From positions 1,736,001 through 1,800,000 of the forward strand of contig NC_017278.1 in the NCBI RefSeq assembly GCF_000236585.1: a stretch of DNA of 64,000 bases. Reading direction: 5' to 3'. This DNA comes from Thermus sp. CCB_US3_UF1 (lineage in GTDB: Bacteria > Deinococcota > Deinococci > Deinococcales > Thermaceae). A program made the position numbers and the translations under genes. The notes below the pieces were generated by a model. The model had not been told where the DNA came from. It saw nothing but the letters and a program-made list of their open reading frames with translations, and did no database searches. Numbering within the stretch: position 1 is the stretch's first letter; every line of letters begins with the position of its first letter. This document shows, one piece after another, positions 1 to 64,000 of this stretch.

Positions 1-863
1 AGGGCCCAGTAAAGCTCAGAGGGGTTATACACATCCACCTCCAGGATCCACTCGTCCAGAATGGAGAGTGCATCTCCCTGGAGGTCTCGGAAGTACGCCA
101 AATCCACCTCCTCCGCGTCCGGGTCCACGGAGGAGATGAGGGCCTTTACCACCCAGGGATCCACCCTGGTTTGGTGGGCCCAACCTTCCCTCTCCTCCTC
201 TTCTTCCTCCCTCTTCTCCTCTTCGTACCACCTCCTCAACTCCCGGATTGCGACCGCAATCCGGGGTTCGGGGGCCTCCAGGTCCTCCCAGCGGTCCCCA
301 GGAAGGAGCCTTGCCTGCCCCCAGGGGAGTTTCACGGTGTTCTTCTGAGCTTCCTTGGTGAGGATCTTGGCAACTCTAGCAAGTACCATCTTCCTCGCCT
401 TGGAAGCCAGAGAGCCCACCAGGTAAACCTTCTCCCCCTTCGCCACCCTGTAGGCGGCGGCCCACAGGGCTTTCTGGGAGAGGCCAGTTCCCCCAACCCG
501 GAAAACCCCCTCCTTCACACCCTTGGGTGAGGTGGAAACCACCACCACCCGCTCCGCCACCTCGGGAGCGAGAGAGAGCCTCACCTCTTGCCTCTCTTGC
601 TTCCCTTGCCAGTTCCTCTGCCTCGCGAGCCGCCGGGTGGCCTCTTCCAGGGCCATGAGAACCACCCGGGCCTCGGGGGAGTTATCCCCCCTAATCGCCC
701 ACCCGCCCCCGACCCAGGCAGCGTGGGCGTCCCTGAGGAACTCCTCCTTCTCCGTGGGGTTGGCACGGAGAAGGACCCCCAGCGTCGCCAGGGCCTCCTC
801 AGGCGTCCGGGGGGACCGCCCGAGGGCCTCCACCACCTTCGCAATCCACCTTTCCGCTCCCAT
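1..863 (-). CDS. Hypothetical protein, C-terminus off the window
   Basis: An open frame on the minus strand starts with ATG at 863 (MGAERWIAKVVEALG) and runs off the left edge without a stop, giving at least 287 residues. I do not recognise the family. The first 90 residues are helical and charged. A middle part (about residues 95-180) contains a hydrophobic VVVVSTS stretch and a basic segment, and a Glu/Arg-rich coiled-coil-like run (EEEKREEEEERE) lies near residue 225. A good promoter with TATAAT sits just upstream, so the gene is probably real. It stands beside an IS insertion in an accessory region, so it may be plasmid- or island-borne. Confidence 0.6.
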   Translation of the reverse strand, partial: MGAERWIAKVVEALGRSPRTPEEALATLGVLLRANPTEKEEFLRDAHAAWVGGGWAIRGDNSPEARVVLMALEEATRRLARQRNWQGKQERQEVRLSLAPEVAERVVVVSTSPKGVKEGVFRVGGTGLSQKALWAAAYRVAKGEKVYLVGSLASKARKMVLARVAKILTKEAQKNTVKLPWGQARLLPGDRWEDLEAPEPRIAVAIRELRRWYEEEKREEEEEEREGWAHQTRVDPWVVKALISSVDPDAEEVDLAYFRDLQGDALSILDEWILEVDVYNPSELYWA

Positions 864-872
864 AGGGCCTTC

Positions 873-899
873 ATTATACCACGGTAGTAGAGTAGACAA
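873..899 (-). promoter_or_regulatory. Promoter of the leftmost gene
   Basis: On the minus strand a perfect TATAAT (873-878) is preceded at 15 bp by TTGTCT (894-899). The start codon follows nine bases downstream of the -10 box, so the leader is very short. The 15-bp spacing is slightly below the ideal 17. Confidence 0.55.
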
Positions 900-972
900 G
901 GGCGGATTTGCGGTGTATAGTGAAAGTGCCACCACCTTTACCACCTCTTCCGCCCATAGTGCCTTCCGGGGT

Positions 973-997
973 CCTTCGGGGCCCCGAAAGGTTTCTT
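973..997 (+). terminator. Possible terminator-like hairpin
   Basis: CCTTCGG-ggcc-CCGAAAGG forms a short stem with one bulge and is followed by TTTCTTT on the plus strand. No gene that would need it is visible upstream on that strand, so it may be a leftover of a lost gene. The rest of 900-1091 shows no gene. Confidence 0.3.
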
Positions 998-1098
998 TAC
1001 GGACGTAGTGTTTCTGGGGCGCTAGTTATACGAGGCGGGGGGTTTAGTATCCTAAGCTCGTGCCCTTCTTGCTTATCGGGTTGCTCGTCGTGGTCGTG

Positions 1099-2277
1099 TC
1101 AAGAGTTATGTGTAAGAGTCTGTGTACGGGGGGCATACCGCTCCTGAAGCATCTTCTCCAGCACCTCCTTCACCTCCGAGAACCCCTTTAGTTTCCGTTC
1201 TGCCCACCTCCCTTCCTGCCTCTCCGACTCCAGGTAAAGAAGCTTGTACACCGCCTCTTCCTTAGGAAACTTGTGGTCCCGCACCTTCGTCCCCCGCCGC
1301 ACTTCCCGGATAAACCGCTCCATCAGGTTGGTGCTCCGCAGGTACGGCCAAAGCACCTTGGGGTACCCGTAGAACCGCAGGAAGGCCCCCGAATCCTGTA
1401 CCCAAAGCCCCACCACCCCCGGGTACCGCGAACCCCAGGCGGCCTTCACCTCCTCCAAGGCCCCAAGAGCTTCTTCCCGGCTCTCCGCCCCGTACACCCG
1501 CCTCAGGTCCTCCGCCAGCAGGCCCCGGTCCCGCGCCCGCACCTGGGACAGGCTCCACCGCACCCCGTGCACCACGCACCGCTGCCATTCCGCCTGAGGG
1601 TAGACCCTGCGGATCGCTTCAGGAAGCCCGGGCAGCCCGTCGGTGATGAAGAGCAATACCCGCCGCAGGCCCCGCTGCCAAAGCTCCCCCAGGACCCCCT
1701 CCCATCCCAGGGCGCTCTCCGTGGGCAACAGCCAAAACCCCAGGACCCGCCTCTCCCCATTAGGGGCGATGCCCAGGGCCACATACACGCTTTCCCGTAC
1801 GATCCCTTCTCCTTCCCTGAAGACCTTTAGGGAAAGCCCGTCCAGGTAGACGAAGGCCATCTCCTCGGGCAAAGGCCGGGTGCGGAAGGCTCCTGCCGCC
1901 TCCAGGACCTCGTCCGTCAGGGCGCTCAGGGTCTCGTGGGAGTAGCGGTGGCCTAAGAGCAGGCTCAGTATCTCGGCCGCCTTGCGCTGACTGACCCCGG
2001 CGGCGTAAAGGGCTACCGCCACTTCCCCCACGTCCACCAGGCGGCGGACGTAGGGCTTAAGGAAAGCCGGGTAATACCGAGATTCCCGATCCCTAGGGAC
2101 CTTCAGGTCCACCTGGCCGAAGGTGGTCTCCAGCTTGCGGGGGTAGTAGCCGTTCCTGCGGCCTCCGTGCACCTGCAAGAAGGCCGTCCGGTCCAGCTCC
2201 AGAACCGTCTGCAGAACCTCGGCTACTGTCTCCCGCACCGCTTCCCTCAGCAAGATCCGCAAGGTATCCTGGTCCAC
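1099..2277 (-). CDS. IS256-family transposase (copy 1)
   Basis: This is a DDE transposase of the mutator/IS256 type, 392 residues from a GTG start at 2277, chosen because GAGGAG lies just upstream. Family features are the N-terminal HGGRRNGYYPRKLETTFGQVDLKVPRDRE block, the AFVYLDGLSLK catalytic Asp region, the FITDGLPGLPEAI second Asp region and the C-terminal STNLMERFIREVRRGTKVRDHKF block with the Glu. The protein is identical to those of the other two copies where they overlap. The stop codon lies inside the terminal repeat. The nested element has displaced its right end by 1.2 kb. Confidence 0.93.
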   Translation of the reverse strand: MDQDTLRILLREAVRETVAEVLQTVLELDRTAFLQVHGGRRNGYYPRKLETTFGQVDLKVPRDRESRYYPAFLKPYVRRLVDVGEVAVALYAAGVSQRKAAEILSLLLGHRYSHETLSALTDEVLEAAGAFRTRPLPEEMAFVYLDGLSLKVFREGEGIVRESVYVALGIAPNGERRVLGFWLLPTESALGWEGVLGELWQRGLRRVLLFITDGLPGLPEAIRRVYPQAEWQRCVVHGVRWSLSQVRARDRGLLAEDLRRVYGAESREEALGALEEVKAAWGSRYPGVVGLWVQDSGAFLRFYGYPKVLWPYLRSTNLMERFIREVRRGTKVRDHKFPKEEAVYKLLYLESERQEGRWAERKLKGFSEVKEVLEKMLQERYAPRTQTLTHNS

Positions 2278-2325
2278 GGGGCACCTCCTCGTGCTAAGGT
2301 GTGCCCCCCTATTAAACACGGACCC

Positions 2326-3504
2326 CTCAGTACACGTCAAAACGTGGGACCACCCCTTTAGGATGGACCTGCGCCCACGTGGATGGGCAGGTACCCATAG
2401 GAGGTGGTCCCCATGGAACAGCTTACCCCACTCATCAACGCCTTGAAGCGATACTGGAAGGCCGACCTCAGGCGCCTCACCTTCCTGGCCGCCCTGGTGA
2501 TGGCTCTGGTCACCGCCCGCACCACAAGCGGCCCCAGACTCGCTCTTTCCCTCGGCTCCATAGCCAGCCCTGACCCCCGCTCCGCCTACCGAAGGTTCCA
2601 GCGGTTCTTGGCCTGGCCGGGGCTGGACGGGGAGGGCTATGCCCGCTTCATCTTCGCCCTCCTCCGACCCCAAGGGCTCCTCCTGGTCATGGACCGGACC
2701 GAGTGGGAGCTGGGGAAGAGCAAGGTCAACCTCCTGATGCTGGCCTTCCTGTACCAAGGCCTGGCCGTCCCCCTGTTCTGGAGCTTCCTTCCCCACGACG
2801 GCAACTCCTCCACCCCCGAACGCATCGCCCTGATGGAGAGGGCCTTGGCTTTCCTGAGGGCCCACTTCCCCCACCTCCGGGTGGAGGGGTTCCTGGCGGA
2901 TCGGGAGTTCATAGGGGAGGCGTGGTTCCGGTACCTGGAGGAGAAGGGCATCCCCCGGTGCATCCGAATCAAGGCCAACACCCGGATGTGGCGGTTGGGC
3001 TCGGGCCCTCGGGCCTGGGAGCTCTTTGCCTCCCTGAAGGTGGGAGAGAGCCGGGTGCCCAGGCGGCGGTACTGGGTCTACGGGCGGCGCATGTGGGTGG
3101 TGGGGTTGCGCCTTGGGGTCCGGGAGTGGCTGATTGTGGCTACGGACCTGGACCCTCACCGGGTGCTGGAGGTGTACGGGCTCAGGTGGGGGATAGAGCG
3201 GCTCTTTGGGGCCCTGAAGGGGCGGGGATTTGACCTGGAGGCCACGCACGTGACGCGGGGGGAGAGGCTTTCGCGGCTTTTGGTCCCCTTGAGCCTGGCC
3301 TTCGTGTGGGCGTTTCGGACGGGGCTTGTGCTGCACCGGGTGCGTCCGGTGAGGCCCAAGAAGCACGGGAGGCTGGGACAGAGCCTCTTCCGGGCGGGGC
3401 TGGACCTGCTCACCCTTTGGGCGCTTGCCCTCTGGGGTGCAGGGGGAGGAAGGCGCGGAAGTCCCTTGGGGTTATGCCCTATGGAGGTTTTGACGTGTAC
3501 ATAG
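2326..3504 (+). mobile_element. IS4-family element nested in IS256 copy 1
   Basis: The ends are an inverted repeat of 18 bp with two mismatches: CTCAGTACACGTCAAAAC at the left and, in reverse complement, CTATGTACACGTCAAAAC at the right. The insertion is flanked by the 9-bp direct repeat CACGGACCC, taken from the terminal region of the host IS256 copy. Length is 1179 bp. The complete transposase gene stops exactly at the right end. Perfect duplication and an intact gene indicate a recent event. Confidence 0.95.
2413..3504 (+). CDS. IS4-family transposase
   Basis: DDE transposase of 363 residues. The ATG at 2413 is preferred over an in-frame GTG at 2404 because AGGAGGT lies seven bases before it. 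The likely catalytic residues are Asp in LLVMDRTEWELGK, Asp in GFLADREFIG, and Glu in the IS4 signature Y-(2)-R-(3)-E-(6)-K seen as YGLRWGIERLFGALKGRG. The N-terminal 80 residues form the helical DNA-binding part. The stop codon TAG uses the last bases of the right inverted repeat, so the element carries no spare sequence. Confidence 0.92.
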   Translation: MEQLTPLINALKRYWKADLRRLTFLAALVMALVTARTTSGPRLALSLGSIASPDPRSAYRRFQRFLAWPGLDGEGYARFIFALLRPQGLLLVMDRTEWELGKSKVNLLMLAFLYQGLAVPLFWSFLPHDGNSSTPERIALMERALAFLRAHFPHLRVEGFLADREFIGEAWFRYLEEKGIPRCIRIKANTRMWRLGSGPRAWELFASLKVGESRVPRRRYWVYGRRMWVVGLRLGVREWLIVATDLDPHRVLEVYGLRWGIERLFGALKGRGFDLEATHVTRGERLSRLLVPLSLAFVWAFRTGLVLHRVRPVRPKKHGRLGQSLFRAGLDLLTLWALALWGAGGGRRGSPLGLCPMEVLTCT

Positions 3505-3537
3505 CACGGACCCTTACACATAAATCCTTACACGACC

Positions 3538-3797
3538 CCGGCTTCTGGTGGACCTCTACCTGCTGAGGCGCCTGCCTCCCCTTGAGGCCAACGTGGGGAA
3601 GCGCCTGGTGAAAAGCTCCAAGCTCTACCTGCGGGACAGCGGTCTGGTCCACGCCCTGCTGGGGATCCAAAGCCTCGAGGACCTCCTGGCCCATCCAGTG
3701 GTGGGCGGAAGCTACGAGGGCTTTGTGGTGGAGAACCTGGTCCGGGTCCTGCCCGATGGGGGAGAGGCCTTCTTCTACCGCACCCGGGCGGGGGCCA
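3538..3797 (+). pseudogene. DUF4143-type ATPase fragment
   Basis: The plus-strand frame reads LYLLRRLPPLEANVGKRLVK, then LYLRDSGLVHALLGI, HPVVGGSYEGFVVENL and FFYRTRAGA. This is the C-terminal DUF4143 part of AAA-type ATP-binding proteins (a large prokaryotic family of uncertain role, often mobile). The N-terminal ATPase domain is missing to the left, where IS256 copy 1 ends. The reading breaks just after YRTRAGA, where the expected EIDLV continuation is replaced by reverse-gyrase sequence on the other strand. Both ends are therefore lost. The GC-rich CGGGCGGGGGCC at the junction could have served as microhomology for the deletion. Confidence 0.75.
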
Positions 3798-6483
3798 TCT
3801 GGCTTGCGAGGAAGCGGCGGAAGATCAGGTCATAAAGCCGCCCGTGGGCCTCGGAAAGGGGCAGGGCCTGGAAAAGCCCTGCCTCCTCCAGGTCCTCGGG
3901 CCAGAGGGGGCGGGTGGGGCGGATGGCCTCGTGGGCGCCGCCCTCCCCCCAGGGCCGGGGGCGGGCGTACTCCGGGCCGAAGCGGGCCTCGATGAGCCTC
4001 CGGGCCAAGGCCATGCCCTCCGGGGCCACCCGGGTGGCGTCGGTGCGGTGGTAGGTGATGAGGCCCGCCTCAAAGAGGTCCTGGGCCAGGGCCATGGCCT
4101 CCGGCACGCGGAACCCCTCCCGGGAGGCGTCGGCGAGGAGGGCGTCCGTGGTGTAGGGGGGAAGGGGGTTTTGCTCCCGCTCTGCCTCCTCCAGGACCTC
4201 CAGGAGGAGGACCCTCTCCCTGACCTCGTCGGGAAAGCGTAAGGCAAGGCCCCGAAGGGCCACCTCGGTGAAGGGCAGGCGGGTTCGGGCCTCCCGCTCC
4301 CGGGCGATGACCCAGCCCAGGACCGGCGTCTGGACGCGCCCGGCGGAGAGGCCCCGGCGGCCAAGAAGCCTTTGCAGGTCCTCCGAGAGGGCGAAGCCGA
4401 CCCAGCGGTCGGCGATCCTGCGGACCATCTGGGCCTCCACCAGGTCCTCCTTCACCTCCTGGGGATGCCTCAGGGCCTCGAGGAAGGCCCGGGGGGTGAC
4501 GGCGTGGAACTCGCCCCGCACCACCTCCCTCCCGAAGGCGCGGAGGGCGAGGTAGACGTCATAGGCGATCTTCTCCCCTTCGGTGTCGGGGTCGGTGGCG
4601 AGGAGGAAGTCCTGGGCCTCCAGGGCCAGGCTCCTTAGCGCCTGGAGGGCCCGGTCGCGGTCGGGCTGGCTCTCCGTCCCGTCGGGGCACAAGGGGTCCG
4701 GGACGCTCCCCTCGGGGCAGGCCCGCAAGGGGTGTAGGCGGGGGCCGTCTCCACCCCGTAAAGCCCGCCCCGGAGGGCGAGGTCGGTGACGTGGCCCCGG
4801 GTGGCGGTGACCACCAGGTACCCCTCCTCGGCGAGGGCCTCGTAGACCACGAGGCCGGGGAGGTAGCGGCGCATGGGCCGGCCGAAGAAGCCGGCCAGGG
4901 TGCGGGCCTTGTTGGGCGACTCCACCACCACCACCCGCTCGGGCAGGGCAAGGCTACCCCGCTCCCCCGGGCGAGCCGTTCCCGGTCCTCGTCCACGCGC
5001 TTCAAGAGGGCCTCGAGGTCCGCCTCGGCCACGGGGAGAGGCGGCGCCTCCAGGAGGTAGCCGAGCCGGCGCACGAGGGCGGTGAAGGCCTTCCTGTCCT
5101 CGGCGAGGAGGAGGGCGAGGCCCTGGGTGAGCCCCGCCGGGGTGAGGCGGCTCGTCCGCCCCGAGGCCTGGAGGTAGCCGGTGACGTCGGCGAAGACCAG
5201 GACGGGCTTTTCCCCCACGAAGGTGAGCCCCACCTCGGGGCTTTCCGCCACGCGGGCGCGGAAGGCGGGGTCGGCGAGCCGCTCCAGGAGGGCTTCTCGC
5301 AGGGGGGCGACCTCCTTCTCCTGGAGCCCGGGCCTCCTGGCGAGGCTTCGGACCAGGGCCTTAAGCCTTGGGTCCTCCAGGAGGGGCAAAAGGGCAGGGG
5401 GTTGCGCCAGGAGGCGAACCCCACGAGGAGGTCTGCCTCGCCCCGCCGGAAGGCCTCGAGCGCCTCGGGCTCCAGATAGGCCTTGGCCCTGAGGCCCCGG
5501 GCCCGGAGGAAGCGGGCGAGGTCCAGGGCGGCCTCCTTCGGCAGGTCCCCGGGGAGGAAGAAAAGCCCCCCCTTTCCAAGCCGCCCCGCCCACTCCGCCC
5601 CCCTGGCCCAGAGTTCCTCCTGGGAGAGCCCGAAGGCCTCCTCGTAGAGGTCGGCTACCTTGCGCAGGGCGAAGCTCGGCGTGCCCACCTCAAAGCCCAA
5701 AAGCTCGCGGAAGAGGTGGACCCGCGGCGAGTGCGGCCTTGCGGTGGCGCTCGCCACGGCGAGGACCCCCCGGGCCTTCCCCCTCAGCCTTTCGGCCCTC
5801 CGCTCGGCCTCCTCAGGGTGCCTCCTCCGGAGCCGGATGAGGGCGAGGCCCTTCTCCACGTCCTCGGGGGCGAAGCCCAGAAGCCCCAGGACCCGGTCCA
5901 CGTTCCGCGCCGACTTGAGGAGGCTGGCCACATCGTCCACGAAGAGGAAGTCCACGGGCCGGGGGAGCCGGGCGTGGTTTTTGTGGAGGAAGGCCACGGT
6001 GAAGAGGCCGATGGGGCGGCCGCCCTCGAGGAGGGCTTCCTTCTCCCGGGGCTTCCCGGTGTAGGCGGCGAAGGGGGCGCCCAGGGCCCGAAGCCGCTCC
6101 GCCGCCTGGGCCACGAGGAGGCGGGTGGGGAAGACGAGGTAGCTCCGCCGCCCCTCCCTGGCAAGCCAGCTGGCGGTGAGGAGGCCGAAGGTGGTCTTGC
6201 CGATCCCCGTGGGGGCGAGCATGGCGAAGGAGCGCCCCTGCACCACCCGCGCGGCCCAGGCCCGCTGCCGCGGCCAGGGCGGGGCGCCCACCTGGGCCGT
6301 AAAGAAGCGGGTCCAGTCGGCGAGGGCCTTTTCCTGGGCGGCGAAATGGGCGAGCGCCCCGGGGAGGGGAGGCTTTTGGGGGTCCGGCTGGCAGCGGGCG
6401 CAGGCAAGCCCCGCAGCGAGGCGCTCGCTTTCCGCCTCGCCGCCGCAGTTTGGGCAGTAGGCGGCGTAGCGCGTCGGGATCAC
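3783..6483 (-). pseudogene. rgy: Reverse gyrase, multiply disrupted
   Basis: Reverse gyrase introduces positive supercoils and is a hallmark of hyperthermophiles. The N-terminal zinc finger (CPNCGG, CARC), the Walker A loop APTGIGKTTFG and FLFVDDVAS of the helicase half are readable from ATG 6483. The topoisomerase half follows with VVVVESPNKARTLAGFFG, DPDTEGEKIAYDV and the active-site tyrosine in GLITYHRTDATRV. The frame is broken near 5390-5410 (apparently with loss of the helicase motif VI region), near 4945-4960 and near 4730. The 3' end is cut off near 3795 and joined to a DUF4143 gene. A functional enzyme is not expected. In Thermus this gene is known mainly from megaplasmids. Confidence 0.9.
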
Positions 6484-6546
6484 GGCCCCATCCTAACCCG
6501 AAAAGCCCTGGGCCCCTCGGCGAAGGGCACGGGCCGGCGGTGGCCG

Positions 6547-6738
6547 GGGAGGAAGGCGAGCTCCTTTTGCGCCAGGTCCTGGAGACGGGGACCGAGGTCT
6601 TGCAGATCCTGCTGGACGCCGACCAGGGCCATGCCCAGGGGGCGTACTCTGCGGCCTTCTTTCGGGAACACGGCGGCCGCAAGAACGGCCACTACCCCCG
6701 TAGGCTGGAAACCGCCTTCGGCCAGGTGGCCCTTCGGG
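6547..6738 (+). pseudogene. Remnant of a different IS256-type transposase
   Basis: The plus strand encodes LLLRQVLETGTEVLQILLDA, then AFFREHGGRKNGHYPRRLETAFGQVALR. This is the N-terminal zone of an IS256/mutator transposase, related to but distinct from the three other copies (compare HGGRRNGYYPRKLETTFGQVDL). Nothing of the catalytic core is present. At about 6738 it joins directly to the broken end of cas1, so this insertion or a later deletion probably destroyed the CRISPR locus. Confidence 0.75.
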
Positions 6739-6905
6739 GCGGCGAACTTCAGGAAGCGCTTGTTGAGGTCCACCTCGCCAAAGAGGGAGAGCCCCGGTAC
6801 CTGCTCCACGGGCAGGTGGCGCTTGTGCTCGGGGGTTTCCAGGACGATGGTGTTGGCCATCCCGCCAAGCCTTCCCGAGGAGAAGGCGTAGACCGGCTTA
6901 ACCAT
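6739..6905 (-). pseudogene. cas1: Cas1 N-terminal fragment
   Basis: From ATG 6905 the minus strand reads MVKPVYAFSSGRLGG, ANTIVLETPEHKRHLPVEQV and FGEVDLNKRFLKFAA. This is the N-terminal beta domain of the CRISPR integrase Cas1, and the FGEVDLN-(K/R)-RFL-FA block is characteristic of Cas1 next to cas4 in type I-B/III-like loci. The catalytic domain with its Glu/His/Asp/Glu residues is absent because the frame is replaced near 6739 by transposase sequence. The start overlaps the stop of a cas4 relic, the normal operon arrangement. Confidence 0.75.
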
Positions 6906-6966
6906 CCCCTTCTTCCACGAAGTGGAGCTCAAAGTAGGCGCACCCCGAGCAGGCTGGGATCCTCTT
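6898..6966 (-). pseudogene. cas4: Cas4 C-terminal fragment
   Basis: The frame ending at TAA 6898-6900 reads KRIPACSGCAYFELHFVEEG. It resembles the C-terminal cluster of Cas4 nucleases, where CxxCAY-x-ELC supplies iron-sulfur ligands; the final Cys appears as His here. The stop overlaps the cas1 start by a few bases, as in intact cas4-cas1 pairs. No Cas4 nuclease core is readable upstream, so only the tail survives. Confidence 0.6.
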
Positions 6967-6970
6967 GGGG

Positions 6971-7436
6971 GGTGGAGGGGTGGGCCTTTACAAGAGCGCC
7001 CGAAGGGCCTCCTCCTTGCGCATCCCGTGGGCCAGGGCATGGGGCGGGCTTTTCCGGTAGCGCTGGGCCTCGTGGAAGCCCTGTGCCTCCAGGTCCTGGT
7101 AGAGGCTTCCCCCCAGGGCCACGTCCCTTCCCTGGAGGCCCTTTTCCGCCGCATACCGGGCCAGGAAAGGTTCTTGGGTGTCCCGCTCGGGGCTCACCCC
7201 CGGAGCCTCGGGTGGGACCCCTCCCCGAAGCAGGCGGGATCGGTATCCCCGCCCCCCGGGAGGCGGAAAGGATCCGCTCCAGCCTCTCCGGGGGTTAGGG
7301 GGACGTGGGCGAGGCCCCTATGGGAGAGGGCCTTTAGGTGGGGCTAAAAAACGCCCCGAAGAACCTTCGGGCCAGGGAGGATCTGGGTGGCCCCGCCGAT
7401 AAGGCGCATGGACCCCGCAGCACAACCCCAAGGTCC
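6971..7436. other. Degraded stretch without a recognisable intact gene
   Basis: Short minus-strand frames are visible: 6988-7197 (69 codons, with SPPHALAHGMRKEEALRALL at the end) and 7344-7409 (MRLIGGATQILPGPKVLRGV). Neither can be assigned with confidence. They look like ends of older genes pushed together by deletions between the cas relic and the amylase gene. No CRISPR repeats are present. Confidence 0.4.
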
Positions 7437-9554
7437 CTAGCCACCGGAATGGACCAGGTAGCGGAAGCCCAAAGGCGGGATCTCCACCTGGTTCCGGTAG
7501 GTGCGCCCCTCGAGGGGGTCCCGCCAGCCCCCCGGGGGCAGGGGCAGGGGGGTGGCCTCGAGGCCGCTATTGAAGGCCGCTAACACCTCGCCTTCTCCCG
7601 GCTCCCCGCGGAAGAAGGCGAGCAGGTGGCCTTCCCCCAGATACCCCCGGAAGACCGCGCTCCTCAGGGCGGGGAGCTCCCGGCGCAGCCAGGCCAGCCC
7701 TTGGTAAAAGGCCAGGGTCTCCCCGCGGCACCGGTCCCACTGAAAGGGGTACCGTTGGAGGTCGTACGGGGGCTTATCGGGTTTCTCCCCGGTAAAGCCG
7801 CACTCGTCCCCCTGGAAGGTCACCGGGACCCCGGGGAGGGCGTAGAGGAGTGCTGCGGCCAACCGCTGCCGGGCCCGGGCCTCGGAGCTTGGGACGTCCC
7901 CTAGGCCCCCGCCCCCCACCTCGGTGAGGAGCCGGGCGGTGTCGTGGGAGCTGATCAGGTTGAAGCCCATGCCGGCCACGGCCTCGGGGTAGAGGGCGTA
8001 GGTCCGGGAGAGGTCGGCCAAGGCCCGCCTCCCGTTGTAAAGGGCCAGGCTTCCCCCCTTGGCGAAGCGCAACAGGATGTCCCGGCCGATGGCGTAGTTC
8101 ATCAGGGAGTCAAACTCGTCTCCCTGGAGCCAGCTTGTATCGCGCTGCCAGATCTCGCCCACCAGGTAGGCCTCGGGCTTGAGCCCCTTGAGTTCGGTCC
8201 GGAGGGCCTTGAAGAAGCCGTGGGCATCCAGGAGATCCCCGGGCACGTCCACCCGCACGCCGTCAAAGCCGAAGCGCAGCCAGTACTTGGCGACCTCTAG
8301 GAGGTAGCGCCGGACCCCCGGGTTGGCGGTGTTGAGCTTCGGCAGGTTCCCCAGGCCCCACCAGCCCTCGTAGGCCTGGCCGTCCCCCGGCGTGAAGGGC
8401 CAGCGCTTGATGAAGTACCAGTTCCAGTAGGGGGAAGCCGGCCCCCGCCGGACCACGTCCTGGAAGGCCCAGAAGCCCAGGCCGGTGTGGTTGGGTACGA
8501 AGTCAAAGATGACCCGCATTCCCCGGCGGTAGGCCTCCTCCAAAAGTTTCTTCAGGAGGGTCTTGTCGCCGAACTTGGGCGAGACCTCGAGGTGGTCGTG
8601 GGTGTCGTAACCGTGGGCCGAGCCCGAGTCAAAGAGGGGGTTGAAGTAGATCAGGCGCACCCCCAGGGCCTCGAGGTGGGGAAGCTTGGCCAGGACGCCC
8701 CCGAAGTACTGGTGGCAGCAGTGGTGCACGCTGGGCGGGTCGGTCCAGCCCGAGAGGTGGGGTCCCATCTCTCCCGAGCGCTGCCAGACCAGGTTGAACC
8801 GGTACTCATCGGTCTCCAGGGCCTTGGCGTCGTTGCTGGGGTCGCCGTTGAAGAAGCGCTCCGGGAAGATCTGGTAGCCCACCCCTTCCCCTACCCAGGG
8901 CACCTCGGCAAAGGGGTGCGCAGGGGGGGTAAAGGGGCCAAAGACCTCTTCCCGGCCGTCTTGGGTCTGGACCCGGATGCGGTACGCCCCGATCCCAGGC
9001 GCCACCGCCACGCGCCACACCTCGGTTCCCGGGAAAAAGAGCTGGCGGTGCATGGGGAACCGCTCCCCGCCCGCCTCCAGCCAGGCCTTGGCGACCGCCC
9101 CTTCGGCGGCGCTAAAGCGAAGGGAAAGCTTCCCGTCCGCCAGGGAGAGGTAGCGGGCCTCCTTGGGGTCATGGGCGAACTCCAGGGCCACCGGCCCGCC
9201 CGGGGCTACTGGGGCCTGGACCACGATCACCGCGTTCTGGCCGCCGAAGCCGTCGTCCACACAACCTGCGGCCGTGGGGTCCACCATTGGGGTGCCGAAG
9301 GTGGGGTCGTGGCACATGTCCTTGGGCCACTGGCCGTTGATAAAGAACTTGTACTGGTACTCGCCTGGTTCCAGATCCAAGGTTATCGTCCAGGAGCCGT
9401 CCTCCTTCTTCATGGGGGTCTCGCCCCAGCCGTTGAACGAGCCCCTGAGGCTCACTGTCCGCACCTCCAACCCCGGGGGCGGGGTGTAGCGGAAGGTGAC
9501 CGGCACCCCCAAGGCCCAGCCGAGGACCGCTACCAGCGCCAGGATTCGCCGCAT
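7437..9554 (-). CDS. Secreted GH13 alpha-amylase / neopullulanase-type enzyme
   Basis: A 705-residue glycoside hydrolase. The first 17 residues form a signal peptide (MRRILALVAVLGWALG). Next is a CBM48/AMPK-like glycogen-binding domain with SLRGSFNGWGETPM and EYQYKFFINGQW (about residues 20-115). A linker/N-domain and the GH13 barrel from about 230 follow. Catalytic motifs are DFVPNHTG, FDGVRVDVPGD (nucleophile Asp), LVGEIW (acid Glu) and ISSHDTAR (transition-state Asp). It should hydrolyse alpha-glucans outside the cytoplasm and feed sugar uptake. ATG 9554 is supported by AGGAGGG just upstream. A LacI-type operator overlaps the promoter. Confidence 0.92.
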   Translation of the reverse strand: MRRILALVAVLGWALGVPVTFRYTPPPGLEVRTVSLRGSFNGWGETPMKKEDGSWTITLDLEPGEYQYKFFINGQWPKDMCHDPTFGTPMVDPTAAGCVDDGFGGQNAVIVVQAPVAPGGPVALEFAHDPKEARYLSLADGKLSLRFSAAEGAVAKAWLEAGGERFPMHRQLFFPGTEVWRVAVAPGIGAYRIRVQTQDGREEVFGPFTPPAHPFAEVPWVGEGVGYQIFPERFFNGDPSNDAKALETDEYRFNLVWQRSGEMGPHLSGWTDPPSVHHCCHQYFGGVLAKLPHLEALGVRLIYFNPLFDSGSAHGYDTHDHLEVSPKFGDKTLLKKLLEEAYRRGMRVIFDFVPNHTGLGFWAFQDVVRRGPASPYWNWYFIKRWPFTPGDGQAYEGWWGLGNLPKLNTANPGVRRYLLEVAKYWLRFGFDGVRVDVPGDLLDAHGFFKALRTELKGLKPEAYLVGEIWQRDTSWLQGDEFDSLMNYAIGRDILLRFAKGGSLALYNGRRALADLSRTYALYPEAVAGMGFNLISSHDTARLLTEVGGGGLGDVPSSEARARQRLAAALLYALPGVPVTFQGDECGFTGEKPDKPPYDLQRYPFQWDRCRGETLAFYQGLAWLRRELPALRSAVFRGYLGEGHLLAFFRGEPGEGEVLAAFNSGLEATPLPLPPGGWRDPLEGRTYRNQVEIPPLGFRYLVHSGG

Positions 9555-9564
9555 ATTCCCTCCT

Positions 9565-9584
9565 GTAAAAGCGCTTCCATACTA
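9565..9584 (-). promoter_or_regulatory. LacI/GalR-type operator at the amylase promoter
   Basis: On the minus strand ATGGAAGCGCTTTTAC holds the central palindrome AAGCGCTT (9569-9576) typical of LacI/GalR-family operators. It starts within and directly follows a -10-like TAGTAT (9579-9584), so a bound repressor would cover the transcription start. Induction by a maltodextrin or glucoside through a LacI-type repressor is inferred. No lacI-type gene is in the window. Confidence 0.65.
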
Positions 9585-9698
9585 CCCCAAACTGGGGAAA
9601 GCCTCAGCTCAGAGCCGCGAAAAAGCTTGTACACCCCTTCTCCGGAGGAGAGGCCGGTGAAGGGCTAGACGTGCGGGGGGATGTGAACGTGGTGTAGA

Positions 9699-9962
9699 AT
9701 GGCTTATATGGTGAAAAAGGTCCACTCCACCACACTAACGGTTGATGCCCAGGGAAGGGTGCTCCTCCCGAGCCCCTTGCGCCGGGCCTTGGGCCTTAGG
9801 CCGGGGACCCGGTTGGTGGCCTTGGTGGAGGAGGGTCGCCTGGTGCTGGAACCTTGGGAACGGGTGGAGGAAGCGCTTTGGGAGGAGCTTTCCGACATCA
9901 AGGAAAGCCTTACCGAGGAGCTTTTGCGGGAACGGCGCTTGGAGGCCGAGCGGGATGCCTGA
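9699..9962 (+). CDS. vapB: VapB-type antitoxin, AbrB/SpoVT fold
   Basis: An 87-residue protein with a swapped-hairpin DNA-binding domain, STTLTVDAQGRVLLPSPLRRALGLRPGTRL, followed by a charged helical tail that would wrap the toxin. It should neutralise the PIN toxin encoded next door and repress its own promoter. The genes overlap by eight bases (GGATGCCTGA), so translation is coupled. ATG 9699 gives MAYMVKKVHS; ATG 9708 is an alternative start. Confidence 0.85.
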   Translation: MAYMVKKVHSTTLTVDAQGRVLLPSPLRRALGLRPGTRLVALVEEGRLVLEPWERVEEALWEELSDIKESLTEELLRERRLEAERDA

Positions 9963-10341
9963 GGAAAAACTTCTGGACGCTTCCGCCTTGCTCGCCTACC
10001 TGCAAAGGGAGTCCGGCTTCGAGGTGGTGCGCCAGGCCTTGCGTGAGGGGGCGGCCATCAGCGCAGTGAACCTGGCCGAGGTGGTGGGCAAGCTCAAGGG
10101 TAGAGGAAAAGACGCGGACCGGATTGTGGCCAGACTGCTGGCGATGGGCCTCGAGGTGGTGCCCTTCACCTTGGAGGAAGCCCTCGAGGCGGGTGCCCTG
10201 GATCCCTTGACCCGCCCCTTGGGGTTTTCCCTTGGGGACCGGGCCTGCTTGGCCACGGGGAAGGTGCGGGGCTTGGAGATCCTCACCACAGACCGGGCCT
10301 GGAGCCAGATCCCGGGCGTGCGGATACGGGTGGTGCGCTAA
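9955..10341 (+). CDS. vapC: VapC-type PIN-domain toxin
   Basis: A 128-residue PIN ribonuclease. The acidic metal-binding residues are Asp in LLDASALLAYL (residue 8), Glu in AVNLAEVVGKL, Asp in SLGDRACLA and Asp in ILTTDRAW. It is expected to cut tRNA or other RNA when not bound by VapB. Its stop is followed within about 20 bases by the headless sugar permease, so the module marks the edge of a rearrangement. Confidence 0.87.
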   Translation: MPEEKLLDASALLAYLQRESGFEVVRQALREGAAISAVNLAEVVGKLKGRGKDADRIVARLLAMGLEVVPFTLEEALEAGALDPLTRPLGFSLGDRACLATGKVRGLEILTTDRAWSQIPGVRIRVVR

Positions 10342-10359
10342 GCTCAGGGGGCCGGATCA

Positions 10360-11127
10360 AACACCTCCCTCATGACCCAGCTGGAGGCGGCCACGGGAAG
10401 TCTTTTCCCCAAGGCGCCCCAGTGGGGCAACTACCTGGACATCTGGCGCGTCCTGCCCTTCTTTCACTACTTGAAAAACTCCTTCCTGGTCTGCTCCCTG
10501 ACCACGGCCTTCGCCCTGGCCGTGGCCACCTTCGCCGGGTACGCCCTCGCCCGGTTCCGCTTCCCCGGAGCGGAGCTTTTTGGGGGAAGCGTCCTCGTGA
10601 CCCAGGTGATCCCCGGAATCCTCTTCCTGATCCCCATCTACATCATGTACATCTACGTGCAGAACTGGGTCCGCTCCGCTTTGGGCCTCGAGGTGCGCCT
10701 CGTGGGCAGCTACGGGGGGCTTGTCTTCACCTACACCGCCTTCTTCGTTCCCCTGAGCATCTGGATCCTCAGGGGCTTCTTCGCCTCCATTCCCAAGGAG
10801 CTGGAGGAGGCGGCCATGGTGGACGGGGCCACGCCCTTCCAGGCCTTCCACCGGGTGATCCTGCCCCTGGCCCTCCCGGGCCTCGCGGCCACGGCCGTCT
10901 ACATCTTCCTCACCGCCTGGGACGAGCTCCTCTTCGCCCAGGTCCTCACCACCGAGGCCACCGCCACCATTCCCGTGGGCATCCGCAACTTCGTGGGCAA
11001 CTACCAGAACCGCTACGACCTGGTCATGGCCGCCGCCACGGTGGCCACGCTGCCCGTCCTCGTCCTCTTCTTCTTCGCGCAGCGCCAGCTCATCCAAGGC
11101 CTCACCGCCGGGTCGGTGAAGGGCTAG
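10360..11127 (+). pseudogene. Sugar ABC transporter permease (MalG type), 5'-truncated
   Basis: The frame encodes about 251 residues of a carbohydrate ABC permease of the MalG class, with the ATPase-contact loop EEAAMVDGATPFQAFHRVI and about five membrane segments. The first membrane segment and about 35 residues are missing. Coding similarity begins near 10360 (TSLMTQLEAATG) directly behind vapC. An ATG at 10372 could allow a short product, but its insertion in the membrane is doubtful. The partner MalF, the binding protein and the ATPase are absent. The beta-glycosidase follows 21 bp downstream, so this was a glucoside-uptake operon. Confidence 0.8.
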
Positions 11128-11148
11128 GCGTTGGGAGGAGGAACGCGC

Positions 11149-12257
11149 ATGGCCGAGAACGCCGAAAAGTTTCTGTGGGGGGTAGCCACCAGCGCCTACC
11201 AGATCGAGGGGGCCACCCAGGAGGACGGGCGGGGGCCTTCCATCTGGGACACCTTCGCCCGCCGCCCGGGGGCCATCCGGGACGGAAGCACAGGGGAGCC
11301 CGCCTGCGACCACTACCACCGCTACGAGGAGGACATTGCCCTTATGCAATCCCTCGGGGTGGGGGTCTATCGCTTCTCCGTGGCCTGGCCTCGGATCCTC
11401 CCCGAGGGCCGGGGGCGGATCAACCCCAAGGGCCTCGCCTTTTACGACCGCCTGGTGGACCGGCTTCTCGCGGCGGGGATCACGCCCTTCCTCACCCTCT
11501 ACCACTGGGACCTGCCCCAGGCGTCGAGGACCGGGGCGGTTGGCGGAGCCGGGAGACCGCCTTCGCCTTCGCCGAGTACGCCGAGGCGGTGGCCCGGGCC
11601 CTCGCCGACCGGGTGCCCTTCCTCGCCACCCTGAACGAGCCCTGGTGCTCGGCCTTCCTCGGGCACTGGACGGGGGAACACGCCCCCGGCCTCAGGAACC
11701 TGGAGGCGGCCCTTCGCGCCGCCCACCACCTCCTCCTGGGGCACGGCCTCGCCGTGGAGGCCTTGAGGGCCGCGGGGGCGAAGCGGGTGGGGATCGTCCT
11801 CAACTTCGCCCCGGTGTACGGCGAGGACCCCGAGGCGGTGGACGTGGCTGACCGCTACCACAACCGCTACTTCCTGGACCCCATCCTGGGCAGGGGGTAT
11901 CCCGAAAGCCCCTTTCAAGACCCCCCGCCCACTCCCAACCTCTCCCGTGACCTGGAGCTCGTCGCAAGGCCCCTGGACTTCCTAGGGGTGAACTACTACG
12001 CCCCCGTCCGCGTGGCCCCGGGGACGGGGCCTTTGCCCGTGCGCTACCTTCCCCCGGAGGGGCCGGTCACGGCCATGGGGTGGGAGGTCTACCCCGAGGG
12101 GCTTTACCACCTCTTGAAGCACCTCGGCCGGGAGGTGCCCTGGCCCCTTTACATCACGGAAAACGGGGCCGCCTACCCCGACCTCTGGACGGGAGAGGCC
12201 GTCGTGGAGGACCCCGAGCGGGTGGCCTACCTCGAGGCCCACGTGGAGGCCGCCTGG
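11149..12257 (+). pseudogene. GH1 beta-glycosidase, frameshifted and 3'-truncated
   Basis: From ATG 11149 (RBS GGGAGGAGG) the frame reads [20 protein letters not shown] and continues to YHWDLPQA. A one-base loss near 11523 then shifts the frame, which resumes as [20 protein letters not shown] and includes the acid/base [14 protein letters not shown]. The nucleophile region LYITENGAAYPD is intact. After EAHVEAAWRA near 12257 the normal C-terminus is missing and helicase sequence follows in frame. Thermus GH1 enzymes cleave beta-glucosides and galactosides in the cytoplasm. This copy cannot make a full enzyme. Confidence 0.9.
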
Positions 12258-12414
12258 CGGGCCCTCTTCACCCTTTACGCCACCGCCACCCCCTTTGACC
12301 GGCCCTGGGAGGCCCGTTACCTCCTGGAGCCCACGGGCTTCGTCCCTTACCGCCTCTTCACCCGTTTCATGCGCCAGTTCGCCGTCTACACCCGGGAGCG
12401 GTACCGGGGAGGGA

Positions 12415-13672
12415 GGTCGTGTCAAGAGTTATGTGTAAGAGTCTGTGTACGGGGGGCATACCGCTCCTGAAGCATCTTCTCCAGCACCTCCTTCACCTCC
12501 GAGAACCCCTTTAGTTTCCGTTCTGCCCACCTCCCTTCCTGCCTCTCCGACTCCAGGTAAAGAAGCTTGTACACCGCCTCTTCCTTAGGAAACTTGTGGT
12601 CCCGCACCTTCGTCCCCCGCCGCACTTCCCGGATAAACCGCTCCATCAGGTTGGTGCTCCGCAGGTACGGCCAAAGCACCTTGGGGTACCCGTAGAACCG
12701 CAGGAAGGCCCCCGAATCCTGTACCCAAAGCCCCACCACCCCCGGGTACCGCGAACCCCAGGCGGCCTTCACCTCCTCCAAGGCCCCAAGAGCTTCTTCC
12801 CGGCTCTCCGCCCCGTACACCCGCCTCAGGTCCTCCGCCAGCAGGCCCCGGTCCCGCGCCCGCACCTGGGACAGGCTCCACCGCACCCCGTGCACCACGC
12901 ACCGCTGCCATTCCGCCTGAGGGTAGACCCTGCGGATCGCTTCAGGAAGCCCGGGCAGCCCGTCGGTGATGAAGAGCAATACCCGCCGCAGGCCCCGCTG
13001 CCAAAGCTCCCCCAGGACCCCCTCCCATCCCAGGGCGCTCTCCGTGGGCAACAGCCAAAACCCCAGGACCCGCCTCTCCCCATTAGGGGCGATGCCCAGG
13101 GCCACATACACGCTTTCCCGTACGATCCCTTCTCCTTCCCTGAAGACCTTTAGGGAAAGCCCGTCCAGGTAGACGAAGGCCATCTCCTCGGGCAAAGGCC
13201 GGGTGCGGAAGGCTCCTGCCGCCTCCAGGACCTCGTCCGTCAGGGCGCTCAGGGTCTCGTGGGAGTAGCGGTGGCCTAAGAGCAGGCTCAGTATCTCGGC
13301 CGCCTTGCGCTGACTGACCCCGGCGGCGTAAAGGGCTACCGCCACTTCCCCCACGTCCACCAGGCGGCGGACGTAGGGCTTAAGGAAAGCCGGGTAATAC
13401 CGAGATTCCCGATCCCTAGGGACCTTCAGGTCCACCTGGCCGAAGGTGGTCTCCAGCTTGCGGGGGTAGTAGCCGTTCCTGCGGCCTCCGTGCACCTGCA
13501 AGAAGGCCGTCCGGTCCAGCTCCAGAACCGTCTGCAGAACCTCGGCTACTGTCTCCCGCACCGCTTCCCTCAGCAAGATCCGCAAGGTATCCTGGTCCAC
13601 GGGGCACCTCCTCGTGCTAAGGTGTGCCCCCCTATTAAACACGGACCCTTACACATAAATCCTTACACGACC
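12415..13672 (-). mobile_element. IS256-family element, copy 2, intact
   Basis: This 1258-bp element has imperfect terminal repeats of about 35 bp (GGTCGTGTCAAGAG at the left, GGTCGTGTAAGGAT as reverse complement at the right). It is flanked by the 8-bp direct repeat GGGAGGGA (12407-12414 and 13673-13680). Removing it and one repeat restores a continuous helicase frame, which proves the insertion point. It is the reference for judging the damage in copies 1 and 3. Confidence 0.96.
12422..13600 (-). CDS. IS256-family transposase (copy 2)
   Basis: Full-length 392-residue transposase, identical in protein sequence to copy 1. The GTG start at 13600 is preferred because GAGGAG precedes it; an upstream ATG at 13642 would add 14 residues that overlap the terminal-repeat region. 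The DDE triad lies in AFVYLDGLSLK, FITDGLPGLP and STNLMERFIREV. This copy is the likely active source of transposase in the window. Confidence 0.94.
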   Translation of the reverse strand: MDQDTLRILLREAVRETVAEVLQTVLELDRTAFLQVHGGRRNGYYPRKLETTFGQVDLKVPRDRESRYYPAFLKPYVRRLVDVGEVAVALYAAGVSQRKAAEILSLLLGHRYSHETLSALTDEVLEAAGAFRTRPLPEEMAFVYLDGLSLKVFREGEGIVRESVYVALGIAPNGERRVLGFWLLPTESALGWEGVLGELWQRGLRRVLLFITDGLPGLPEAIRRVYPQAEWQRCVVHGVRWSLSQVRARDRGLLAEDLRRVYGAESREEALGALEEVKAAWGSRYPGVVGLWVQDSGAFLRFYGYPKVLWPYLRSTNLMERFIREVRRGTKVRDHKFPKEEAVYKLLYLESERQEGRWAERKLKGFSEVKEVLEKMLQERYAPRTQTLTHNS

Positions 13673-14717
13673 GGGAGGGAGGGAGTTCTACTTCGCGGGG
13701 GGGATTGAGGACCTAGCCCGCTTCCACGGGTACCTCCGGGACCGCAACCTCCTCACCAAGCGCCTCTTCCGCCCCCCAGAGGGCCTGGTGGCCTACGAGG
13801 TCCCCCTCCTGGAGGTCCCCGAGGAGGCGAAGGCCCTCCTGGCGGAGGTGCGGAGGCGGCTCAAGGCGGCGGCCTACCGGGCCCCCCAGGAGGAGCGGGG
13901 GATCGTCATGGCCCAGCGCACCCTCCTCTCCCGGGCCATCCTGGAGAGGATCAAGCTGAGGGCGGCCCTTCCCCTGGTGGCCGGCCTCCTGGAGGAGGGG
14001 TGGCACGTCCTGCTCTTCGTCCAGTACCGCTCGGACAAGACCCTGGACCTCACGAGCCCCGAGGCGGTGGAGGCCTTCCTCCAGGACGCCGAGGAGAGGG
14101 GGCTCAAGGGGGCCCTCCACCGCCACCTGGCCCCGGCCCTGAAGGGCCTCGGGCTCACCCTCCCCTCCCCCGTGGCGATGGTCCGGGAGGCCTTCGGAGG
14201 GCTGGGAGAGGACCTCGCCTTCTACACCGGGGCGGAGACGGGAAGCGCCCTCAGGAGGACCAAGGCGGCCTGGGACGAGGGGAGGGTGCGCCTCCTCCTG
14301 GCCACCGCGGGCAAGGGGGGTGTGGGCCTCTCCTTCCACGACACCACGGGGAAGAGACCTACGGCCCAGATCGTCCTCACCCTGCCCTGGACGGCCACGG
14401 GGCTGGACCAGGTCCTGGGCCGGGTGGTGCGCCTTGGAATGAAGAGCCCCGTGCGGATCCTCTTCCCTGCGGCCCCGGTGCCCTTTGAGCAGCAGCTTGC
14501 GGCCACGGTGGCCCAGAGCCTGAGGACCCTGGGGTACGCGGTGCGAGGGGGCGAGGGGGTGGTGCCGGAGCGGGTGGTGGAGGCCTTCCTCTACGACCTG
14601 GCGGCGGTGGACCTGATGGGCTTCCTCAGGCTTTTAGAGGCGGAGGAAAGCCTGTCCAAGGCCCCCCGGGAGGAGGAGGCCTCTTCCCTGGAGGTGCCGC
14701 TTCCGCCCTCGGGGTGA

Positions 14718-15090
14718 AGGGGAGCCTAAAACTGTAGGGTGAAGGGGGTCCCGGAGGCCTCCAGGGAGTAGACCCCTTCCCTTCGGGGGTGCCCTTTCCA
14801 GCTCTTTTGGTGGGGGGCCCGGGCTCAAGCTACCCGGCCCAGAGCCGTGGGCACCAGGTCCCTCCCACCACCACAAACTGAGGGGATACGCCCAAACCCC
14901 CACGCCAAAGCGGCTCAGGAATCCTCCCGCCGTTTTCCCGAGACTCCGTTCCCCCTCCGCCCATCTGCGCCCTTCCAAGGTAGTGTTACCCCCCACCCCC
15001 ATGGGTAGGGCCGGTCCACCCGGGCCTCAGGGGAGGGTCAGCCTTGCGGGAAACAAGCTTAGCGATAAGACCAAGCCCTCTTCGCACCGG
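14718..15090. other. Intergenic stretch without a recognised gene
   Basis: About 370 bp between the helicase end and the half-size MFS gene. No convincing frame, RNA or repeat is seen. A minus-strand open frame across 14634-15002 has the Pro/Gly/Arg composition of a GC-rich shadow, except for a short AYPLSLWWWEGPG piece that I cannot assign. Confidence 0.5.
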
Positions 15091-15624
15091 CTAGGAGGCT
15101 CTCCCCATGGCCTCTACCTCCTCCAGGCGCCTGGGATGGAGCGGGCCAAGGGCGAAGAGGTAGAAGGCCAGGAAGGAGGCCAGGGCCACCCGCAAGGGCA
15201 GGGTCACGCCGATCCCCCCCAGGACCCCCGAGAGGGTTCCCCCTAAGGCGCCCGCCCCGTAGATCAGGGCCCGCAGGGCGGCCAGGCTCCCCGCCAGGGC
15301 CTCCTCGGGCAGCAACCACCCCCGCACGGCCCGCAGGTGGACGCCCGTGACCCCGACGGCAAACCCATAGAGCAGGCCCCCCGCGAGGAAAGGAGGGAAC
15401 GGAAGGGCCAGGAGGAGGAGGGCCCTCACCGGGTCTCCCCGGTCCAGCCGGGGGCTCAGGAGGAGCAAAGGGCCTAGGGTGAAGTACCCGAGGGCAGCGA
15501 AGAGGCCTACCCAGAAGGCCTCCCCCGTGCGGGCCACCTCCAGGCTCAAGGCGCTGAAGCCCAGGGCGGCCCCCAGGTCGCCCAGGGCCTCGGAAAGAAA
15601 GGCCAGTTTCCAGACCGGGTTCAA
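15091..15624 (-). CDS. Half-size MFS-like membrane protein
   Basis: About 178 residues with roughly six hydrophobic segments, including LWVGLFAALGYFTLGP-like, PPFLAGGLLYGFAVGVTGV, YGAGALGGTLSGVLGGIGV and ASFLAFYLFALG. It resembles part of an MFS exporter but is half the usual 400 residues. A TTG at 15624 (LNPVWKLAFLSEALG) sits five bases after the stop of the small ORF and right behind TAGAGG, so it is the likely start, translationally coupled. It is either a degenerate transporter or a half-transporter working with the 12-TM protein encoded just upstream. Confidence 0.6.
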   Translation of the reverse strand: MNPVWKLAFLSEALGDLGAALGFSALSLEVARTGEAFWVGLFAALGYFTLGPLLLLSPRLDRGDPVRALLLLALPFPPFLAGGLLYGFAVGVTGVHLRAVRGWLLPEEALAGSLAALRALIYGAGALGGTLSGVLGGIGVTLPLRVALASFLAFYLFALGPLHPRRLEEVEAMGRAS

Positions 15625-15628
15625 GCCT

Positions 15629-15757
15629 CTAGAGCGAACCCTTCCACCATCCAGATGACCCCACCTGTAATGGAGCAGGCATGGCAAAGGGGCGCACGTA
15701 CACCCGCCGCGTCCGGCCGCCGACCCTGACCTCTTGCACCTCCTTGAGCATCGCCAT
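15629..15757 (-). CDS. Small ORF, candidate peptide precursor of the radical SAM operon
   Basis: A 42-codon frame begins MAMLKEVQEVRVGG, continues TRRVYVRPFAMPAPLQ and ends VGSSGWWKGSL. It lies in the same direction as the radical SAM and MFS genes, between the two transporters, and is preceded by the same 32-bp leader that precedes the radical SAM gene (AAGGGGGTGA as ribosome site). A second Met at codon 3 gives better spacing. The basic beta-strand-prone N-terminus would fit a leader bound by an RRE. The Gly/Ser/Trp/Lys tail would fit a core, and Trp-Lys crosslinking by radical SAM enzymes is known from streptide. The role is inferred from context; no homolog is recognised. Confidence 0.5.
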   Translation of the reverse strand: MAMLKEVQEVRVGGRTRRVYVRPFAMPAPLQVGSSGWWKGSL

Positions 15758-15758
15758 T

Positions 15759-15790
15759 CACCCCCTTACGGGTTAGCCCCAGAGTAGCAG
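15759..15790 (-). repeat. Duplicated leader, copy A (before the small ORF)
   Basis: On the minus strand this 32-bp stretch runs from CTGCTACTCTGGGGC to AAGGGGGTG. It matches the copy at 18496-18527 in 31 of 32 positions. It contains a TGCTACYCT box (extended -10-like) and a purine-rich ribosome site. Shared control of the small ORF and the radical SAM gene is inferred. Confidence 0.85.
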
Positions 15791-15824
15791 CAGGGGAATA
15801 CCGCCCGTGGAGCCCAGGAGGGCC

Positions 15825-17039
15825 TCACCCACGCCCCTCGGCGTCACCACGAGGGGAGAGAACCCTTTGGGAGAGGCGGAGGAGAGGGGGAAAGAGAAGG
15901 GAGGCCAGGAGGAAAACGCTCCCAAAGGCCACGAAGGCCCCCCTGGGCCCCAGGAGGTCCCCAAGCCCCCCGCCCAAGGGGGAGCCCAGGACCCGGGCCG
16001 TCTGGGTGAGGACGTTGACGTAGGCAAAGAGGCCCACCAGGGTCTCCGGGGGGGCAAGCCGCTGGAGGAAGGTCCGGAAGGCGATCCGGGCCACGGAAAC
16101 CCCCGCCCCCGAGACCAAAGACCCGAGGAGGAGGTGGGGGTAAGGGAGGAGGCCGTTCCCCAGGTTGCCCAGGCCCAGGAGGCCAAGCCCCCCGAGGAGG
16201 CCAAGGACCGGGGGGAGGGAGACGCGGGTAAGGGCCTGGGCCACAAGGAAGCCCCCCAGGCTAAAGCCCGCCCAGGCGATACCTAGCCCCTCGGGCCGCT
16301 TGAGGTCGTGGAAGAGAAGAGCGGTGAGGACCCCGCCCCCCGTGAGGGCCAGGGCAGGGAGAAGGGCAGGTAGAGCAACGGGGAGGAGAACACCCAAGGG
16401 TACACCCCCAAAGGCCTTCCGCCTCCCTTCGGAAGGGCCTAGGGGAGGAGGGGCCTTCAGGCCCAGGAGGAGGACCAGGGCCACCCCCAGAGGAAGGGCG
16501 AAGAGGGGAAGGGCGTAGGGCCCCAGGCGGTCCACGGCAAAGCCCCCTATGAGGGGGGCCAGGACCAGGCCCAAGGTATTGGCCATTTCCCAGCGGGCGT
16601 TGGCCTGGGACAGGGCCTCCTTAGGGAAGAGGCGGGGCAGGGCGCTTCCCAGTAAAACGCCGTAGATGGCCAGAGCAGCCGTAAGGAAGAGGAAGAGGGC
16701 GAGCAAGGCGGCGTAAAGGAGAAGAAAGGTGCTAAGGCCAGGGCTTCCCAGGGCGAGGAGGGCCGCTACCCCAAGGCCAAAGGCGAGGAGGCGGAGCACC
16801 ATTTGGGGCCTGGTCTCAAGCCAGGATTGGAGGAGAAAGGGGGTCAGGATGCTCGCTAAGGCTTGAACCAGGGTGAGGACCGAAGTTTGTAGCCCCGAGG
16901 CTCCCGCTTCCAGGAACCGCCATAGGCCCGCCACCACCAGGCCCTGGCCGGTCAGGGTTAGAAGGAAGGCGAGGAGGAAGAAGGAGAAGGTACCCGAGGG
17001 CGGAGTTAAATCCTTAGCCATGCTGGGACGCTGAGCCAT
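15825..17039 (-). CDS. MFS transporter, likely exporter of the radical SAM operon
   Basis: A 404-residue membrane protein with about 12 hydrophobic segments, for example FSFFLLAFLLTLTGQGLVVA, TFLLLYAALLALFLFLTAAL and LLGGLGLLGLGNLGNGL. The central WEMANTLGLVLAPLIGGF and DRLGPYALPLF resemble MFS drug or metabolite exporters. The start at 17039 overlaps the radical SAM gene by 26 bp; an internal ATG at 17021 overlaps its stop codon. Either way translation is coupled. The coupling suggests it exports or protects against the product of the radical SAM protein. Confidence 0.82.
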   Translation of the reverse strand: MAQRPSMAKDLTPPSGTFSFFLLAFLLTLTGQGLVVAGLWRFLEAGASGLQTSVLTLVQALASILTPFLLQSWLETRPQMVLRLLAFGLGVAALLALGSPGLSTFLLLYAALLALFLFLTAALAIYGVLLGSALPRLFPKEALSQANARWEMANTLGLVLAPLIGGFAVDRLGPYALPLFALPLGVALVLLLGLKAPPPLGPSEGRRKAFGGVPLGVLLPVALPALLPALALTGGGVLTALLFHDLKRPEGLGIAWAGFSLGGFLVAQALTRVSLPPVLGLLGGLGLLGLGNLGNGLLPYPHLLLGSLVSGAGVSVARIAFRTFLQRLAPPETLVGLFAYVNVLTQTARVLGSPLGGGLGDLLGPRGAFVAFGSVFLLASLLFPPLLRLSQRVLSPRGDAEGRG

Positions 17040-18489
17040 CAGCTAGAGGGATTTCGCTGGTGTAATTGGGGATAGTCCGAATGTCCACGGCATCAAAGAA
17101 GTTCGGTTGAACAGGTATTTTCCGTAGCTCTTGCAGTAGAGGCGAATTCTCCCAAATGTCGGCTAAAGTGCTCGTTAGAAGGTTGCCGAAGAACGAATAC
17201 CTGGGCCGCCACTCACGCAATTTGGCAGAAACGTAGACATTACCCCTCGGATCTACGCGAAGAGCACGATTACCCCTAGAGGTAAGCCATATCTGATCGC
17301 GGGCCGGGTTTTCCGATCTAAGTTCTCTAGAAAGCTTATACCACAGCCTTTGGTGGGGCTTAATCGCACCTAATCTAACCATGTCCATGTATTCCCCTAC
17401 AGCGAAGTCCCACTCTTCCTGGCTAAGAACGAGATGATTCAAGCTTGCCCCGCGCCCTGCGGGATACATGGGCGCAATCCCATACATAGCGTTGTTTTGT
17501 GTTGCGATTTCACCTATCTTTCTAATCTCAGTGTAGTTCTTCTTGTGAACTACCGTGAAGACAGCCAGAGGGATACCGGCTTTGGCAATGAGACTTATCT
17601 GCCGCAAGGTAGTCTTAAATCCCCCCTTACCCCGAAGCAAATCGTGGCTATCCGGACTAGATCCGTCTAAAGTGGTACCCACGAAGTTCAGATTTTTTGT
17701 GGACGCAATCTTATCTAAGTCGCTATCTCGCAACACGGACAAGTCGGTGTTAACTTGAACGCTAAACCCTAGCTCGTCCGCTAGGCGGATGATCTCCAAT
17801 CCATCTGGCCTACTCAGTGGATCACCTCCTGTGAATTCAAGGTAGAAGACCCCTTCCTTTCTTATGGAATCCAAGATATATCCCCACTCATCGAAAGTCA
17901 GCTCTTCCCGAAGAGGTATTTTGGGTTCAGGGCCGGATTCGTATGCACAGTATGCACAACGCCTATAGCACCTATTCGTGAGCTCGATTTCCATGGATAG
18001 AGGCCTATAGTACCGGTCATCGGAGAAGTGTTGATCGTCTAGGAACAAAGCTTTAGATTCCAGCCCTTCTTGAGAAGGGCGAAGGTATCCCTCGGCAATC
18101 AAGTAAAGGATTAAATGCCCCGCTGCCTCTACAAATCCCTTGGTAATTTCACTTAAGCCTCCTTCTTTGAGAACTTGCTTGAGGGCCAGCGATGGCCTAG
18201 TAGCAACTACAAAGGATCTAACAAGGTCGAAGGCTTCCTGATTGAGAAAAATGCCCCTCTTAAAGCCGTAGAGTATTCCCCCGAACCGCTCTCTGCGTAG
18301 GACAACGCTAGCGTCGCTGGCAAGGACAAGGGGCACGTCTTCGACCCAAAGCCTTTCGTATTCCGAGCCTAATCCTTCTTCGAGGTCCTCCTCGTAAGCC
18401 AATATAAAATTGCCTGTATCAATGGCAACCATCAGGAAATCATGCTGCTGGCCTACGACCTTTGGAAGTTGTAAACCCCTCTCGTGCAT
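17014..18489 (-). CDS. Radical SAM protein with PqqD/RRE-like N-terminus and cysteine-less SPASM-like C-terminus
   Basis: A 491-residue protein from ATG 18489 (GTG 18498 is possible). Residues 65-140 (FGGILYGFKRGIFLNQEAFD to YLIAEGYLRP) resemble PqqD-type RiPP recognition elements. The radical SAM core starts at MEIELTNRCYRRCAYCAY, which supplies the CxxxCxxC cluster, followed by FTGGDPLSRPDG and TTLDGSSPDSHD. The C-terminus (RALRVDPRGNVYVSA, FGNLLTSTLADIWEN) has the SPASM layout, but every SPASM cysteine is replaced; no Cys occurs after the core motif. The gene is visibly AT-richer than its neighbours with many A/T-ending codons, pointing to transfer. It probably modifies a ribosomal peptide. 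Confidence 0.87.
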   Translation of the reverse strand: MHERGLQLPKVVGQQHDFLMVAIDTGNFILAYEEDLEEGLGSEYERLWVEDVPLVLASDASVVLRRERFGGILYGFKRGIFLNQEAFDLVRSFVVATRPSLALKQVLKEGGLSEITKGFVEAAGHLILYLIAEGYLRPSQEGLESKALFLDDQHFSDDRYYRPLSMEIELTNRCYRRCAYCAYESGPEPKIPLREELTFDEWGYILDSIRKEGVFYLEFTGGDPLSRPDGLEIIRLADELGFSVQVNTDLSVLRDSDLDKIASTKNLNFVGTTLDGSSPDSHDLLRGKGGFKTTLRQISLIAKAGIPLAVFTVVHKKNYTEIRKIGEIATQNNAMYGIAPMYPAGRGASLNHLVLSQEEWDFAVGEYMDMVRLGAIKPHQRLWYKLSRELRSENPARDQIWLTSRGNRALRVDPRGNVYVSAKLREWRPRYSFFGNLLTSTLADIWENSPLLQELRKIPVQPNFFDAVDIRTIPNYTSEIPLADGSASQHG

Positions 18490-18495
18490 TTCTTC

Positions 18496-18527
18496 CACCC
18501 CCTTACGGGTTAGCCCCAGGGTAGCAG
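18496..18527 (-). repeat. Duplicated leader, copy B (before the radical SAM gene)
   Basis: On the minus strand it reads from CTGCTACCCTGGGGC to AAGGGGGTG, with one difference from copy A at 15759-15790. TACCCT (18518-18523) with a preceding TG could serve as an extended -10 box. AAGGGGGTG is the ribosome site for ATG 18489. Confidence 0.85.
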
Positions 18528-18533
18528 GGGGGA

Positions 18534-18615
18534 GGTTACGTCCAGGTTACGTGGAAGCTCTTCCCAACGATGGCCCCTGCGTAACCTCGCGTAACCTTGG
18601 ACTCCCCGCGTAACC
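18534..18615 (-). promoter_or_regulatory. Array of five CGTAACC heptamers, SARP-like operator
   Basis: Heptamer GGTTACG/CGTAACC occurs at 18534-18540, 18545-18551, 18580-18586, 18590-18596 and 18609-18615; the first two point one way on the plus strand and the last three the other. Start-to-start steps within the groups are 11, 10 and 19 bp, about one or two helical turns. The proximal heptamer ends 10 bp before a TACCCT box (18518-18523). SARP regulators are known to bind heptamer direct repeats of about 11-bp period just upstream of the -10. The neighbouring gene encodes a winged-helix/BTAD protein, so it is the natural candidate to bind here. Confidence 0.75.
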
Positions 18616-18637
18616 TCCCCCTTGGCACCCTGGAAGC

Positions 18638-18829
18638 ATGAGGCACAGGTGGCCTTGGGTTCTCCTCGTGGGATGGCTTCTCCTGGCCCTTCTAAGAGGC
18701 CCTGGTCCCGCCCCTTCCCTGGCCTGCTGGAGTCCCGACTGCTTCCCTCCCGGTTCACACCCCGTACTCCCGGCGAAGCCGCTCCACCCGGGCCCGGGCG
18801 ATGGGGTAGCGGGGATCCTCGGGGGATAG
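18638..18829 (+). CDS. Possible small membrane or exported peptide, divergent from the radical SAM gene
   Basis: A 63-codon frame starts MRHRWPWVLLVGWLLLALL, a basic end plus one hydrophobic helix, and continues through SLACWSPDCFPPGSHP. GGAAG precedes the ATG. It begins just after the last CGTAACC heptamer, so the array could serve a divergent promoter. Its last 75 bases overlap the 3' end of the BTAD regulator on the other strand, and no clear -10 box is visible. It could be a small secreted or membrane product, a second peptide substrate (two Cys), or an accident of GC-rich DNA. Confidence 0.3.
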   Translation: MRHRWPWVLLVGWLLLALLRGPGPAPSLACWSPDCFPPGSHPVLPAKPLHPGPGDGVAGILGG

Positions 18830-20239
18830 CCCCTCCAGGAGGGCCTCCCAAACCTCCAGGTCCTCCCCCAAGCGCTCTGCGAGGAGGAAGAGGGCCTCCT
18901 GGTCCCCCGAGGCCAGCACCGCCCGGCGCAGGGTCTCCTCCAGTTCTAGGCGGAGCGCCTCCACCCCCGGGGCCTGGCTCCAGGGGAGGAGGGGGCCCTG
19001 GTAAAGGGCAAGGGCCTGTTCCAGGTCTCTCCCGGAAAGGGCCCTGAGAAAGGCCAAAAGGTCCGAGGGAGGAGGGTCTTCCAGACGGTAGGGGGCGCAG
19101 GAGATCCGGAAGCCCTTGGCCCGCAGGCGGTGGAGGAGGGTCTTCAAGGCCCCTAGGTTGGGTTCCCCGTAGAGGGCCTCCGCCAGGGCTTCTCCCGATA
19201 TGCCCTTCTCGTGGGCAAGGAGGAGGGCCAGCGCCTCCGTGCCCCTAGGCCCTAAGGAGGGTAGGGGACCTCCGTCAAGGAGGCGGAGGGAGGTCTCCTC
19301 CCCTCGGCCCAGCAGGAAGGCCCGGGCCTCGGGGCGGAGGGCGGGGGCCAGGCGGGGGGCCAGTGGGGCCTCTACCTCCGCCCCCAGGGCCCTGAGGCGG
19401 GCCTCGGCCAGGAGGGCGTAGAGGGCCCCGTCCTCCCGGAGGAGGCCGTGGGCGGAGAGGAGGAGATCCCTGGCCGCCTCCCCCCCTTCCAGGAGCCCCT
19501 GGGCCAGGAGGAGGAAGCCCTGGGACCACCCCGCCTGGGGGCCGGCCTGGGCCGCTTCCAGGAGGAGCCGGGCCCTAAGGGGTTCCAGGGCCAAGGCCCC
19601 AAGGACCAGGAAGCTCGGGAGGCTGCCCGGGCCCAGGAGGGGAAGGAGGCCCTGGAGGAGGGTCCGGGCCCGCCGGGGCTGGCCCCGGAGGAGGTGGGCC
19701 AGGGCCAGGGTGTGCCCGGCCAGGAGGCGCACCCCGGGCAGCTCGTGGAGCAGGAACTCCTCCCCCTCTTCCAGGACCTCGGGGAGGGGAAGGGCGCCGA
19801 AGAAGAGCTCCAGGCGGAGGTGGTGGAGCCGGGTCCAGGGGGAAGGGGCCTTGAGGCGGGCCAAGGCGGCATGGGCCAGGGCCTCGGGACGGCCCAGGCG
19901 CTCCAGGACCACCGCCAGGGCCAGGTGGAGCCGGGCCTCCGCCTGGGAGTTCCCCCGGAAGCGGTGGAGGGCCTCCTCCAGGGCCACCGCCCCTTCCCTC
20001 GGGGGCAGGGCGAGGCCCAGGTGGTAGAGGGTGAGGGGGGTCTGGGCCCTCCGGGCGGCCTCCAGGGCCAGGGCCCGGTACCCTCCCCAGTCCCCCTTGC
20101 GGCCCTCCAGGAAGCCCAGGAGGGCCAGGCGCTCCGCCTCGGGGAGGCCTTCTTGGGGGGTTTGGAGGAGGGCCAGGGCCTCCCGGTCCTTTCCCCCCTC
20201 CAGGAGGCGGAGGGCGATGGGGAGGCGGGATGGGTCCAT
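18755..20239 (-). CDS. TPR / winged-helix / BTAD transcriptional regulator (SARP-like)
   Basis: A 494-residue protein. Residues 1-300 are helical Leu/Ala-rich repeats of TPR type (LALLGFLEGRKGDWGGYRAL, LYHLGLALPPREGAVALEEA). Residues 320-390 form an OmpR/SARP-like winged helix (LGPRGTEALALLLAHEKGIS, EALYGEPNLGALKTLLHRLR). Residues 395-494 are a bacterial transcriptional activator domain (FLRALSGRDLEQALALYQGP, EALRLELEETLRRAVL). BTAD proteins of the SARP type activate secondary-metabolite operons. It lies just upstream of the heptamer array and the radical SAM operon in the same direction, so it is the likely activator. The TPR part may sense a partner or peptide. Confidence 0.82.
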   Translation of the reverse strand: MDPSRLPIALRLLEGGKDREALALLQTPQEGLPEAERLALLGFLEGRKGDWGGYRALALEAARRAQTPLTLYHLGLALPPREGAVALEEALHRFRGNSQAEARLHLALAVVLERLGRPEALAHAALARLKAPSPWTRLHHLRLELFFGALPLPEVLEEGEEFLLHELPGVRLLAGHTLALAHLLRGQPRRARTLLQGLLPLLGPGSLPSFLVLGALALEPLRARLLLEAAQAGPQAGWSQGFLLLAQGLLEGGEAARDLLLSAHGLLREDGALYALLAEARLRALGAEVEAPLAPRLAPALRPEARAFLLGRGEETSLRLLDGGPLPSLGPRGTEALALLLAHEKGISGEALAEALYGEPNLGALKTLLHRLRAKGFRISCAPYRLEDPPPSDLLAFLRALSGRDLEQALALYQGPLLPWSQAPGVEALRLELEETLRRAVLASGDQEALFLLAERLGEDLEVWEALLEGLSPEDPRYPIARARVERLRREYGV

Positions 20240-20336
20240 AGGACCAGCCTAACGGCCCGCCCCAGGGCCCGCGGGCCATGGGCACCCGTACCCCCTACCT
20301 ATGCCAGCTCCCTGCACGGCCCCTTGCGCCCCGGAG

Positions 20337-20576
20337 CTATTCGTCAAAGCCCAGGGCCCGGAGGTAGCGCTTCACCAGGTAGTAGGGCTTGCGGGCCAGG
20401 TAGTCCTTGCCCTGCTCCACCCGCAAGACCCAGTGGGGCCGGAGGCCCAGCATCCGGGCGAACCGGGTGGCGGAGACTCCCAGGGTCTCCCGCCTGCGCT
20501 TGAGCTCGGCGATGAACTCCTCATCAAAGAGGAGTTCCTCCGTGATCTTGACCTTGCCCTCGAACTTTCCTCCCAT
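20337..20576 (-). CDS. Small helix-turn-helix (XRE-like) protein
   Basis: A 79-residue protein from ATG 20576 with a helix-turn-helix of XRE type, RRETLGVSATRFARMLGLRP then HWVLRVEQGKDYL. Such one-domain proteins act as antitoxin-like or regulatory DNA binders. No toxin gene is adjacent. The 3' end of the tnpB frame overlaps its first 53 bases, showing that the tnpB element landed immediately upstream and may have separated the gene from its original promoter or partner. Confidence 0.7.
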   Translation of the reverse strand: MGGKFEGKVKITEELLFDEEFIAELKRRRETLGVSATRFARMLGLRPHWVLRVEQGKDYLARKPYYLVKRYLRALGFDE

Positions 20577-21792
20577 GGCGTTCTCCCCCTTCTCCTTGGT
20601 CCTGTGACGACTCCTCGGACTGAAGTCCGAGGCTTCTCGGTTCCCAAGATACGGGCTTCGCCCGTGACCACGGGACGGCCCACGCCGTACCCATCCCCGA
20701 AGGCCCCGTCCAGGCCCTTGCCAGAACATTCAGCGCGGCGGCCACATCCCGATGCAGGGGAGTCCCACAACCCGGACAGGTAAATTCCCTCACCCAGAGG
20801 GGACGCTTTTCCCGGTGGCCGCACACTGGACAGTCCTGGCTTGTATGTTGGGGGTCTACCCCCACGACCCGCCTACCAGCTTCTTCCGCTTTGTAGGCGA
20901 GGATTTGGAGAAACTGCGCCCAACCCGCATCCAGAACTCCTTTGGATAGACGGGAGCGGGATAGGGCTTGGATGTTCAGATTCTCGTGAACGATGGTTCC
21001 ATAGGTATTGACCAGCCTCCTTGCAATTTTATGGTGGAAGTCTTTGCGCTGGTTGGCGATTTTGCGGTGCAGCTTGGCAACCCGCTTTCTGGCCTTCTCG
21101 CGACGACGGCTGCCCCGCTTCTTGCGGGCAAGGCTGCGCTGTGCGGCGGCGAGTTTGGCTTGCGCCTTGTGGAGGTACCGGGGGGCCTCGACCATCTCCC
21201 CGTCGGAGGTGACGAGGAAGTGGGGGTTGGTGCCCAGGTCTATCCCGATGGCCCGGTTGTTGGAGGGAAGGGGCTTGGGGTCCACCTCGCAGACGAAGAC
21301 GATGTACCACTCTTCCCCCTCCCTTTTGACCGTGGCGGTCTTCGGTTTCCCCTCCAGAGGACGGTGGAACTTGCACTTGACCGAGCCGATGCCGTACAAC
21401 AGTACCCGACCCTTTTGAACCTTGACTCCTGTTTTATCCGCTTGGGGGAAGGTGAAGGAGTCGTAGCGCCCCTGCCCCTTGAAGCGGGGATAGCCCGCTT
21501 TCCCCTTGGCCTTAAGCCGTCGGAAGAAGCCCTGGAAGGCTTTGTCCACCCGCTCGATGACGTTCTGCAAGACCTGGGAATGAATGCGCTTGTACTCCGG
21601 CAGCTCGGCCCGTATCTCGGGCAGATACCTCTTCTGTTCGTAGAAGCCGACAGTCCTCCCGCCCTTCTTGTAGGCATCTCTACGCTCCTGCAAGGCGGCG
21701 TTGTACAGGCTGCGGCACAGCGCAAGGGTGCGCTCCAGGTCTTTTTGCTGGGGCCGGGTGGGGTAGAGTCGGTACTTGAACGCCTTATGCAT
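20524..21792 (-). CDS. tnpB: TnpB (IS605/IS1341 OrfB), RNA-guided nuclease family
   Basis: A 422-residue TnpB starting MHKAFKYRLYPTRPQQKDLE. RuvC-type residues are Asp in AIGIDLGTNPHFLVTS, Glu in IVHENLNIQALS and Asp in LHRDVAAALNVLAR. The zinc finger is CPVCGHREKRPLWVREFTCPGC with the pair CxxC-CxxC. TnpB proteins are omega-RNA-guided DNA nucleases that help retain the transposon. The normal end lies near NVLARAWTGPSG. The last about 35 codons read through the right-end hairpin into the next gene, so the true C-terminus may be shorter. The overlapping tnpA is reduced to a stub. Confidence 0.9.
   Translation of the reverse strand: MHKAFKYRLYPTRPQQKDLERTLALCRSLYNAALQERRDAYKKGGRTVGFYEQKRYLPEIRAELPEYKRIHSQVLQNVIERVDKAFQGFFRRLKAKGKAGYPRFKGQGRYDSFTFPQADKTGVKVQKGRVLLYGIGSVKCKFHRPLEGKPKTATVKREGEEWYIVFVCEVDPKPLPSNNRAIGIDLGTNPHFLVTSDGEMVEAPRYLHKAQAKLAAAQRSLARKKRGSRRREKARKRVAKLHRKIANQRKDFHHKIARRLVNTYGTIVHENLNIQALSRSRLSKGVLDAGWAQFLQILAYKAEEAGRRVVGVDPQHTSQDCPVCGHREKRPLWVREFTCPGCGTPLHRDVAAALNVLARAWTGPSGMGTAWAVPWSRAKPVSWEPRSLGLQSEESSQDQGEGGERHGRKVRGQGQDHGGTPL
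20605..20740 (-). ncRNA. Putative omega-RNA / right-end hairpins of the tnpB element
   Basis: The 3' end of tnpB holds two hairpins: CGGGCTTCGCCCG (20652-20664) and the perfect CCTCGGACTGAAGTCCGAGG (20613-20632). Hairpins at this place are the right end of IS605-type elements and the scaffold of TnpB guide RNAs. The guide would be the bases directly beyond the element, near 20585-20610. The exact boundary and the RNA itself are inferred. Confidence 0.5.
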
Positions 21793-21845
21793 CGTCTACC
21801 TGATGCTTGCGCTGCTCCTGGATGTAGCGCTCGATCACCTGGCGC
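21785..21845 (-). pseudogene. IS200-type TnpA stub
   Basis: The last 19 codons of a frame overlapping the tnpB start read RQVIERYIQEQRKHQVDDA and stop at TAA 21785-21787. This matches the C-terminal helix of Y1 (IS200/IS605) transposases, which sit upstream of tnpB. Everything before is replaced by IS256 copy 3, which begins at 21846. Confidence 0.6.
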
Positions 21846-22996
21846 GGTCGTGTAAGGATTTATGTGTAAGGGTCCGTGTTTAATAGGGGGGCACACCTTA
21901 GCACGAGGAGGTGCCCCGTGGACCAGGATACCTTGCGGATCTTGCTGAGGGAAGCGGTGCGGGAGACAGTAGCCGAGGTTCTGCAGACGGTTCTGGAGCT
22001 GGACCGGACGGCCTTCTTGCAGGTGCACGGAGGCCGCAGGAACGGCTACTACCCCCGCAAGCTGGAGACCACCTTCGGCCAGGTGGACCTGAAGGTCCCT
22101 AGGGATCGGGAATCTCGGTATTACCCGGCTTTCCTTAAGCCCTACGTCCGCCGCCTGGTGGACGTGGGGGAAGTGGCGGTAGCCCTTTACGCCGCCGGGG
22201 TCAGTCAGCGCAAGGCGGCCGAGATACTGAGCCTGCTCTTAGGCCACCGCTACTCCCACGAGACCCTGAGCGCCCTGACGGACGAGGTCCTGGAGGCGGC
22301 AGGAGCCTTCCGCACCCGGCCTTTGCCCGAGGAGATGGCCTTCGTCTACCTGGACGGGCTTTCCCTAAAGGTCTTCAGGGAAGGAGAAGGGATCGTACGG
22401 GAAAGCGTGTATGTGGCCCTGGGCATCGCCCCTAATGGGGAGAGGCGGGTCCTGGGGTTTTGGCTGTTGCCCACGGAGAGCGCCCTGGGATGGGAGGGGG
22501 TCCTGGGGGAGCTTTGGCAGCGGGGCCTGCGGCGGGTATTGCTCTTCATCACCGACGGGCTGCCCGGGCTTCCTGAAGCGATCCGCAGGGTCTACCCTCA
22601 GGCGGAATGGCAGCGGTGCGTGGTGCACGGGGTGCGGTGGAGCCTGTCCCAGGTGCGGGCGCGGGACCGGGGCCTGCTGGCGGAGGACCTGAGGCGGGTG
22701 TACGGGGCGGAGAGCCGGGAAGAAGCTCTTGGGGCCTTGGAGGAGGTGAAGGCCGCCTGGGGTTCGCGGTACCCGGGGGTGGTGGGGCTTTGGGTACAGG
22801 ATTCGGGGGCCTTCCTGCGGTTCTACGGGTACCCCAAGGTGCTTTGGCCGTACCTGCGGAGCACCAACCTGATGGAGCGGTTTATCCGGGAAGTGCGGCG
22901 GGGGACGAAGGTGCGGGACCACAAGTTTCCTAAGGAAGAGGCGGTGTACAAGCTTCTTTACCTGGAGTCGGAGAGGCAGGAAGGGAGGTGGGCAGA
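21846..22996 (+). mobile_element. IS256-family element, copy 3, truncated
   Basis: It begins with GGTCGTGTAAGGATTTATG, the transposase-start-side terminal repeat, and is identical to copy 2 until GGGCAGA at 22996. The last 107 bp, including the other terminal repeat, are missing. At the left it cuts tnpA, and at the right it joins a tyrosine recombinase gene that lacks its N-terminus. With one end lost, it cannot transpose by itself. Confidence 0.93.
21918..22996 (+). pseudogene. IS256-family transposase, 3'-truncated (copy 3)
   Basis: From GTG 21918 the frame is identical to the other copies through ERQEGRWAER, then enters recombinase DNA in a wrong frame. About 32 C-terminal residues are replaced. 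The catalytic DDE residues are all upstream of the break, so a protein could be made, but the loss of the C-terminal helix and of one IS end suggests it is inactive. Confidence 0.85.
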
Positions 22997-23605
22997 GAGG
23001 AGGAACTGGCTAAGATCCTGGAAGCCGCCCGGCAACACCGCCTCTTCCCCCTCTTCTACCTCGCCGCCGCCTTCGGCCTCCGAAGAGGCGAGGTCCTCGG
23101 CCTCACCTGGCCCGACATAGACCTGGAAAAGGGCGAGCTCCACATACGCCGCGCCCTCGTCAAAGACCTCGCGTCTAACAAGCCCATCCTGACGGGTACC
23201 AAAACCCCCACCTCCAACCGCACCATCCCCCTCACCGAAGAAGCCATCGCCATCCTGGAAGAACACCGCCAGCGCCTCATAGACGACGGCCTCTACCAAC
23301 CCAACGGCCTCGTCTTCCCTTCCCTCTCCGGTACCCCCATCCGCCCGGAAAACCTCAAACGGGCCTGGAAATCCATCCTCAACAAGGCCGGGGTGAAGTA
23401 CGCCCGCCTCCACGACCTCCGGGGGACCTTCCTCACCCGGGTCATCCGCCAAACCGGGAACCCCAAACTCGCCGCCGCCCTAGCAGGCCACAAAACCCTC
23501 TCCACCACCCTCAAGCACTACACCCACATCTCCCAAGAAGAACTCAAATCCACCCTCCGCTCCCTTCAGGTCTTGCCAAAGGATAAGGACCCCGAAGACA
23601 ATTGA
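22997..23605 (+). pseudogene. Tyrosine recombinase/integrase, N-terminus missing
   Basis: About 200 residues of the catalytic domain are present: Arg in AAAFGLRRGEVLGLTW, the His-x-x-Arg pair in ARLHDLRGTFLTRV, His in AALAGHKTLSTT and the nucleophile Tyr in LKHYTHISQEEL. The N-terminal core-binding domain is gone at the IS256 junction. A GTG within the IS (22988) could start a truncated protein. Phage and island integrases often lie next to their tRNA target, and this one ends 70 bp from tRNA-Val. It probably brought in part of the accessory region to its left. Confidence 0.88.
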
Positions 23606-23621
23606 GGGTAGATTGAGGGTA
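23601..23621 (+). repeat. Tandem ATTGAGGGTA repeat behind the integrase
   Basis: ATTGAGGGTA occurs twice with an 11-bp period, the first copy overlapping the integrase stop codon. Such short repeats are seen at recombinase arm or core sites. A function in attachment is only a possibility. Confidence 0.4.
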
Positions 23622-23631
23622 AACCTAAGCG

Positions 23632-23659
23632 AAAACCCCGGGATGGAACCCGGGGTTTT
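23632..23659. terminator. Rho-independent terminator between integrase and tRNA-Val
   Basis: AAAACCCCGGG-atggaa-CCCGGGGTTTT is a perfect 11-bp stem with A and T tracts on both sides. It should work in both directions, ending the integrase transcript and the tRNA transcript on the opposite strand. Confidence 0.9.
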
Positions 23660-23674
23660 CATCGTCCTTAAGCC

Positions 23675-23751
23675 TGGTGGGCGCGAGTGGACTTGAACCA
23701 CCGACCCCTACCGTGTCAAGGTAGTGCTCTGGCCACCTGAGCTACGCGCCC
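23675..23751 (-). tRNA. tRNA-Val (GAC)
   Basis: 77 nt with encoded CCA. The acceptor stem GGGCGCG pairs with CGCGCCC, the D-arm is GCTCAGGTGGCCAGAGC and the anticodon loop TTGACAC has anticodon GAC. The T-loop GGTTCAAGTCC is canonical. It lies next to tRNA-Cys on the same strand, and the pair is likely co-transcribed. Confidence 0.95.
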
Positions 23752-23758
23752 TTGCCTT

Positions 23759-23833
23759 TGGAGGCGCCGGCCGGATTCGAACCGGCGAATGGAGGTTTTG
23801 CAGACCTCTGCCTTACCCCTTGGCTACGGCGCC
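23759..23833 (-). tRNA. tRNA-Cys (GCA)
   Basis: 75 nt with encoded CCA. The acceptor GGCGCCG pairs with CGGCGCC. The anticodon loop CTGCAAA carries GCA, and the T-arm CCGGTTCGAATCCGG is perfect. It is the upstream member of the tRNA-Cys/tRNA-Val pair. Confidence 0.95.
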
Positions 23834-23915
23834 AAGCCGTAAGGTAGCATAGCACGCAGGGAAAATGCCTGTCAAGAAAGCCCATCCGCAAGGGAAAGTG
23901 CTATGATGCCAAGCA

Positions 23916-25343
23916 ATGGCTGAGGTCTTCGTGCGCCTGCGGCGGGGCCGCTGGCCCTTTTCCAAGGGGCTTTTGTTGGAAGCCTTGCTGCCGCTTGGGG
24001 TGCCCCTCGAGGCCGCCCAGGCCCTGGCCCACACCGTGGAGGAGCGGCTCAAGGAGGAAGGGCGGAAGGAGGTCACCCCTAGGCTCCTGCGCCAGGTCTT
24101 CCTGGAAGAGGCGGCCAAGGCCTTGGGAGGCGAGCTTGCCGCCAAGCTGGCCCACCAGACCCTCCCCTTTGAGGAGATCCTGGTACTGGACGGCAAAAGG
24201 CGCCGCCCCTTCTCCAAGGGCCTCCTGGCGCAAAGCCTGGAGGAGGCGGGGCTTTCCCTGAAGGAGGCCCACGCCCTGGCCAAGGCGGTGGAACGCCACC
24301 TGCGGGAAGAGGGGGTACGGCAGATCTCCGCCCGCCGCCTAGAAGGCGTGGTGGCCCAGGAGGTGGGCCGGGCCAAGGGGGAGGCGGCGGCCCGGCGTTA
24401 CCTGGAGCGCCGGGCCTTCGCCGGGGAGCTCTTCGTGGAAGAGGAAGAAGGCGAGCCAAGGATGCCCTTCTCCAAAGGCATCCTGGCCCAGTCCCTCATG
24501 GGGATCGGCCTCTCCCCCGAACAGGCCTACCGCCTGGCCCGGGAGATGGAGGGGGAGCTCAGGCGGGGGGAGCGGGTGGTGCGGCGCTCCGAACTGCGGG
24601 ATCGGGTTTACCAGGCCCTTCTCAAGGAGGCGGGGGAGGAGGTGGCCCGGCGCTACCTTCTGCTCCGCCGCTTGCGGCGGCGGGCCCGGCCGGTGCACAT
24701 CCTGATCGGGGGGGTCACGGGGGTGGGGAAAAGCGTGCTGGCCTCGGCCCTGGCCTACCGGCTGGGCATCACCCACATCGTGCCCTCGGATGCGGTGCGG
24801 GAGGTGTTCCGCGCCTCCCTCTCCAAAGACCTCCTCCCCACCCTGCACCTCTCCACCTTTGAGGCCTGGAAGGCCCTCCTGCCCCAGCTCACCGAGGAAG
24901 GGCACGAGGCCCGGGTTCTCCGGGGCTTCCTGGACCAGGTAGCCCGGGTGGCGGTGGGGCTTAGGGCCATCCAGGAGCGGAGCGCCCTCGAGGGGACCTC
25001 CATCGTCCTGGAAGGGGTGCACGTGGTGCCCCGCTACCTGGACCACCCCTACCGGGACAAGGTCCTCACCGTGCCCATGCTCCTGGTACTGCAGGACGAA
25101 AGGCTCCACCGGGACCGCTTCCTTCTCCGCGACCGGGAAACCGGCCACGCCCGCCCCCAGGACAAGTACCTGGCCCACTTCGCCGAGATCCGCCTCATCC
25201 AGGAACACCTCCTCCTTTGGGCCCAGGAGGAGGGCATCCCCGTGATCCCCGGGGAGGACCTGGACGAGGCGGTGGAAAAGGCCCTGGAGGTGCTGGTGGC
25301 CTACCTCGAGGCCCAGGGCATCCAGGAGGCGGCCCATGCTTGA
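23916..25343 (+). CDS. 2-phosphoglycerate-kinase-like protein with ATP-cone repeats
   Basis: A 475-residue protein. Three ATP-cone-like modules are suggested by repeated openings WPFSKGLLLEALLPLGV (residue 13), RPFSKGLLAQSLEEAGL (about 92) and MPFSKGILAQSLMGIGL (about 183). A P-loop kinase domain follows with ILIGGVTGVGKSVLASALA (about 263) and IVLEGVHVVPRYL. This arrangement is known from archaeal 2-phosphoglycerate kinases, the first enzyme of cyclic 2,3-diphosphoglycerate synthesis, a thermoprotectant. Whether the Thermus protein uses 2-phosphoglycerate is not shown by sequence. ATG 23916 is the first plausible start. It overlaps the next gene by 8 bp. Confidence 0.85.
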   Translation: MAEVFVRLRRGRWPFSKGLLLEALLPLGVPLEAAQALAHTVEERLKEEGRKEVTPRLLRQVFLEEAAKALGGELAAKLAHQTLPFEEILVLDGKRRRPFSKGLLAQSLEEAGLSLKEAHALAKAVERHLREEGVRQISARRLEGVVAQEVGRAKGEAAARRYLERRAFAGELFVEEEEGEPRMPFSKGILAQSLMGIGLSPEQAYRLAREMEGELRRGERVVRRSELRDRVYQALLKEAGEEVARRYLLLRRLRRRARPVHILIGGVTGVGKSVLASALAYRLGITHIVPSDAVREVFRASLSKDLLPTLHLSTFEAWKALLPQLTEEGHEARVLRGFLDQVARVAVGLRAIQERSALEGTSIVLEGVHVVPRYLDHPYRDKVLTVPMLLVLQDERLHRDRFLLRDRETGHARPQDKYLAHFAEIRLIQEHLLLWAQEEGIPVIPGEDLDEAVEKALEVLVAYLEAQGIQEAAHA

Positions 25344-25674
25344 GGCCCTAGGCTTCCTCCTGGTCCTGGGCCTGACCTTTCGCCTGGAAAAGCGCCTGCC
25401 CCTCGCCGTCCTCGGGGTCTGGCTCAACCTTCTCTGGTTCGTCTACCAAAACGAGCTGGGCTCGGGGTGGCTGGCCTACCTGCGGGGCCTGGGGGCGGGA
25501 ATCTTTCTGGCGGCGGGCTACGGCAGGCCGGGCCTGGCCTGGGCCCTCACCCCCTGGCCCCTCCTCCTCTACCTGCGCCTGGACCTTCAGGAGCTTGCCT
25601 TCTACCTCCCCTCCCTGGGGGAGGGAATGCTCCTGGGGGCCCTCCTCTACCTGGCGGGCCTCCGCAAGCGGTAG
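25336..25674 (+). CDS. Small membrane protein
   Basis: 112 residues with three or four hydrophobic segments (LEALGFLLVLGLTF, LAVLGVWLNLLWFVY, GLGAGIFLAAGYG, GEGMLLGALLYLAGL). It starts inside the end of the kinase-like gene (8-bp overlap), so the two are translated together. The family is not recognised. Its 3' end overlaps the convergent gene on the other strand by 28 bp. Confidence 0.7.
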   Translation: MLEALGFLLVLGLTFRLEKRLPLAVLGVWLNLLWFVYQNELGSGWLAYLRGLGAGIFLAAGYGRPGLAWALTPWPLLLYLRLDLQELAFYLPSLGEGMLLGALLYLAGLRKR

Positions 25675-25943
25675 AGGAGGTAGGGCAGGCCTACCCCTAA
25701 AACGCCACCGGCGAGGAAGGGTAGGGGGTGGCCGAAGAGGAGCTGCAGGAGGAAAAGGAGGGCGTAAAGCCCGGCGAAGAAGGGCACCGGGAAGGGCCTT
25801 TCCCCGTAGGCCACGGCCATGGCGCTCACAAAGAGCCCCACCGCCAGGGCCATCCCCTCCTGGTTGGGGCGGAGGAAGAGGAAAAAGGCGTAGGCCGCCA
25901 CCCCCAGGAGGGCCAGGGCTTGGGCCAGGCGGTTGGGCTCCAT
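25647..25943 (-). CDS. Small membrane protein
   Basis: 98 residues with three to four hydrophobic segments (ALALLGVAAYAFFLFL, MALAVGLFVSAMAVAYG, FFAGLYALLFLLQLLFG, LAGGVLGVGLPYLLY) and a basic C-terminus. No family is recognised. The start touches the stop of the upstream gene at 25943, so both form an operon. Confidence 0.65.
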   Translation of the reverse strand: MEPNRLAQALALLGVAAYAFFLFLRPNQEGMALAVGLFVSAMAVAYGERPFPVPFFAGLYALLFLLQLLFGHPLPFLAGGVLGVGLPYLLYRLRRPAR

Positions 25944-26257
25944 CAGTCGCGGACGAAGCGCCTTACCAGGAGCTGGGAGAGGACCAAGGCTACCCCGCCC
26001 CAGGCCACCTGGGGCTCCCGGCCCCCAAAGCCCATGAAGGCGGAGAAAACCCCCGCAGCCAGGAAGTAGGGCACGTACCTGGGGTTCACCGTAAGCCCCA
26101 GGACGAAGGCCACCAAAAACCCCGCCGCCCCCGGGGGGAGGCTGGCCCCCAGGGCCAGGAAGAGGAGCATGAGGGCGATGGTGATGGCCCCAGCCAGGTA
26201 GTAGGCCCCGGGGAAGGGCTCCTTGCGCTTCTTACGCAGGTCCTTGGCCTCGGACAT
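25943..26257 (-). CDS. Small membrane protein
   Basis: 104 residues with a basic soluble start (MSEAKDLRKKRKEPFPGAYY) then three hydrophobic segments (AGAITIALMLLFLALGA, AAGFLVAFVLGLTV, YFLAAGVFSAFMGFG). The function is unknown. It is the first gene of a two-gene unit with the 98-residue protein and lies just beyond the end of thrC on the same strand. Confidence 0.65.
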   Translation of the reverse strand: MSEAKDLRKKRKEPFPGAYYLAGAITIALMLLFLALGASLPPGAAGFLVAFVLGLTVNPRYVPYFLAAGVFSAFMGFGGREPQVAWGGVALVLSQLLVRRFVRD

Positions 26258-26269
26258 GGCCCAAGCTTA

Positions 26270-27325
26270 TCACAGGAGGCCCGCGGCCTCGGCCACCGCC
26301 GAAAGGGTGGCGGGCACGGGGGGAGCAAGCCTGGCCACCCTTTCCGCCGTGGCCGGGTCCTTGAGGCCGTGGCCGGTGAGGGTGAGGACCACCTGGCTTC
26401 CCGCCTCCAGGGCCCCTTCCCTCAGGAGCTTCCAGACCCCGGCCATGGCCGCGGCGCTGGCGGGCTCCACGAAGATCCCCTCCACCTCGGCCAGGTAGCG
26501 GTAGGCGGCCAGGATCTCCTCGTCGCTGACCGCCTCAATCCGCCCTCCCGACTCCTCCTTGGCCCGCAGGGCCCCTTCCCAGCTGGCGGGGTGGCCGATG
26601 CGGATGGCCGTGGCCAGGGTCTCCGGCCTCTCCACCGGACGGCCCAGGACCAAAGGGGCGGCCCCTGCGGCCTGGAAGCCCAGCATCCGGGGCAGGCGGC
26701 TGGCCTTGCCCAGGGCGTGGTACTCCTTGTACCCCATCCAGTGGGCGGTGATGTTCCCCGCGTTCCCCACGGGCAGGGCGTGGTAGTGGGGGGCATCCCC
26801 CAGCTCGTCCACCACCTCAAAGGCCAGGGTCTTCTGCCCCTCCAGGCGGTAGGGGTTCAGGGAGTTGACCAGGGCCACGGGGTAGGCCTCGGTGAGGGCC
26901 TTGGTGAGGGCCAGGGCCTGGTCAAAGTTCCCCTCCACCTGGACGATGCGGGCCCCGTGGACCAGGCTCTGGGCCACCTTGCCCAGGGCCACGTACCCCG
27001 CGGGGAGGACCACGATGGCCCCGATCCCCGCCCGGGCGGCGTAGGCGGCGGCGCTGGCGGCGGTGTTCCCCGTGCTGGCCGCCGCCACGGCCTTGGCCCC
27101 CGCCTCCACCGCCTTGGAGACCGCCAGGGTCATCCCTCGGTCCTTGAAGCTCCCCGTGGGGTTCAGGCCCTCCAGCTTGGCGAAGAGCCTTACCCCTTGC
27201 CGCCTGGCCTCCTCGGGGCCCTTCAGGGGGACCAGGGGGGTGGAACCCTCCAGGAGGGAGACCACCGGGGTACCGGAGGAAACCGGTAGGTGGGCGCGGT
27301 AACGCTCCATCAGGGGCAGGCGCAT
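26270..27325 (-). CDS. thrC: Threonine synthase
   Basis: A PLP enzyme of 351 residues that converts O-phosphohomoserine to threonine in the cytoplasm. The PLP lysine is in GLNPTGSFKDRGMTLAV. The phosphate-binding loop is PVGNAGNITAHW, and CASTGN appears as AASTGNTAASAA. The ending VLTLTGHGLKDPATAER is typical. The start MRLPLMERYRAHLPVS matches the usual Thermus N-terminus, so ATG 27325 is chosen although an open frame continues further upstream. It follows homoserine dehydrogenase with 32 bp between them, forming a threonine operon. Confidence 0.96.
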   Translation of the reverse strand: MRLPLMERYRAHLPVSSGTPVVSLLEGSTPLVPLKGPEEARRQGVRLFAKLEGLNPTGSFKDRGMTLAVSKAVEAGAKAVAAASTGNTAASAAAYAARAGIGAIVVLPAGYVALGKVAQSLVHGARIVQVEGNFDQALALTKALTEAYPVALVNSLNPYRLEGQKTLAFEVVDELGDAPHYHALPVGNAGNITAHWMGYKEYHALGKASRLPRMLGFQAAGAAPLVLGRPVERPETLATAIRIGHPASWEGALRAKEESGGRIEAVSDEEILAAYRYLAEVEGIFVEPASAAAMAGVWKLLREGALEAGSQVVLTLTGHGLKDPATAERVARLAPPVPATLSAVAEAAGLL

Positions 27326-27357
27326 GGGAATATGCTTTTCCCTTTCCCCCCCAAGCG

Positions 27358-28356
27358 TCAAGGCACCCCGGGGAAGGGGCTGCCCTCGGCCAAGGGCGGC
27401 CTGGGGGCAGGGGCAGGCAGGTGGCCGGGGGAGCCGGCAAGGAGGCGGAAGAGGTCCGCAAGGAGGCCGCTGGCCGTGGCCCCACCCCCCGCCCCCGGGC
27501 CGGTGACGAGGGCCTCCCCCAGGGGATGGGCGCGCACCCAAAGGGCATTCCCCCGGGCTTGGGCCAGGGGGTGGTCCTGGGGGATGCGCCTGGGGGCCAC
27601 GGCGGCCCGCCACCGACCCCCTTCCCCATAGAGGCTTGCCACCAGGCGCACCCTTTCCCCTTGGGCCTCCGCCCTTTTCAAGACCTCCGGGGTGAGGCGG
27701 GTGATGCCCTGGACCTCCACCTGGGTTAGGGGGAAGCCCGGGTCCACCAGGAGCCGGGCCAGGAGGGTGAGCTTGTGGGCGGCATCGGTTCCCTCCACGT
27801 CCAGGCTGGGGTCGGCCTCGGCGTAGCCCAGGCGTTGGGCCTCGGCCAGGGCCTCCCCGTAGGTCCGCCCCTTTTCCATCTCCTGGAGGATGTAGAGGGT
27901 GGTGCCGTTGAGGATGCCGTGGAGCTCCAGAAGCCGGCTCCCCCTTAGGGTTTCCAAAAAGGAGAGGGCGGGGGTGCCGGCCATGACGCTGGCCTCGTGG
28001 TAGATGAGCCCCTCCTCGGCGAAGGGGCGTAAGGCCTCCCAGGCCTCGGCCAAGAGGGCCTTGTTGGCGGTGATGAGGGGAATGCCGGCCTCCAGGGCAG
28101 GCCGCACCAGGCCCAGGGGCACCTCCACCCCGCCCAAGGCCTCCACCACCACGTCGGCCTCCGAGAGGTCAAAGGGCCTGGAGCGCAGGAGGCTTTCGGG
28201 GATGGCCCGGGGCTTGTCCAGGCTGCGCACCAGCACCCCGAGGAACTCCGGGGCAAACCCCAGGGCGTGGAAGTCAGGGAGGCGTTCCTGGACCAGGGCG
28301 TAAAAGGCCCCCCCCACGGTGCCGCCCCCCAGGAGGGCGATGCGTAAGGGCTCCAT
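27358..28356 (-). CDS. hom: Homoserine dehydrogenase
   Basis: A 332-residue NAD(P)-dependent enzyme reducing aspartate semialdehyde to homoserine. The nucleotide-binding loop is IALLGGGTVGGAFYAL at residues 5-20. The active-site region includes ITANKALLAEAW, HEASVMAGTPALSFL, LHGILNGTTLYIL and the catalytic Asp/Lys zone ADPSLDVEGTDAAHKL. There is no C-terminal ACT domain, so feedback control by that route is not expected. ATG 28356 is used because TATAAT ends six bases before it, giving a leaderless message. The gene leads the hom-thrC operon. Confidence 0.95.
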   Translation of the reverse strand: MEPLRIALLGGGTVGGAFYALVQERLPDFHALGFAPEFLGVLVRSLDKPRAIPESLLRSRPFDLSEADVVVEALGGVEVPLGLVRPALEAGIPLITANKALLAEAWEALRPFAEEGLIYHEASVMAGTPALSFLETLRGSRLLELHGILNGTTLYILQEMEKGRTYGEALAEAQRLGYAEADPSLDVEGTDAAHKLTLLARLLVDPGFPLTQVEVQGITRLTPEVLKRAEAQGERVRLVASLYGEGGRWRAAVAPRRIPQDHPLAQARGNALWVRAHPLGEALVTGPGAGGGATASGLLADLFRLLAGSPGHLPAPAPRPPLAEGSPFPGVP

Positions 28357-28362
28357 GGGGGG

Positions 28363-28368
28363 ATTATA
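28363..28368 (-). promoter_or_regulatory. Leaderless promoter of hom
   Basis: On the minus strand a perfect TATAAT lies six bases before the hom ATG, so transcription should start at or next to the start codon. On the other strand the same bases lie just before queG, whose ATG is at 28379, so the two divergent promoters overlap. Confidence 0.65.
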
Positions 28369-28378
28369 GGCTAAGGGC

Positions 28379-29506
28379 ATGGACCCTGGGGCCCTCCTGG
28401 AGGAGGCGGCAAGGGCGCGGGGCCTGGGGGTGGCCTGGGCCCCCCTGGAGGGCCTCGAGGCCCAGGAGGCCCGCTTCCGGGCCTGGCTGGCGGCAGGCCG
28501 GCACGGGGGGATGGCTTACCTGGAGGCGCGGGTAGAGGAGCGCTTCCGCCCCCGCCTTCGCTTCCCTTGGGCGCGAAGCGCCCTCCTCCTCTTCGCCCCC
28601 TACGCCTACCCCGACCCCGGGGTGCCCCCAGGGGGCCTCAGGGTGGGCCGGGTGGCCCGCTACGCCTGGGTGCGGGACTACCACCGCCTCCTGGGGGAGG
28701 AGGTCCGGCACCTGGAGGCCCTGGCCCGGGGCCTCGGGCTGGAGGCCAAGGGCTACGTGGACCACGGGCCCCTTCCCGAGCGGACCCTGGCCGCCCTATC
28801 GGGGGCGGGATGGATTGGGCGGAGCGGCTACTTCCTCTCCCCAGGCCTAGGGGTCCACGCCTTCATCGGGGTCCTCCTCACCCCCCTGGAGGTGGAGCCT
28901 CCTCCCCTCCACCCCGGGCGGTGCGGCCGCTGCGCCCGCTGCCTTCCCGCCTGCCCCACAGGGGCCCTCCTGGGGGACGGGACCCTGGAGGCCCGGCGGT
29001 GCGTGAGCTACCTCACCGTGGAGCACAAGGGCTTCCTCCCCCCAGCCCTCTGGCCGGGGATAGGGGAGTGGCTCTTAGGGTGTGACCTCTGCGGGGAGGT
29101 CTGCCCCTGGGGGCGTTTCGGCAAGGCCTGGGCGGGCTTCCGCCCCGAGCCGGAGCTGGCCCATCCGGACCTGGGGGAGTTTTTCCGCCTTTCCGGGCGG
29201 GCCTTTTGGCGCAAGTACGGGGACACGGCCTTCGCCCGGCCTGGCCGGGCCCGGATGGCCCGGAACGCCCTCATTGTCCTGAGCAACCTGGGCCTGGGAG
29301 AGGGCCTCATGGCCGAGGCGGCCCGGGACCCAAGCCCCCTGGTGCGGCGCACCGCCCTCCACGCCCTCTTCCGGGCGGGGAAGGGGGTGGAGGGGTTCCT
29401 GGAGGACCCAGACCTGAGGCAGGAGGCCAAGGCCCTCCTAGAGGGCGGCGAAGCGGCCCGTGCGGTAGACCCGCTCCAGGGCCCGGGGGAGGTCCCAGGC
29501 CCTTAG
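28379..29506 (+). CDS. queG: Epoxyqueuosine reductase
   Basis: A 375-residue cobalamin and iron-sulfur enzyme that makes queuosine from epoxyqueuosine in tRNA. Two [4Fe-4S] motifs are visible, CGRCARCLPACPTGAL and CDLCGEVCPWG. The catalytic-domain signature is GYVDHGPLPERTLAALSG with WIGRSGYFLSP. A HEAT-like C-terminus (EAARDPSPLVRRTALHALFR) is typical of QueG. The last 69 bp overlap the convergent phosphoesterase gene. Confidence 0.93.
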   Translation: MDPGALLEEAARARGLGVAWAPLEGLEAQEARFRAWLAAGRHGGMAYLEARVEERFRPRLRFPWARSALLLFAPYAYPDPGVPPGGLRVGRVARYAWVRDYHRLLGEEVRHLEALARGLGLEAKGYVDHGPLPERTLAALSGAGWIGRSGYFLSPGLGVHAFIGVLLTPLEVEPPPLHPGRCGRCARCLPACPTGALLGDGTLEARRCVSYLTVEHKGFLPPALWPGIGEWLLGCDLCGEVCPWGRFGKAWAGFRPEPELAHPDLGEFFRLSGRAFWRKYGDTAFARPGRARMARNALIVLSNLGLGEGLMAEAARDPSPLVRRTALHALFRAGKGVEGFLEDPDLRQEAKALLEGGEAARAVDPLQGPGEVPGP

Positions 29507-30139
29507 GTCAAAAAGGAGGCGGCCCAGATCGTAGGGCACCTTGAGGAAGCGGGCCTCGAGGGTGTCCGTGTCCAGGACCAGGGCGTCGGCCCCGGGTTCC
29601 CCGGAAAGGCTCAGGCCCACGCTCCCGGGGTCGGCCAGAAGGCCCGTCCCCACCCGGCGGGCCAGGGGCAGGTGCCGCCCCCCGAGGAGGAGGACCTGGG
29701 CCCCGTAGCGCTCCAGGAGGGCCAAAAACTCCTTGGCTGGGCCCAGGAGGTCGGGGTGCTCCTCGGGGCGGCCGGGCTTGCCGTGGAAGCCCACCAGGCG
29801 CTTATCCCCGTAGGTGCGGCGGTGGGAAAGGCGTAAGGAACGAAGGTAAGCGAGCTCCTTTTCGGAAAGCCGGGAGCGGGTCCACTCCAAGGTGGCCTTG
29901 CCCAGCCCCTCGGGAAGCGGGACGGGCAGGGGGTAGGCCACCCGCAGGTCCCAGGCCCCGGCGATGGCGGGAAGCCCTTCCCGCCAGAGGAGGGCGATGA
30001 CCTCCTTGGGGTGGGGGCCGTAGCCCACCAGGTCCCCCAGGACCAGGACCTCGTCCACGCCCTCGGCCCTGAGGGCCTCCAGGGCGGCCTCGAGGGCGGG
30101 CAGGTTGGCGTGGATATCGGAGAGAACCCCCAGGCGCAT
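29438..30139 (-). CDS. Metallophosphoesterase-like protein with altered active site
   Basis: A 233-residue calcineurin-like (YfcE/MJ0936 type) fold starting MRLGVLSDIHANLPALEAAL. Motif 1 (SDIH) and motif 2 (VLGDLVGYGPHP) are intact. Motif 3, normally GNHD, reads GAWD (AIAGAWDLRVAY), removing the catalytic His and Asn. The distal GHTH appears as GGRH (LLLGGRHLPLA), while DPGSVG is kept. A second metal site and full activity are therefore doubtful. It could be an altered-specificity enzyme or a binding protein. ATG 30139 is chosen because homologous sequence starts there. Confidence 0.85.
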   Translation of the reverse strand: MRLGVLSDIHANLPALEAALEALRAEGVDEVLVLGDLVGYGPHPKEVIALLWREGLPAIAGAWDLRVAYPLPVPLPEGLGKATLEWTRSRLSEKELAYLRSLRLSHRRTYGDKRLVGFHGKPGRPEEHPDLLGPAKEFLALLERYGAQVLLLGGRHLPLARRVGTGLLADPGSVGLSLSGEPGADALVLDTDTLEARFLKVPYDLGRLLFDLRAWDLPRALERVYRTGRFAAL

Positions 30140-30207
30140 GCACCCATTCTGCCATCCTTTCCCCCAAGGGCCTGGGCAATCTGGACCCAAGCCCGTATGG
30201 TAAGGGG

Positions 30208-31539
30208 GTGCAGGCCTTGGCCCTGGGCCTTCTCCTGGCCCTGACCCTTCCCCCCTTTCCCCTGGGCCCCCTGGCCCCCCTGGTCCTGGTGCCCCTTCTC
30301 CGGGGAGGCTTCCGCAAGGGGTTCTGGGCCGGGCTAGGGTTTTGGGGCCTCCACCTGGCCTGGCTTCCCCAAAGCTTCGCGGTCCTGTTCGGCCCCTGGG
30401 GGGCGGTGCCCTTCCTCCCCCTGGTCCTCCTCAAGGCCCTCACCTTTGGCCTCCTCTTCGCCCTCACCCCCACGCCCCTCCTGCGGGTGGGGGGCTGGGT
30501 GGTCCTGGAGTGGCTCACGGAGCAGGGGGAGCTGGCCTTCCCCTGGGGGCTTTTGGGGTACGCCCTCCTCGAGGCCCCGGGGAGGGTTTTGGCCGCCTGG
30601 GGCGGGGTCTACCTCCTCTCCCTCCTGGTCCTCCTTCTGGCCTTGGGCCTTTCCCAAAGGCGCTACTGGCTCCTTTTGCCCTGGGCCCTCCTCTGGCTTT
30701 GGCCCCTGCCGGAAACCCCAGCCCCCGAGCGGGCCCTCCTGGTGCAGGGCAACGTCAACCCCCTGGCCAAGGTCCAGGGGGACCTGGGGGAGGCGGTCTA
30801 CCCCCGGCTCACCGCCCAGGGCCTGGCCCGCCACCCCGAGGCCAGCCTGGTGGTCTGGCCGGAGACCGCGGTCTGGACCCTTCCCCAAGGCATAGAGGGG
30901 GTCCTGGGGGGGCGGCCCCTGGTCACGGGGCTCAACCTCTACGGCCCCAACCGGGCCGTCCTCTACCAAGAGGAAAGGGTCCTGGCCCAGTACGATAAGG
31001 TGCGCCTGGTGCCCTTCGGGGAACGCTTTCCCTTCCGCGAGGCCTTGGGCGGGGTCTACGCCTTCTTCTTCCGCGCCCTGGGCCTGGGGGAGCTGGCCGA
31101 CCGGACCCCGGGGAGCCGGGTGGCCCCCTTGGGCCCCTACGGGGCCATGATCTGCTACGAGTCCGTCTTCCCCTCCACCGCCCGGGCCTTGGTGCGGGAA
31201 GGGGCAGGGGTGCTGGTCCTCCTCACCAACGACGCCTGGTACGGTCCCTCCTTCGGCGGGCGGCAGCACTTTGCCCTGGGGCGGCTGCGGGCAGTGGAGA
31301 CGGGGCGCTGGCTCCTGAGGGCCGGGAACGACGGCATCACCGCCAGCATTGACCCCCTGGGCCGGGTGGTGGCGGCCATCCCCGCGCAGCGGGAGGGCTA
31401 CCTCCTGGCCCCCTTCGCCTTCCGGGAAGGGCTTACCCCTTACGCCCGCTATGGGGACTGGGCGGTGGGGCTGGCGTTGACGCTTGCCCTCCTGGGCCTT
31501 ATCCTTAGGGTGCGCCCGCCGGGGTGGCGGAACCGGTAG
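30208..31539 (+). CDS. lnt: Apolipoprotein N-acyltransferase
   Basis: A 443-residue inner-membrane enzyme that adds the third acyl chain to lipoproteins. The N-terminus has about six membrane helices, followed by a nitrilase-like domain. The catalytic triad is Glu in VVWPETAVWTLP, Lys in QYDKVRLVPFGERFPF and Cys in GAMICYESVFPS. One helix closes the protein. The GTG start at 30208 follows TATGGT by six bases, suggesting a leaderless message. The final 22 bp, including the stop, lie inside tRNA-Leu. Confidence 0.93.
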   Translation: MQALALGLLLALTLPPFPLGPLAPLVLVPLLRGGFRKGFWAGLGFWGLHLAWLPQSFAVLFGPWGAVPFLPLVLLKALTFGLLFALTPTPLLRVGGWVVLEWLTEQGELAFPWGLLGYALLEAPGRVLAAWGGVYLLSLLVLLLALGLSQRRYWLLLPWALLWLWPLPETPAPERALLVQGNVNPLAKVQGDLGEAVYPRLTAQGLARHPEASLVVWPETAVWTLPQGIEGVLGGRPLVTGLNLYGPNRAVLYQEERVLAQYDKVRLVPFGERFPFREALGGVYAFFFRALGLGELADRTPGSRVAPLGPYGAMICYESVFPSTARALVREGAGVLVLLTNDAWYGPSFGGRQHFALGRLRAVETGRWLLRAGNDGITASIDPLGRVVAAIPAQREGYLLAPFAFREGLTPYARYGDWAVGLALTLALLGLILRVRPPGWRNR

Positions 31540-31605
31540 ACGCGGCAGACTCAAAATCTGTTGCCCGACGAGGGCGTGCGGGTTCGAGTCCCGCCCCCGG
31601 CACCA
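31518..31605 (+). tRNA. tRNA-Leu (CAA)
   Basis: 88 nt with a long variable arm and encoded CCA. The acceptor GCCGGGG pairs with CCCCGGC. The anticodon stem-loop GCAGA-CTCAAAA-TCTGT carries CAA, reading UUG. The T-arm GCGGGTTCGAGTCCCGC is canonical. Its 5' end overlaps the last codons and stop of lnt. Confidence 0.94.
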
Positions 31606-31626
31606 AGGAGGCCCCGCAAGGGGCCC

Positions 31627-32376
31627 TTAGCCTTTGTCCCATAGGGCCAGGAGGTAGCCCTCCGTGGCCTCGAGGCGGGGCGGGCTTCCCAAGGCCTTTT
31701 GGAAAAGCTCCTGGAGGCCCTCAGGAGAAAACCGCCGCCCTAGGGGCGGGCCCACCTCCTCCTCCCGGTAGGGCCACTCCAGCACGGCCACCCTGCGGGC
31801 CACCCGGGCCGCCTCCCGGAGGGCGGGAAGGGGGTCCAGGTGGTGGAGGGAGAGGCCGAAAAAGGCCAGGTCAAAGCTGGCCTCGGGAAAGGGCAGGGCC
31901 TCGGCCCGCCCTTCCACGAAGCGGGCCCCCTTGACCTTGGCCCGGGCCACCTCCAGGCGGTCGGCCCGGGGGTCCAGGCCCACGGTGAAAAGCCCCAGGG
32001 CGGCGAAGGCCTCGGCGAAGACCCCGGTGCCGGTGCCCAGGTCCAGGGCGCTCTTGGCGAAGAAGCCCTCAAGGGCCTTCTTTGCGATCTCCCCAGGGGG
32101 AAAGCGCTGGAGGCGCTCGGGGCGGCGGAAGGGGTCTTGGGCCTGGCAGGCGTTGGTGAGGAGGGCCCAAAGGACCAGGGGCCCCTCGGCGCCCGCGGCC
32201 AGAAAAGCCTCCTTCAGGGCTTGGAAGACGCCTTCTGCCTCCCCGGAAACCTCGGAGTGGGTGGGAAAAACGCGGAGGTCCAGCCCGCCCTTCTCCAGGG
32301 CGGAAAGGGCCTTCTCCACCGCCCGGTAATCCCCCTGCAGGAGGGGGTAAAGGGCCAAGAGGGCCTTCACCGCCAT
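31627..32376 (-). CDS. YKOF-like domain fused to a SAM-dependent methyltransferase
   Basis: 249 residues. The first about 80 (LLALYPLLQGDYRAVEKALS, LDLRVFPTHSEVSGEAEGVF) match the YKOF/thiamine-binding ferredoxin-like domain with its small-molecule pocket. The rest is a class I methyltransferase with motif I ALDLGTGTGVFAEAFA, the acidic GLDPRADRL and FDLAFFGLSLHHLDPLPALR. The combination suggests methylation linked to binding of a thiamine-like or other pyrimidine ligand, but the substrate is unknown. The gene begins inside the end of the upstream methyltransferase (10-bp overlap). Confidence 0.8.
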   Translation of the reverse strand: MAVKALLALYPLLQGDYRAVEKALSALEKGGLDLRVFPTHSEVSGEAEGVFQALKEAFLAAGAEGPLVLWALLTNACQAQDPFRRPERLQRFPPGEIAKKALEGFFAKSALDLGTGTGVFAEAFAALGLFTVGLDPRADRLEVARAKVKGARFVEGRAEALPFPEASFDLAFFGLSLHHLDPLPALREAARVARRVAVLEWPYREEEVGPPLGRRFSPEGLQELFQKALGSPPRLEATEGYLLALWDKG

Positions 32377-33008
32377 CGTCCCAAGTATAGGGCCGGGCGG
32401 TTGCCCGCCCGCCTACCCGCCCGGTCGGCCTCGGGGAAAGGGGGTGGGGCCTCCGGAGCCAGGTAGACCGCCCCCCCTTCCGCCTCGGGGGGGCCCAGGA
32501 GGGCGTGGAGGTCCTCCCGGGAGAGGAAGCGGGCCCCTTTCCAGGGCAGGACCCCCTTTTCCCCCAACCGGCGGTACAGGGCCGCCCAGGGGGAGAGGGC
32601 CTCGAGGATCCCCACCACCAGGGCCCCTCCCGGCCTCCGCACCCGCTTGGCCTCGGCCAGGACCCGCTCCACGTCCTCCACGAACTCCAAGACGGTGAAG
32701 AGGAGGACCAGGTCAAACGCACCCTCGGGGAAGGGCAGGGCCTCGCCCCTGGCCGCCACCCACTCCGCCTCCGGCACCCGCTTGCGCCCTACCCGGAGCA
32801 TGGCGGAAGAGGGCTCCACCCCCACCTTTTTCGGGTAGGGAAGCCGCCCAAGCCAGTACCCCGTCCCCGCCCCCACCTCCAAAAGGCTCTCCCCAAAGGG
32901 GAGAAGCCCCTTCAGGGCCCGCTCCTCCTCCCCGATGACGTAGGCCCCCAAGGGGGTCTGGTACCAGGCCTCGTAGGCCTCGGCCAGGCCGGCAAAAGGG
33001 TCCTCCAT
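32367..33008 (-). CDS. Class I SAM-dependent methyltransferase
   Basis: 213 residues starting MEDPFAGLAEAYEAWYQTPL. Motif I is LLEVGAGTGYWLGRLP, motif II is VGVEPSSAMLRVGRKR, and FDLVLLFTVLEFVEDVERVL with VRRPGGALVVG completes the Methyltransf_11 pattern of UbiE-like enzymes. The substrate cannot be told. It forms an operon with the YKOF-methyltransferase downstream and the alpha-glucosidase upstream (4-bp gap). Confidence 0.85.
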   Translation of the reverse strand: MEDPFAGLAEAYEAWYQTPLGAYVIGEEERALKGLLPFGESLLEVGAGTGYWLGRLPYPKKVGVEPSSAMLRVGRKRVPEAEWVAARGEALPFPEGAFDLVLLFTVLEFVEDVERVLAEAKRVRRPGGALVVGILEALSPWAALYRRLGEKGVLPWKGARFLSREDLHALLGPPEAEGGAVYLAPEAPPPFPEADRAGRRAGNRPALYLGRWR

Positions 33009-33012
33009 GCCC

Positions 33013-34599
33013 CTAGCCTAACCGTACCACCACCCCTTCGTCGGGGCGCAGGAGGAGGCGGCCCGCCACCCCTTCCTCCCGGTCCAGGTGGGTGGAGAGG
33101 ACCACCCGCCCCTCCCGGGGAAGCTCCAGGGCCTTCTCCCGGTCGGTGAGGTTTAGGGCCACGAGCCAGCCCTCCCCCCGGAGGTAGGCGTAGACCCCGC
33201 CCCCGGCCCGGTAGGTGCGGTAGGCCCCGTAGAGGAGCTCCGGTTCCTTCCTCAGGGCGATGAGGCGGCGGACCAGGTGGAGGGGGGAGCGGGGGTCTTT
33301 CTCCTGGGCGGCCACGTTGCGCTCCCGCCAGTCGGGGTTCAGGGGCAGCCAGGGCTCGCGGGTGGAGAAGCCGGCGAAGGGGGTGTCGTCCCAGGGCATG
33401 GGGGTACGCTCGGGGTCCCGCCCGGGGGGCAGGCCGTGCTCCCCCTTGCGGTCCTTCTGCCTTAGGGCCGCGGGGTCCTGCACCTTGTCCGGGGGGATTT
33501 CCCCGTTGGGCAGGGCCAGCTCGTCCCCGTAGTACCAGGTGGGGGTACCCCGCAGGGTGAAGAGGAGGGTGGCCGCCACCCGGGCCTGGGCCTCCCCCAG
33601 CCTCGAGGCCAGCCGGGGCTGGTCGTGGTTGCCCAGGACCCAGTTGGGCCAGTCCCAAGGGGTGAGGAGGCTTTCGTACTCCTCCACGATGCGGGCCAGG
33701 TTCTCTGGCCGCCAGTCCGCAAGGCCACGGAAGATGAGGTGGAAGTTGAAGGGCAGGTGGCAACCCGCCTGGTAGTAGCGCACCAGCTGGGGGTAGGGCA
33801 GGTAGATCTCCCCCACCATCACCCGCTCCCGGCCAGGCTGGGAAAACTCATCCAGGACGTAGCGCATCTCCCGCACGTAGGCGTAGGTTTCCGGCTGGTC
33901 CTCGGTGTAGAGGTGGAGGTGGCGCCCCCGGTCGTACATCCCGGGGCGCCAGTCGGGGTTGCCGGGCTCGTCCCGCAGCAGGAGGTCCTCGGCCAGGAGC
34001 CAGAGGACATCCACCCTGAACCCGTCCACCCCCCGCCGGAGCCAGAAGCGCATGGCCTCATACACGGCCTCCCGCACCTCGGGGTTGCGCCAGTTGAGGT
34101 CGGGCTGCTCGGGGAGGAACTGGTGCAGGTAGTACTGGCCCGTCTTCTCGTCGTAGGTCCAGGCCGGTCCCCCGAAGAAGCTCTGCCAGTTGTTGGGGGG
34201 GCCACCCCCCGGGGCCGGGTCGGCCCAGACGTACCAGTTGCGCTTGGGGTTGTCCCGCGAGCTTCGGGACTCCAGGAACCAGGGGTGCTGGTCGGAGGTG
34301 TGGTTGGGGACCAGGTCGATGAGGACCCTTAGCCCCAGGGCGTGGGCCTCCTGGAGGAGGCGGTCAAAGTCCTCCAGGGTGCCGAAGATGGGGTCCACAT
34401 CGGTGTAGTCGGCCACGTCGTAGCCGAAGTCCTTCATGGGGCTCTTGTAGAAGGGGGAAAGCCAGAGGGCATCCACCCCCAGGGCCTTCAGGTAAGGAAG
34501 CCGCCGCCGAACCCCTTCCAGGTCCCCGATGCCGTCCCCGTTGCTGTCCTGGAAGCTCCGGGGGTAGATCTGGTAGATCACCGCCTCCTTCCACCACAT
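33013..34599 (-). CDS. GH13 alpha-glucosidase (oligo-1,6-glucosidase type)
   Basis: 528 residues, no signal peptide, therefore cytoplasmic. GH13 motifs are LIDLVPNHTSDQHPWF, GFRVDVLWLLAED (nucleophile Asp), VMVGEIYLPYPQ (acid Glu) and NWVLGNHDQPRLASR (Asp). The N-terminus MWWKEAVIYQIYPRSFQDSN with DSNGDGIGDL is characteristic of the alpha-glucosidase/trehalose-hydrolase branch. It should release glucose from short maltodextrins or isomalto-oligosaccharides. The close match to the family length and motifs makes the call firm, but bond specificity is uncertain. Confidence 0.94.
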   Translation of the reverse strand: MWWKEAVIYQIYPRSFQDSNGDGIGDLEGVRRRLPYLKALGVDALWLSPFYKSPMKDFGYDVADYTDVDPIFGTLEDFDRLLQEAHALGLRVLIDLVPNHTSDQHPWFLESRSSRDNPKRNWYVWADPAPGGGPPNNWQSFFGGPAWTYDEKTGQYYLHQFLPEQPDLNWRNPEVREAVYEAMRFWLRRGVDGFRVDVLWLLAEDLLLRDEPGNPDWRPGMYDRGRHLHLYTEDQPETYAYVREMRYVLDEFSQPGRERVMVGEIYLPYPQLVRYYQAGCHLPFNFHLIFRGLADWRPENLARIVEEYESLLTPWDWPNWVLGNHDQPRLASRLGEAQARVAATLLFTLRGTPTWYYGDELALPNGEIPPDKVQDPAALRQKDRKGEHGLPPGRDPERTPMPWDDTPFAGFSTREPWLPLNPDWRERNVAAQEKDPRSPLHLVRRLIALRKEPELLYGAYRTYRAGGGVYAYLRGEGWLVALNLTDREKALELPREGRVVLSTHLDREEGVAGRLLLRPDEGVVVRLG

Positions 34600-34608
34600 G
34601 CCCCGAGT

Positions 34609-34803
34609 TTACCCCGGCGGGGCCGGGGGTGGAAGCTCTTCCAGAAGCTGAAACCTGGCCACCCGCTTCCGCTTGAGCCAGAGAGGGAAAGGGGCCCTGG
34701 GACCCGTACCGCCACCTCCTCCTCGGTTTCCCCGTGGCGGGCCAGGAAGAAGACCCGGTAGAGCCCGCCCCCCTCGTGGCGGTACAGGCCGGGCTTAACC
34801 GGC
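34609..34803 (-). pseudogene. DUF1653-like small protein, probably frameshifted
   Basis: Behind ttuA the minus strand reads KPGLYRHEGGGLYRVFFLAR, then HGETEEEVAV. This is the start of DUF1653 proteins, small SH3-like proteins of unknown role. After EEVAVR the frame has to change to continue as PFPLWLKRKRVARFQLLEEL and stop at TAA 34609-34611. No ATG, GTG or TTG lies close to the expected start. Either a sequencing or assembly slip or real decay could explain this. Confidence 0.45.
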
Positions 34804-35760
34804 TCGGACGGGCGTGGCCTGGGGGTGGAACTGGGCCTCCTCGGGGAGGAGGCGGCGCTTTTTGCCCCGGCGGTAGACCGCATCCCACATGCGGCAGAAG
34901 GCGCAGACCGCCCCCGTGGTGGGGTACCCGCAGCGCTGGCACTGGGAGAGGGGCACCTCCCCGGGGGCTTGCAGGTGGGGCTGTATCCTTTCCAGAAAGC
35001 CCTCGAGGAAGCGCAGCTTGGCCCCAGGCATCTCCGCCTCCACCCGGTTCAGGGCCTCCTTGTAGAGGAGGCTCTTGGCCCCCTTGGCGTTGGGGCATTC
35101 CTCGTGCAGGTAGCGGATGCCGCGGAGGAGGGTGTAGGAGAGGACCTCCCGCTCGCTGAAGCGGTAAAAGGGCTTGACCCGGGCGGCCAGGCCGGGCCTT
35201 TCCGGCAAAACCGGCCCCTGGCGGGCCAGGGCATCCTCTTGGGGGTTGAGGAGGTTGCCGAAAAGGACCGCGGCCTCGTCGTCCAGGTTGTGCCCCGTGG
35301 CCACGGCGCGGAACCCCTCCTCCACCGCCACCTGGTTGAGGATGTAGCGCTTGGAAAGCCCGCAGGCGGAGCAGGCCACCCGGCCAGAAAGCTCGGCCAA
35401 TTCCGGCACGCCGAAGCCGTAGGCCTCCCTCAGGTCCACCACCAGAAGCTCCAGGCCCCGCTCCCGGGCAAAGGCCTGGGTGACCTCGAGGCTCCGCTCG
35501 GAATAGGCGCCAATGCCGAGCTGGATGTGGAGCCCCACCGCCTGGTACCCCAGGCGGTGGAGGACATCCCACAGGGCCAAGGAGTCCTTCCCCCCGGAAA
35601 CGGCCACCAGGACCCGTTCCCCGGGGGTGAGCATCCGGTGGCGGCGGATGGCCCTTTCCGTTTCCTTCACGAACCAGTCCAGGTAGTGGGCCTTGCACAA
35701 GGCCAGGCCCCGGCCCCTAAGCTCCACCTGGGCCTTTTCCCCGCAGACCTTGCAGACCAT
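34795..35760 (-). CDS. ttuA: tRNA 2-thiolation enzyme TtuA
   Basis: A 321-residue PP-loop ATPase that adds sulfur to m5U54 of tRNA (s2T), a modification that stabilises tRNA at high temperature. The N-terminal zinc finger is CKVCGEKAQVE with CKAHYLDWF. The PP-loop is VLVAVSGGKDSLALWDVL. Cys pairs in RVACSACGLSKRYIL and the later CPNAKGAKS are in the region of the catalytic iron-sulfur site. The C-terminal finger is CQRCGYPTTGAVCAFC. The sulfur carrier TtuB is encoded just upstream (2-bp gap), as expected for partners. Confidence 0.96.
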   Translation of the reverse strand: MVCKVCGEKAQVELRGRGLALCKAHYLDWFVKETERAIRRHRMLTPGERVLVAVSGGKDSLALWDVLHRLGYQAVGLHIQLGIGAYSERSLEVTQAFARERGLELLVVDLREAYGFGVPELAELSGRVACSACGLSKRYILNQVAVEEGFRAVATGHNLDDEAAVLFGNLLNPQEDALARQGPVLPERPGLAARVKPFYRFSEREVLSYTLLRGIRYLHEECPNAKGAKSLLYKEALNRVEAEMPGAKLRFLEGFLERIQPHLQAPGEVPLSQCQRCGYPTTGAVCAFCRMWDAVYRRGKKRRLLPEEAQFHPQATPVRAG

Positions 35761-35762
35761 GC

Positions 35763-35960
35763 CTAGCCCCCGGAGATGGCGGAGAGGACCTCCAAGGTGT
35801 CCTCCTCCCCCACCCGCGCGTCCAGGGTGAGAAGCTCCTCCCCCCGCACGGCCACCACGGTTTCCGGGTTCAGGCCCAGCTCCAAGAGGACTTCCCTCAG
35901 GGAACGGTTCCCGCGAACCTCCACCTCCTTGCGCTCGGGCAGCCTAAGGATCACCTTCAC
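35763..35960 (-). CDS. ttuB: Sulfur carrier protein TtuB
   Basis: A 65-residue ubiquitin-like protein starting at GTG 35960 (MKVILRLPERKEVEVRGN) and ending EDTLEVLSAISGG. The C-terminal Gly-Gly is activated to a thiocarboxylate and donates sulfur to TtuA. In Thermus TtuB is also conjugated to lysines of target proteins. The GTG start was chosen because the beta-grasp fold begins there and the upstream gene ends at 35965. Confidence 0.95.
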   Translation of the reverse strand: MKVILRLPERKEVEVRGNRSLREVLLELGLNPETVVAVRGEELLTLDARVGEEDTLEVLSAISGG

Positions 35961-35964
35961 CCCG

Positions 35965-37092
35965 CTAGTGTAGCAGGTAGGAGCCCACCAGCTCCATGAG
36001 CCTCCCCAGGGTGAGGCGGTTGCGCTTCTCGATCTCGGGCCGGCGGGGGATGGGGGGGTAGGGGTCGGGCGGGTCGTGGAGGGTGGGGGTGAGGGGCTGG
36101 CCAAGCCTGGCCTCCCAGGCCCTAAGCCACTCCTCGGGGAGGCGCTCCGGCAGGGGCAGGCCGTGGAAGACGTGGTAGAGCAGGGTCCAGACCCGCACCG
36201 TGGCGTCCAGGCTGTACCCGCCCCCAAGGGTAAAGAGGACCCTCCCCCCGGCGAAGGCCTCGGCGTACTCCAGGATGAGGGGGAAAAGCCGGGCGTAGGC
36301 CCGGGTGGTGAGGAGGAGGTCGGCCAGGGGGTCCAGGTAATGGGCATCCGCCCCCGCCTGCACCACCAGGACATCGGGCCGGAAGGCCTTAAGGGCCCAG
36401 GGGAGGAGGGCCTCAAAGACCTCCAGGTAGCTCTCGTCCTCGGTGAAGGGTTCCAGGGGCAGGTTGAGCTTCCTCCCCACCCCCTCCCCCCGGCCTATCT
36501 CGTGCACGTGCCCGGTACCGGGAAAAAGGTAGCGGCCAGACTCGTGGAGGCTTAGGGTGAGCACCTCCCCCTCCTCGTAATGGATCCACTGCACCCCGTC
36601 CCCGTGGTGCACGTCGATGTCCAGGTAGGCCACCCGCAGCCCGGCCCGGCTAAGGTGGCGGATGGCTACGGAAAGGTCGTTGTACACGCAAAAGCCCGAG
36701 GCCCGGTCGTACTGGGCGTGGTGCAGCCCCCCTCCCAGCTGCAACACCCGCTTCTCCCCGGAGAGGATCCGCCTCGCCCCCTCGAGGGTCCCCCCCACCA
36801 GGATCCGCGCCGCCCGGTCCATGCCGGGGAAGACCGGGGTGTCGGAGGTGCCCAGGCCGTAGTGGTCCAGATCGGGCACCCTCTCCCCCCGGCTTGCCGC
36901 CTCCACCCGGCGCACCAGGCGCTCGGAGTGAACGCTTAGGATCTCCTCCCGCGTGGCCTCCGGGGGCGGCACGGGCTCCCGCCACGCCCCCAGGGCCTGG
37001 AGCAGGGAAAGGAGCATCTCCAGGCGCAGGGGGCTAAAAGGGTGCTCCGGCCCGAAGTTGTACAGGCGGTACTCGTCCCGGTAGATCACCAT
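35965..37092 (-). CDS. acuC: AcuC-type histone-deacetylase-family protein
   Basis: 375 residues of the zinc-dependent deacetylase fold. Zinc and catalytic motifs are LQLGGGLHHAQYDRASGFCV (His pair), YLDIDVHHGDGVQWIHY (Asp and His ligands), VVQAGADAHYLDPLADL (Asp ligand) and LFTLGGGYSLDA. In Bacillus AcuC deacetylates acetyl-CoA synthetase. The adjacent acuB gene supports the same naming here. The starts and stops of acuB and acuC overlap by 7 bp. Confidence 0.92.
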   Translation of the reverse strand: MVIYRDEYRLYNFGPEHPFSPLRLEMLLSLLQALGAWREPVPPPEATREEILSVHSERLVRRVEAASRGERVPDLDHYGLGTSDTPVFPGMDRAARILVGGTLEGARRILSGEKRVLQLGGGLHHAQYDRASGFCVYNDLSVAIRHLSRAGLRVAYLDIDVHHGDGVQWIHYEEGEVLTLSLHESGRYLFPGTGHVHEIGRGEGVGRKLNLPLEPFTEDESYLEVFEALLPWALKAFRPDVLVVQAGADAHYLDPLADLLLTTRAYARLFPLILEYAEAFAGGRVLFTLGGGYSLDATVRVWTLLYHVFHGLPLPERLPEEWLRAWEARLGQPLTPTLHDPPDPYPPIPRRPEIEKRNRLTLGRLMELVGSYLLH

Positions 37093-37712
37093 GGCTTCTT
37101 GGGCGGCCAGAGCACGGCAAAACCCTGCTGGCGGAGCCCCTCGGCCAGCAGGTGGGTTTCCAGGGTGTTCACCCGCACCACCGCCCGGACGAAATCCCCG
37201 TCCTCGGGATAGGAAAGGAGGGAGTGGATGTTCACCCCCCGCCCCGCCAGGAAGCCCGTAAGGCGGGCCAGCTCCCCCACCCGGTCGGGCAGGCGCACCT
37301 CCAGCCGCCCCGAGGGCTCCGTGACCCCGGTGAGCTTGAGGAGGGCATCCAGGAGGTCAATCCCCGTGACGATGCCGAGGAGCACCCCGTCCTCCAGCAC
37401 CGGCAAGGAGCCGATCTTCCGCTCCCGCATCACCCGGGCCGCCTCCTCCACCGGGTCCAGGGGATGGGCGGTAACCACCTCCCGGGTCATCACCTCCTCC
37501 ACCCGGGTGCACCCCGGGCAGGGACCCTGGGGGTTGAGGTGGCTGGTGGCCAGGCGGATGTCCCGGTCGGTGAGGATGCCCACCAGCCTGCCTCCTTCCA
37601 TCACGGGCAGGTGGCGGATGCCCTTCTCCAGGAGGAGCCTGTAGGCCTCCTCCAGGGTCCACTCCGGCCCCACGGTGATCACCGGGGCGTGCATCACGTC
37701 CTTGACCAGCAT
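37086..37712 (-). CDS. acuB: CBS-ACT regulatory protein, AcuB type
   Basis: 208 residues. Two CBS domains (MLVKDVMHAPVITVGPEWTL, GRLVGILTDRDIRLA; VEEVMTREVVTAHPLDPVEE, GVLLGIVTGIDLLDALL) bind adenine nucleotides. A C-terminal ACT-like domain follows (LEVRLPDRVGELARLTGFLA). The start ATG 37712 follows TATACT by six bases. It is the first gene of acuB-acuC, thought to tune acetate or acetoin use through protein acetylation. Confidence 0.9.
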   Translation of the reverse strand: MLVKDVMHAPVITVGPEWTLEEAYRLLLEKGIRHLPVMEGGRLVGILTDRDIRLATSHLNPQGPCPGCTRVEEVMTREVVTAHPLDPVEEAARVMRERKIGSLPVLEDGVLLGIVTGIDLLDALLKLTGVTEPSGRLEVRLPDRVGELARLTGFLAGRGVNIHSLLSYPEDGDFVRAVVRVNTLETHLLAEGLRQQGFAVLWPPKKPW

Positions 37713-37718
37713 GGAAAA

Positions 37719-37739
37719 AGTATACCCCCCACAAGGGGG
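37719..37739 (-). promoter_or_regulatory. acuB leaderless promoter inside a terminator-like hairpin
   Basis: On the minus strand CCCCCC-TTGT-GGGGGG (37725-37740) is followed at once by TATACT (37719-37724) and TTTTT. The hairpin with its T-rich tail looks like the terminator of oppF, while TATACT six bases before the acuB ATG looks like its -10 box. The same bases seem to end one transcript and start the next. Confidence 0.5.
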
Positions 37740-37761
37740 GGCTTGGCCTTCCGCAAAAGCC

Positions 37762-38745
37762 CTAGAGGATATCGTCCCGGATGCAGGCCTTGAAGTGCCC
37801 CGGGGCCACCTCCTTGAGCTCGGGAACCACCTGGGCGCACTCGGGCAGGGCGTAGCGGCAACGGGTACGGAACACGCAGCCCGAAGGGGGGTTGATGGGG
37901 GAAGGGATATCCCCCTGGAGCACGATGCGCTCCCGCTTCACCGTGGGGTCGGGGATGGGCACCGCGGAGAGAAGGGCCTCGGTGTAGGGGTGCTTGGGGT
38001 TGCGGTAGAGCTCCCGGGCGGAGGCCAGCTCCATCACCTTGCCCAGGTACATCACCGCCACCCGGTCGGAGATGTACTCCACCACCGCCAGGTCGTGGGC
38101 GATGAAGAGGAGGGTGAGCCCCAGCTCCTCCTTGAGGTCCTGGAGGAGGTTCACCACCTGGGCCTGGATGGAGACGTCCAGGGCGGAAACCGGCTCGTCG
38201 GCCACGATGAACTCCGGGGCCACGGCCAGAGCCCGGGCGATGCCGATGCGCTGCCGCTGCCCACCGGAGAACTCGTGGGGGTAGCGGCGCATATGGTCCG
38301 GGGAGAGGCCCACGAGCTTAAGAAGCTCCGCCACCCGCTCCGTGCGCTCCTCGGGCGTTTTGCCGATCCCGTGGATGACCAGGGGCTCGGCGATGATGTC
38401 CCCCACGGTCATCCGGGGGTTCAAGGAGCTAAAGGGGTCCTGGAAGATGATCTGCATGCGGCGGCGGTAGGGCCTGAGCTTGTCCTTGGGCAGGTCGGTG
38501 ATGTCCTGGCCGTCAAAGAGGATGCGCCCACCCGTGGGCTCAATGAGGCGGAGGAGGGTGCGGCCCACCGTGGTCTTGCCGCTTCCCGACTCCCCCACCA
38601 GGCCCAGCACCTCCCCCTTCCGGATGGCGAAGGACACCCCGTCCACCGCCTTCACGCTCCCCACCACCCGGGAGAGGACCCCGCCCCGGATGGGGAAGTG
38701 CTTCTTCAGGTCCCTGACCTCCAGGAGGACGTGGTTTTCCTTCAT
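37762..38745 (-). CDS. oppF: Oligopeptide ABC transporter ATPase (OppF/DppF type)
   Basis: 327 residues. Walker A is [20 protein letters not shown], the ABC signature is [19 protein letters not shown] and Walker B is [20 protein letters not shown]. The C-terminal oligo_HPY extension with [14 protein letters not shown] carries the cysteines common in this subfamily. It powers peptide import with OppD and the OppB/OppC permeases. It overlaps oppD by 4 bp and is the last gene of the operon. Confidence 0.94.
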
Positions 38746-39761
38746 GCCCTAACCTCCCGGATCTCCCGCCAGCGCGCGCACCGCACCTGGCGGCCATCCC
38801 CCGTATCCTCCAAGGGGGGGACCTCCCGGTCGCAAAGCCCTTCCGCGTAGTGCTTGCAGCGGGGGTGGAAGGCGCACCCCGAGGGGAGGTAGAGGGGGTT
38901 GGGCACGTTGCCGGGAATGGCCTCGAGGCGCTCCTTGTGCTCCGCCGCTAAGTCCAGCCGGGGAACGGAGTGGAGGAGCCCCCGGGTATAGGGGTGGAGG
39001 GGCTCCTTGAAAAGGGGGACCACGTCAGCTTGCTCCACGGCCCGCCCCGCGTACATCACCACCACCCGGTCGGCCATCTCCGCCACCACCCCCAGGTTGT
39101 GGGTGATGAAGAGGATGCTCATGCCGATCTCCTCCTGGAGCTTCTTCATCAGCTCCAGGATCTGCGCCTGAATGGTCACGTCCAAGGCTGTGGTGGGCTC
39201 GTCGGCGATGAGCAAGGAGGGGTTGCAGGAGAGGGCCATGGCGATCATCACCCGCTGGCGCATCCCCCCCGACATCTGGTGGGGGTAGTTGGCCAGGCGC
39301 TTCTTGGGCTCGGGGATCCCCACCAGGTCCAGCATGTGGGCCGCCAGCTCCAGGGCCTCCTTGCGGCTTTTCCCCTGGTGGAGCATGATGGCCTCGGCGA
39401 TCTGATCCCCCACCGTGTAGACCGGGTTCAAGGAGGTCATGGGCTCTTGGAAGATCATGGCGATGTCGTTGCCCCGGATCCGCCGCATCTCCGCCTCGGA
39501 GAGCTTGGTCAGGTCCCGTAGCTGACCGTCCTTGCCCCGGAAAAGGATCTCCCCGCCCACGATCCGCCCGGGGGGGGTGGGGATGAGGCGCATGATGGCC
39601 AGGGAGGTCACGCTCTTCCCCGAGCCCGACTCGCCCACCACCGCCAGGGTCTCCCCTTTGTCCACGTGGAAGGACACCCCGTCCACCGCCTTCACCACGC
39701 CGTCATCGGTGAAGAAGTGGACCTTGAGGTCTCTCACCTCCAGTAGCCGCTTTTCGTCCAT
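38742..39761 (-). CDS. oppD: Oligopeptide ABC transporter ATPase (OppD/DppD type)
   Basis: 339 residues. Walker A is [20 protein letters not shown], the signature is [19 protein letters not shown] and Walker B is [20 protein letters not shown]. The C-terminal [20 protein letters not shown] is the OppD-type cysteine region. ATG 39761 is used because GAAGGAGT lies just before it; an in-frame start 12 codons upstream looks less likely. It works as a dimer with OppF. Confidence 0.94.
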
Positions 39762-39832
39762 GCGCACTCCTTCGGGCACTGCCCCTAAACACCTCACCCG
39801 TTATACGCCATACCCAGTCAAAAGAGAAGAGC

Positions 39833-41191
39833 CTACTGCCTCCGCCTGGGGTCCAAGGCATCCCGAAGGCCATCCCCCAGGAAGTTCCAGGAGAGGACGG
39901 AAAGGAAGATGAAAAACCCCGGCCAGAGAACCCAGGGGCGGTCGGTAAAGGAAGCGAAGCCGCCTTGCTGGGCCGCCTGGAGGAGAAGCCCCCAGCTGGT
40001 GTAGGGCTCGGTCACACCCAGACCCAGGAAGGAGAGGCCGCTCTCCCCCAGGATGAACCCGGGGATGGTGAGGGAAAGGCTCACGATCACGTAACTGGCC
40101 GTGGCCGGAAGGACGTGCCGGCCGATGATGCGGCCGTCTGAGGCCCCTAGGGCCCGGGCTGCCTGCACGTAGTCCATCTCCCGTACGGAAAGCACGATCC
40201 CCCGCACCACCCGGGCCAGACCGCCCCAGCCGATGAAGCCCAGAAGGCCCACCACCAGGTAAAAGGTGAGGAGGGGGTCGATGTTGGTGGGGAAGACTGC
40301 CCGCAAGGAGATGAGGAGGAAGAGGCTGGGAATGGCGGCGATGATCTCCACCGTGCGCATGATGAGGTCATCGGGGTCCAGGCGTAGGGGCTCCCGGAAG
40401 ACCCGCCGGAGGATGAGGAAGGCCGACCCCATCCCTAGGGCCAGCACCACCCCGTCCACCAGGTAGGAGAAAACCCCTTCCCCAGGGCTCAGGCGCACAA
40501 AAGACCAGGCGAGGAAAAGGGCGCCAGCTCCCACCGCCAGCCAAAGGAGAAGGCTCAGAGGGCCAAGCACCCATCCCAGCCCCCGCCAGGCCGCTGGGGG
40601 AAGGGAGAGGGCCAAAGGCCGCCCGGAGAAATACCCCGCAATGCCTCCCAAGAGCAGGCCCAGGGTGAAGGAAACCAAGGCCGAGAGGATACCGATGGTC
40701 AAGGAAACCTGGCCCCCGTAGACGATGCGGCTAAAAAGGTCGCGGCCAAAGTTGTCGGTGCCCATGAGGAAAATCTTCCCTGGGGCCTCCACCCCAAAAA
40801 GCCTGAGGTCGGAGCGGAAGACCTTGAAAAGGGTGTAGGGCTGGTCAGGGGTGCGCACGAAAAAACGCAGGTAGAACTTGCCCTGGGAGGGATCCTCCTC
40901 GTAGCGCGGCTGCAGGCTTACGGGGTCGATGCTCCGCTTGGTGGCGTAGACAAAAGGCCAGCTGAGCCGGCCCGTCTCCGGGTCCACAAAGTGGATGCGG
41001 GTGGGAGGATGGTTGCCCTTAGGGGGGTAAAGCTCATAGTAGTTGGGATCGTAGGGGCTAAAGAAGCCGGCAAAGGCGGCCATCAAGTAGAGGACCAAGA
41101 GGATGCGCCCGCCCCATACGGCCAGGCGGTGTTTGCGAAAGCGCTGGAGGACCAGGTTGGTGCGGGTAGGAGCACTCGCCATGCGTTCCAC
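39833..41191 (-). CDS. oppC: Oligopeptide ABC transporter permease (OppC/DppC type)
   Basis: 452 residues, longer than the usual 300. After the first membrane helix (ILLVLYLMAAFAGFFSPYDP) there is a periplasmic-side insertion up to about residue 150. A second hydrophobic insertion (LSLLLWLAVGAGALFLAWSF) lies before the conserved transporter core. The ATPase-contact EAA-like loop is YVQAARALGASDGRIIGRHV. GESGLSFLGLGV near the end is the OppC/DppC hallmark. The insertions are seen in some Thermus/Deinococcus homologs and may bear on substrate range. Confidence 0.92.
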   Translation of the reverse strand: MERMASAPTRTNLVLQRFRKHRLAVWGGRILLVLYLMAAFAGFFSPYDPNYYELYPPKGNHPPTRIHFVDPETGRLSWPFVYATKRSIDPVSLQPRYEEDPSQGKFYLRFFVRTPDQPYTLFKVFRSDLRLFGVEAPGKIFLMGTDNFGRDLFSRIVYGGQVSLTIGILSALVSFTLGLLLGGIAGYFSGRPLALSLPPAAWRGLGWVLGPLSLLLWLAVGAGALFLAWSFVRLSPGEGVFSYLVDGVVLALGMGSAFLILRRVFREPLRLDPDDLIMRTVEIIAAIPSLFLLISLRAVFPTNIDPLLTFYLVVGLLGFIGWGGLARVVRGIVLSVREMDYVQAARALGASDGRIIGRHVLPATASYVIVSLSLTIPGFILGESGLSFLGLGVTEPYTSWGLLLQAAQQGGFASFTDRPWVLWPGFFIFLSVLSWNFLGDGLRDALDPRRRQ

Positions 41192-41201
41192 GGGCCACCC
41201 C

Positions 41202-42185
41202 CTAGTCGTAACGGATCCTGGGGTCCACCCAGGCCAGGAGGAGGTCGGAGATCAGGTTGCCGATCATGAGGAGGACCAGGCTCACGGTGAGGAAGCCTGC
41301 GATCACATAGAGGTCCTGGTTGGCGATGGCGTCCAGGAAAAAGGGCGTGATGCCCGGCCAGGCCATCACCACCTCCACAAACCCGGCCCCGGAGATCAGG
41401 CTGGGGAGGAGGCCGCCTAAAGTGGCCACAAAAGGGATCACCGCGTTGCGGAAGGCGTGCTTGTAAAGCACCACCCGCTCGGAAAGCCCTTTGGCCCGGG
41501 CGGTGCGGATGTAGTCTAGGCCCAGGACCTCCAGCATCTGCCCCCGCATGAGACGGGAAAGCCCGGCGATGTCGTTGGCCGTGGCCACCAGGACCGGGAC
41601 CACCGCATGCCAGGCGATGTCCAGGAGCTGCCGCAAGGGAGGCATCTGCTCAAAACCGCTGGAGGTCATGCCGGAAACGGGGAAGATAAGGGTTCCGGTA
41701 CGGAACTTGAGCTGCAGGAGAAGGTAGATGGCGATGAGGGCCAGGAAGAAGCTGGGCACGGAGAGGCCCACGTAGGCCAAGAAGGAAAGGATCCGGTCCC
41801 CCAGGGAGTACTGGCGTACCGCCCCGTAGACCCCGATGGGGATGGCCACCAGGTAAAGGAGCAGGGTGGAGGGGATCACGATCACCATGGAGTTCACCAC
41901 CCGGGGCCAGATCACCTCCAAAACGGGGGCTTGGTAGGCAAAGGAGTAGCCCAGGTTGAGGTGGAGAAGGTTGTTCATCCACAGGAGGTACTGCTCGTAC
42001 ACGGGACGGTCCAGGCCGAACTGGGCGCGGAGGCGGGCGATGGTCTCGGGGGTGACCTTGGGGTCCAGTTCCAGCTGGGTAAGGTAGTCCCCAGGGGCCA
42101 TCTGGATGATGAGGAAGGCCAAAAAGGTGGCCCCAAAGAAGGTGGGGATCAGGTAGAGGATGCGGCGGAGGATATAGGCGGTCAT
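41202..42185 (-). CDS. oppB: Oligopeptide ABC transporter permease (OppB/DppB type)
   Basis: 327 residues with six membrane helices starting MTAYILRRILYLIPTFFGAT. The ATPase-contact loop is YIRTARAKGLSERVVLYKHA. The motif GLDRPVYEQYLLWM between the first two helices and WPGITPFFLDAIANQD near the end are typical of DppB/OppB. It pairs with OppC. A strong hairpin separates it from oppA upstream. Confidence 0.93.
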   Translation of the reverse strand: MTAYILRRILYLIPTFFGATFLAFLIIQMAPGDYLTQLELDPKVTPETIARLRAQFGLDRPVYEQYLLWMNNLLHLNLGYSFAYQAPVLEVIWPRVVNSMVIVIPSTLLLYLVAIPIGVYGAVRQYSLGDRILSFLAYVGLSVPSFFLALIAIYLLLQLKFRTGTLIFPVSGMTSSGFEQMPPLRQLLDIAWHAVVPVLVATANDIAGLSRLMRGQMLEVLGLDYIRTARAKGLSERVVLYKHAFRNAVIPFVATLGGLLPSLISGAGFVEVVMAWPGITPFFLDAIANQDLYVIAGFLTVSLVLLMIGNLISDLLLAWVDPRIRYD

Positions 42186-42199
42186 GGTTTCCGAAAGCG

Positions 42200-42225
42200 C
42201 CCCCGGGGCGCTCAGGCCCCGGGGG
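42200..42225 (-). terminator. GC-rich hairpin between oppA and oppB
   Basis: CCCCCGGGGC and GCCCCGGGGG form a 10-bp G/C stem with a 6-base loop, without a T tract. In binding-protein operons such a structure after the first gene usually lets only part of the transcripts continue or protects the oppA message from decay. This gives more binding protein than permease. Confidence 0.7.
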
Positions 42226-42239
42226 TCCTAGGGGTTAGC

Positions 42240-43988
42240 TCATCTCTTGATGAAGGTCAGCTCCAGCTGCCGCTGGCCCCAGATGGCGCTGATGAGGGCG
42301 TCCGGGTGCTCCCCACCCAGGCGGTTATTCCAGGCGGGGTGGTAGTTGTGCCCGGCGATGTAGATGACGGGGAGGAGCTGGGCCTCAATCTGCTGCATCT
42401 GGAAGCCGATCTCCCGCCGCTTCTGGAACTCCAGCTCCGTGCGGCCACGGGAGTAGAGGGCATCCAGCTGGGTCTCCCGGGGATCCAGGCACTGGCCGGA
42501 CTTGTTCCACATGTGCAGGTTACCCTTGCAGGGGACGACGTTGGAGCCAAAGGGCCAGTCCAGATCGCCGCCGGAGAGGCCGATGATGATGGCGTCGAAG
42601 GGCCGATCCGCGCCAGAGGAGAGGAGCTGGCCCACCAGGGTGTTGAAGTCGATGGCGCTGAAGTTGATCTTCACCCCCACCTTCTTGGCCTCGTCCACGA
42701 TGAGCTTGGCCATCTGCTCCCGCTGGGCGTTGCCGGCGTTGGTGGCCAGGTTGAACTCCAGGCGGCGGCCCCGGTTATCCACCAGGTAGCCTTCCCGGTC
42801 CTTTTTGCTGAAGCCCAGTTCCGCCAGGAGCTTGGCCGCCTCCTGCAGGTTGTACTCGTACTTGGGCACCCGGGGGTTGATCCACTGGGTGAGCACGGGG
42901 TAGACGCTGGTGTACATGGGGGTACCCAGGCCGCCGTAGACGATGTCCACCACCGCCTGGCGGTTCACGATGTGGCTCATGGCCCGGCGGAACTTGTCGG
43001 AGCGGAAGAGGTTCTGCTTGAAGGGGTCGGAGGACTTGTTCCAGTTGAAGACCATGAACTGGCTGGAGGCCACTGGGGAAGCGTTCACCTTGATGGTGGC
43101 GTCCAGGCGACCCTGCTGGATGGCCTGGCGGATCTGGGAGATGTGGTCCACGGTGGAGGGAGCCAGGACGTCGATATTACCCGCCAGGAACTCCGCCAGC
43201 TGGGCGTTGGTATCCTTGACGATCTTGATCTCGTAGCGGTCCAGGTAGGGCAGGGGGTTACCCGCCTCGTCCTTGTTCCACTCCCCGAAAGCAGGGTTGC
43301 GCTTCAGGACCAGGCGCTCGCCGGGGCGGTAGCTTTCAATCAGCCAAGGACCCGCGGAGACGATGTTGTCGGGGTTTTCGTTGAGGGTCCACATCTTCTT
43401 GATGCCCTCGGCCCCTTCCCGCTGGTACACGGGGCCGAAGACGTGGGCTGGCCAGGGAACGAAGGCGGCCACGGCGAAGGCGGTGGCGTCGGGCTTGGGG
43501 TAGGAGATGCGGAGGGTGTAGTCGTCGATCTTCTGCAAGGTGATGGGCTTGCCGTCGATGAAGAAGGAGTCGTAGCTGTTGGAGCCCACCGCCTTGTCGG
43601 TGTGGATGCGCCAGGTGGTGATCCAGTCGTCGGCGGTGATGGGCCGGCCGTCGGACCACTTCATCCCCCGGCGGATCTTGAAGGTGATCTCCAGCTTATT
43701 GGCGCTCACGGTAAAGGACTCGGCCATGTAGGGGATCCAGTCCCCGGTGCTGGGGTCCCGGCGCACCAGACCGTAGGGAGAGATGATGCTGGGCACGTTC
43801 CCCGCCTCGGCGGTGATGAAGGGGTTGAAGGTGCGGTAGTCGGAGATGACCGAGGCCCTAAGGGTGCCGCCCCTTCTCACCTCTGAAGGCTTGGCCACCG
43901 TCCACTTCTGCGGCCAGACGAAGGTCTGGGCGTTGGCCACGCTGGCCAGGGCTAGAAGGCCTGCCAAAACCACCAGGGCTTTTTTCAT
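42240..43988 (-). CDS. oppA: Peptide ABC transporter substrate-binding protein
   Basis: 582 residues of the SBP_bac_5 family. A signal peptide MKKALVVLAGLLALASVANA ends at a clear AxA cleavage site with no lipobox, so the mature protein is periplasmic. Typical blocks are RRGMKWSDGRPITADDWITT, AGPWLIESYRPGERLVLKRN and SDKFRRAMSHIVNRQAVVDI. It captures peptides for OppBCDF. It has its own strong promoter (TTGACA-18-TACCCT) and the ribosome site AGAGGAGG. Confidence 0.94.
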   Translation of the reverse strand: MKKALVVLAGLLALASVANAQTFVWPQKWTVAKPSEVRRGGTLRASVISDYRTFNPFITAEAGNVPSIISPYGLVRRDPSTGDWIPYMAESFTVSANKLEITFKIRRGMKWSDGRPITADDWITTWRIHTDKAVGSNSYDSFFIDGKPITLQKIDDYTLRISYPKPDATAFAVAAFVPWPAHVFGPVYQREGAEGIKKMWTLNENPDNIVSAGPWLIESYRPGERLVLKRNPAFGEWNKDEAGNPLPYLDRYEIKIVKDTNAQLAEFLAGNIDVLAPSTVDHISQIRQAIQQGRLDATIKVNASPVASSQFMVFNWNKSSDPFKQNLFRSDKFRRAMSHIVNRQAVVDIVYGGLGTPMYTSVYPVLTQWINPRVPKYEYNLQEAAKLLAELGFSKKDREGYLVDNRGRRLEFNLATNAGNAQREQMAKLIVDEAKKVGVKINFSAIDFNTLVGQLLSSGADRPFDAIIIGLSGGDLDWPFGSNVVPCKGNLHMWNKSGQCLDPRETQLDALYSRGRTELEFQKRREIGFQMQQIEAQLLPVIYIAGHNYHPAWNNRLGGEHPDALISAIWGQRQLELTFIKR

Positions 43989-44007
43989 CGTGTTGCCTCC
44001 TCTAGTG

Positions 44008-44050
44008 CCTTACGCCCGTAAGGGTACCCCCTCCTTCAAGAACCTGTCAA
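44008..44050 (-). promoter_or_regulatory. oppA promoter with adjacent inverted repeat
   Basis: On the minus strand TTGACA (44045-44050) and TACCCT (44021-44026) are 18 bp apart. Next to the -10 box lies CCTTACG-cc-CGTAAGG (44008-44023), a perfect 7-bp inverted repeat overlapping the start of transcription. It may be an operator or a leader hairpin. Confidence 0.7.
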
Positions 44051-44114
44051 GGCACCCCCTTCCTTGACCCCCAGGCCCCGTCTGTGGAAAAATCCCCTCC
44101 ATAAGGAGGAAGGC

Positions 44115-45146
44115 ATGCGCGCTGTGGTCATGGAAGCTCGAGGCGGCCCCGAGGTCCTGAAGGTGGCGGAGGTTCCCACACCCGAGCCGGGCCCCAAGGA
44201 GGTGCGCATCCGGGTCAAGGCCGCCGCCCTCAACCACCTGGACATCTGGGTGCGCAAAGGGGTAGCCAGCCCCAAGCTCCCCCTGCCCCACATCCTGGGG
44301 GCGGATGCCAGCGGGGTGGTGGACCAGGTGGGCCCCGGGGTCACGGCCCTGGCCCCCGGGGACGAGGTGGTGGTGAACCCGGGGCTCTCCTGCGGCCACT
44401 GCGAGCGCTGCCTGGCCGGGGAGGACAACCTCTGCCCCCGTTACGAGATCCTGGGGGAGCACCGCTTCGGCGCCTACGCCGAGTACCTGGTGGTGCCGGA
44501 GGTGAACCTCCTCAAGAAGCCCGCAAACCTTTCCTTTGTGGAGGCCGCCGCCATCCCCCTCACCTTTCTTACGGCCTGGCAGATGGTGGTGGACAAGCTC
44601 CAGGTGCGCCCCGGGGAGGACGTCCTGGTCATGGCGGCGGGCAGCGGGGTCAGCGTGGCCGCCATCCAGATCGCCAAGCTTTTCGGGGCCCGGGTCATCG
44701 CCACGGCGGGCTCGGAGGAAAAGCTCAGGAAGGCCCGGGAGCTGGGGGCGGACGAGACGGTGAACTACACCCACCCCGACTGGCCCAAGGAGGTGCGCCG
44801 CCTCACGGGAGGTAAAGGGGCAGACAAGGTGGTGGACCACACCGGGGCCCTTTACTTTGAGGGGGTGATCCGGGCCACGGCCAACGGGGGCCGGATCGCC
44901 ATCGCCGGGGCCTCCTCGGGGTATGAGGGCACCCTGCCCTTCGCCCACGTTTTCTTCCGCCAGCTCTCCATCCTGGGCTCCACCATGGCCTCCAAGAGCC
45001 GGCTCTTCCCCATCCTGCGCCTGGTGGAAGGGGGCAGGCTCAGGCCGGTGGTGGGGCAGGTCCTGCCCCTCGAGGCCGCCCAGGAAGGGCACCGCCTCCT
45101 GGAGGAGCGGCGGGTCTTTGGCAAGGTGGTCCTAGAGGTGGGGTGA
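44115..45146 (+). CDS. Zinc-containing alcohol dehydrogenase / quinone oxidoreductase family
   Basis: 343 residues of the MDR superfamily. ATG 44115 follows AAGGAGGA. The structural zinc loop is SCGHCERCLAGEDNLC. The GroES-like start is ALNHLDIWVRKG with PHILGADASGVV. NAD(P) is bound at VMAAGSGVSVAAIQIAKLFG. The catalytic zinc Cys of classical enzymes is replaced (LNHLD in place of the usual Cys region), closer to Zn-binding homologs of unknown substrate. The substrate is not predicted. Confidence 0.88.
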   Translation: MRAVVMEARGGPEVLKVAEVPTPEPGPKEVRIRVKAAALNHLDIWVRKGVASPKLPLPHILGADASGVVDQVGPGVTALAPGDEVVVNPGLSCGHCERCLAGEDNLCPRYEILGEHRFGAYAEYLVVPEVNLLKKPANLSFVEAAAIPLTFLTAWQMVVDKLQVRPGEDVLVMAAGSGVSVAAIQIAKLFGARVIATAGSEEKLRKARELGADETVNYTHPDWPKEVRRLTGGKGADKVVDHTGALYFEGVIRATANGGRIAIAGASSGYEGTLPFAHVFFRQLSILGSTMASKSRLFPILRLVEGGRLRPVVGQVLPLEAAQEGHRLLEERRVFGKVVLEVG

Positions 45147-45196
45147 GGGACACCTGGCCCCAGCGGGACCCGTAAAATGCCGGGAGAGGTGGGCCT

Positions 45197-46204
45197 ATGG
45201 ACCACACGGACGTGATCATCATCGGGGCTGGGCCGGCGGGGCTCTTCGCCGGGTTCTACGTGGGCATGCGGGGGCTTTCCTTCCGCTTCCTAGACCCCTT
45301 GCCCGAACCCGGGGGGCAGCTTGCCGCCCTCTATCCGGAGAAGTACATCTACGACGTGGCAGGCTTCCCTAAGGTCTACGCCAAGGACCTGGTGCAGGGC
45401 CTAGTGGAGCAGGTAGCCCCCTTCCACCCGGTCTACAACCTGGGGGAACGGGCGGAAACCCTGGAAAAAGAAGGGGAGATCTTCAAGGTCACCACCTCCT
45501 TGGGCCACACCTACACCGCCAAAGCGGTGATCATCGCCGCCGGGGTAGGGGCCTTTGAGCCCCGGCGCCTGGGGGCCCCCGGGGAGAAGGAGCTGGAGGG
45601 CAAAGGGGTCTACTACGCGGTCAAGGCCAAGGCCGAGTTCCAGGGGAAGCGGGTGCTCATCGTGGGCGGTGGGGATAGCGCCGTGGACTGGGCCCTCAAC
45701 CTCTTGGGAACCGCCCAGGAGATCACCCTCATCCACCGCCGGCCCCAGTTCCGGGCCCACGAGGCCAGCGTCAAGGAGCTGATGCAAGCCCATGCGGAAG
45801 GGAGGCTAAGGGTCCTCACCCCCTACGAGGTGCGGCGGATCGAGGGGGATGCCTGGGTCAGGAGGGCGGTGATCTTCCAGAACCAAACCCAAGAGGAGAT
45901 GGATCTGGAAGTGGACGCGGTCCTCATCCTGGCCGGCTACCTCACCAAGCTGGGACCCTTGGCGGGCTGGGGCCTGGAACTGGAGAAGAACCGCATCAAG
46001 GTGGACACCACCATGGCCACCAGTATCCCCGGGGTCTTCGCCTGCGGGGACATCGTCACCTACCCGGGCAAACTCCCCCTCATCGTCCTGGGGTTTGGCG
46101 AGGCCGCCATCGCCGCCAACCACGCCGCCGCCTACGCCAACCCGGCCCTGAAGGTAAACCCCGGCCACTCCTCGGAAAAGGCCGAGGAGAAGGCCCCGGC
46201 CTAG
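45197..46204 (+). CDS. Ferredoxin/flavodoxin-NADP+ reductase, thioredoxin-reductase-like type
   Basis: 335-residue FAD protein. The FAD site is [20 protein letters not shown], the NADPH site is [19 protein letters not shown] and the second FAD site is [20 protein letters not shown]. The CxxC redox pair of thioredoxin reductase is absent, as in the TrxR-like FNR class of Bacillus, Chlorobium and Thermus. It should pass electrons between NADPH and ferredoxin. GGAGAGG precedes the ATG. Confidence 0.9.
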
Positions 46205-46243
46205 GTGCCCCTTCCCGGCGGCCTTGCCCTATGATGGGGGCAT

Positions 46244-46792
46244 ATGCGGGTTGCCCTCTTCATTGACGGTTCCTATATGTACCAAGCGGCCAAGCGCCTG
46301 GGCTGGAACGTGGACCACCGCCGGGTCCTCACCCAGTTCGCCACCCCGGAACAGCTTTACAACGCCTTCTACTACGTGCCCATCACCGACCCGGAGGACG
46401 AGCGCCAGCAGCGCTTTATCGACGCCTTGGTCTTCATGGGCTACACGGTGCGAAGCCGCCTGGTGCGGGGGGATGCCCGGTTTGAGGCCATGATGGCCAC
46501 AGACCTCCTCACCACCGCTCCCCGCTGGGACCGGGCCATCGTGGCCAGCGGCTCAGGGGACCTGGCCCACACCTTCGCCGCCCTCCGGGCCCTGGGCAAG
46601 GAAATCCACCTCCTGGGCCTGCACGACCTGGCAGACCTGGAGCTGCGCAACCAGGCGGACCGTTTCCTGAACCTTCCCGAATGGCGGGAGGTGCTGGAAA
46701 GGACCATGGGCGGCCGCCGCACCTACGCGGGCTACCCGGTGGAGGCCACGGTGGAGGTCCCGCCCGCCCCCCTAGAAAGCGAACAGCCCTAG
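46244..46792 (+). CDS. NYN-domain (LabA-like) protein
   Basis: 182 residues starting RVALFIDGSYMYQAAKRLGW. The PIN-like NYN fold shows its acidic residues at FIDGSYMY, MMATDLLTTAP and ASGSGDLAHTFAALRALGK. Such proteins are putative RNases or RNA-processing factors. A TATGAT box ends eight bases before the ATG. The next gene starts three bases after the stop, so they share a transcript. Confidence 0.85.
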   Translation: MRVALFIDGSYMYQAAKRLGWNVDHRRVLTQFATPEQLYNAFYYVPITDPEDERQQRFIDALVFMGYTVRSRLVRGDARFEAMMATDLLTTAPRWDRAIVASGSGDLAHTFAALRALGKEIHLLGLHDLADLELRNQADRFLNLPEWREVLERTMGGRRTYAGYPVEATVEVPPAPLESEQP

Positions 46793-46795
46793 CCC

Positions 46796-47815
46796 ATGCC
46801 CCCAGGTCCCTGGCTCGCCTTGGCCGTGGCGGGCCTCCTTTTCCTTGCCCTCCCCCTTCCTCCTTCCCCTGCTTCCTCCCCCAGCCTGCGGGACCTCCTC
46901 CCCTACGCCAAGGAGGAGCGGGAGGTCTGGGTAGCGGTGCACCTGCGCAACAAGGCCAGCCTGCACCTCCTCCTGGGGGAGGAGGCCGCCCGGGCCTACG
47001 ACCGCCTCCTGCGCCTGGAGCTCGCCAATCAGCGGGCGGGCAAGCGCTCCTGCTTCGCCCAGCCCAAGGAAGCCCTGGCGGCCGCCCAAGCCTGGGTGGA
47101 AGCCCTGGGCCAGGCCTACCGGGGAAGGCCGGTGGACCTCTCCCCCTTTCCCGTGGCCCCTCACCACGTGCTGCCCCACGCCCAGGCCATCCGGGCCGCG
47201 GCCGGGGCCCTGCGCATCCCGGCAGGGGTGCTGGCGGCCATCGTGGACAACGAGCAGCACGGCGGGGACAAGGTCCTAGGCCTCTCCCGGGGGGTGCGGG
47301 AGGCGGCGGATGCCTTGGCCCAGGGCCTGGCGGAACTCCAGGGGCAGGCTCCCCTGAGCCGTACCCTGGGCCTGGCCCAAATGAGCTGGGAGGATGCCCT
47401 CAAGCAGGAAGCCCGCTTAAGCCGCTTTGGCGCTTGGGACCCCGCCAAGCCCTTTCCCCGCACCGAGGCCGAGGCCCGGCGGGCCCTGGAGGACCCTTAC
47501 CTGAACCTCCTCTTTACCGCCAGTCGCCTCAGAGGGTACTTCAACGCCCTCCTCGGCCTTTCCCAAGAGGACACCCGCCCTTTGGAAGACCCCTGGCTTT
47601 TCTATCTGGGCCCGGCCTGGCACAACTACCCTTTGCGGGCGCAAAACCTGGAAACCTGGGAGGACAGTTTCCACGGCTTTTTCAAGGGGCTCCTCTACGG
47701 GCTGATTCTGGAGGGGCGCTGGCACCTAAAGGGCCCCATCCTCTTCCCCCTTCGGGCCTGGGGGCCGGGGGCCGTGGAAACCCTCCCTAGCCCTTCCCTC
47801 CAGCTTTTCCCCTAA
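46796..47815 (+). CDS. Secreted lysozyme/lytic-transglycosylase-like protein
   Basis: 339 residues with a signal peptide (LALAVAGLLFLALPLPPSPA). The central part has the layout of goose-lysozyme-like domains: IPAGVLAAIVDNEQHGGDKV supplies a possible catalytic Glu, and SRTLGLAQMSWEDALKQEA resembles the GxxQ block. A tyrosine-rich C-terminal zone (YLGPAWHNYPLRAQ) follows. It may cut peptidoglycan in the envelope. The call rests on these motifs only. Its stop overlaps the convergent DUF402 gene by 4 bp. Confidence 0.6.
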   Translation: MPPGPWLALAVAGLLFLALPLPPSPASSPSLRDLLPYAKEEREVWVAVHLRNKASLHLLLGEEAARAYDRLLRLELANQRAGKRSCFAQPKEALAAAQAWVEALGQAYRGRPVDLSPFPVAPHHVLPHAQAIRAAAGALRIPAGVLAAIVDNEQHGGDKVLGLSRGVREAADALAQGLAELQGQAPLSRTLGLAQMSWEDALKQEARLSRFGAWDPAKPFPRTEAEARRALEDPYLNLLFTASRLRGYFNALLGLSQEDTRPLEDPWLFYLGPAWHNYPLRAQNLETWEDSFHGFFKGLLYGLILEGRWHLKGPILFPLRAWGPGAVETLPSPSLQLFP

Positions 47816-48336
47816 ACCCGCTCCATCCAGGGCAGGGGCTCCCCCGGGGGCAGGACGGGCCAGCGCCCCTCCCCCATGTGCCGGAGGATGGCTTCCACCG
47901 CCTTCTCGGCTGCCTCCACCCAGGAAGGGGGATAGAGGGGGCGCTTGGCCTGGAATTCCTCCCGGTCAAAGACCTGGCAGGTGTGGTCCGCCCGGCACCT
48001 GACGTCCAGCTCCAGGTCGTACTGGCGGAAAGCCCTTCCCGTCCACGCCGCCGGGGTCTGGACGTTCCAGTAATACTCCAGCACCCGCCCCTCCCGCACG
48101 TCCGGCCCGCCCGAGTACCAGGCGCCGGGGAAAAAGGCCACGTAGGCGTCGTGGTCCAGGACCACCGCCTTGCCCTTGGCCACGTGGTGGAATACCCCGC
48201 CCTGGGGCAGGAGGGTAAGCACCCCCTCGGGGCGCACCTCCACCACCCGGGCCTCCCAGTAGTAGTGGAGCCGATCCTCGGGGAACTTCCAAAACTCCAC
48301 CCGCACGGTTTCCCCGAGGCGCACGGGGAAGCTCAC
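47812..48336 (-). CDS. DUF402-domain protein
   Basis: 174 residues from GTG 48336, which overlaps the stop of the upstream gene (GTGA). The DUF402 core reads VVLDHDAYVAFFPGAWYSGG, then LEYYWNVQTPAAW and YDLELDVRCRADHTCQVFDR. Members include nucleoside-phosphate phosphatases and RNA-related proteins with an acidic metal site, fitting the Asp/Glu-rich ending. The specific role is unknown. Confidence 0.8.
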   Translation of the reverse strand: MSFPVRLGETVRVEFWKFPEDRLHYYWEARVVEVRPEGVLTLLPQGGVFHHVAKGKAVVLDHDAYVAFFPGAWYSGGPDVREGRVLEYYWNVQTPAAWTGRAFRQYDLELDVRCRADHTCQVFDREEFQAKRPLYPPSWVEAAEKAVEAILRHMGEGRWPVLPPGEPLPWMERV

Positions 48337-48524
48337 CGCTTGGTGCTGATGCCCAAGACCTTGTAAAGCGCGCAGAAGCCCGTGAGCGCCGTGAAGAGAA
48401 GGACCACCCCCACGATGCCCAGGATCCAGTTCCAAGGCGCGGCGGACTGGAAGGCGAAGTAGAGGAGGACCAGGGCCAGGAGGAAGCGGAGGATCCGGTC
48501 GGTGGTGCTTTCGTTCACCGTCAT
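48333..48524 (-). CDS. DUF2892 (YgaP-like) small membrane protein
   Basis: 63 residues: NESTTDRILRFLLALVLLYF, then a second helix WILGIVGVVLLFTALTGFCA and LYKVLGISTKR. The R(I)-(L)R-x-L(L)-N/A start, two helices and the GFCxLY-x-LG(I) end are diagnostic of DUF2892, found alone or behind rhodanese domains. The role is unknown. It is translationally coupled to the DUF402 gene. Confidence 0.88.
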   Translation of the reverse strand: MTVNESTTDRILRFLLALVLLYFAFQSAAPWNWILGIVGVVLLFTALTGFCALYKVLGISTKR

Positions 48525-48611
48525 GCTTTCACCTCCAGCTTCGATCTTATACCCTTCCCCTGACGACGTTTGGCCCTTAGCGCACAGCGTGCTAAAATGG
48601 GTTTTCGGCGC

Positions 48612-48688
48612 GGGCCGTTAGCTCAATCGGTCAGAGCGGCCGGCTCATAACCGGTTGGTTGCAGGTTCAAGTCCTGCACGGCCCACCA
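48612..48688 (+). tRNA. tRNA-Met (CAT)
   Basis: 77 nt with encoded CCA. The acceptor GGGCCGT pairs with ACGGCCC. The anticodon loop CTCATAA has CAT. The T-arm GCAGGTTCAAGTCCTGC is canonical. It lacks the three G-C pairs and mismatched acceptor of initiator tRNA, so elongator Met is likely. A lysidine-modified Ile tRNA with CAT cannot be fully excluded. Confidence 0.92.
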
Positions 48689-48693
48689 AAGCC

Positions 48694-48722
48694 TCCCGCC
48701 TTAGAGGCGGGATTTGGTTTTT
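48694..48722 (+). terminator. Terminator after tRNA-Met
   Basis: TCCCGCCT-tag-AGGCGGGA forms an 8-bp stem followed by TTTGGTTTTT. It closes the tRNA transcript before csaA. Confidence 0.85.
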
Positions 48723-48746
48723 ACAGGGCCATTTACTATATGGCTC

Positions 48747-49076
48747 ATGGAAGCCTTGCAGGCCTTTCAGCTCCTGGACCTGAGGATCGGGCGCATCCTC
48801 CGGGCGGAAATCCACGAAAAGGCCCGCAAGCCCAGCTACAAGCTCTGGGTGGACCTGGGCCCTTTGGGGGTGAAGACCAGTTCGGCCCAGATCACTGAGC
48901 TCTACCGCCCGGAGTCCCTGGTGGGGCGGCTGGTGGTCTGCGCGGTGAACCTGGGCACCCGGGTGATCGCCGGCTTCCCCTCCGAGGTCCTGGTCCTGGG
49001 GGCCAAGGACGCGGAGGGCCGGGTGGTCCTTCTCACCCCGGAGCGGGAGGTGCCCCTGGGGGAAAAGGTCTTCTAG
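48747..49076 (+). CDS. csaA: CsaA-like tRNA-binding-domain protein
   Basis: 109 residues, a free-standing EMAP-II/Trbp111 OB-fold (FQLLDLRIGRILRAEIHEKA, KPSYKLWVDLGPLGVKTSSA, LVGRLVVCAVNLGTRVIAGF). CsaA homologs bind tRNA-like structures and act as secretion-related chaperones in Bacillus. ATG 48747 is chosen by family length. CTATAT with TTTGGT 17 bp upstream could be the promoter, giving a very short leader. It converges with the SIS gene (4-bp overlap). Confidence 0.9.
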   Translation: MEALQAFQLLDLRIGRILRAEIHEKARKPSYKLWVDLGPLGVKTSSAQITELYRPESLVGRLVVCAVNLGTRVIAGFPSEVLVLGAKDAEGRVVLLTPEREVPLGEKVF

Positions 49077-50104
49077 CGGGTCCGCGTCACCTTGGAAAGA
49101 TGGCGGGGACGGTCGGGGTCCAGACCCCGGGCCCGGGCCAGGGCCTCGGCCTTGGGGTAGAAGGCCTGGGCCAGGAGGAGGGGGATGAGCTCGGGCTCGG
49201 AGGCCGCGGGCACGGGCAAAGGGGTGTGGGCCAGGTCTAGGGCCTCGAGGACCGGGGAAAGCACCAGGAGGTGGGCCCCCTTGGCCCTTAAAGCCTCCAG
49301 GGTCTTCAGGGTGGCCTCCAGGGTCTCATCCCCCTGGACCAGGGCCAGCACGGGGAAGCCCTGTTGCAAAAGGGCCTGGGGGCCGTGGAGGAACTCCGCC
49401 GCGGAGTAGCCCTCCGCCGGCAGGGCGGCCACCTCCTTGAGCTTGAGGGCGGCCTCGAGGGCCACGGGGTAGGCGAAACCCCTTCCCAGAACGAAAAGGC
49501 CCTCCGCATCCTCCAGGTAGGCCAGCTCCCCTTCCCCCTCCAGGGCGCGGAAGAGGGCCTCGGGCAGGGCAGGAAGGGCATGGCGCAGGCGGGGTTCCTC
49601 CAGAAGGTGGGCCAGGAGGTGGGCCGTGGCCGCCAGCATGGCCAGGAAGCTCTTGCTGGCGGCCACAGAGCGCTCCTCCCCCGCGTGGAGGGGCAGGACC
49701 ACCTCCGCCGCCTGGGCCAAGGGGCTCCCCTCCTGGTTCACCAAGGCCAGGGTGAGGACCCCTTGGGCCCGGTAAGCGGCCACCGCTTCCACCACGTCGG
49801 GGCTTTCCCCGCTTTGGCTGTAGGCCAGGAGAAGGGAGGGGTAAGGCACCTTGGGCCGGGCCCGGTACAGGGTGAGGACCGAGGGGGCCAGGGAAAGCAC
49901 GGGCCAAAAGAGGCGGGCCTCCAGCAGGTACTTGGCGTAGAGGGCGGCGAAATCGGAACTCCCCCGGGCCGCGGTGAGGACCAAAGCCGGAGGGCGCCGC
50001 CTCAAGAAGGCCGCCAGGCTACGCACCTCGGCCTCGTTCTCCTTCAGGAGGCGTTCCACCACCTTGGGGGCTTCCTCCGTTTCCTGCCGCAGCAAAGAGG
50101 CCAT
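49073..50104 (-). CDS. Double SIS-domain sugar-phosphate isomerase/deaminase (GlmS-like)
   Basis: 343 residues with two SIS domains. The first includes [20 protein letters not shown] and [20 protein letters not shown]. The second includes [20 protein letters not shown] and [19 protein letters not shown]. The layout matches AgaS/NagB-II/GlmS-C type enzymes without a glutaminase domain, so it likely deaminates or isomerises an amino-sugar phosphate. TAGAAT ends seven bases before ATG 50104, supporting a leaderless start there; an ATG three codons earlier overlaps that box. Confidence 0.88.
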
Positions 50105-50230
50105 GCTTCCCATTCTAGGCGGGGGCAAGGCCCCAAACCCAAGCCCCCCTTTCCCCTGGCCTCCCCGGGTTGGGCCCAGCCTGGCAAGACCCCCCTGCGC
50201 CAGGCCCGTGTCCTTTGCCGGGGGGAGTGG

Positions 50231-50236
50231 TATACT
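50231..50236 (+). promoter_or_regulatory. Leaderless promoter of uvrA
   Basis: TATACT lies seven bases before the uvrA ATG, with no ribosome site between. The -35 region is not a clear match. Confidence 0.6.
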
Positions 50237-50243
50237 TCCACGG

Positions 50244-53102
50244 ATGGACCGCATCGTCATCCGGGGCGCAAGGGAGCACAACCTCAAAAACATCAGCCTG
50301 GAGCTCCCGCGGGGGAAGTTCATCGTCATCACCGGGGTCTCGGGTTCGGGAAAAAGCACCCTGGCCTTTGACACCATCTACGCCGAGGGGCAGCGGCGTT
50401 ACGTGGAAAGCCTCTCCAGCTACGCCCGGCAGTTCCTGGGGGTGATGGACAAGCCGGAGGTGGAGAGCATTGAGGGGCTTTCCCCAGCCATCTCCATTGA
50501 CCAGAAGACCACCAGCCACAACCCCCGCTCCACCGTGGGCACGGTGACGGAGATCCACGACTACCTCCGCCTCCTCTTCGCCCGGGTGGGAACCGCCTAC
50601 TGCCCCGAGTGCGGCCGCCCCATTGAGAAGCAGTCCGCCAGCGAGATCACCGACCGCCTCTTGGCCAAGCCCTCCGGGACCCGGGCCATCCTCATGGCCC
50701 CCCTGGTGCGGGGAAGGAAAGGGGAGTACCGCAAGCTCTTCGCCCAACTCCTGAAGGAGGGCTACGCCCGGGTGCGGGTGGACGGGGTAATCCACCTCCT
50801 GGAGGAGGCGCAGAACCTCAACCTGGAAAAGTACGAGAAGCACGACATTGACCTGGTGATTGACCGGGTGGTGCTGAAGGAGGAGGAACGGCCCCGGATC
50901 GCGGAGGCGGTGGAGCTGGCCCTCCTGCGGGGCGAGGGGCTCATGCGGGTCCTCTACCCCGACGCCGGGGAAGAGGAGCTTTTCTCGGAAAAGTTCGCTT
51001 GTCCGGAGCACGGGAGCGTGCTGGAGGAGCTGGAACCCCGCATCTTCTCCTTCAACGCCCCCTATGGGGCCTGCCCCGCCTGCTCGGGCCTGGGCTACAA
51101 GCAGGAGTTTGACCCGGAACTCATCGTCAACCCCGAGCTCTCCCTGGCGGAAGGGGCCATCCTCCCCTGGGCCCGGGGGCGGGATACGGGAAGGAGCTAC
51201 CTCTGGGACCGGCTCCGGGCTTTGGCCGAGCACCTCTCCTTTGACCTCAAAACCCCCTTCAAGGACCTGCCGGAAGCGGCGCAAAAGGCGGTGCTCTACG
51301 GCCTTCCCCAGCCCTTTGAGGTGGTCTTCCGCCGGGGGGGGAAGGAAACCTTCCGGGTGGAGGTCCACTACGAAGGGGTCATTCCCTGGCTGGAAAAGCG
51401 CTACCAGGAGGCGGAATCCGAGGGGGTGCGGGAGGCCCTGGAGGGCTTCATGTCCCTAAGGCCCTGCCCGGTCTGCGGGGGCACCCGGTACAAAAAGGAG
51501 GTCCTCTCGGTGAGGGTGGCGGGAAAGAACATCGCCGAGGTCTCCGCCCTGCCGGTGCGGGAAGCGCTCGCCTTTTTCCAGGGCCTCGAGGAACACCTCC
51601 CCCCCTTCCAGGCCCAGATCGCCCGGCCCATCCTGCGGGAGATCGTGGAGCGCCTGGGCTTTTTGGTGGGGGTGGGCCTGGACTACCTGACCCTGGACCG
51701 GGCGGCCAACACCCTCTCGGGGGGCGAGGCCCAGCGCATCCGCCTGGCCACCCAGGTGGGCAGCGGCCTCACCGGGGTCCTCTACGTGTTGGACGAGCCT
51801 TCCATCGGTCTCCACCCCCGGGACAACCAGCGGCTCATCGCCACCCTAAAGCGGCTCCAATCCCTGGGCAACACCCTGATCGTGGTGGAGCACGACGAGG
51901 AGACCATGCGGGCCGCGGACTGGATTGTGGACATGGGGCCCGGGGCAGGGATCCATGGGGGGGAGGTGGTGGCCCAGGGCCCCCTGGAGGAGATCCTGAA
52001 AAGCCCCAAGAGCCTCACCGGGGCCTACCTGCGGGGGGAGAAGAAGATCCCGGTGCCCAAGGAGCGGCGCAAGGGCAACGGCAAGTGGCTCGTCCTTAAG
52101 GGAGCCAGGGAGCATAACCTGAAAGGCGTCACCCTGAGGATCCCCCTAGGCCGCTTCGTGGCCGTCACCGGGCCCTCGGGCTCGGGCAAAAGCACCCTGA
52201 TCCACGACGTGCTCTACGCCGCCTTGGCCCAGCGGCTCATGCGGGCCAAGGCCACCCCAGGGGCTTACGAGGCCCTGGAAGGCTTGGAACACCTGGACAA
52301 GGTCATTGAGATCGACCAGTCCCCCATCGGCCGCACCCCCCGCTCCAACCCCGCCACCTACACCGGGATCTTTGACGAGATCCGCGACCTCTTCGCCAAG
52401 ACCCCCGAGGCCCGCAAGCGGGGCTACGGCCCGGGCCGCTTCTCCTTCAACGTCAAGGGCGGGCGGTGCGAGGCCTGCGGCGGGGACGGCACGGTGAAGA
52501 TAGAGATGCTCTTCCTCCCCGACCTCTACGTGCCCTGCGAGGTGTGCAAGGGCAAGCGCTACAACAAGGAAACCCTGGAGGTGAAGCTAAGGGGCAAGAG
52601 CATCGCCGACGTCCTGGACATGACCGCCGAAGAAGCTCTGGACTTTTTCCAGAATGTTCCCACCATCGCCCGCAAGCTCCAGCTCATGGTGGACGTGGGC
52701 CTGGGGTACATGCGCCTGGGCCAGCCCTCCCCCACCCTTTCCGGGGGTGAGGCCCAGCGCATCAAGCTGGCCACGGAGCTGGGACGCAAGGCCACGGGCC
52801 GCACCCTTTACATCCTGGACGAGCCCACCACCGGGCTGCACTTTGAGGATGTGGCCAAGCTCCTCTCCGTGCTCCACCGCCTGGTGGATGCGGGGAACAC
52901 CGTGGTGGTCATTGAGCACAACCTGGACGTGGTGAAGACCGCGGACTGGGTCATTGACCTGGGGCCCGAGGGAGGGGACCGGGGCGGGGAGATCGTGGCC
53001 GAGGGCACCCCGGAGGCGGTGGCCCTCAGCGGAAGCCCCACCGGGGTTTTCCTGGCCCGGATCCCGGAGATCGCCGAACGGCTTCAGGTGGCCGCGGACT
53101 AG
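50244..53102 (+). CDS. uvrA: Excinuclease ABC subunit A
   Basis: 952 residues, the damage-recognition ATPase of nucleotide excision repair. ATG 50244 gives [20 protein letters not shown]. Walker A loops are [20 protein letters not shown] and [20 protein letters not shown]. Both signatures LSGGEAQRI are present, followed by [13 protein letters not shown] and [13 protein letters not shown]. Zinc motifs include [21 protein letters not shown] and [14 protein letters not shown] with CEVCKG. It acts with UvrB and UvrC, not in this window. Confidence 0.97.
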
Positions 53103-53719
53103 GCCCTGGCCTTGAGGGCCGGGTTCCCCCGGGCCAGGACCCCCTCCAGGGCCAGGGAGAGGAACTTGTCCAGCTCCCCCTCCAGGTCCCGGTGGGGGGT
53201 GTAGGCCGCCCAGCGCAGGGCGGCCAGGAAGTAGAGGTCGGCCAGGGTGCGGCCCATGCGCTCTAGGGAAAGGTCCTGGCGCACCACCCCCTGTTCCTGC
53301 AGGGGCCTCAGCACCTCAGCGATGAGGTCCCCCAGGGGCAGGGCCTGGAAGGCCGCCTTGGCCCGGATGGGGTCGGGGTTGAGGAGCTCGTAGAGGAGGG
53401 GCAAAACGAGCTCCTTCTCCGCCTTGGTGAACTGGGAAAGCTCCTGGAAGAGGAAGCGGAGGACCGCCAAGGGGTCCATGCCCTGGGCCAGCCGCCGGCG
53501 CACCTCCTCCTTGAGTCCCCCCAGGAGGAGACTTCCGTAGTCCAGGAGGACCGCCTCCTTGTAGGGGTAGTAGTTGAAAAAGGTGCCCCGGGAGACATGG
53601 GCCGCCTTGGCGATGTCCGTGGCGGTGGTTTCCTGGAAGCCCCGCTGGCGAAAGAGGTTCATGGCCGCCTGGAAGATGCGGTTCCGGCGGCGCTTTTTCT
53701 GGTACTCCCTTACGGACAT
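53099..53719 (-). CDS. TetR-family transcriptional regulator
   Basis: 206 residues. The N-terminal helix-turn-helix is [40 protein letters not shown] then [15 protein letters not shown], a textbook TetR domain. The rest is an all-helical ligand domain. ATG 53719 is favoured because TACACT ends six bases upstream. An inverted repeat in its promoter suggests self-repression. Likely targets are neighbouring genes on the same strand or itself; the ligand is unknown. Confidence 0.92.
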
Positions 53720-53725
53720 GGGATT

Positions 53726-53755
53726 AGTGTACTCCGGTACAAACTCAGAGGACAA
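53726..53755 (-). promoter_or_regulatory. tetR promoter with self-operator
   Basis: TTGTCC (53750-53755) and TACACT (53726-53731) are 18 bp apart on the minus strand. The inverted repeat TGTAC-TCCG-GTACA (53728-53741) overlaps the -10 box, a good place for a TetR dimer. Confidence 0.65.
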
Positions 53756-54239
53756 CCGCTTTGTGGGCCCAGTCTTCCAAGGCCGCCAGGAGGGCCAGCC
53801 CCCCCCGGGTGGTGTAGACCTTCCCCTCCCGGTGGAAGGCTCCCTGCCGCACCCGGTGGCCCCGTCCCTCCAGGGCCGCGGCCACCTCCTCCCCCGCGGC
53901 CACCTCCTGGGGAAGCCTCCCCCCTTCCGCCAGGAAAAGGTGGGCGTTGAAGCCCAGGAAGACCGCCTCCAGGCCCTCCCACACCTCCCCCAGGAAGTCC
54001 AGGTAGGCCGGGTCTTGGGCCATGCGGGCAGGGCGCCTGGCCCCCGGGATCAGGAGGGCCCGGGGCAGCGGGGCCGCGGGGAAGGCGTAGGTGGGGGTCC
54101 ACACCGAGCCCGCAAGGGCCGGGGTGCCCTTACGCCCTTTGGCCACGGTGTAGGCCGGAAACCCCAGGCGCCGGGCGGCCTCGAGGCCCAAGGCGGCCTC
54201 CAGCTCGGAGAACTCGGGGAGGAGCAAAACGGCCAGCAC
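53745..54239 (-). CDS. DJ-1/PfpI-like protein without the catalytic cysteine
   Basis: 164 residues with the start MLAVLLLPEFSELEAALGLE, the middle PRALLIPGARRPARMAQDPA and FLGFNAHLFLAEGGRLPQEV. The order of these blocks matches the DJ-1/PfpI fold, where the middle block normally carries the nucleophile Cys just before the LAEAG stretch. This protein contains no Cys at all, so peptidase or glyoxalase chemistry is unlikely. Its end overlaps the tetR promoter. Confidence 0.6.
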   Translation of the reverse strand: MLAVLLLPEFSELEAALGLEAARRLGFPAYTVAKGRKGTPALAGSVWTPTYAFPAAPLPRALLIPGARRPARMAQDPAYLDFLGEVWEGLEAVFLGFNAHLFLAEGGRLPQEVAAGEEVAAALEGRGHRVRQGAFHREGKVYTTRGGLALLAALEDWAHKAVVL

Positions 54240-54248
54240 GCAAGCCCA

Positions 54249-55955
54249 TTATGGCAAAAGGCGGTAAAGGAGCTGGGCGGCCTCTCCCCGGGTCACGGGG
54301 TCTCCCCCTTGGATCCGCCCCTCCCCCAGGGCCAGGAGGATGTGGTTCAGGGTGGCCCGCTTCAGGGGGCGCTGCAGCTCCTCGCGGTAGAGCTCCCGGG
54401 CCTTCAGGACCACCCTTAGGCGCTCCTCCGGCCCCTTGGCCCGGTGGTAGTGCTCCAGGTTGGCCAGGAAATCCCCCAGGATGATGGGCTCGGCCAGGCC
54501 CAGGGAGCCTTTGAGGTAGTAGGGGCCAGCGAAAAGGCCCCGCCGCAGCAGGCTTACCGCCTCGCGGTAGCCAGGCCTGTCCGCCTCCACCTGCCCCTTT
54601 TCCGGGGAGGAAAGCCGGGCACCCCGCTCCAAAAGGCGCTGGCGCAGGACCTCTATGCCGCTTGGGCTTCCCGCCAGCTCGTGGAAATCCGCCAAGGGAA
54701 CCTTGAGGAGGCCCGCCTGGGGGGCCTTGCGCAGGAGGGCTGCGGCCACCCCCGCCGCCTCCCCCAAGGCCATCTGCAGGGGGGCCACCCGGGCGGAGAA
54801 GGCGGCGGCGCTGTCAAACCCCGCCGCTTGGGAGACCACCAGGAGGTTCCGGAACTCCCGGGGCACCAGGGTGCGGAAGGGAACCCCATAGGGGGCCGGG
54901 GTACCCAGGAGGTAGGGGGTTTCCCCGGGATAGTAGGCCTGGCCGTCCAGGGGGTAGCCCCCCAGGGCCACGGTGTCGGGGAAGGTGCGGCCCAGGAGGA
55001 CCTCCTCGGCCCTTAGGCGGTAAAGGGCCTTAAGGTGGCGGCTTTCCCGCACGTACAGGGCCGGGGCCACCCCGGCAAGCCGGGCGGTGCCGAAGATCAG
55101 GGGGTCCCGCTCCCTGAGGAAGGCCACCACCCGCTCGGCCTCGAGGGCCGCCTCGGCCCGGGCCCGCTCCAGGCTCTGGGGGTCCGCCCCCTCCAGGCCA
55201 AAGAGGAGAAGGGCGTTGACCAGGAGGCTTCCATCGTCCTGGCGGGCTAGGTTGAGGCCCCGGAGGGCGTAGCGGCCAGGATCGGAAGGGATGTACCCCC
55301 GCACCAGCTCCCCAAAGCCCCAGCCGCTCCGCCCCCAGGCCCCGGCCCCTGTGCGGCGCACCTGGCCCTCGTAGTTCAGGGCCAGGAAGACCACCCCCCA
55401 GGGCACCCCCTCGAGGCGGAAGACCAGGGTGGCGGCCATGCTTCGCCGGTCCAGGCCCGTATCCTCCCGGCCCAGGGTGAAGGAGGCCCCGGCGCGGAAG
55501 GCCAGCTCGGCGGTGTCCGTGGCGTCCAGGAAGTAGGGGGCCTGGTAACCCCCCTTGGGGGTGAAAAGCTGGGTCAGGCGCGGCCCGTCCCATTCCAGGC
55601 GGTCCAGGGGCTCTTCCAGGCGTACCTCCACCCCAGCCTCCCGCAAAAGGGCCCAGAAGACCTCCTCCGCCCGCCCCGCATCAAAGGAGGGGTCCTGGCC
55701 CAGGCGGCGGTAGAACTCCCGGAAAAGCCCCCCCTGCAGGAGGCCCTCCTTGTCCTTGGCCACGTCCAGGGTGGCCAGCCACCCCTGGGTAAGCACCCCC
55801 CCCACGCCCCGGCCAGGCTCCAGGAGGAGGACCTTGAGGCCCTCCTGGGCCCCGGCCACCGCTGCCGCCACCCCTTGCGGGGTGGCCCCGTAGACCACCA
55901 GGTCGTACTGGGCCAAGGCCAGGCCCAGGAAGAGGAGAAAAGCTAAGGCGCGCAT
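54249..55955 (-). CDS. Exported FAD-dependent oxidoreductase
   Basis: 568 residues. A signal-like start MRALAFLLFLGLALAQ is followed at once by the FAD site YDLVVYGATPQGVAAAVAGA and LLLEPGRGVGGVLTQGWL. This is the FAD-dependent oxidoreductase family (Pfam FAD_oxidored type) found near polysaccharide and hydroxylation pathways. Further blocks are YFLDATDTAELAFRAGASF and LVVSQAAGFDSAAAFSARVA. The C-terminal 70 residues (GDPVTRGEAAQLLYRLLP) resemble an SLH-type ending, which would tether it to the Thermus cell wall. ATG 55955 is chosen for the signal peptide. Confidence 0.82.
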   Translation of the reverse strand: MRALAFLLFLGLALAQYDLVVYGATPQGVAAAVAGAQEGLKVLLLEPGRGVGGVLTQGWLATLDVAKDKEGLLQGGLFREFYRRLGQDPSFDAGRAEEVFWALLREAGVEVRLEEPLDRLEWDGPRLTQLFTPKGGYQAPYFLDATDTAELAFRAGASFTLGREDTGLDRRSMAATLVFRLEGVPWGVVFLALNYEGQVRRTGAGAWGRSGWGFGELVRGYIPSDPGRYALRGLNLARQDDGSLLVNALLLFGLEGADPQSLERARAEAALEAERVVAFLRERDPLIFGTARLAGVAPALYVRESRHLKALYRLRAEEVLLGRTFPDTVALGGYPLDGQAYYPGETPYLLGTPAPYGVPFRTLVPREFRNLLVVSQAAGFDSAAAFSARVAPLQMALGEAAGVAAALLRKAPQAGLLKVPLADFHELAGSPSGIEVLRQRLLERGARLSSPEKGQVEADRPGYREAVSLLRRGLFAGPYYLKGSLGLAEPIILGDFLANLEHYHRAKGPEERLRVVLKARELYREELQRPLKRATLNHILLALGEGRIQGGDPVTRGEAAQLLYRLLP

Positions 55956-56010
55956 AGGCTCCAAGAAAAGGGCCCTGGGCCTCCCCAGGGACCGGCAACA
56001 GGATACCCGT

Positions 56011-56865
56011 TTAGGGCAAGCGCTGCTTGGCCTCCTGGTACTCCGCCACCAGCCGGGCCACCACCTCCTTGGCGGAAGGGATCTCCCGGATGAAGGCCAC
56101 CCCGTGCCCGGCGGAGTAGACCTCCTTCCAGGCCTTACCCCCACCCTGGCGGAAACGCTCCAGGGAGTCCCGGAGGAAGTTGGCGGGCACCCCGGTCACC
56201 TCGGGGGTGTACTGGATGTCTTCCGGGGTGGCCCGGAGGAGGGCCTCCTTGTACTCCAAGGGGGCTTCCGATTCCAGGGTGGCGATGAAGCGGGTGCCGA
56301 TGTAGGCCCCATCCCCCAGGGCCAAGGCCGCTAAGAGCTGCCTCCCCGTGGCGATCCCGCCGGCGATGAGTACGGGGACCCCAAGCTCCTCCTTCAGCCA
56401 GGGGCCGAGGACAAAGGGGCTTATCCCCCCCGCGTGCCCCCCGGCCCCGGCGGCCACGGCCACCAAGGCATCCGCCCCGGCCTCCACCGCCTTCCTCCCG
56501 TGGCGCAGGCCCACCACGTCGCACCAGACCACGCCCCCATAGGCCTTGACCCGCTCCACCACCCGGGTGGGATCCCCCAAGGAGGTGACCACCAGGGGGA
56601 CCTTACGCTCGGCCACCGCCTCCAGGTCCTCCTCGAGGCGGGGGTTGTCCTTGAGGATGAGGTTCACCCCAAAAGGGAGGCCCTGGGGGAAAAGCTCCAG
56701 GAACTCGCGGAAGGCGGCATGGGTGCGGAAGTTGAGGCTGGGGATAACCCCGATGGCCCCGGCTTCCGCCACCGCCTGCAGGAGCCTAGCCCCGGAAACC
56801 AGAAACATGGGCGCGGCCACGATGGGGTAGCGCAGGCCCAGCATGCGGGTGATGGCGGTTTCCAT
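56011..56865 (-). CDS. Nitronate monooxygenase (2-nitropropane dioxygenase family)
   Basis: 284 residues of the FMN TIM-barrel family: YPIVAAPMFLVSGARLLQAV, SLNFRTHAAFREFLELFPQG, AVAAGAGGHAGGISPFVLGP with the likely catalytic His, and VLIAGGIATGRQLLAALALG as phosphate-binding loop. It oxidises alkyl nitronates or, in related enzymes, acts as enoyl reductase. It starts with ATG 56865 and diverges from the MFS gene. Confidence 0.9.
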   Translation of the reverse strand: METAITRMLGLRYPIVAAPMFLVSGARLLQAVAEAGAIGVIPSLNFRTHAAFREFLELFPQGLPFGVNLILKDNPRLEEDLEAVAERKVPLVVTSLGDPTRVVERVKAYGGVVWCDVVGLRHGRKAVEAGADALVAVAAGAGGHAGGISPFVLGPWLKEELGVPVLIAGGIATGRQLLAALALGDGAYIGTRFIATLESEAPLEYKEALLRATPEDIQYTPEVTGVPANFLRDSLERFRQGGGKAWKEVYSAGHGVAFIREIPSAKEVVARLVAEYQEAKQRLP

Positions 56866-56901
56866 GGGAAGGATTTTACCGGGTTCAAGGATAATGGGGC
56901 G

Positions 56902-58074
56902 GTGGAACCGGAGCGCTCCCTAAGGCTTTCCATCTGGGAAGGTGCCCTGGCCGTCCTCTTCCTCAACTGGAGCACCGGGGTCATCATCACCGGCTACGCC
57001 CTGGCCCTCGGGGCCTCCCCCCAGGCTTTGGCCTTTTTGGGAGCCCTGCCCTTCCTGGCCCAGCTTTTGGCCCCCCTGGCCCTCCTCCTCCCCGGGGGGC
57101 GCAAGGCCCTGGTGGTGCGGCTTAGCCTATGGGCCCGCCTCCTCTTCCTGCCCGCCGCCTTGGCCGCCTTCCTGCCCGAAGGGGGGCGCATACCCTTCCT
57201 CCTCCTCTTCGCCGCCCTCTCCCAGCTCCTGGCGGCCCCCGTGGGGGTGCTTTGGCTTTCCTGGATGGCCGACCTGGTGGCGGAAGAGAGGCGGGGGCGC
57301 TACTTTGGCCTACGCAACGCCCTTTTGGGCCTGGTGGGCACCCTGGGCAACCTCCTGGGGGGGATGGTGGCGGACCGCCTCCCTTCCCCTTGGGGGTACC
57401 AGGCCGTCCTCCTCCTAGGGGTGGGGGCCGGCCTCCTTTCCGTCCACCTCCTCCGCCTGCAGGCCGAACCCCGGGAAACCCCCTCCCCCTCCCCCAAGGA
57501 GGCCCTGCGGGCCGCCTGGCTCGACGCCCCCTACCGCCGCTACCTGGGCCTGGTCTTCCTGTGGTACGGGGCGGTGATGGTGGGCGGGCCCTTCGTCATC
57601 CCCTACTTCGTCCTGGTGGGGGGGCTTTCCATGACCGAGGTGGGGCTTTGGACGGTGATTTCCGCCCTGAGCGGCCTCCTTTTCGGCCCCCTGTGGGGCC
57701 GGGTGGCGGACCGGGAGGGGCACAAGGCGGTGCTCTTCCGCACCGCGGGGGTGGCGGCCCTGATGCCCGGGCTTTGGCTCATGGGCTCCCAAGCCTTCCC
57801 CTGGCCCATCTGGCTTTCCGCCCTGACCGATGCCTTGGCCTGGAGCGGCCTGAACGCCGCCTTGGCCAACGCGGTCCTGGCCCAGGCCCCCAAGGAGGCG
57901 CAAAAGGGCTACCTGACCCTTTATTGGCTGGCCTTGGGCCTGGGAGGGCTTTGCGGGAGCCTCCTGGCGGGAAGCGTGGCCGGCCTGGGCCTAGGCCCAA
58001 GCCCCTACCACCTGCCCATCCTCCTTTCCCTGGGGCTAAGGCTTCTGGTGGCCCTCCGCTTCCGGAGCCTCTAG
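56902..58074 (+). CDS. MFS transporter
   Basis: 390 residues with 12 hydrophobic segments (AVLFLNWSTGVIITGYALAL, YLGLVFLWYGAVMVGGPFVI, YWLALGLGGLCGSLLAGSVA). The MFS loop between helices 2 and 3 is WLSWMADLVAEERRGRYFGL and the C-half equivalent is LWGRVADREGHKAVLFRTAG. The GTG start at 56902 follows GATAAT by six bases. The substrate is unknown. Its last 39 bp overlap the convergent glycosyltransferase gene. Confidence 0.88.
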   Translation: MEPERSLRLSIWEGALAVLFLNWSTGVIITGYALALGASPQALAFLGALPFLAQLLAPLALLLPGGRKALVVRLSLWARLLFLPAALAAFLPEGGRIPFLLLFAALSQLLAAPVGVLWLSWMADLVAEERRGRYFGLRNALLGLVGTLGNLLGGMVADRLPSPWGYQAVLLLGVGAGLLSVHLLRLQAEPRETPSPSPKEALRAAWLDAPYRRYLGLVFLWYGAVMVGGPFVIPYFVLVGGLSMTEVGLWTVISALSGLLFGPLWGRVADREGHKAVLFRTAGVAALMPGLWLMGSQAFPWPIWLSALTDALAWSGLNAALANAVLAQAPKEAQKGYLTLYWLALGLGGLCGSLLAGSVAGLGLGPSPYHLPILLSLGLRLLVALRFRSL

Positions 58075-59466
58075 GCCCTTCCTCCGCATCTCCCCCCACA
58101 CCCCCCGCTTGCGCCAAACCTGGAAGGTGGCCAAAAAGCGCTCCAGGGCCAGGAGCTGGCGGTAACCCAGGGCCTCGAGGAAGGCAAGCCCCAGAAGGAC
58201 CAGGCGGTCAGAGAACCTGGGGTAGCGCTTCAGAAGGAGGGTCTCCATGCCCACCGCCAGCTGGGAAAGGAGGACCCCGTAGCCCAGGGCCAGGAGGAAG
58301 AAGAGAAAGGCGAACTCCCGGTTGAAGAAGCCGAGGAAGTAGAAAACGGGCAGAAGCAGGTAGCCCAGGATCTCCACCACCGGGGCCAGGGCCTCAAAGA
58401 GGAGGAAATAGGGCATGGCCAGAAAGCCCAGGCGGCCATACCGGGGGTTGAAGAGCATGGCCCGGTGGTGCCAGAGCACCTCCCAAAGCCCCCGGTGCCA
58501 GCGGTTGCGTTGCCGGCGCAGGGTGGTCCAGTCTGGCGGCACCTCGGTGTAGCAGATGGGATCCGGGGTGTACAGGATGCGGTACTCTCGCCCCTCCTCC
58601 CGGGCGCGGCGGTGCAGGCGCACCACCAGCTCCATATCCTCCCCCACGGTGTCCGTGCGGTAGCCCCCAAGGCGCAGGACCTCTCCCCTCCGGAAGAGGC
58701 CAAAGGCCCCAGAGATGATGAGCAGGGCCCCCATGGCGCTCCACCCGGCCCGGCCCATGAAGAAGGCCCGGGCGTACTCTATAATCTGCATTTTTTCTAG
58801 AAAACCCCGGGGCAGGCGCAACGCCTCCACCACCCCCTCCCGCACCACCGCCCCGTTCAAGGGCCTTATGGTACCCCCCACCGCCAGGACCCGGTCGTCT
58901 TCCAGGAAAAGCCGGCTGGCCCTCAGGAGGGCCTGGGCGTCCAGGAGGCTATCCGCGTCCACCGCGCAAAACAGGGGGTAGCGGGCCAGGTTGAGCCCGG
59001 CGTTCAGGGCGTCGGCCTTGCCCCCGTTCTCCTTATCCACCACCAGGAGGTTGGGGTGGGTAAGGGAGCGGTAGAGGGCCCGGATGGGCTTGGAAGGAAG
59101 GACGCGGCGGAAGACCAGGTCCACCTCCACCAGCCGGAAGGCTTCCTTGAGCACCTCCAGGGTGCGATCCTTGGGGCCATCGGCCACCACGATCACCTCA
59201 AACTCCGGGTAGTGCAGGCTCAAAAAGGAGCGCACCGAGGCGGCGATGGTCTTCTCCTCGTTGTAGGTGGGCACCAGGATGGAAACGGGCAGGTAGGCCT
59301 CCCGCTCCAATAGGTCCTTGAGGGAGAGCTCGGAAAGCTCCCGGGCATAGCGGGCCACCATCCTGAGGCCGAAGAAGGCGAAGACCGCGTAGAGGAGGTT
59401 CAAAAAGGCGAAGTACCAGAGGACCAAAAGCTGGTAGAAGAAAAAGAGGAAGGGTAGAAGCCTCAT
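58036..59466 (-). CDS. Membrane glycosyltransferase family 2 (polysaccharide synthase type)
   Basis: 476 residues. A membrane helix (LLPFLFFFYQLLVLWYFAFL) precedes the GT2 catalytic domain: VSILVPTYNEEKTIAASVRS, FCAVDADSLLDAQALLRASR, the TVGEDMELVVRLHRR general base and LRRQRNRWHRGLWEV, which gives the QxxRW signature of processive synthases. Four to five helices follow. It likely makes an exopolysaccharide or glycolipid. It overlaps the HEAT gene start by 4 bp (ATGA), so the signalling genes upstream probably govern it. Confidence 0.9.
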   Translation of the reverse strand: MRLLPFLFFFYQLLVLWYFAFLNLLYAVFAFFGLRMVARYARELSELSLKDLLEREAYLPVSILVPTYNEEKTIAASVRSFLSLHYPEFEVIVVADGPKDRTLEVLKEAFRLVEVDLVFRRVLPSKPIRALYRSLTHPNLLVVDKENGGKADALNAGLNLARYPLFCAVDADSLLDAQALLRASRLFLEDDRVLAVGGTIRPLNGAVVREGVVEALRLPRGFLEKMQIIEYARAFFMGRAGWSAMGALLIISGAFGLFRRGEVLRLGGYRTDTVGEDMELVVRLHRRAREEGREYRILYTPDPICYTEVPPDWTTLRRQRNRWHRGLWEVLWHHRAMLFNPRYGRLGFLAMPYFLLFEALAPVVEILGYLLLPVFYFLGFFNREFAFLFFLLALGYGVLLSQLAVGMETLLLKRYPRFSDRLVLLGLAFLEALGYRQLLALERFLATFQVWRKRGVWGEMRRKGLEAPEAEGHQKP

Positions 59467-60602
59467 GCCGCCTCCCGCAGAACCTGTTCCGCCATGGCCC
59501 GGCCGTAAGGGTCGGGGTGCTTGCGGGCGGCCTGGGCCAAGGCCTCCCGGTCCAGGGACCTAAGCCCTTCCGCCGCCGCCCGGCGCACGTAAAAGGAGGG
59601 GTCGGCCAGGGCCCGCCACAAAGCCCGCCGGGCCAGGTCGTTGCCCAGGAGGGCCAGGAGACGGGCGGCGTGGGCCCGGAGGAACTCCCGCTCATCCCTT
59701 AGGGCCGCCAGCAGGGCCTCCTCATAGCCCTTGGGAGGGTGGCCCAGGCGCAGAAGGGCCCGGAGGGCAGCCGCCCTAAGCTCGGGGTCGGGGTGGTCCA
59801 AAAAGCCCAGGGCCGCCTCCGCCAAGGGGGCCAGGCGAAGGCGGCCCAGGGCCTCCAAGGCCGCCCAGCGTTCCTCGCCACCCCCTTCGTGGAGGAGACG
59901 GCGCACCACGGGTTCGGCCCGCCCCTCCAGGAGGAGAAGGGCTTCCAGCAGGGCCCCCCGGGGCAGGGCGGCCCGCAGGAGGGCCTGGGCGAAGACCTCC
60001 ACCCCCTCTCCCTGGACCACCCGGGCCCCGGCCCGGGCTGCGGCCAGGCGGAGCACGGGATCGGGGTGGGCCAGGTAGGGGAGGATGAGCCCCAGGGTTT
60101 CCGGAAGGCGGGCCTGGGCCAGGGCCTCGAGGGCCTCCAGCCGGGCCGGGCGGGAGGCCCACCGCCCCTTCAGGACCCGCCCCCAAGGGGGGCGGGCCTG
60201 GCGGAGCCAGTCGGCCAGGCGGGCTTCCATCTCCCCTTTGAGCATCTCCCGCAGGCTGAGAAGGGCCTCCAAGGCCGGCCTGGGCCAAGGGGGCGGGGGA
60301 ACCTCCTCTTCCCCAAACAGGGCGCGGGTGAAGCGGGCAAGCCACGCCTCATAGGCCTGGCGGTCCCGGGACTCCTTGGCCTCGGTGTAGGCGTGGTAGA
60401 GGAGCACATAGGCGGAGATGAGGGCCAAGGCCACCCCGGTGAGGAGGAGGGCCTGGAGAAGGGCCCGCTGGACCAAGGGGTAGCCGAAGAGGCCCAGAAG
60501 CCGACCGGAAAAGGTGAGGACCAGCCCCCCCAGGGCCAGGGCCTCCAGGACCACCACCCCGAAGACCAAGAGGGCGTAAAGCCGCTCACCAGGCCGCCAC
60601 AT
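59463..60602 (-). CDS. Membrane-anchored HEAT-repeat protein
   Basis: 379 residues. Two membrane helices at the start (LYALLVFGVVVLEALALGGL, LQALLLTGVALALISAYVLL) are followed by HEAT/PBS-lyase-like repeats such as YLAHPDPVLRLAAARAGARV, FLDHPDPELRAAALRALLRL and LADPSFYVRRAAAEGLRSLD. It is probably a scaffold between the signalling proteins and the glycosyltransferase. Both neighbours overlap it (17 bp with the response regulator). Confidence 0.85.
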   Translation of the reverse strand: MWRPGERLYALLVFGVVVLEALALGGLVLTFSGRLLGLFGYPLVQRALLQALLLTGVALALISAYVLLYHAYTEAKESRDRQAYEAWLARFTRALFGEEEVPPPPWPRPALEALLSLREMLKGEMEARLADWLRQARPPWGRVLKGRWASRPARLEALEALAQARLPETLGLILPYLAHPDPVLRLAAARAGARVVQGEGVEVFAQALLRAALPRGALLEALLLLEGRAEPVVRRLLHEGGGEERWAALEALGRLRLAPLAEAALGFLDHPDPELRAAALRALLRLGHPPKGYEEALLAALRDEREFLRAHAARLLALLGNDLARRALWRALADPSFYVRRAAAEGLRSLDREALAQAARKHPDPYGRAMAEQVLREAA

Positions 60603-60945
60603 GCCTCTCCAAAAGCTTGAGGAGCTCCCCGGGGCTGAAGGGTTTGGTCAGGTAGGCCTGGGCCCCCAGGGCCAGGGCCTGGGCCATGTTCCGCTCCTGC
60701 TTGAGGCCGGAAAGGACCACCACGGGGGTATCCTTCCCGAGCTCCTGCCGCAGGTGGCGCAAGAGGTCCAGACCCGCCCCCCCGGGGAGGTTGAGGTCTA
60801 GGACCACGGCGTCCCAGTCCCGGGCCAAGGCGGCGCGGGCAGAAGGGTAATCCCGGACCAGGAAAGGGGCGTGGCCCGCGCGCCCCAGGGCCAGCTCCAG
60901 GATCTTGGCCACCGCGGGGTCATCCTCCACCAGCAGGATCCGCAT
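60586..60945 (-). CDS. Single-domain response regulator
   Basis: 119 residues, only a receiver domain: acidic pair in MRILLVEDDPAVAKILELAL, phospho-acceptor Asp in WDAVVLDLNLPGGAGLDLLR, Thr/Ser in TPVVVLSGLKQE and Lys in AYLTKPFSPGELLKLLE. Without an output domain it must act by protein contact, perhaps with the HEAT protein or glycosyltransferase. The cognate kinase is encoded upstream. Confidence 0.92.
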   Translation of the reverse strand: MRILLVEDDPAVAKILELALGRAGHAPFLVRDYPSARAALARDWDAVVLDLNLPGGAGLDLLRHLRQELGKDTPVVVLSGLKQERNMAQALALGAQAYLTKPFSPGELLKLLERHVAAW

Positions 60946-60998
60946 CCTCGCCTCCTCACCCTAAGGTAGGCTTCCCTTGTGAAAACCCCGTGAAGCCC

Positions 60999-63173
60999 TC
61001 AAGGGGAGGGGGGAAGGGTCTGGAGAAGCCGCAGGACCTCGGGGTCGGGGTTCCTTTGCGCCTCCTCCCGCAAAAGCCGCCGGGCCTCCTCCAGGCGCCC
61101 CCCTTCCAGCAGGGCCTTGGCCAGGGTGAAGCGGGCCAGGGGGTAGCCGGGCTCCAGGGAGAGGACCTGCCGGGCCAGGCGTTCCGCCTCCTTGGCCCGG
61201 CCCAGGGCCAGGAGGACCTCGGCCAGCCCCCAGCGGGCGTCCAGGTTCCCCGGGTCCTCCCCAAGGACCTGGCGGTAGCTGGCCTCGGCCTCCCCGTAGG
61301 CCTTCTGGTGGTAGAGGAGGCGGGCGTAGCGCACCCGGATGTCGGGAGCGTCCCAAAGGGCCAGGGCCCGCTCAAAAAGGGGCCGGGCCTCGGCGTGGCG
61401 CCCCTGGAGGTAAAGGGCGAAGGCCAGCTCGCCCATGGCCTCGGCGTCGTCGGGGAAGACCTGGAGGGCCCGCCTGAGGAAGCCCTCCGCCCCCCTGGGG
61501 TCTTGAGGAAGCCGCCTTTTGCCCTCGTAGAGGCTCTTTCGCTCGCGGAAGGGCTGGGGATCGGAAGGGTAGCCCTCGAGGCCCTCCCCATCCAAGGCGA
61601 AGGCCCGCACCTGCCCTAAGCGGTCCGCCTGGGGCGGGTAGCGGAAGGCGTTCCCCTCCCCCAAGGCGGAGAGGACCACCCGCTCCCCGCTTCGCACCTC
61701 CAGCCGGAACCCCTGGGCCCCCGGGGGCAGGAGGAGGCGGAAGACCACCTCCCCCTCGGGCCCGGGAAGGGGGCGGACCAGGGGGGCCGGGAGGAGTTTC
61801 CGCCGTACCCCCTTCCCCAGCACCGCCCCTTCCCCGGCGGGCAACACCTCCCGCCCCAGGGCCAGCCGCCCCCGGTAGAGGGAAACCCGGGCCGTCCCCT
61901 GGCGGGAAAGGCGCAGGTGGGTGCCGGTGGGGCGTACCTCCCCCTCGGGGGTGAGGAGGGTCAAGGGCACCTGGCCCTGGCGCACCGCCTCCACCCCACC
62001 CCCCTCCAGGGCCAGCCGCACCCGCTCGCCCCCACCCCAGAGGCTCCGCCAGCGCCAGGCCCCTCCTTCGGCCTCCGGGCTGAAGGCAAGCTCCAGGCCC
62101 GCAAGCCGCACCACCTCCCCCGCCGGTACCTGGCCGAAGGCCCGGGAGCCCAAGGGCGCGGGGAAGATGGGCAGGCGGGTGAGGAAGACCAGGGCCAGAA
62201 GGAGGAGGAGAAGCCGCCCCACCGGGGCCCGCTGGCCGGGCATGGGCCGGGGCAAGAGGAGGAGGAAGGTGCTCCCCCGGCCCGGACGGCTCTTCAGGCG
62301 CACCTCCCCCCCGTGGGCCTCGAGGACCCGCTTCACCAAGGCCAGCCCCAGGCCCGTCCCCTCCTCCTCCCCCCGGGTGGAGGCGCGGTAGAAGGGCTCA
62401 AAGATCCGCTCCTGTTCCTCCCGGGGGATCCCCGGGCCGGTATCGGACACGGCGATCCCGTAACGGTTGGGGCCCACCAGGAGGCGCAGGACCACCCTCC
62501 CCCCTTCCGGGGTGTACTTCACCGCGTTGTGGAGCACGTTGAGCACGGCCTGGTACAGCCAGTCCCGGTCGCCGTACACCCAGGCCTCCCCCTTGGGCAG
62601 GACCAGCCGGAGGGAAAGGCGCTTCCGCCGGGCCAAGGGCCGCCCTTCCTCCGCCGCCTGGAGCAGCAAGGCCTTCAGGTCCACCCGCTCCGATTTAAGC
62701 CGCACCCCCTGGCCCAGGCGCAGGTAGTCCTGGGCCCGGACCAGGAGGTCCTGGATACGCCGGGCGCTCCTTTCGGCGATCTCCAGGATCTCCCGGTCCT
62801 CGGGGGAAAGGCTTTCCCCTTCCCGGACCAACTCCAAGGCCCCCAGGACGCTCATCAAGGGGTTCTTGATCTCGTGGAGGAGGAGGCCAAGCAGCCGGGC
62901 GGTCTCCTCCTGGGCCTTGAGGAGCGCGAGTTCCCGCTCCCTCAGGGCCAAGACCTGGGCGAAGGCCCGCAGCAGCAGGCCCAGGGCCTCCTGGACCTCC
63001 TTGGCGGGCGGGGGACCCTCCCAGTAGAGGGCCAGCTCCCCCTCCTGCCCAAGCTTCTCCCCCTTGAGGGGGCCCTCCGGCAGGACCTGGCCCCGGAAGG
63101 AAAGCCGCACGGGGTAGCGGCGGAGAAGGTCCGCCAGAAAGGCCAGGTCCGTGGGGGGGTGAGGCCGGAGCAC
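60999..63173 (-). CDS. Histidine kinase fused to a FecR-like and TPR region
   Basis: One open frame of 724 codons from GTG 63173. The first about 310 residues are a soluble histidine kinase: H-box LLGLLLHEIKNPLMSVLGAL, N-box VLNVLHNAVKYTPEGGRVVL, G-boxes SDTGPGIPREEQERIFEPFY and GTGLGLALVKRVLEAHGG. A single helix (GRLLLLLLALVFLTRLPIF) leads to a FecR-like domain (LTPEGEVRPTGTHLRLSRQG) and TPR repeats (LAFALYLQGRHAEARPLFER). No stop separates the halves. An internal ATG at 62243 (MPGQRAPVGRLL) could start a separate FecR-TPR protein. No N-terminal sensor domain is recognised. Confidence 0.82.
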   Translation of the reverse strand: MLRPHPPTDLAFLADLLRRYPVRLSFRGQVLPEGPLKGEKLGQEGELALYWEGPPPAKEVQEALGLLLRAFAQVLALRERELALLKAQEETARLLGLLLHEIKNPLMSVLGALELVREGESLSPEDREILEIAERSARRIQDLLVRAQDYLRLGQGVRLKSERVDLKALLLQAAEEGRPLARRKRLSLRLVLPKGEAWVYGDRDWLYQAVLNVLHNAVKYTPEGGRVVLRLLVGPNRYGIAVSDTGPGIPREEQERIFEPFYRASTRGEEEGTGLGLALVKRVLEAHGGEVRLKSRPGRGSTFLLLLPRPMPGQRAPVGRLLLLLLALVFLTRLPIFPAPLGSRAFGQVPAGEVVRLAGLELAFSPEAEGGAWRWRSLWGGGERVRLALEGGGVEAVRQGQVPLTLLTPEGEVRPTGTHLRLSRQGTARVSLYRGRLALGREVLPAGEGAVLGKGVRRKLLPAPLVRPLPGPEGEVVFRLLLPPGAQGFRLEVRSGERVVLSALGEGNAFRYPPQADRLGQVRAFALDGEGLEGYPSDPQPFRERKSLYEGKRRLPQDPRGAEGFLRRALQVFPDDAEAMGELAFALYLQGRHAEARPLFERALALWDAPDIRVRYARLLYHQKAYGEAEASYRQVLGEDPGNLDARWGLAEVLLALGRAKEAERLARQVLSLEPGYPLARFTLAKALLEGGRLEEARRLLREEAQRNPDPEVLRLLQTLPPSP

Positions 63174-63180
63174 GGGAGGA

Positions 63181-63498
63181 CTAGGGCCTGGGGGCCATGA
63201 CCACCAGGAGGAGGGCCGGGCTGGCCGACTCGTTGCGCACCCCGTGGGGCTGGCCCGCGGGGGCCAAGGCCGCCATGCCGGGGGCCAGGAGGGCCTCCTC
63301 CTCCCCCACCCGCACCACCACCTCCCCCTCCAGCACGTAGTAGACCTTGTCCGACCCCAGGTGGGCGTGCACCTTCTGGGCCTGCCCCGGCAGGAGGGCG
63401 TAGAGGTCGTAAAGGAGGTGAGGGGAGTCAAAGACGGGGATCTTGGCCATCCGTTCCGGGCTGAAACGGGCCAGGCTTTTGAGGTCCCGGATCTCCAT
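63181..63498 (-). CDS. Cupin-domain protein
   Basis: 105 residues forming one cupin barrel. Motif 1 is AQKVHAHLGSDKVYYVLEGE with metal-binding His and Glu/Tyr, and motif 2 is LAPGMAALAPAGQPHGVRNE with the last His. It may bind a small ligand or metal. The gene lies 7 bp before the kinase start and may feed a signal into that system, which is inference from position only. Confidence 0.87.
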   Translation of the reverse strand: MEIRDLKSLARFSPERMAKIPVFDSPHLLYDLYALLPGQAQKVHAHLGSDKVYYVLEGEVVVRVGEEEALLAPGMAALAPAGQPHGVRNESASPALLLVVMAPRP

Positions 63499-63554
63499 GC
63501 CCCCAAGTCTACTTGACGGGGAAGGAAGGGCGCACTACACTAACCTTTGCGCGC

Positions 63555-63631
63555 CGGGGAGTAGCGCAGCCTGGTAGCGCACACGCTTGGGGTGCGTGTG
63601 GTCGTCGGTTCAAATCCGGCCTCCCCGACCA
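63555..63631 (+). tRNA. tRNA-Pro (GGG)
   Basis: 77 nt with encoded CCA. The acceptor CGGGGAG pairs with CTCCCCG. The anticodon stem-loop CACGC-TTGGGGT-GCGTG has GGG. The T-arm TCGGTTCAAATCCGG is canonical. Confidence 0.94.
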
Positions 63632-63635
63632 AGGA

Positions 63636-63662
63636 AAGCCCCCGCCCTAGGGGCGGGGGCTT
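63636..63662. terminator. Terminator between tRNA-Pro and rpe
   Basis: AAGCCCCCGCCC-tag-GGGCGGGGGCTT is a perfect 12-bp stem followed by TCTCCTTT. It ends the tRNA transcript and probably also the rpe transcript from the other side. Confidence 0.87.
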
Positions 63663-63667
63663 CTCCT

Positions 63668-64000
63668 TTAGCCTCCTAGGGCCTCCTTAAGGTCCCGCAG
63701 GTTTTCCGCCACCGGCCTCCCGTTGAAGAGGGCGCTTCCCGCCACGGCCACGTCGGCCCCGGCCCGGTAGACCTCGGCCACCGTGTCCCGGTTCACCCCC
63801 CCGTCCACCTCCAGGAGGCAGCCGGGGTTGAGCTGGTCCCGCATCTCCTTGAGGCGGCGGAGGCGCGGGGTGGCGGTGGGGATGTAACGCTGCCCCCCAA
63901 AACCGGGGTTCACGCTCATGAGGAGGGCCAGGTCCAGCTCGGGGAGGAGGGGAAAGAGGGCCTCGAGGGGGGTACCGGGGTTGATGGCCAGCCCCGCCTT
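63668..64000 (-). CDS. rpe: Ribulose-phosphate 3-epimerase, N-terminus off the window
   Basis: The frame enters from the right edge with KAGLAINPGTPLEALFPLLP and ends at TAA 63668. The TIM-barrel family blocks are LLMSVNPGFGGQRYIPTATP, CLLEVDGGVNRDTVAEVYRA with the metal/catalytic Asp, and DVAVAGSALFNG for phosphate binding. It interconverts ribulose 5-phosphate and xylulose 5-phosphate in the pentose phosphate pathway. About half of the protein is inside the window. Confidence 0.94.
   Translation of the reverse strand, partial: KAGLAINPGTPLEALFPLLPELDLALLMSVNPGFGGQRYIPTATPRLRRLKEMRDQLNPGCLLEVDGGVNRDTVAEVYRAGADVAVAGSALFNGRPVAENLRDLKEALGG

Follow-up and report, generated by a model that had tools for sequence, protein, structure and literature searches.

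A probable exchangeable-payload site in Thermus carrying a recently acquired radical SAM-MFS cassette

A stretch of 64,000 nucleotides from Thermus sp. CCB_US3_UF1 (contig NC_017278.1, positions 1,736,001 to 1,800,000; hereafter the window) probably contains a regulated site with an exchangeable payload. Its current payload would be a recently acquired gene pair for a radical SAM protein (rSAM1) and an MFS transporter (MFS1), with the remnants of a resident beta-propeller and MFS operon behind it. Such a modular site is indicated by the gene remnants, the nearly identical cassette copies, the repeats and breakpoints, and the varied payloads. We infer that a SARP-like regulator binds a heptamer array and switches on a promoter in the adjoining leader, and whatever follows the leader would then be the payload. 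The rSAM1-MFS1 cassette would have arrived recently by horizontal transfer and recombined in via the repeated leader and the propeller 5' end. It would thus have been placed ahead of the resident operon, whose remains would be a 42-aa ORF and an apparent half-size MFS gene. The features are given below in window coordinates.

18755-20239, minus strand: regulator gene, SARP-like, 494 aa, with intact homologues in most Thermus
18534-18615: heptamer array, putative operator, five copies of GGTTACG (18534 and 18545 on the plus strand; 18580, 18590 and 18609 on the minus strand)
18496-18532, minus strand: leader 1, with a putative extended -10 (TGCTACCCT), short 5'UTR, AAGGGGG ribosome site and start codon region
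17014-18489, minus strand: rSAM1, radical SAM protein, 491 aa, with a SPASM-like C-terminus without cluster cysteines
15825-17039, minus strand: MFS1, MFS transporter, 404 aa, overlapping rSAM1
15759-15795, minus strand: leader 2, a second leader copy without heptamer array (direct repeat D5, 92%)
15629-15757, minus strand: 42-aa ORF, 25 codons of the propeller 5' end followed by the propeller 3' end out of frame
15621-15680, minus strand: propeller 3' remnant, encoding ACSITGGVIWMVEGFALEA-stop, in a frame different from that of the 42-aa ORF
15091-15687, minus strand: MFS2 remnant, 198 aa, with ~70 N-terminal and ~110 C-terminal codons, ~200 internal codons being gone at a ~14-bp repeat

The co-directional gene order described in the first-pass annotation was borne out by the coordinates, the regulator, rSAM1, MFS1, the 42-aa ORF and the 198-aa ORF all being on the minus strand, and so was the placement of regulator and repeat array immediately ahead of a radical SAM and exporter operon. 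Pfam supported the identities of both operon genes (Radical_SAM, E=1.9e-21; MFS_1, E=7e-19). The start of rSAM1 is an ATG in RefSeq, and a GTG at 18498 is also open. Nothing on the present locus was found in the literature searched on RiPPs, SARPs and radical SAM peptide maturases of Thermus, in agreement with the earlier statement that no Thermus system of such layout had been described. Upstream of the regulator, positions 20337-20576 of the minus strand encode a 79-aa helix-turn-helix protein (HTH_31) with a good ribosome site, possibly antitoxin-like.

It had been proposed that the 42-aa ORF is a RiPP precursor, with an RRE of the radical SAM protein binding it and the MFS protein acting as its exporter. 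The gene order, a good ribosome site and a WWK motif close to the C-terminus of the ORF agree with this proposal, whereas its sequence does not. The first ~26 residues recur at about 25 sites in 27 Thermus genomes, many of which open much longer reading frames. These frames encode a ~320-aa protein, intact in other Thermus, whose structural model is a beta-propeller (pLDDT 82; Foldseek E 4e-12) closest to SMP-30/lactonase, DFPase and Vgb. The 5' 73 nt of the ORF are a nearly exact match to the propeller gene of genome G015. The last ~19 codons of the propeller gene follow just behind in a different frame and read ACSITGGVIWMVEGFALEA-stop, and the intact propeller of genome G002 closes with ACSISGGVVWVIEGFSSLEA-stop; the remnant aligns to the intact propeller with a score of 76, the best of 2000 shuffles being 41. 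Since the propeller 5' codons are in the 42-aa ORF and its 3' end is in another frame, ~280 codons have been lost and the frame has changed. Residues 26-42, including the WWK motif, are evidently an out-of-frame read, and the ORF is, by this alignment, the scar of a deleted beta-propeller gene and not a precursor. The small ORF is also not conserved beside homologous radical SAM genes: behind this same rSAM1, T. scotoductus, T. parvatiensis and T. sp. 2.9 have a longer propeller frame in its place. None of the other small ORFs with a good ribosome site at the locus suits as a precursor, so that a precursor gene adjoining its modifying enzyme, as at RiPP loci, was not found at the window locus.

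The 'half-size MFS' is likewise a remnant. It is an internal-deletion form of a 397-aa MFS (MFS2) that is intact in G015; it was aligned to the intact copy L094:14496-15689, and the deletion junction carries the ~14-bp repeat GGGCC[C]TCCTCCTCC. As for the propeller genes, the first ~95 residues are nearly identical in most of them, with strong divergence thereafter (L089:7829-8779, L095:11805-12788 on the minus strand, L094:6705-7580). Several partly deleted copies occur per genome, and the family may be mosaic or diversifying.

The RRE-like N-terminus that had been ascribed to rSAM1 found no support in three profile tests. A Pfam search for PqqD over the whole genome gave no match in rSAM1, hhalign of rSAM1 against 17 PqqD domains gave a probability of 0.2%, and 604 of 1000 shuffled sequences scored as high as rSAM1 against an HMM of PqqD domains. 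The AlphaFold model (mean pLDDT 49.6) is uninformative on this point, the N-terminus being below 50 and the model of residues 1-165 unreliable. A highly diverged RRE in this region is possible but unsupported. With the small ORF being a propeller fragment and the RRE of RiPP loci not found in rSAM1, we regard the precursor proposal as highly improbable.

As an enzyme, rSAM1 has the CxxxCxxC motif of the radical SAM superfamily, and its only three cysteines (174, 178 and 181) all lie within it. A SPASM-like scaffold can be aligned (GNVYVSA..., GNLLTSTLADIWENSP), but no cysteine follows residue 181, unlike in relatives, which leaves none for the auxiliary clusters of a SPASM domain, and the Pfam SPASM score (20.4) is below the cut-off of 21.5. 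BlsE was considered as a one-cluster analogue and dropped, since a second cluster motif has been proposed for it (PMC3715490). Among 111 genomes of the phylum, none was found to hold a diverged homologue that covers the N-terminus, with one match of 36% over 60 residues (E 0.004) observed; plasmids, phages and viral contigs yielded none either. A phage or viral origin was rejected, as viral contigs hold no relative and phages share the core only. Wherever it is known, rSAM1 is a single nearly invariant sequence, leaving no variation to gauge selection.

No substrate of rSAM1 was found at the locus. One explanation is a split RiPP pathway, in which the peptide modified by rSAM1 has its gene at another place in the genome. 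Among solved structures the closest by sequence is that of the sactisynthase SkfB (E 2e-18), and the best NCBIfam scores are those of the peptide maturases WgkB and mycofactocin, both of which are in line with this idea. However, the SkfB match is limited to the common core (residues 140-334), every auxiliary-cluster cysteine is missing, and the candidate MRW-type precursors described below are absent from the window genome by DNA pattern. We hold this pathway to be a tentative possibility. Most likely, rSAM1 would catalyse a one-cluster radical SAM reaction on a substrate not encoded in the operon, which could be a small molecule or a peptide from an unlinked gene, and the role of MFS1 would be to export the product or to give resistance to it.

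The distribution of the gene pair reveals its mobility. About 2.8 kb of DNA covering rSAM1 and MFS1 is 100% identical in T. igniterrae, T. scotoductus, T. sp. 2.9 and two T. thermophilus plasmids. In T. parvatiensis and a Meiothermus luteus contig, those parts of the pair that are covered are also 100% identical, and G028, which belongs to another genus, has 2 mismatches in 3020 bp; contamination is possible in the two draft assemblies outside Thermus, though each has its own IS junction. MFS1 is 99-100% identical wherever rSAM1 occurs. The adjoining regulator DNA is only 82-83% identical in T. scotoductus, T. sp. 2.9 and T. parvatiensis, and the GC content is 0.49 in rSAM1 versus 0.74 in the regulator. 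Judged from this near-identity, rSAM1-MFS1 is a recently spread, horizontally moved cassette.

In T. scotoductus and T. parvatiensis, identity to the window starts at 18540, at the leader element; T. scotoductus has its own version of the upstream leader, and the 100% identical rSAM1 comes directly after it. The right end of identity is at 15695-15702, within the propeller 5' end. T. sp. 2.9 and G006 have their left breakpoint inside the 3' portion of the regulator gene, somewhere from about 18900 to 19246. Leaders 1 and 2, as 37-bp direct repeats, bracket the cassette. Such a breakpoint pattern is as left by homologous recombination through common flanks, and cassette exchange by recombination appears to be the mechanism. 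In the plasmid pTthSNM7-6b and in JCM17653 (L187, L026), the array and promoter upstream of rSAM1 have been swapped for identical foreign sequence of at least 54 bp. Inverted copies of an IS256-type element lie at 12407-13682 and 21845-23101 of the window, with 100% identity between 12517-13673 and 21845-23001. A composite IS256 transposon was rejected, as in T. igniterrae the same locus adjoins that neighbour gene with no left IS copy in between, which means that this IS arrived later. In T. igniterrae (L021) the flanks of the left IS meet with an overlap of ~10 bp, which in the window is probably a target-site duplication.

At least four rSAM1 copies are broken, by IS insertions in T. parvatiensis, G005 and M. 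luteus and by a frameshift plus deletion in G015 (L012:1484-1785; a 1-nt frameshift and a 1,180-bp internal deletion). An apparent disruption in G006 was discarded, as it holds an N and is probably an assembly gap. MFS1 was not seen broken in any of these four, and is full length in G015. Loss of rSAM1 with retention of MFS1 is suggestive of costly production with retained immunity, in a small number of cases. These data also bear on the view that rSAM1-MFS1 is selfish or decaying cargo borne by plasmids and IS elements, without host function. Its near-identity across genera, the plasmid copies, the nearby IS elements and the four broken rSAM1 copies, together with three displaced upstream regions, fit that view. 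On the other hand, the operator array, the leader and both ORFs are intact in several genomes, and G015 has kept MFS1 despite the rSAM1 deletion, as expected if export or immunity were selected. We consider selfish cargo rather unlikely and prefer a regulated payload.

The regulator had been annotated as a TPR/winged-helix/BTAD protein. The gene is real, with intact homologues 45-100% identical in most Thermus, but neither TPR nor BTAD could be detected by Pfam in the window protein, which gave no domain match; among 12 relatives none matched below E 0.01. TPR was significant only in one longer homologue, and the C-terminal part of the regulator is conserved in long TPR proteins. The heptamer array was upheld: five GGTTACG copies are present where a shuffled stretch of 350 bp would be expected to hold 0.17 sites of the GTTACG type, and the position behind the regulator is kept in most relatives. 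Moreover, the heptamer tracks the regulator type, being GTTACG in the window group, GTAACG at ~20-bp steps in G010 and GTGACG in G004, as would be expected of an operator that this regulator recognises. Placed at the putative promoter of the adjoining operon, these heptamers match the repeat pattern of SARP family regulators. The regulator would bind its own GGTTACG array and activate the leader promoter, for which the extended -10-like element is the candidate. The leader element is present in 18 of 27 Thermus genomes, against 0 in the control.

Different payloads were observed behind the same regulator. The order is regulator-leader-propeller-MFS in L092 and L095, and regulator-leader-rSAM1-MFS1-propeller in L098, L087 and L099; in G002 the leader is directly followed by the propeller. 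A second radical SAM gene (rSAM2) occurs in L257, in the order regulator-array-rSAM2-peptide-ABC permease-ABC ATPase, the regulator being 91% identical to that of the window, and the T. thermophilus plasmid L286 holds the regulator and rSAM2-peptide, interrupted by IS elements. L091 has a Cys-rich lipoprotein fragment and ABC genes behind regulator and leader. Against TIGR04463 (rSAM_vs_C_rich, a RiPP maturase family), rSAM2 scored 362-394 bits over its full length, the best score (394.5) being below the cut-off of 525. Directly behind rSAM2, after an almost identical ribosome site, are ORFs of 29-34 aa (MRWVVKPGLRIAPSGDCGYNCGQNSGCGINTKLW, MRWVVKPGLRIGPNGGCDVNCGSNSGCVQNQKLW, MRWIVRPSRVQPLGDPGCGGRRPCPTKNPPVLT and others). 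Cys-containing ORFs of this MRW[IV]V[KR]P... type (L257:9185-9285 on the minus strand, L262:3803, L094:3022, L093:13091, L295:1520 and L286:2367 on the minus strand) come after TIGR04463-like radical SAM genes or after the Cys-rich lipoprotein gene and are themselves followed by ABC exporters, and none of the four peptides scanned had an NCBIfam match. They are likely Thermus RiPP precursors, and RiPP chemistry is likely for the rSAM2 and MRW peptide payload. In the window genome, neither rSAM2 (by search) nor an MRW-type precursor was found. The notion of a regulator-fronted RiPP locus looks right for other Thermus genomes, where both the radical SAM gene and the small ORF are different ones, and is not supported for the window's own small ORF and proposed RRE.

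The Cys-rich lipoprotein-like protein bears the 25-residue N-terminus of the propeller fused in frame (L093:12058-13026, L102, L295), and in L295 the DNA downstream of its gene still encodes the C-terminal tail of rSAM2 (AEPAPRPCTG). The two together point to payload replacement by recombination.

More broadly, Thermus may have a modular payload locus with constant regulator, array and leader. Its cassettes (RiPP maturase, Cys peptide and ABC exporter; radical SAM and MFS; beta-propeller and MFS) would be exchanged among species and plasmids by leader recombination, the probable benefit being resistance or an advantage in chemical competition in the hot-spring habitat; we see this general model as evenly balanced between right and wrong. 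Our analysis corrects a tempting RiPP call and illustrates how the scar of a deleted gene may pass for a precursor. A Thermus peptide family that is likely real and apparently undescribed is also brought to light, having an MRW[IV]V[KR]P leader and a Cys core that varies, and standing under the same regulators. The locus further points to a site of natural-product-like cassette swapping in a genetically tractable, naturally competent genus.

Several known systems resemble parts of this locus. SkfB, PqqE, the mycofactocin maturase and WgkB share with rSAM1 the CxxxCxxC core and a SPASM-like C-terminal scaffold, whereas rSAM1 lacks auxiliary Fe-S cysteines, a detectable PqqD/RRE and an adjacent precursor. 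Thermus rSAM2 is a relative of the TIGR04463 maturases, set behind the same regulator family and ahead of a 29-34-aa ORF that contains Cys and of an ABC exporter, although its score is under the curated value and its gene is absent from the window genome. The gene behind the 42-aa scar has the fold of SMP-30/lactonase/Vgb-like propellers, but the Thermus protein has no apparent signal peptide and is linked to MFS exporters. Finally, in actinomycete SARP/BTAD clusters a repeat array lies just upstream of the -10 before a biosynthesis and export operon, and the Thermus locus, with its candidate -10, is arranged likewise; the Thermus regulator family differs in having no Pfam-detectable BTAD, and the gene set behind its array changes from genome to genome.

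Follow-up and report, generated by a model that had tools for sequence, protein, structure and literature searches.

Our analysis reports on a cluster of five CGTAACC heptamers in Thermus sp. CCB_US3_UF1, which is probably the operator of a divergent promoter in an auto-inducing switch, built from a TPR-SARP regulator and a peptide signal, for a RiPP operon. The DNA studied was a 64-kb window of the 2.26-Mb genome, the window being the whole stretch that was analysed. The array, the two-sided promoter grammar around it, a conserved coding peptide, the predicted fold of the regulator and the joint variation of the elements were computed directly; the peptide would then be exported, processed, re-imported and sensed by the TPR domain. 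The elements of the unit, in window coordinates, are:

15825-17039, minus strand: MFS transporter, second gene of the operon
17014-18489, minus strand: radical SAM/SPASM enzyme, RiPP-maturase-like, first gene of the operon
18518-18523, minus strand: TACCCT, -10 box of the radical SAM operon, conserved in position
18534-18540, minus strand: heptamer CGTAACC (top strand GGTTACG), proximal site of the operon promoter, 10 bp from its -10 box
18545-18551, minus strand: heptamer CGTAACC (top strand GGTTACG), second site of the operon promoter, 11-bp period
18580-18586, plus strand: heptamer CGTAACC, distal site of the peptide promoter
18590-18596, plus strand: heptamer CGTAACC, middle site of the peptide promoter
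18609-18615, plus strand: heptamer CGTAACC, proximal site of the peptide promoter, 10 bp from its -10 box
18626-18631, plus strand: CACCCT, -10 box of the peptide gene, 6 nt before the ATG, conserved in position
18638-18829, plus strand: small peptide precursor, 63 aa, a signal-peptide-like leader followed by CWSPDCFPPG
18725-18754, plus strand: peptide core CWSPDCFPPG, directly after the leader
18755-20239, minus strand: TPR-SARP regulator, 494 aa, named from its predicted structure

All five exact heptamers that the first-pass annotation had described within 82 bp are present at these positions: two in one orientation with a period of 11 bp, and three in the opposite orientation at steps of 10 and 19 bp, with the TACCCT box on the minus strand 10 bp from the nearest heptamer, as had been stated. 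The description of the array as being in helical phase is right for the steps of 11 and 10 bp; the 19-bp step fits it only loosely. On the minus strand the operon promoter reads CGTAACC-TGGA-CGTAACC-N10-TACCCT, followed after 28 nt by the ATG of the radical SAM gene (18489). What had been overlooked is that the plus-strand group has its own -10 box and its own gene; this promoter reads CGTAACC-TCG-CGTAACC-N12-CGTAACC-N10-CACCCT, and the ATG of the peptide gene follows after 6 nt at 18638. The two promoters are symmetric and stand back to back, with the last heptamer on each side exactly 10 bp before the -10 box. As the -10 box of the peptide gene lies only 6 nt before the start codon, the peptide mRNA is probably leaderless. 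The earlier suggestion of divergent or looped regulation is supported in its divergent part; no evidence was found for looping, nor does the explanation require it.

The first-pass annotation had held that its reading of the array would fall if the heptamer were common genome-wide, or if homologous loci with the regulator lacked it. Pattern searches of the genome show that the word alone is not rare, with 97 copies against 62 for the reversed control, but that the cluster is, so that the first objection fails for the array. CGTAACC is alone among all heptamers of the 64-kb window in having five copies within 82 bp, and a cluster of this kind, of which about 6e-10 would be expected per genome under a Poisson model, occurs once in the genome. 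There is no second place in the genome with paired CGTAACC heptamers, and exact matches to the pattern heptamer-N10-(-10) are limited to the two array sites. A reading of the lone heptamer as a genome-wide regulon word was rejected, the 97 copies being scattered and the full pattern exact only at the array. The array was also considered as the end of an insertion sequence or as an iteron, and this was rejected because the array stands at a fixed distance from the -10 boxes and its heptamer varies with the regulator.

The second objection fails as well, since the array is kept in homologous loci. The unit, comprising the regulator, the divergent array, an antisense gene for a CX4CXPP peptide and variable cargo, is found in Thermus, Meiothermus and two other families, and the same anatomy is retained in loci whose regulator identity is about 45-100%. 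Of 27 genomes in the genus, 17 have this DNA-binding class of regulator and all 17 have paired CGTAACC arrays, which are absent from the 10 without that class (Fisher p 1.2e-7, phylogeny ignored); the geometry is nearly constant among these arrays. A profile of the regulator matches 38 of 50 Thermaceae genomes, some of the matches being partial or to the C-terminal half alone, and three genomes from other families of the order. Named records with the regulator are those of T. composti, T. scotoductus, T. parvatiensis, T. igniterrae and Meiothermus granaticius, and plasmid pTTJL1802 of Thermus thermophilus JL-18 carries an identical copy of the element. Where regulator identity falls to 45-60%, the layout is unchanged and the heptamers are CGTTACC, GGTTACC and CGTGACG. 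Across 41 loci, many of them closely related so that the counts are not independent events, the heptamer-N10-(-10) spacing was found on the operon side in 37 (2% of shuffles), and 29 loci have it on the peptide side, where the -10 box lies six nt ahead of the start codon (0% of shuffles).

Several variants of the layout were seen among these loci, which we denote by L numbers. Extra copies of the array and peptide gene without a full regulator occur at L116, L117, L114, L105 and L110; these copies retain approximately the last 25 codons of the regulator gene, and a single regulator may thus serve several cassettes. At L118 and L121 the centre of the array is inverted and heptamers are missing, as if inverted repeats had recombined. 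At L192 (genome G108), from another family, a regulator of 36% identity is followed downstream by four CGTTACC/CGTTACT words with an 11-bp period, and a short divergent ORF encodes a leader and one Cys. In the window, the space between the heptamer groups contains a central dyad, GGAAN4TTCC (approximately 18552-18565), which is seen in 23 of 28 class-A arrays and could be the site of a second factor.

The peptide ORF was absent from the first-pass annotation, and also from the gene table of the JL-18 plasmid locus, which is known to be incomplete. The leader of the precursor is basic, then hydrophobic, and ends in PSLA immediately before the core. In the window the 3' part of the ORF is antisense to the regulator gene, the two being convergent neighbours with an overlap of 75 nt. 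The ORF is coding and under purifying selection, with a dN/dS in the non-overlapping part of 0.35 for Thermus class A and 0.44 for Meiothermus, and its coding bias vanishes in the other two frames. No family in Pfam or NCBIfam matched the peptide. Relatives have antisense ORFs in the same place, in which a leader segment precedes the core CWDPNCVPP, CLAPHCPPP, CLDLGCWPP, CFRSECMPP, CTRPDCLPP, CKSPDCLPP or CNNPQCVSP; in most relatives the precursor is similar in size to the 63 aa seen here, or shorter. An A-x-A-like site precedes the first Cys in the class of the window and in Meiothermus, and class C is without a canonical site. The loci with class D regulators (L167, L168 and L177) have a degenerate peptide ORF that lacks the CX4CXPP core, with the operon-side promoter spacing still kept in two of the three, and the peptide ORF of L055 has a frameshift close to its start.

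The AlphaFold2 model of the regulator is confident (pLDDT 86.8) and predicts a TPR solenoid (residues 6-310), a winged helix (330-386) and BTAD-like helices (393-492). No Pfam or NCBIfam model names the window protein, in which Pfam sees neither TPR nor BTAD; the Pfam TPR models that miss it match its relatives weakly, these being about 479-514 aa in length against 494 aa in the window, and a sequence search of PDB chains with the regulator profile gave nothing better than E 0.4. When modelled alone, the C-terminal half matches AfsR with Z 11.9 (26% identity over 176 residues) and EmbR with Z 9.4, and the next unrelated row has Z 6.3. As both matches stand well above that row, the predicted structure identifies the C-terminal half as a SARP domain with AfsR as its closest solved structure, in support of the first-pass view that SARP-type sites lie here beside a winged-helix/BTAD protein. 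DNA binding by the regulator is well supported, and we infer that it binds the array and activates transcription. The structural matches of the TPR part span approximately 270-300 residues and include MalT domain III (Z 21.3), a degron receptor (21.6) and the peptide receptors Rap with bound pheromones (18.7-20.0), NprR (17.5) and AimR (15.1-17.2). A peptide ligand for the TPR domain is plausible from this predicted fold; given that MalT domain III and the degron receptor score as high as Rap, the fold alone is no proof of one.

The heptamer differs by regulator class, reading CGTAACC, CGTTACC, GGTTACC or CGTGACG. The middle of the TPR domain (residues 131-320) is the most variable long stretch of the regulator, with 34-37% identity between classes A and C as against about 61% in the SARP half. 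Among 19 loci, peptide-core distance tracks the middle TPR best (partial Mantel 0.36, p 0.0005, SARP half controlled), and the reverse test, for the SARP half with the middle TPR controlled, gives 0.19 (p 0.04). The peptide core follows the middle TPR even though the peptide gene lies closer to the part of the regulator gene that encodes the SARP half. A natural chimera, L055, has a class-C TPR domain, is of class A from the recognition helix onward and has a class-A array. A reading of it as proof that heptamer and recognition helix go together was rejected, and it is taken only as support, since the swapped tract runs on into the array. The array, the peptide gene and the SARP half are adjacent, so that their co-inheritance, that of the chimera included, could be linkage.

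The cargo of the unit is diverse, its theme being mostly RiPP-type synthesis and export. In the window no RiPP precursor was recognised behind the operon and no peptide importer was identified. Elsewhere the cargo includes StsB-like and TIGR04463-like radical SAM maturases, which fall below their curated cut-offs, a DUF4135-domain protein (the LanM enzyme domain) and a C39-like protein, a QueC-like protein with an ABC transporter, and beta-propeller-like proteins (weak matches) with an MFS transporter. In Meiothermus, precursor-like genes of 80-100 aa ending in CPC-x-(A/V)-G-I lie right after the promoter. The products are likely bacteriocins.

We propose a model for the activity of the unit in which the SARP half would bind the heptamers upstream of each -10 box and recruit RNA polymerase to two weak promoters, one of which would lead to the RiPP-type operon with its radical SAM enzyme and exporter, and the other to the peptide precursor, probably on a leaderless mRNA. 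Cleavage of the signal peptide would release a mature peptide starting with CWSPDCFPPG, which would build up outside the cell, re-enter it, bind the TPR solenoid and turn the regulator on. Because the peptide gene is under the same heptamers, this arrangement would provide positive feedback and switch the operon in a density-dependent manner. The peptide gene behind the second heptamer group and the receptor-like TPR domain make the array look like the output of a peptide circuit, beyond a SARP operator. A wider proposal, on which we are evenly divided, is that these sets of TPR-SARP regulator and CX4CXPP peptide form a separate class of intracellular peptide-pheromone signalling in a diderm phylum, spread through the order together with their operators and controlling diverse RiPP, probably bacteriocin, operons by auto-induction in a density-dependent way.

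The TPR domain could instead sense a metabolite, such as a sugar, or a partner protein, with the peptide as a co-regulated secreted effector, for example in antimicrobial action or self-protection; we consider this rather unlikely. MalT is a maltotriose-binding STAND ATPase with a LuxR-type HTH, and its domain III is structurally as close to the TPR part as is Rap. The CX4C motif at the start of the mature chain could close by a disulfide, as might suit an effector, and the peptide is co-regulated with export operons. An effector would nevertheless have no need to lie inside the regulator-promoter cassette in every genus, and the peptide is tied to the regulator across cargo types and to no particular cargo; its core also varies more with the middle TPR than with the SARP half.

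That the peptide is the RiPP precursor of the cargo enzymes, with the array merely co-expressing precursor and maturase, seems to us very improbable. Its two conserved Cys are of the kind that radical SAM and related maturases typically modify, and its gene is divergent to the adjoining radical SAM gene, but the same peptide class accompanies unrelated cargo (QueC-like with ABC, beta-propeller-like with MFS, LanM-domain), and some Meiothermus cargo operons carry small precursor-like genes of their own. The leader of this peptide is Sec-like, whereas RiPP maturases work on leader peptides in the cytosol. It is scarcely credible that the antisense ORF acts mainly as RNA, damping the regulator through convergent transcription in a negative feedback in which the peptide is minor. 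The plus-strand transcript would indeed enter the 3' end of the regulator gene in antisense at every locus, and in the window the two overlap by 75 nt; against this, selection on the coding frame is seen in the part outside the overlap, and the leader and CX4CXPP core are conserved across families.

The peptide-signal switch that we favour can be compared with several known systems. The signature of RRNPP systems is a Sec-secreted propeptide of 10-100 aa and a neighbouring receptor of about 250-500 aa whose TPRs recognise the mature peptide (PMC10075063), and such systems have been described in Firmicutes (PMC10075063, PMC9765709). As in the RRNPP(A) group (Rap, Rgg, NprR, PlcR, PrgX and AimR), a gene for a small, putatively secreted propeptide adjoins that of a putative cytoplasmic TPR receptor here, the two being direct neighbours, and the 63-aa precursor and 494-aa regulator are within the size ranges; the predicted TPR fold is near Rap, NprR and AimR, and peptide and TPR vary together. 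The unit differs in that the DNA-binding half is a C-terminal SARP rather than an N-terminal Xre-type HTH (or none, as in Rap), in the CX4CXPP core right after the leader, and in its host phylum, the diderm Deinococcota. A relation in sequence to the known receptors is not detectable, and for this reason and because of the different domain plan we liken the unit to RRNPP systems and do not class it among them. It also shares a TPR superhelix with MalT-type regulators (domain III), with an equal structural score.

SARP operators are direct repeats with a period of 11 or 22 bp, or 10 bp for PimR, and their last repeat is 8 bp from the -10 box (PMC10936776, PMC5930380, PMC10972967). The regulator resembles the SARPs (AfsR, ActII-ORF4, PimR) and EmbR in the predicted order of an OmpR-type winged helix and then BTAD, in heptamer repeats of 10 or 11 bp just upstream of a weak -10 box and in having natural-product operons as its probable target. 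In contrast to SARPs, its last repeat lies 10 bp from the -10 box, its array is common to two divergent promoters and a peptide gene is part of the unit, and the order of the large SARPs (SARP-NOD-TPR) is inverted, with TPR first, SARP last and no NOD. DnrS of Thermus thermophilus, a GAF activator with a C-terminal BTAD, controls nitrate respiration from a mobile gene cluster (PMC5748679); it is likewise a Thermus regulator with a C-terminal BTAD, but has a GAF-type sensor in place of TPR and no described peptide partner. A literature search on Thermus quorum sensing, RRNPP in Deinococcota, Thermus BTAD proteins and Thermus RiPPs, with sparse coverage of subscription journals, returned no description of the unit, and DnrS was the only partial parallel.

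If our reading is correct, the unit would add a new type of bacterial peptide signalling, and one that lies outside the group known to have such systems; TPR-read pheromone signalling would have arisen in, or moved to, phyla well beyond Firmicutes. Thermus and Meiothermus would have a parallel system that uses the DNA-binding half of Streptomyces antibiotic regulators, and silent RiPP operons could be woken by added peptide. The copy on pTTJL1802 in T. thermophilus JL-18 makes the idea directly testable, and the natural classes of receptor and peptide provide specificity controls.

In the surroundings of the unit, an N-terminal stub of the beta-propeller-like cargo family, MLKEVQEVRVGGRTRRVYVRPFA (15629-15757, minus strand), lies next to a transporter-like remnant (15091-15687, minus strand), a scar that an earlier cargo cassette has left behind the radical SAM operon. 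Immediately upstream of the regulator is an IS605-type OrfB/TnpB-like gene with a Cas12f1-like TNB domain (20524-21792, minus strand). Two inverted IS256/Mutator-type copies (12422-13642, minus strand, and 21876-23120, plus strand), identical over 1152 bp, flank the whole unit in the manner of a composite element.
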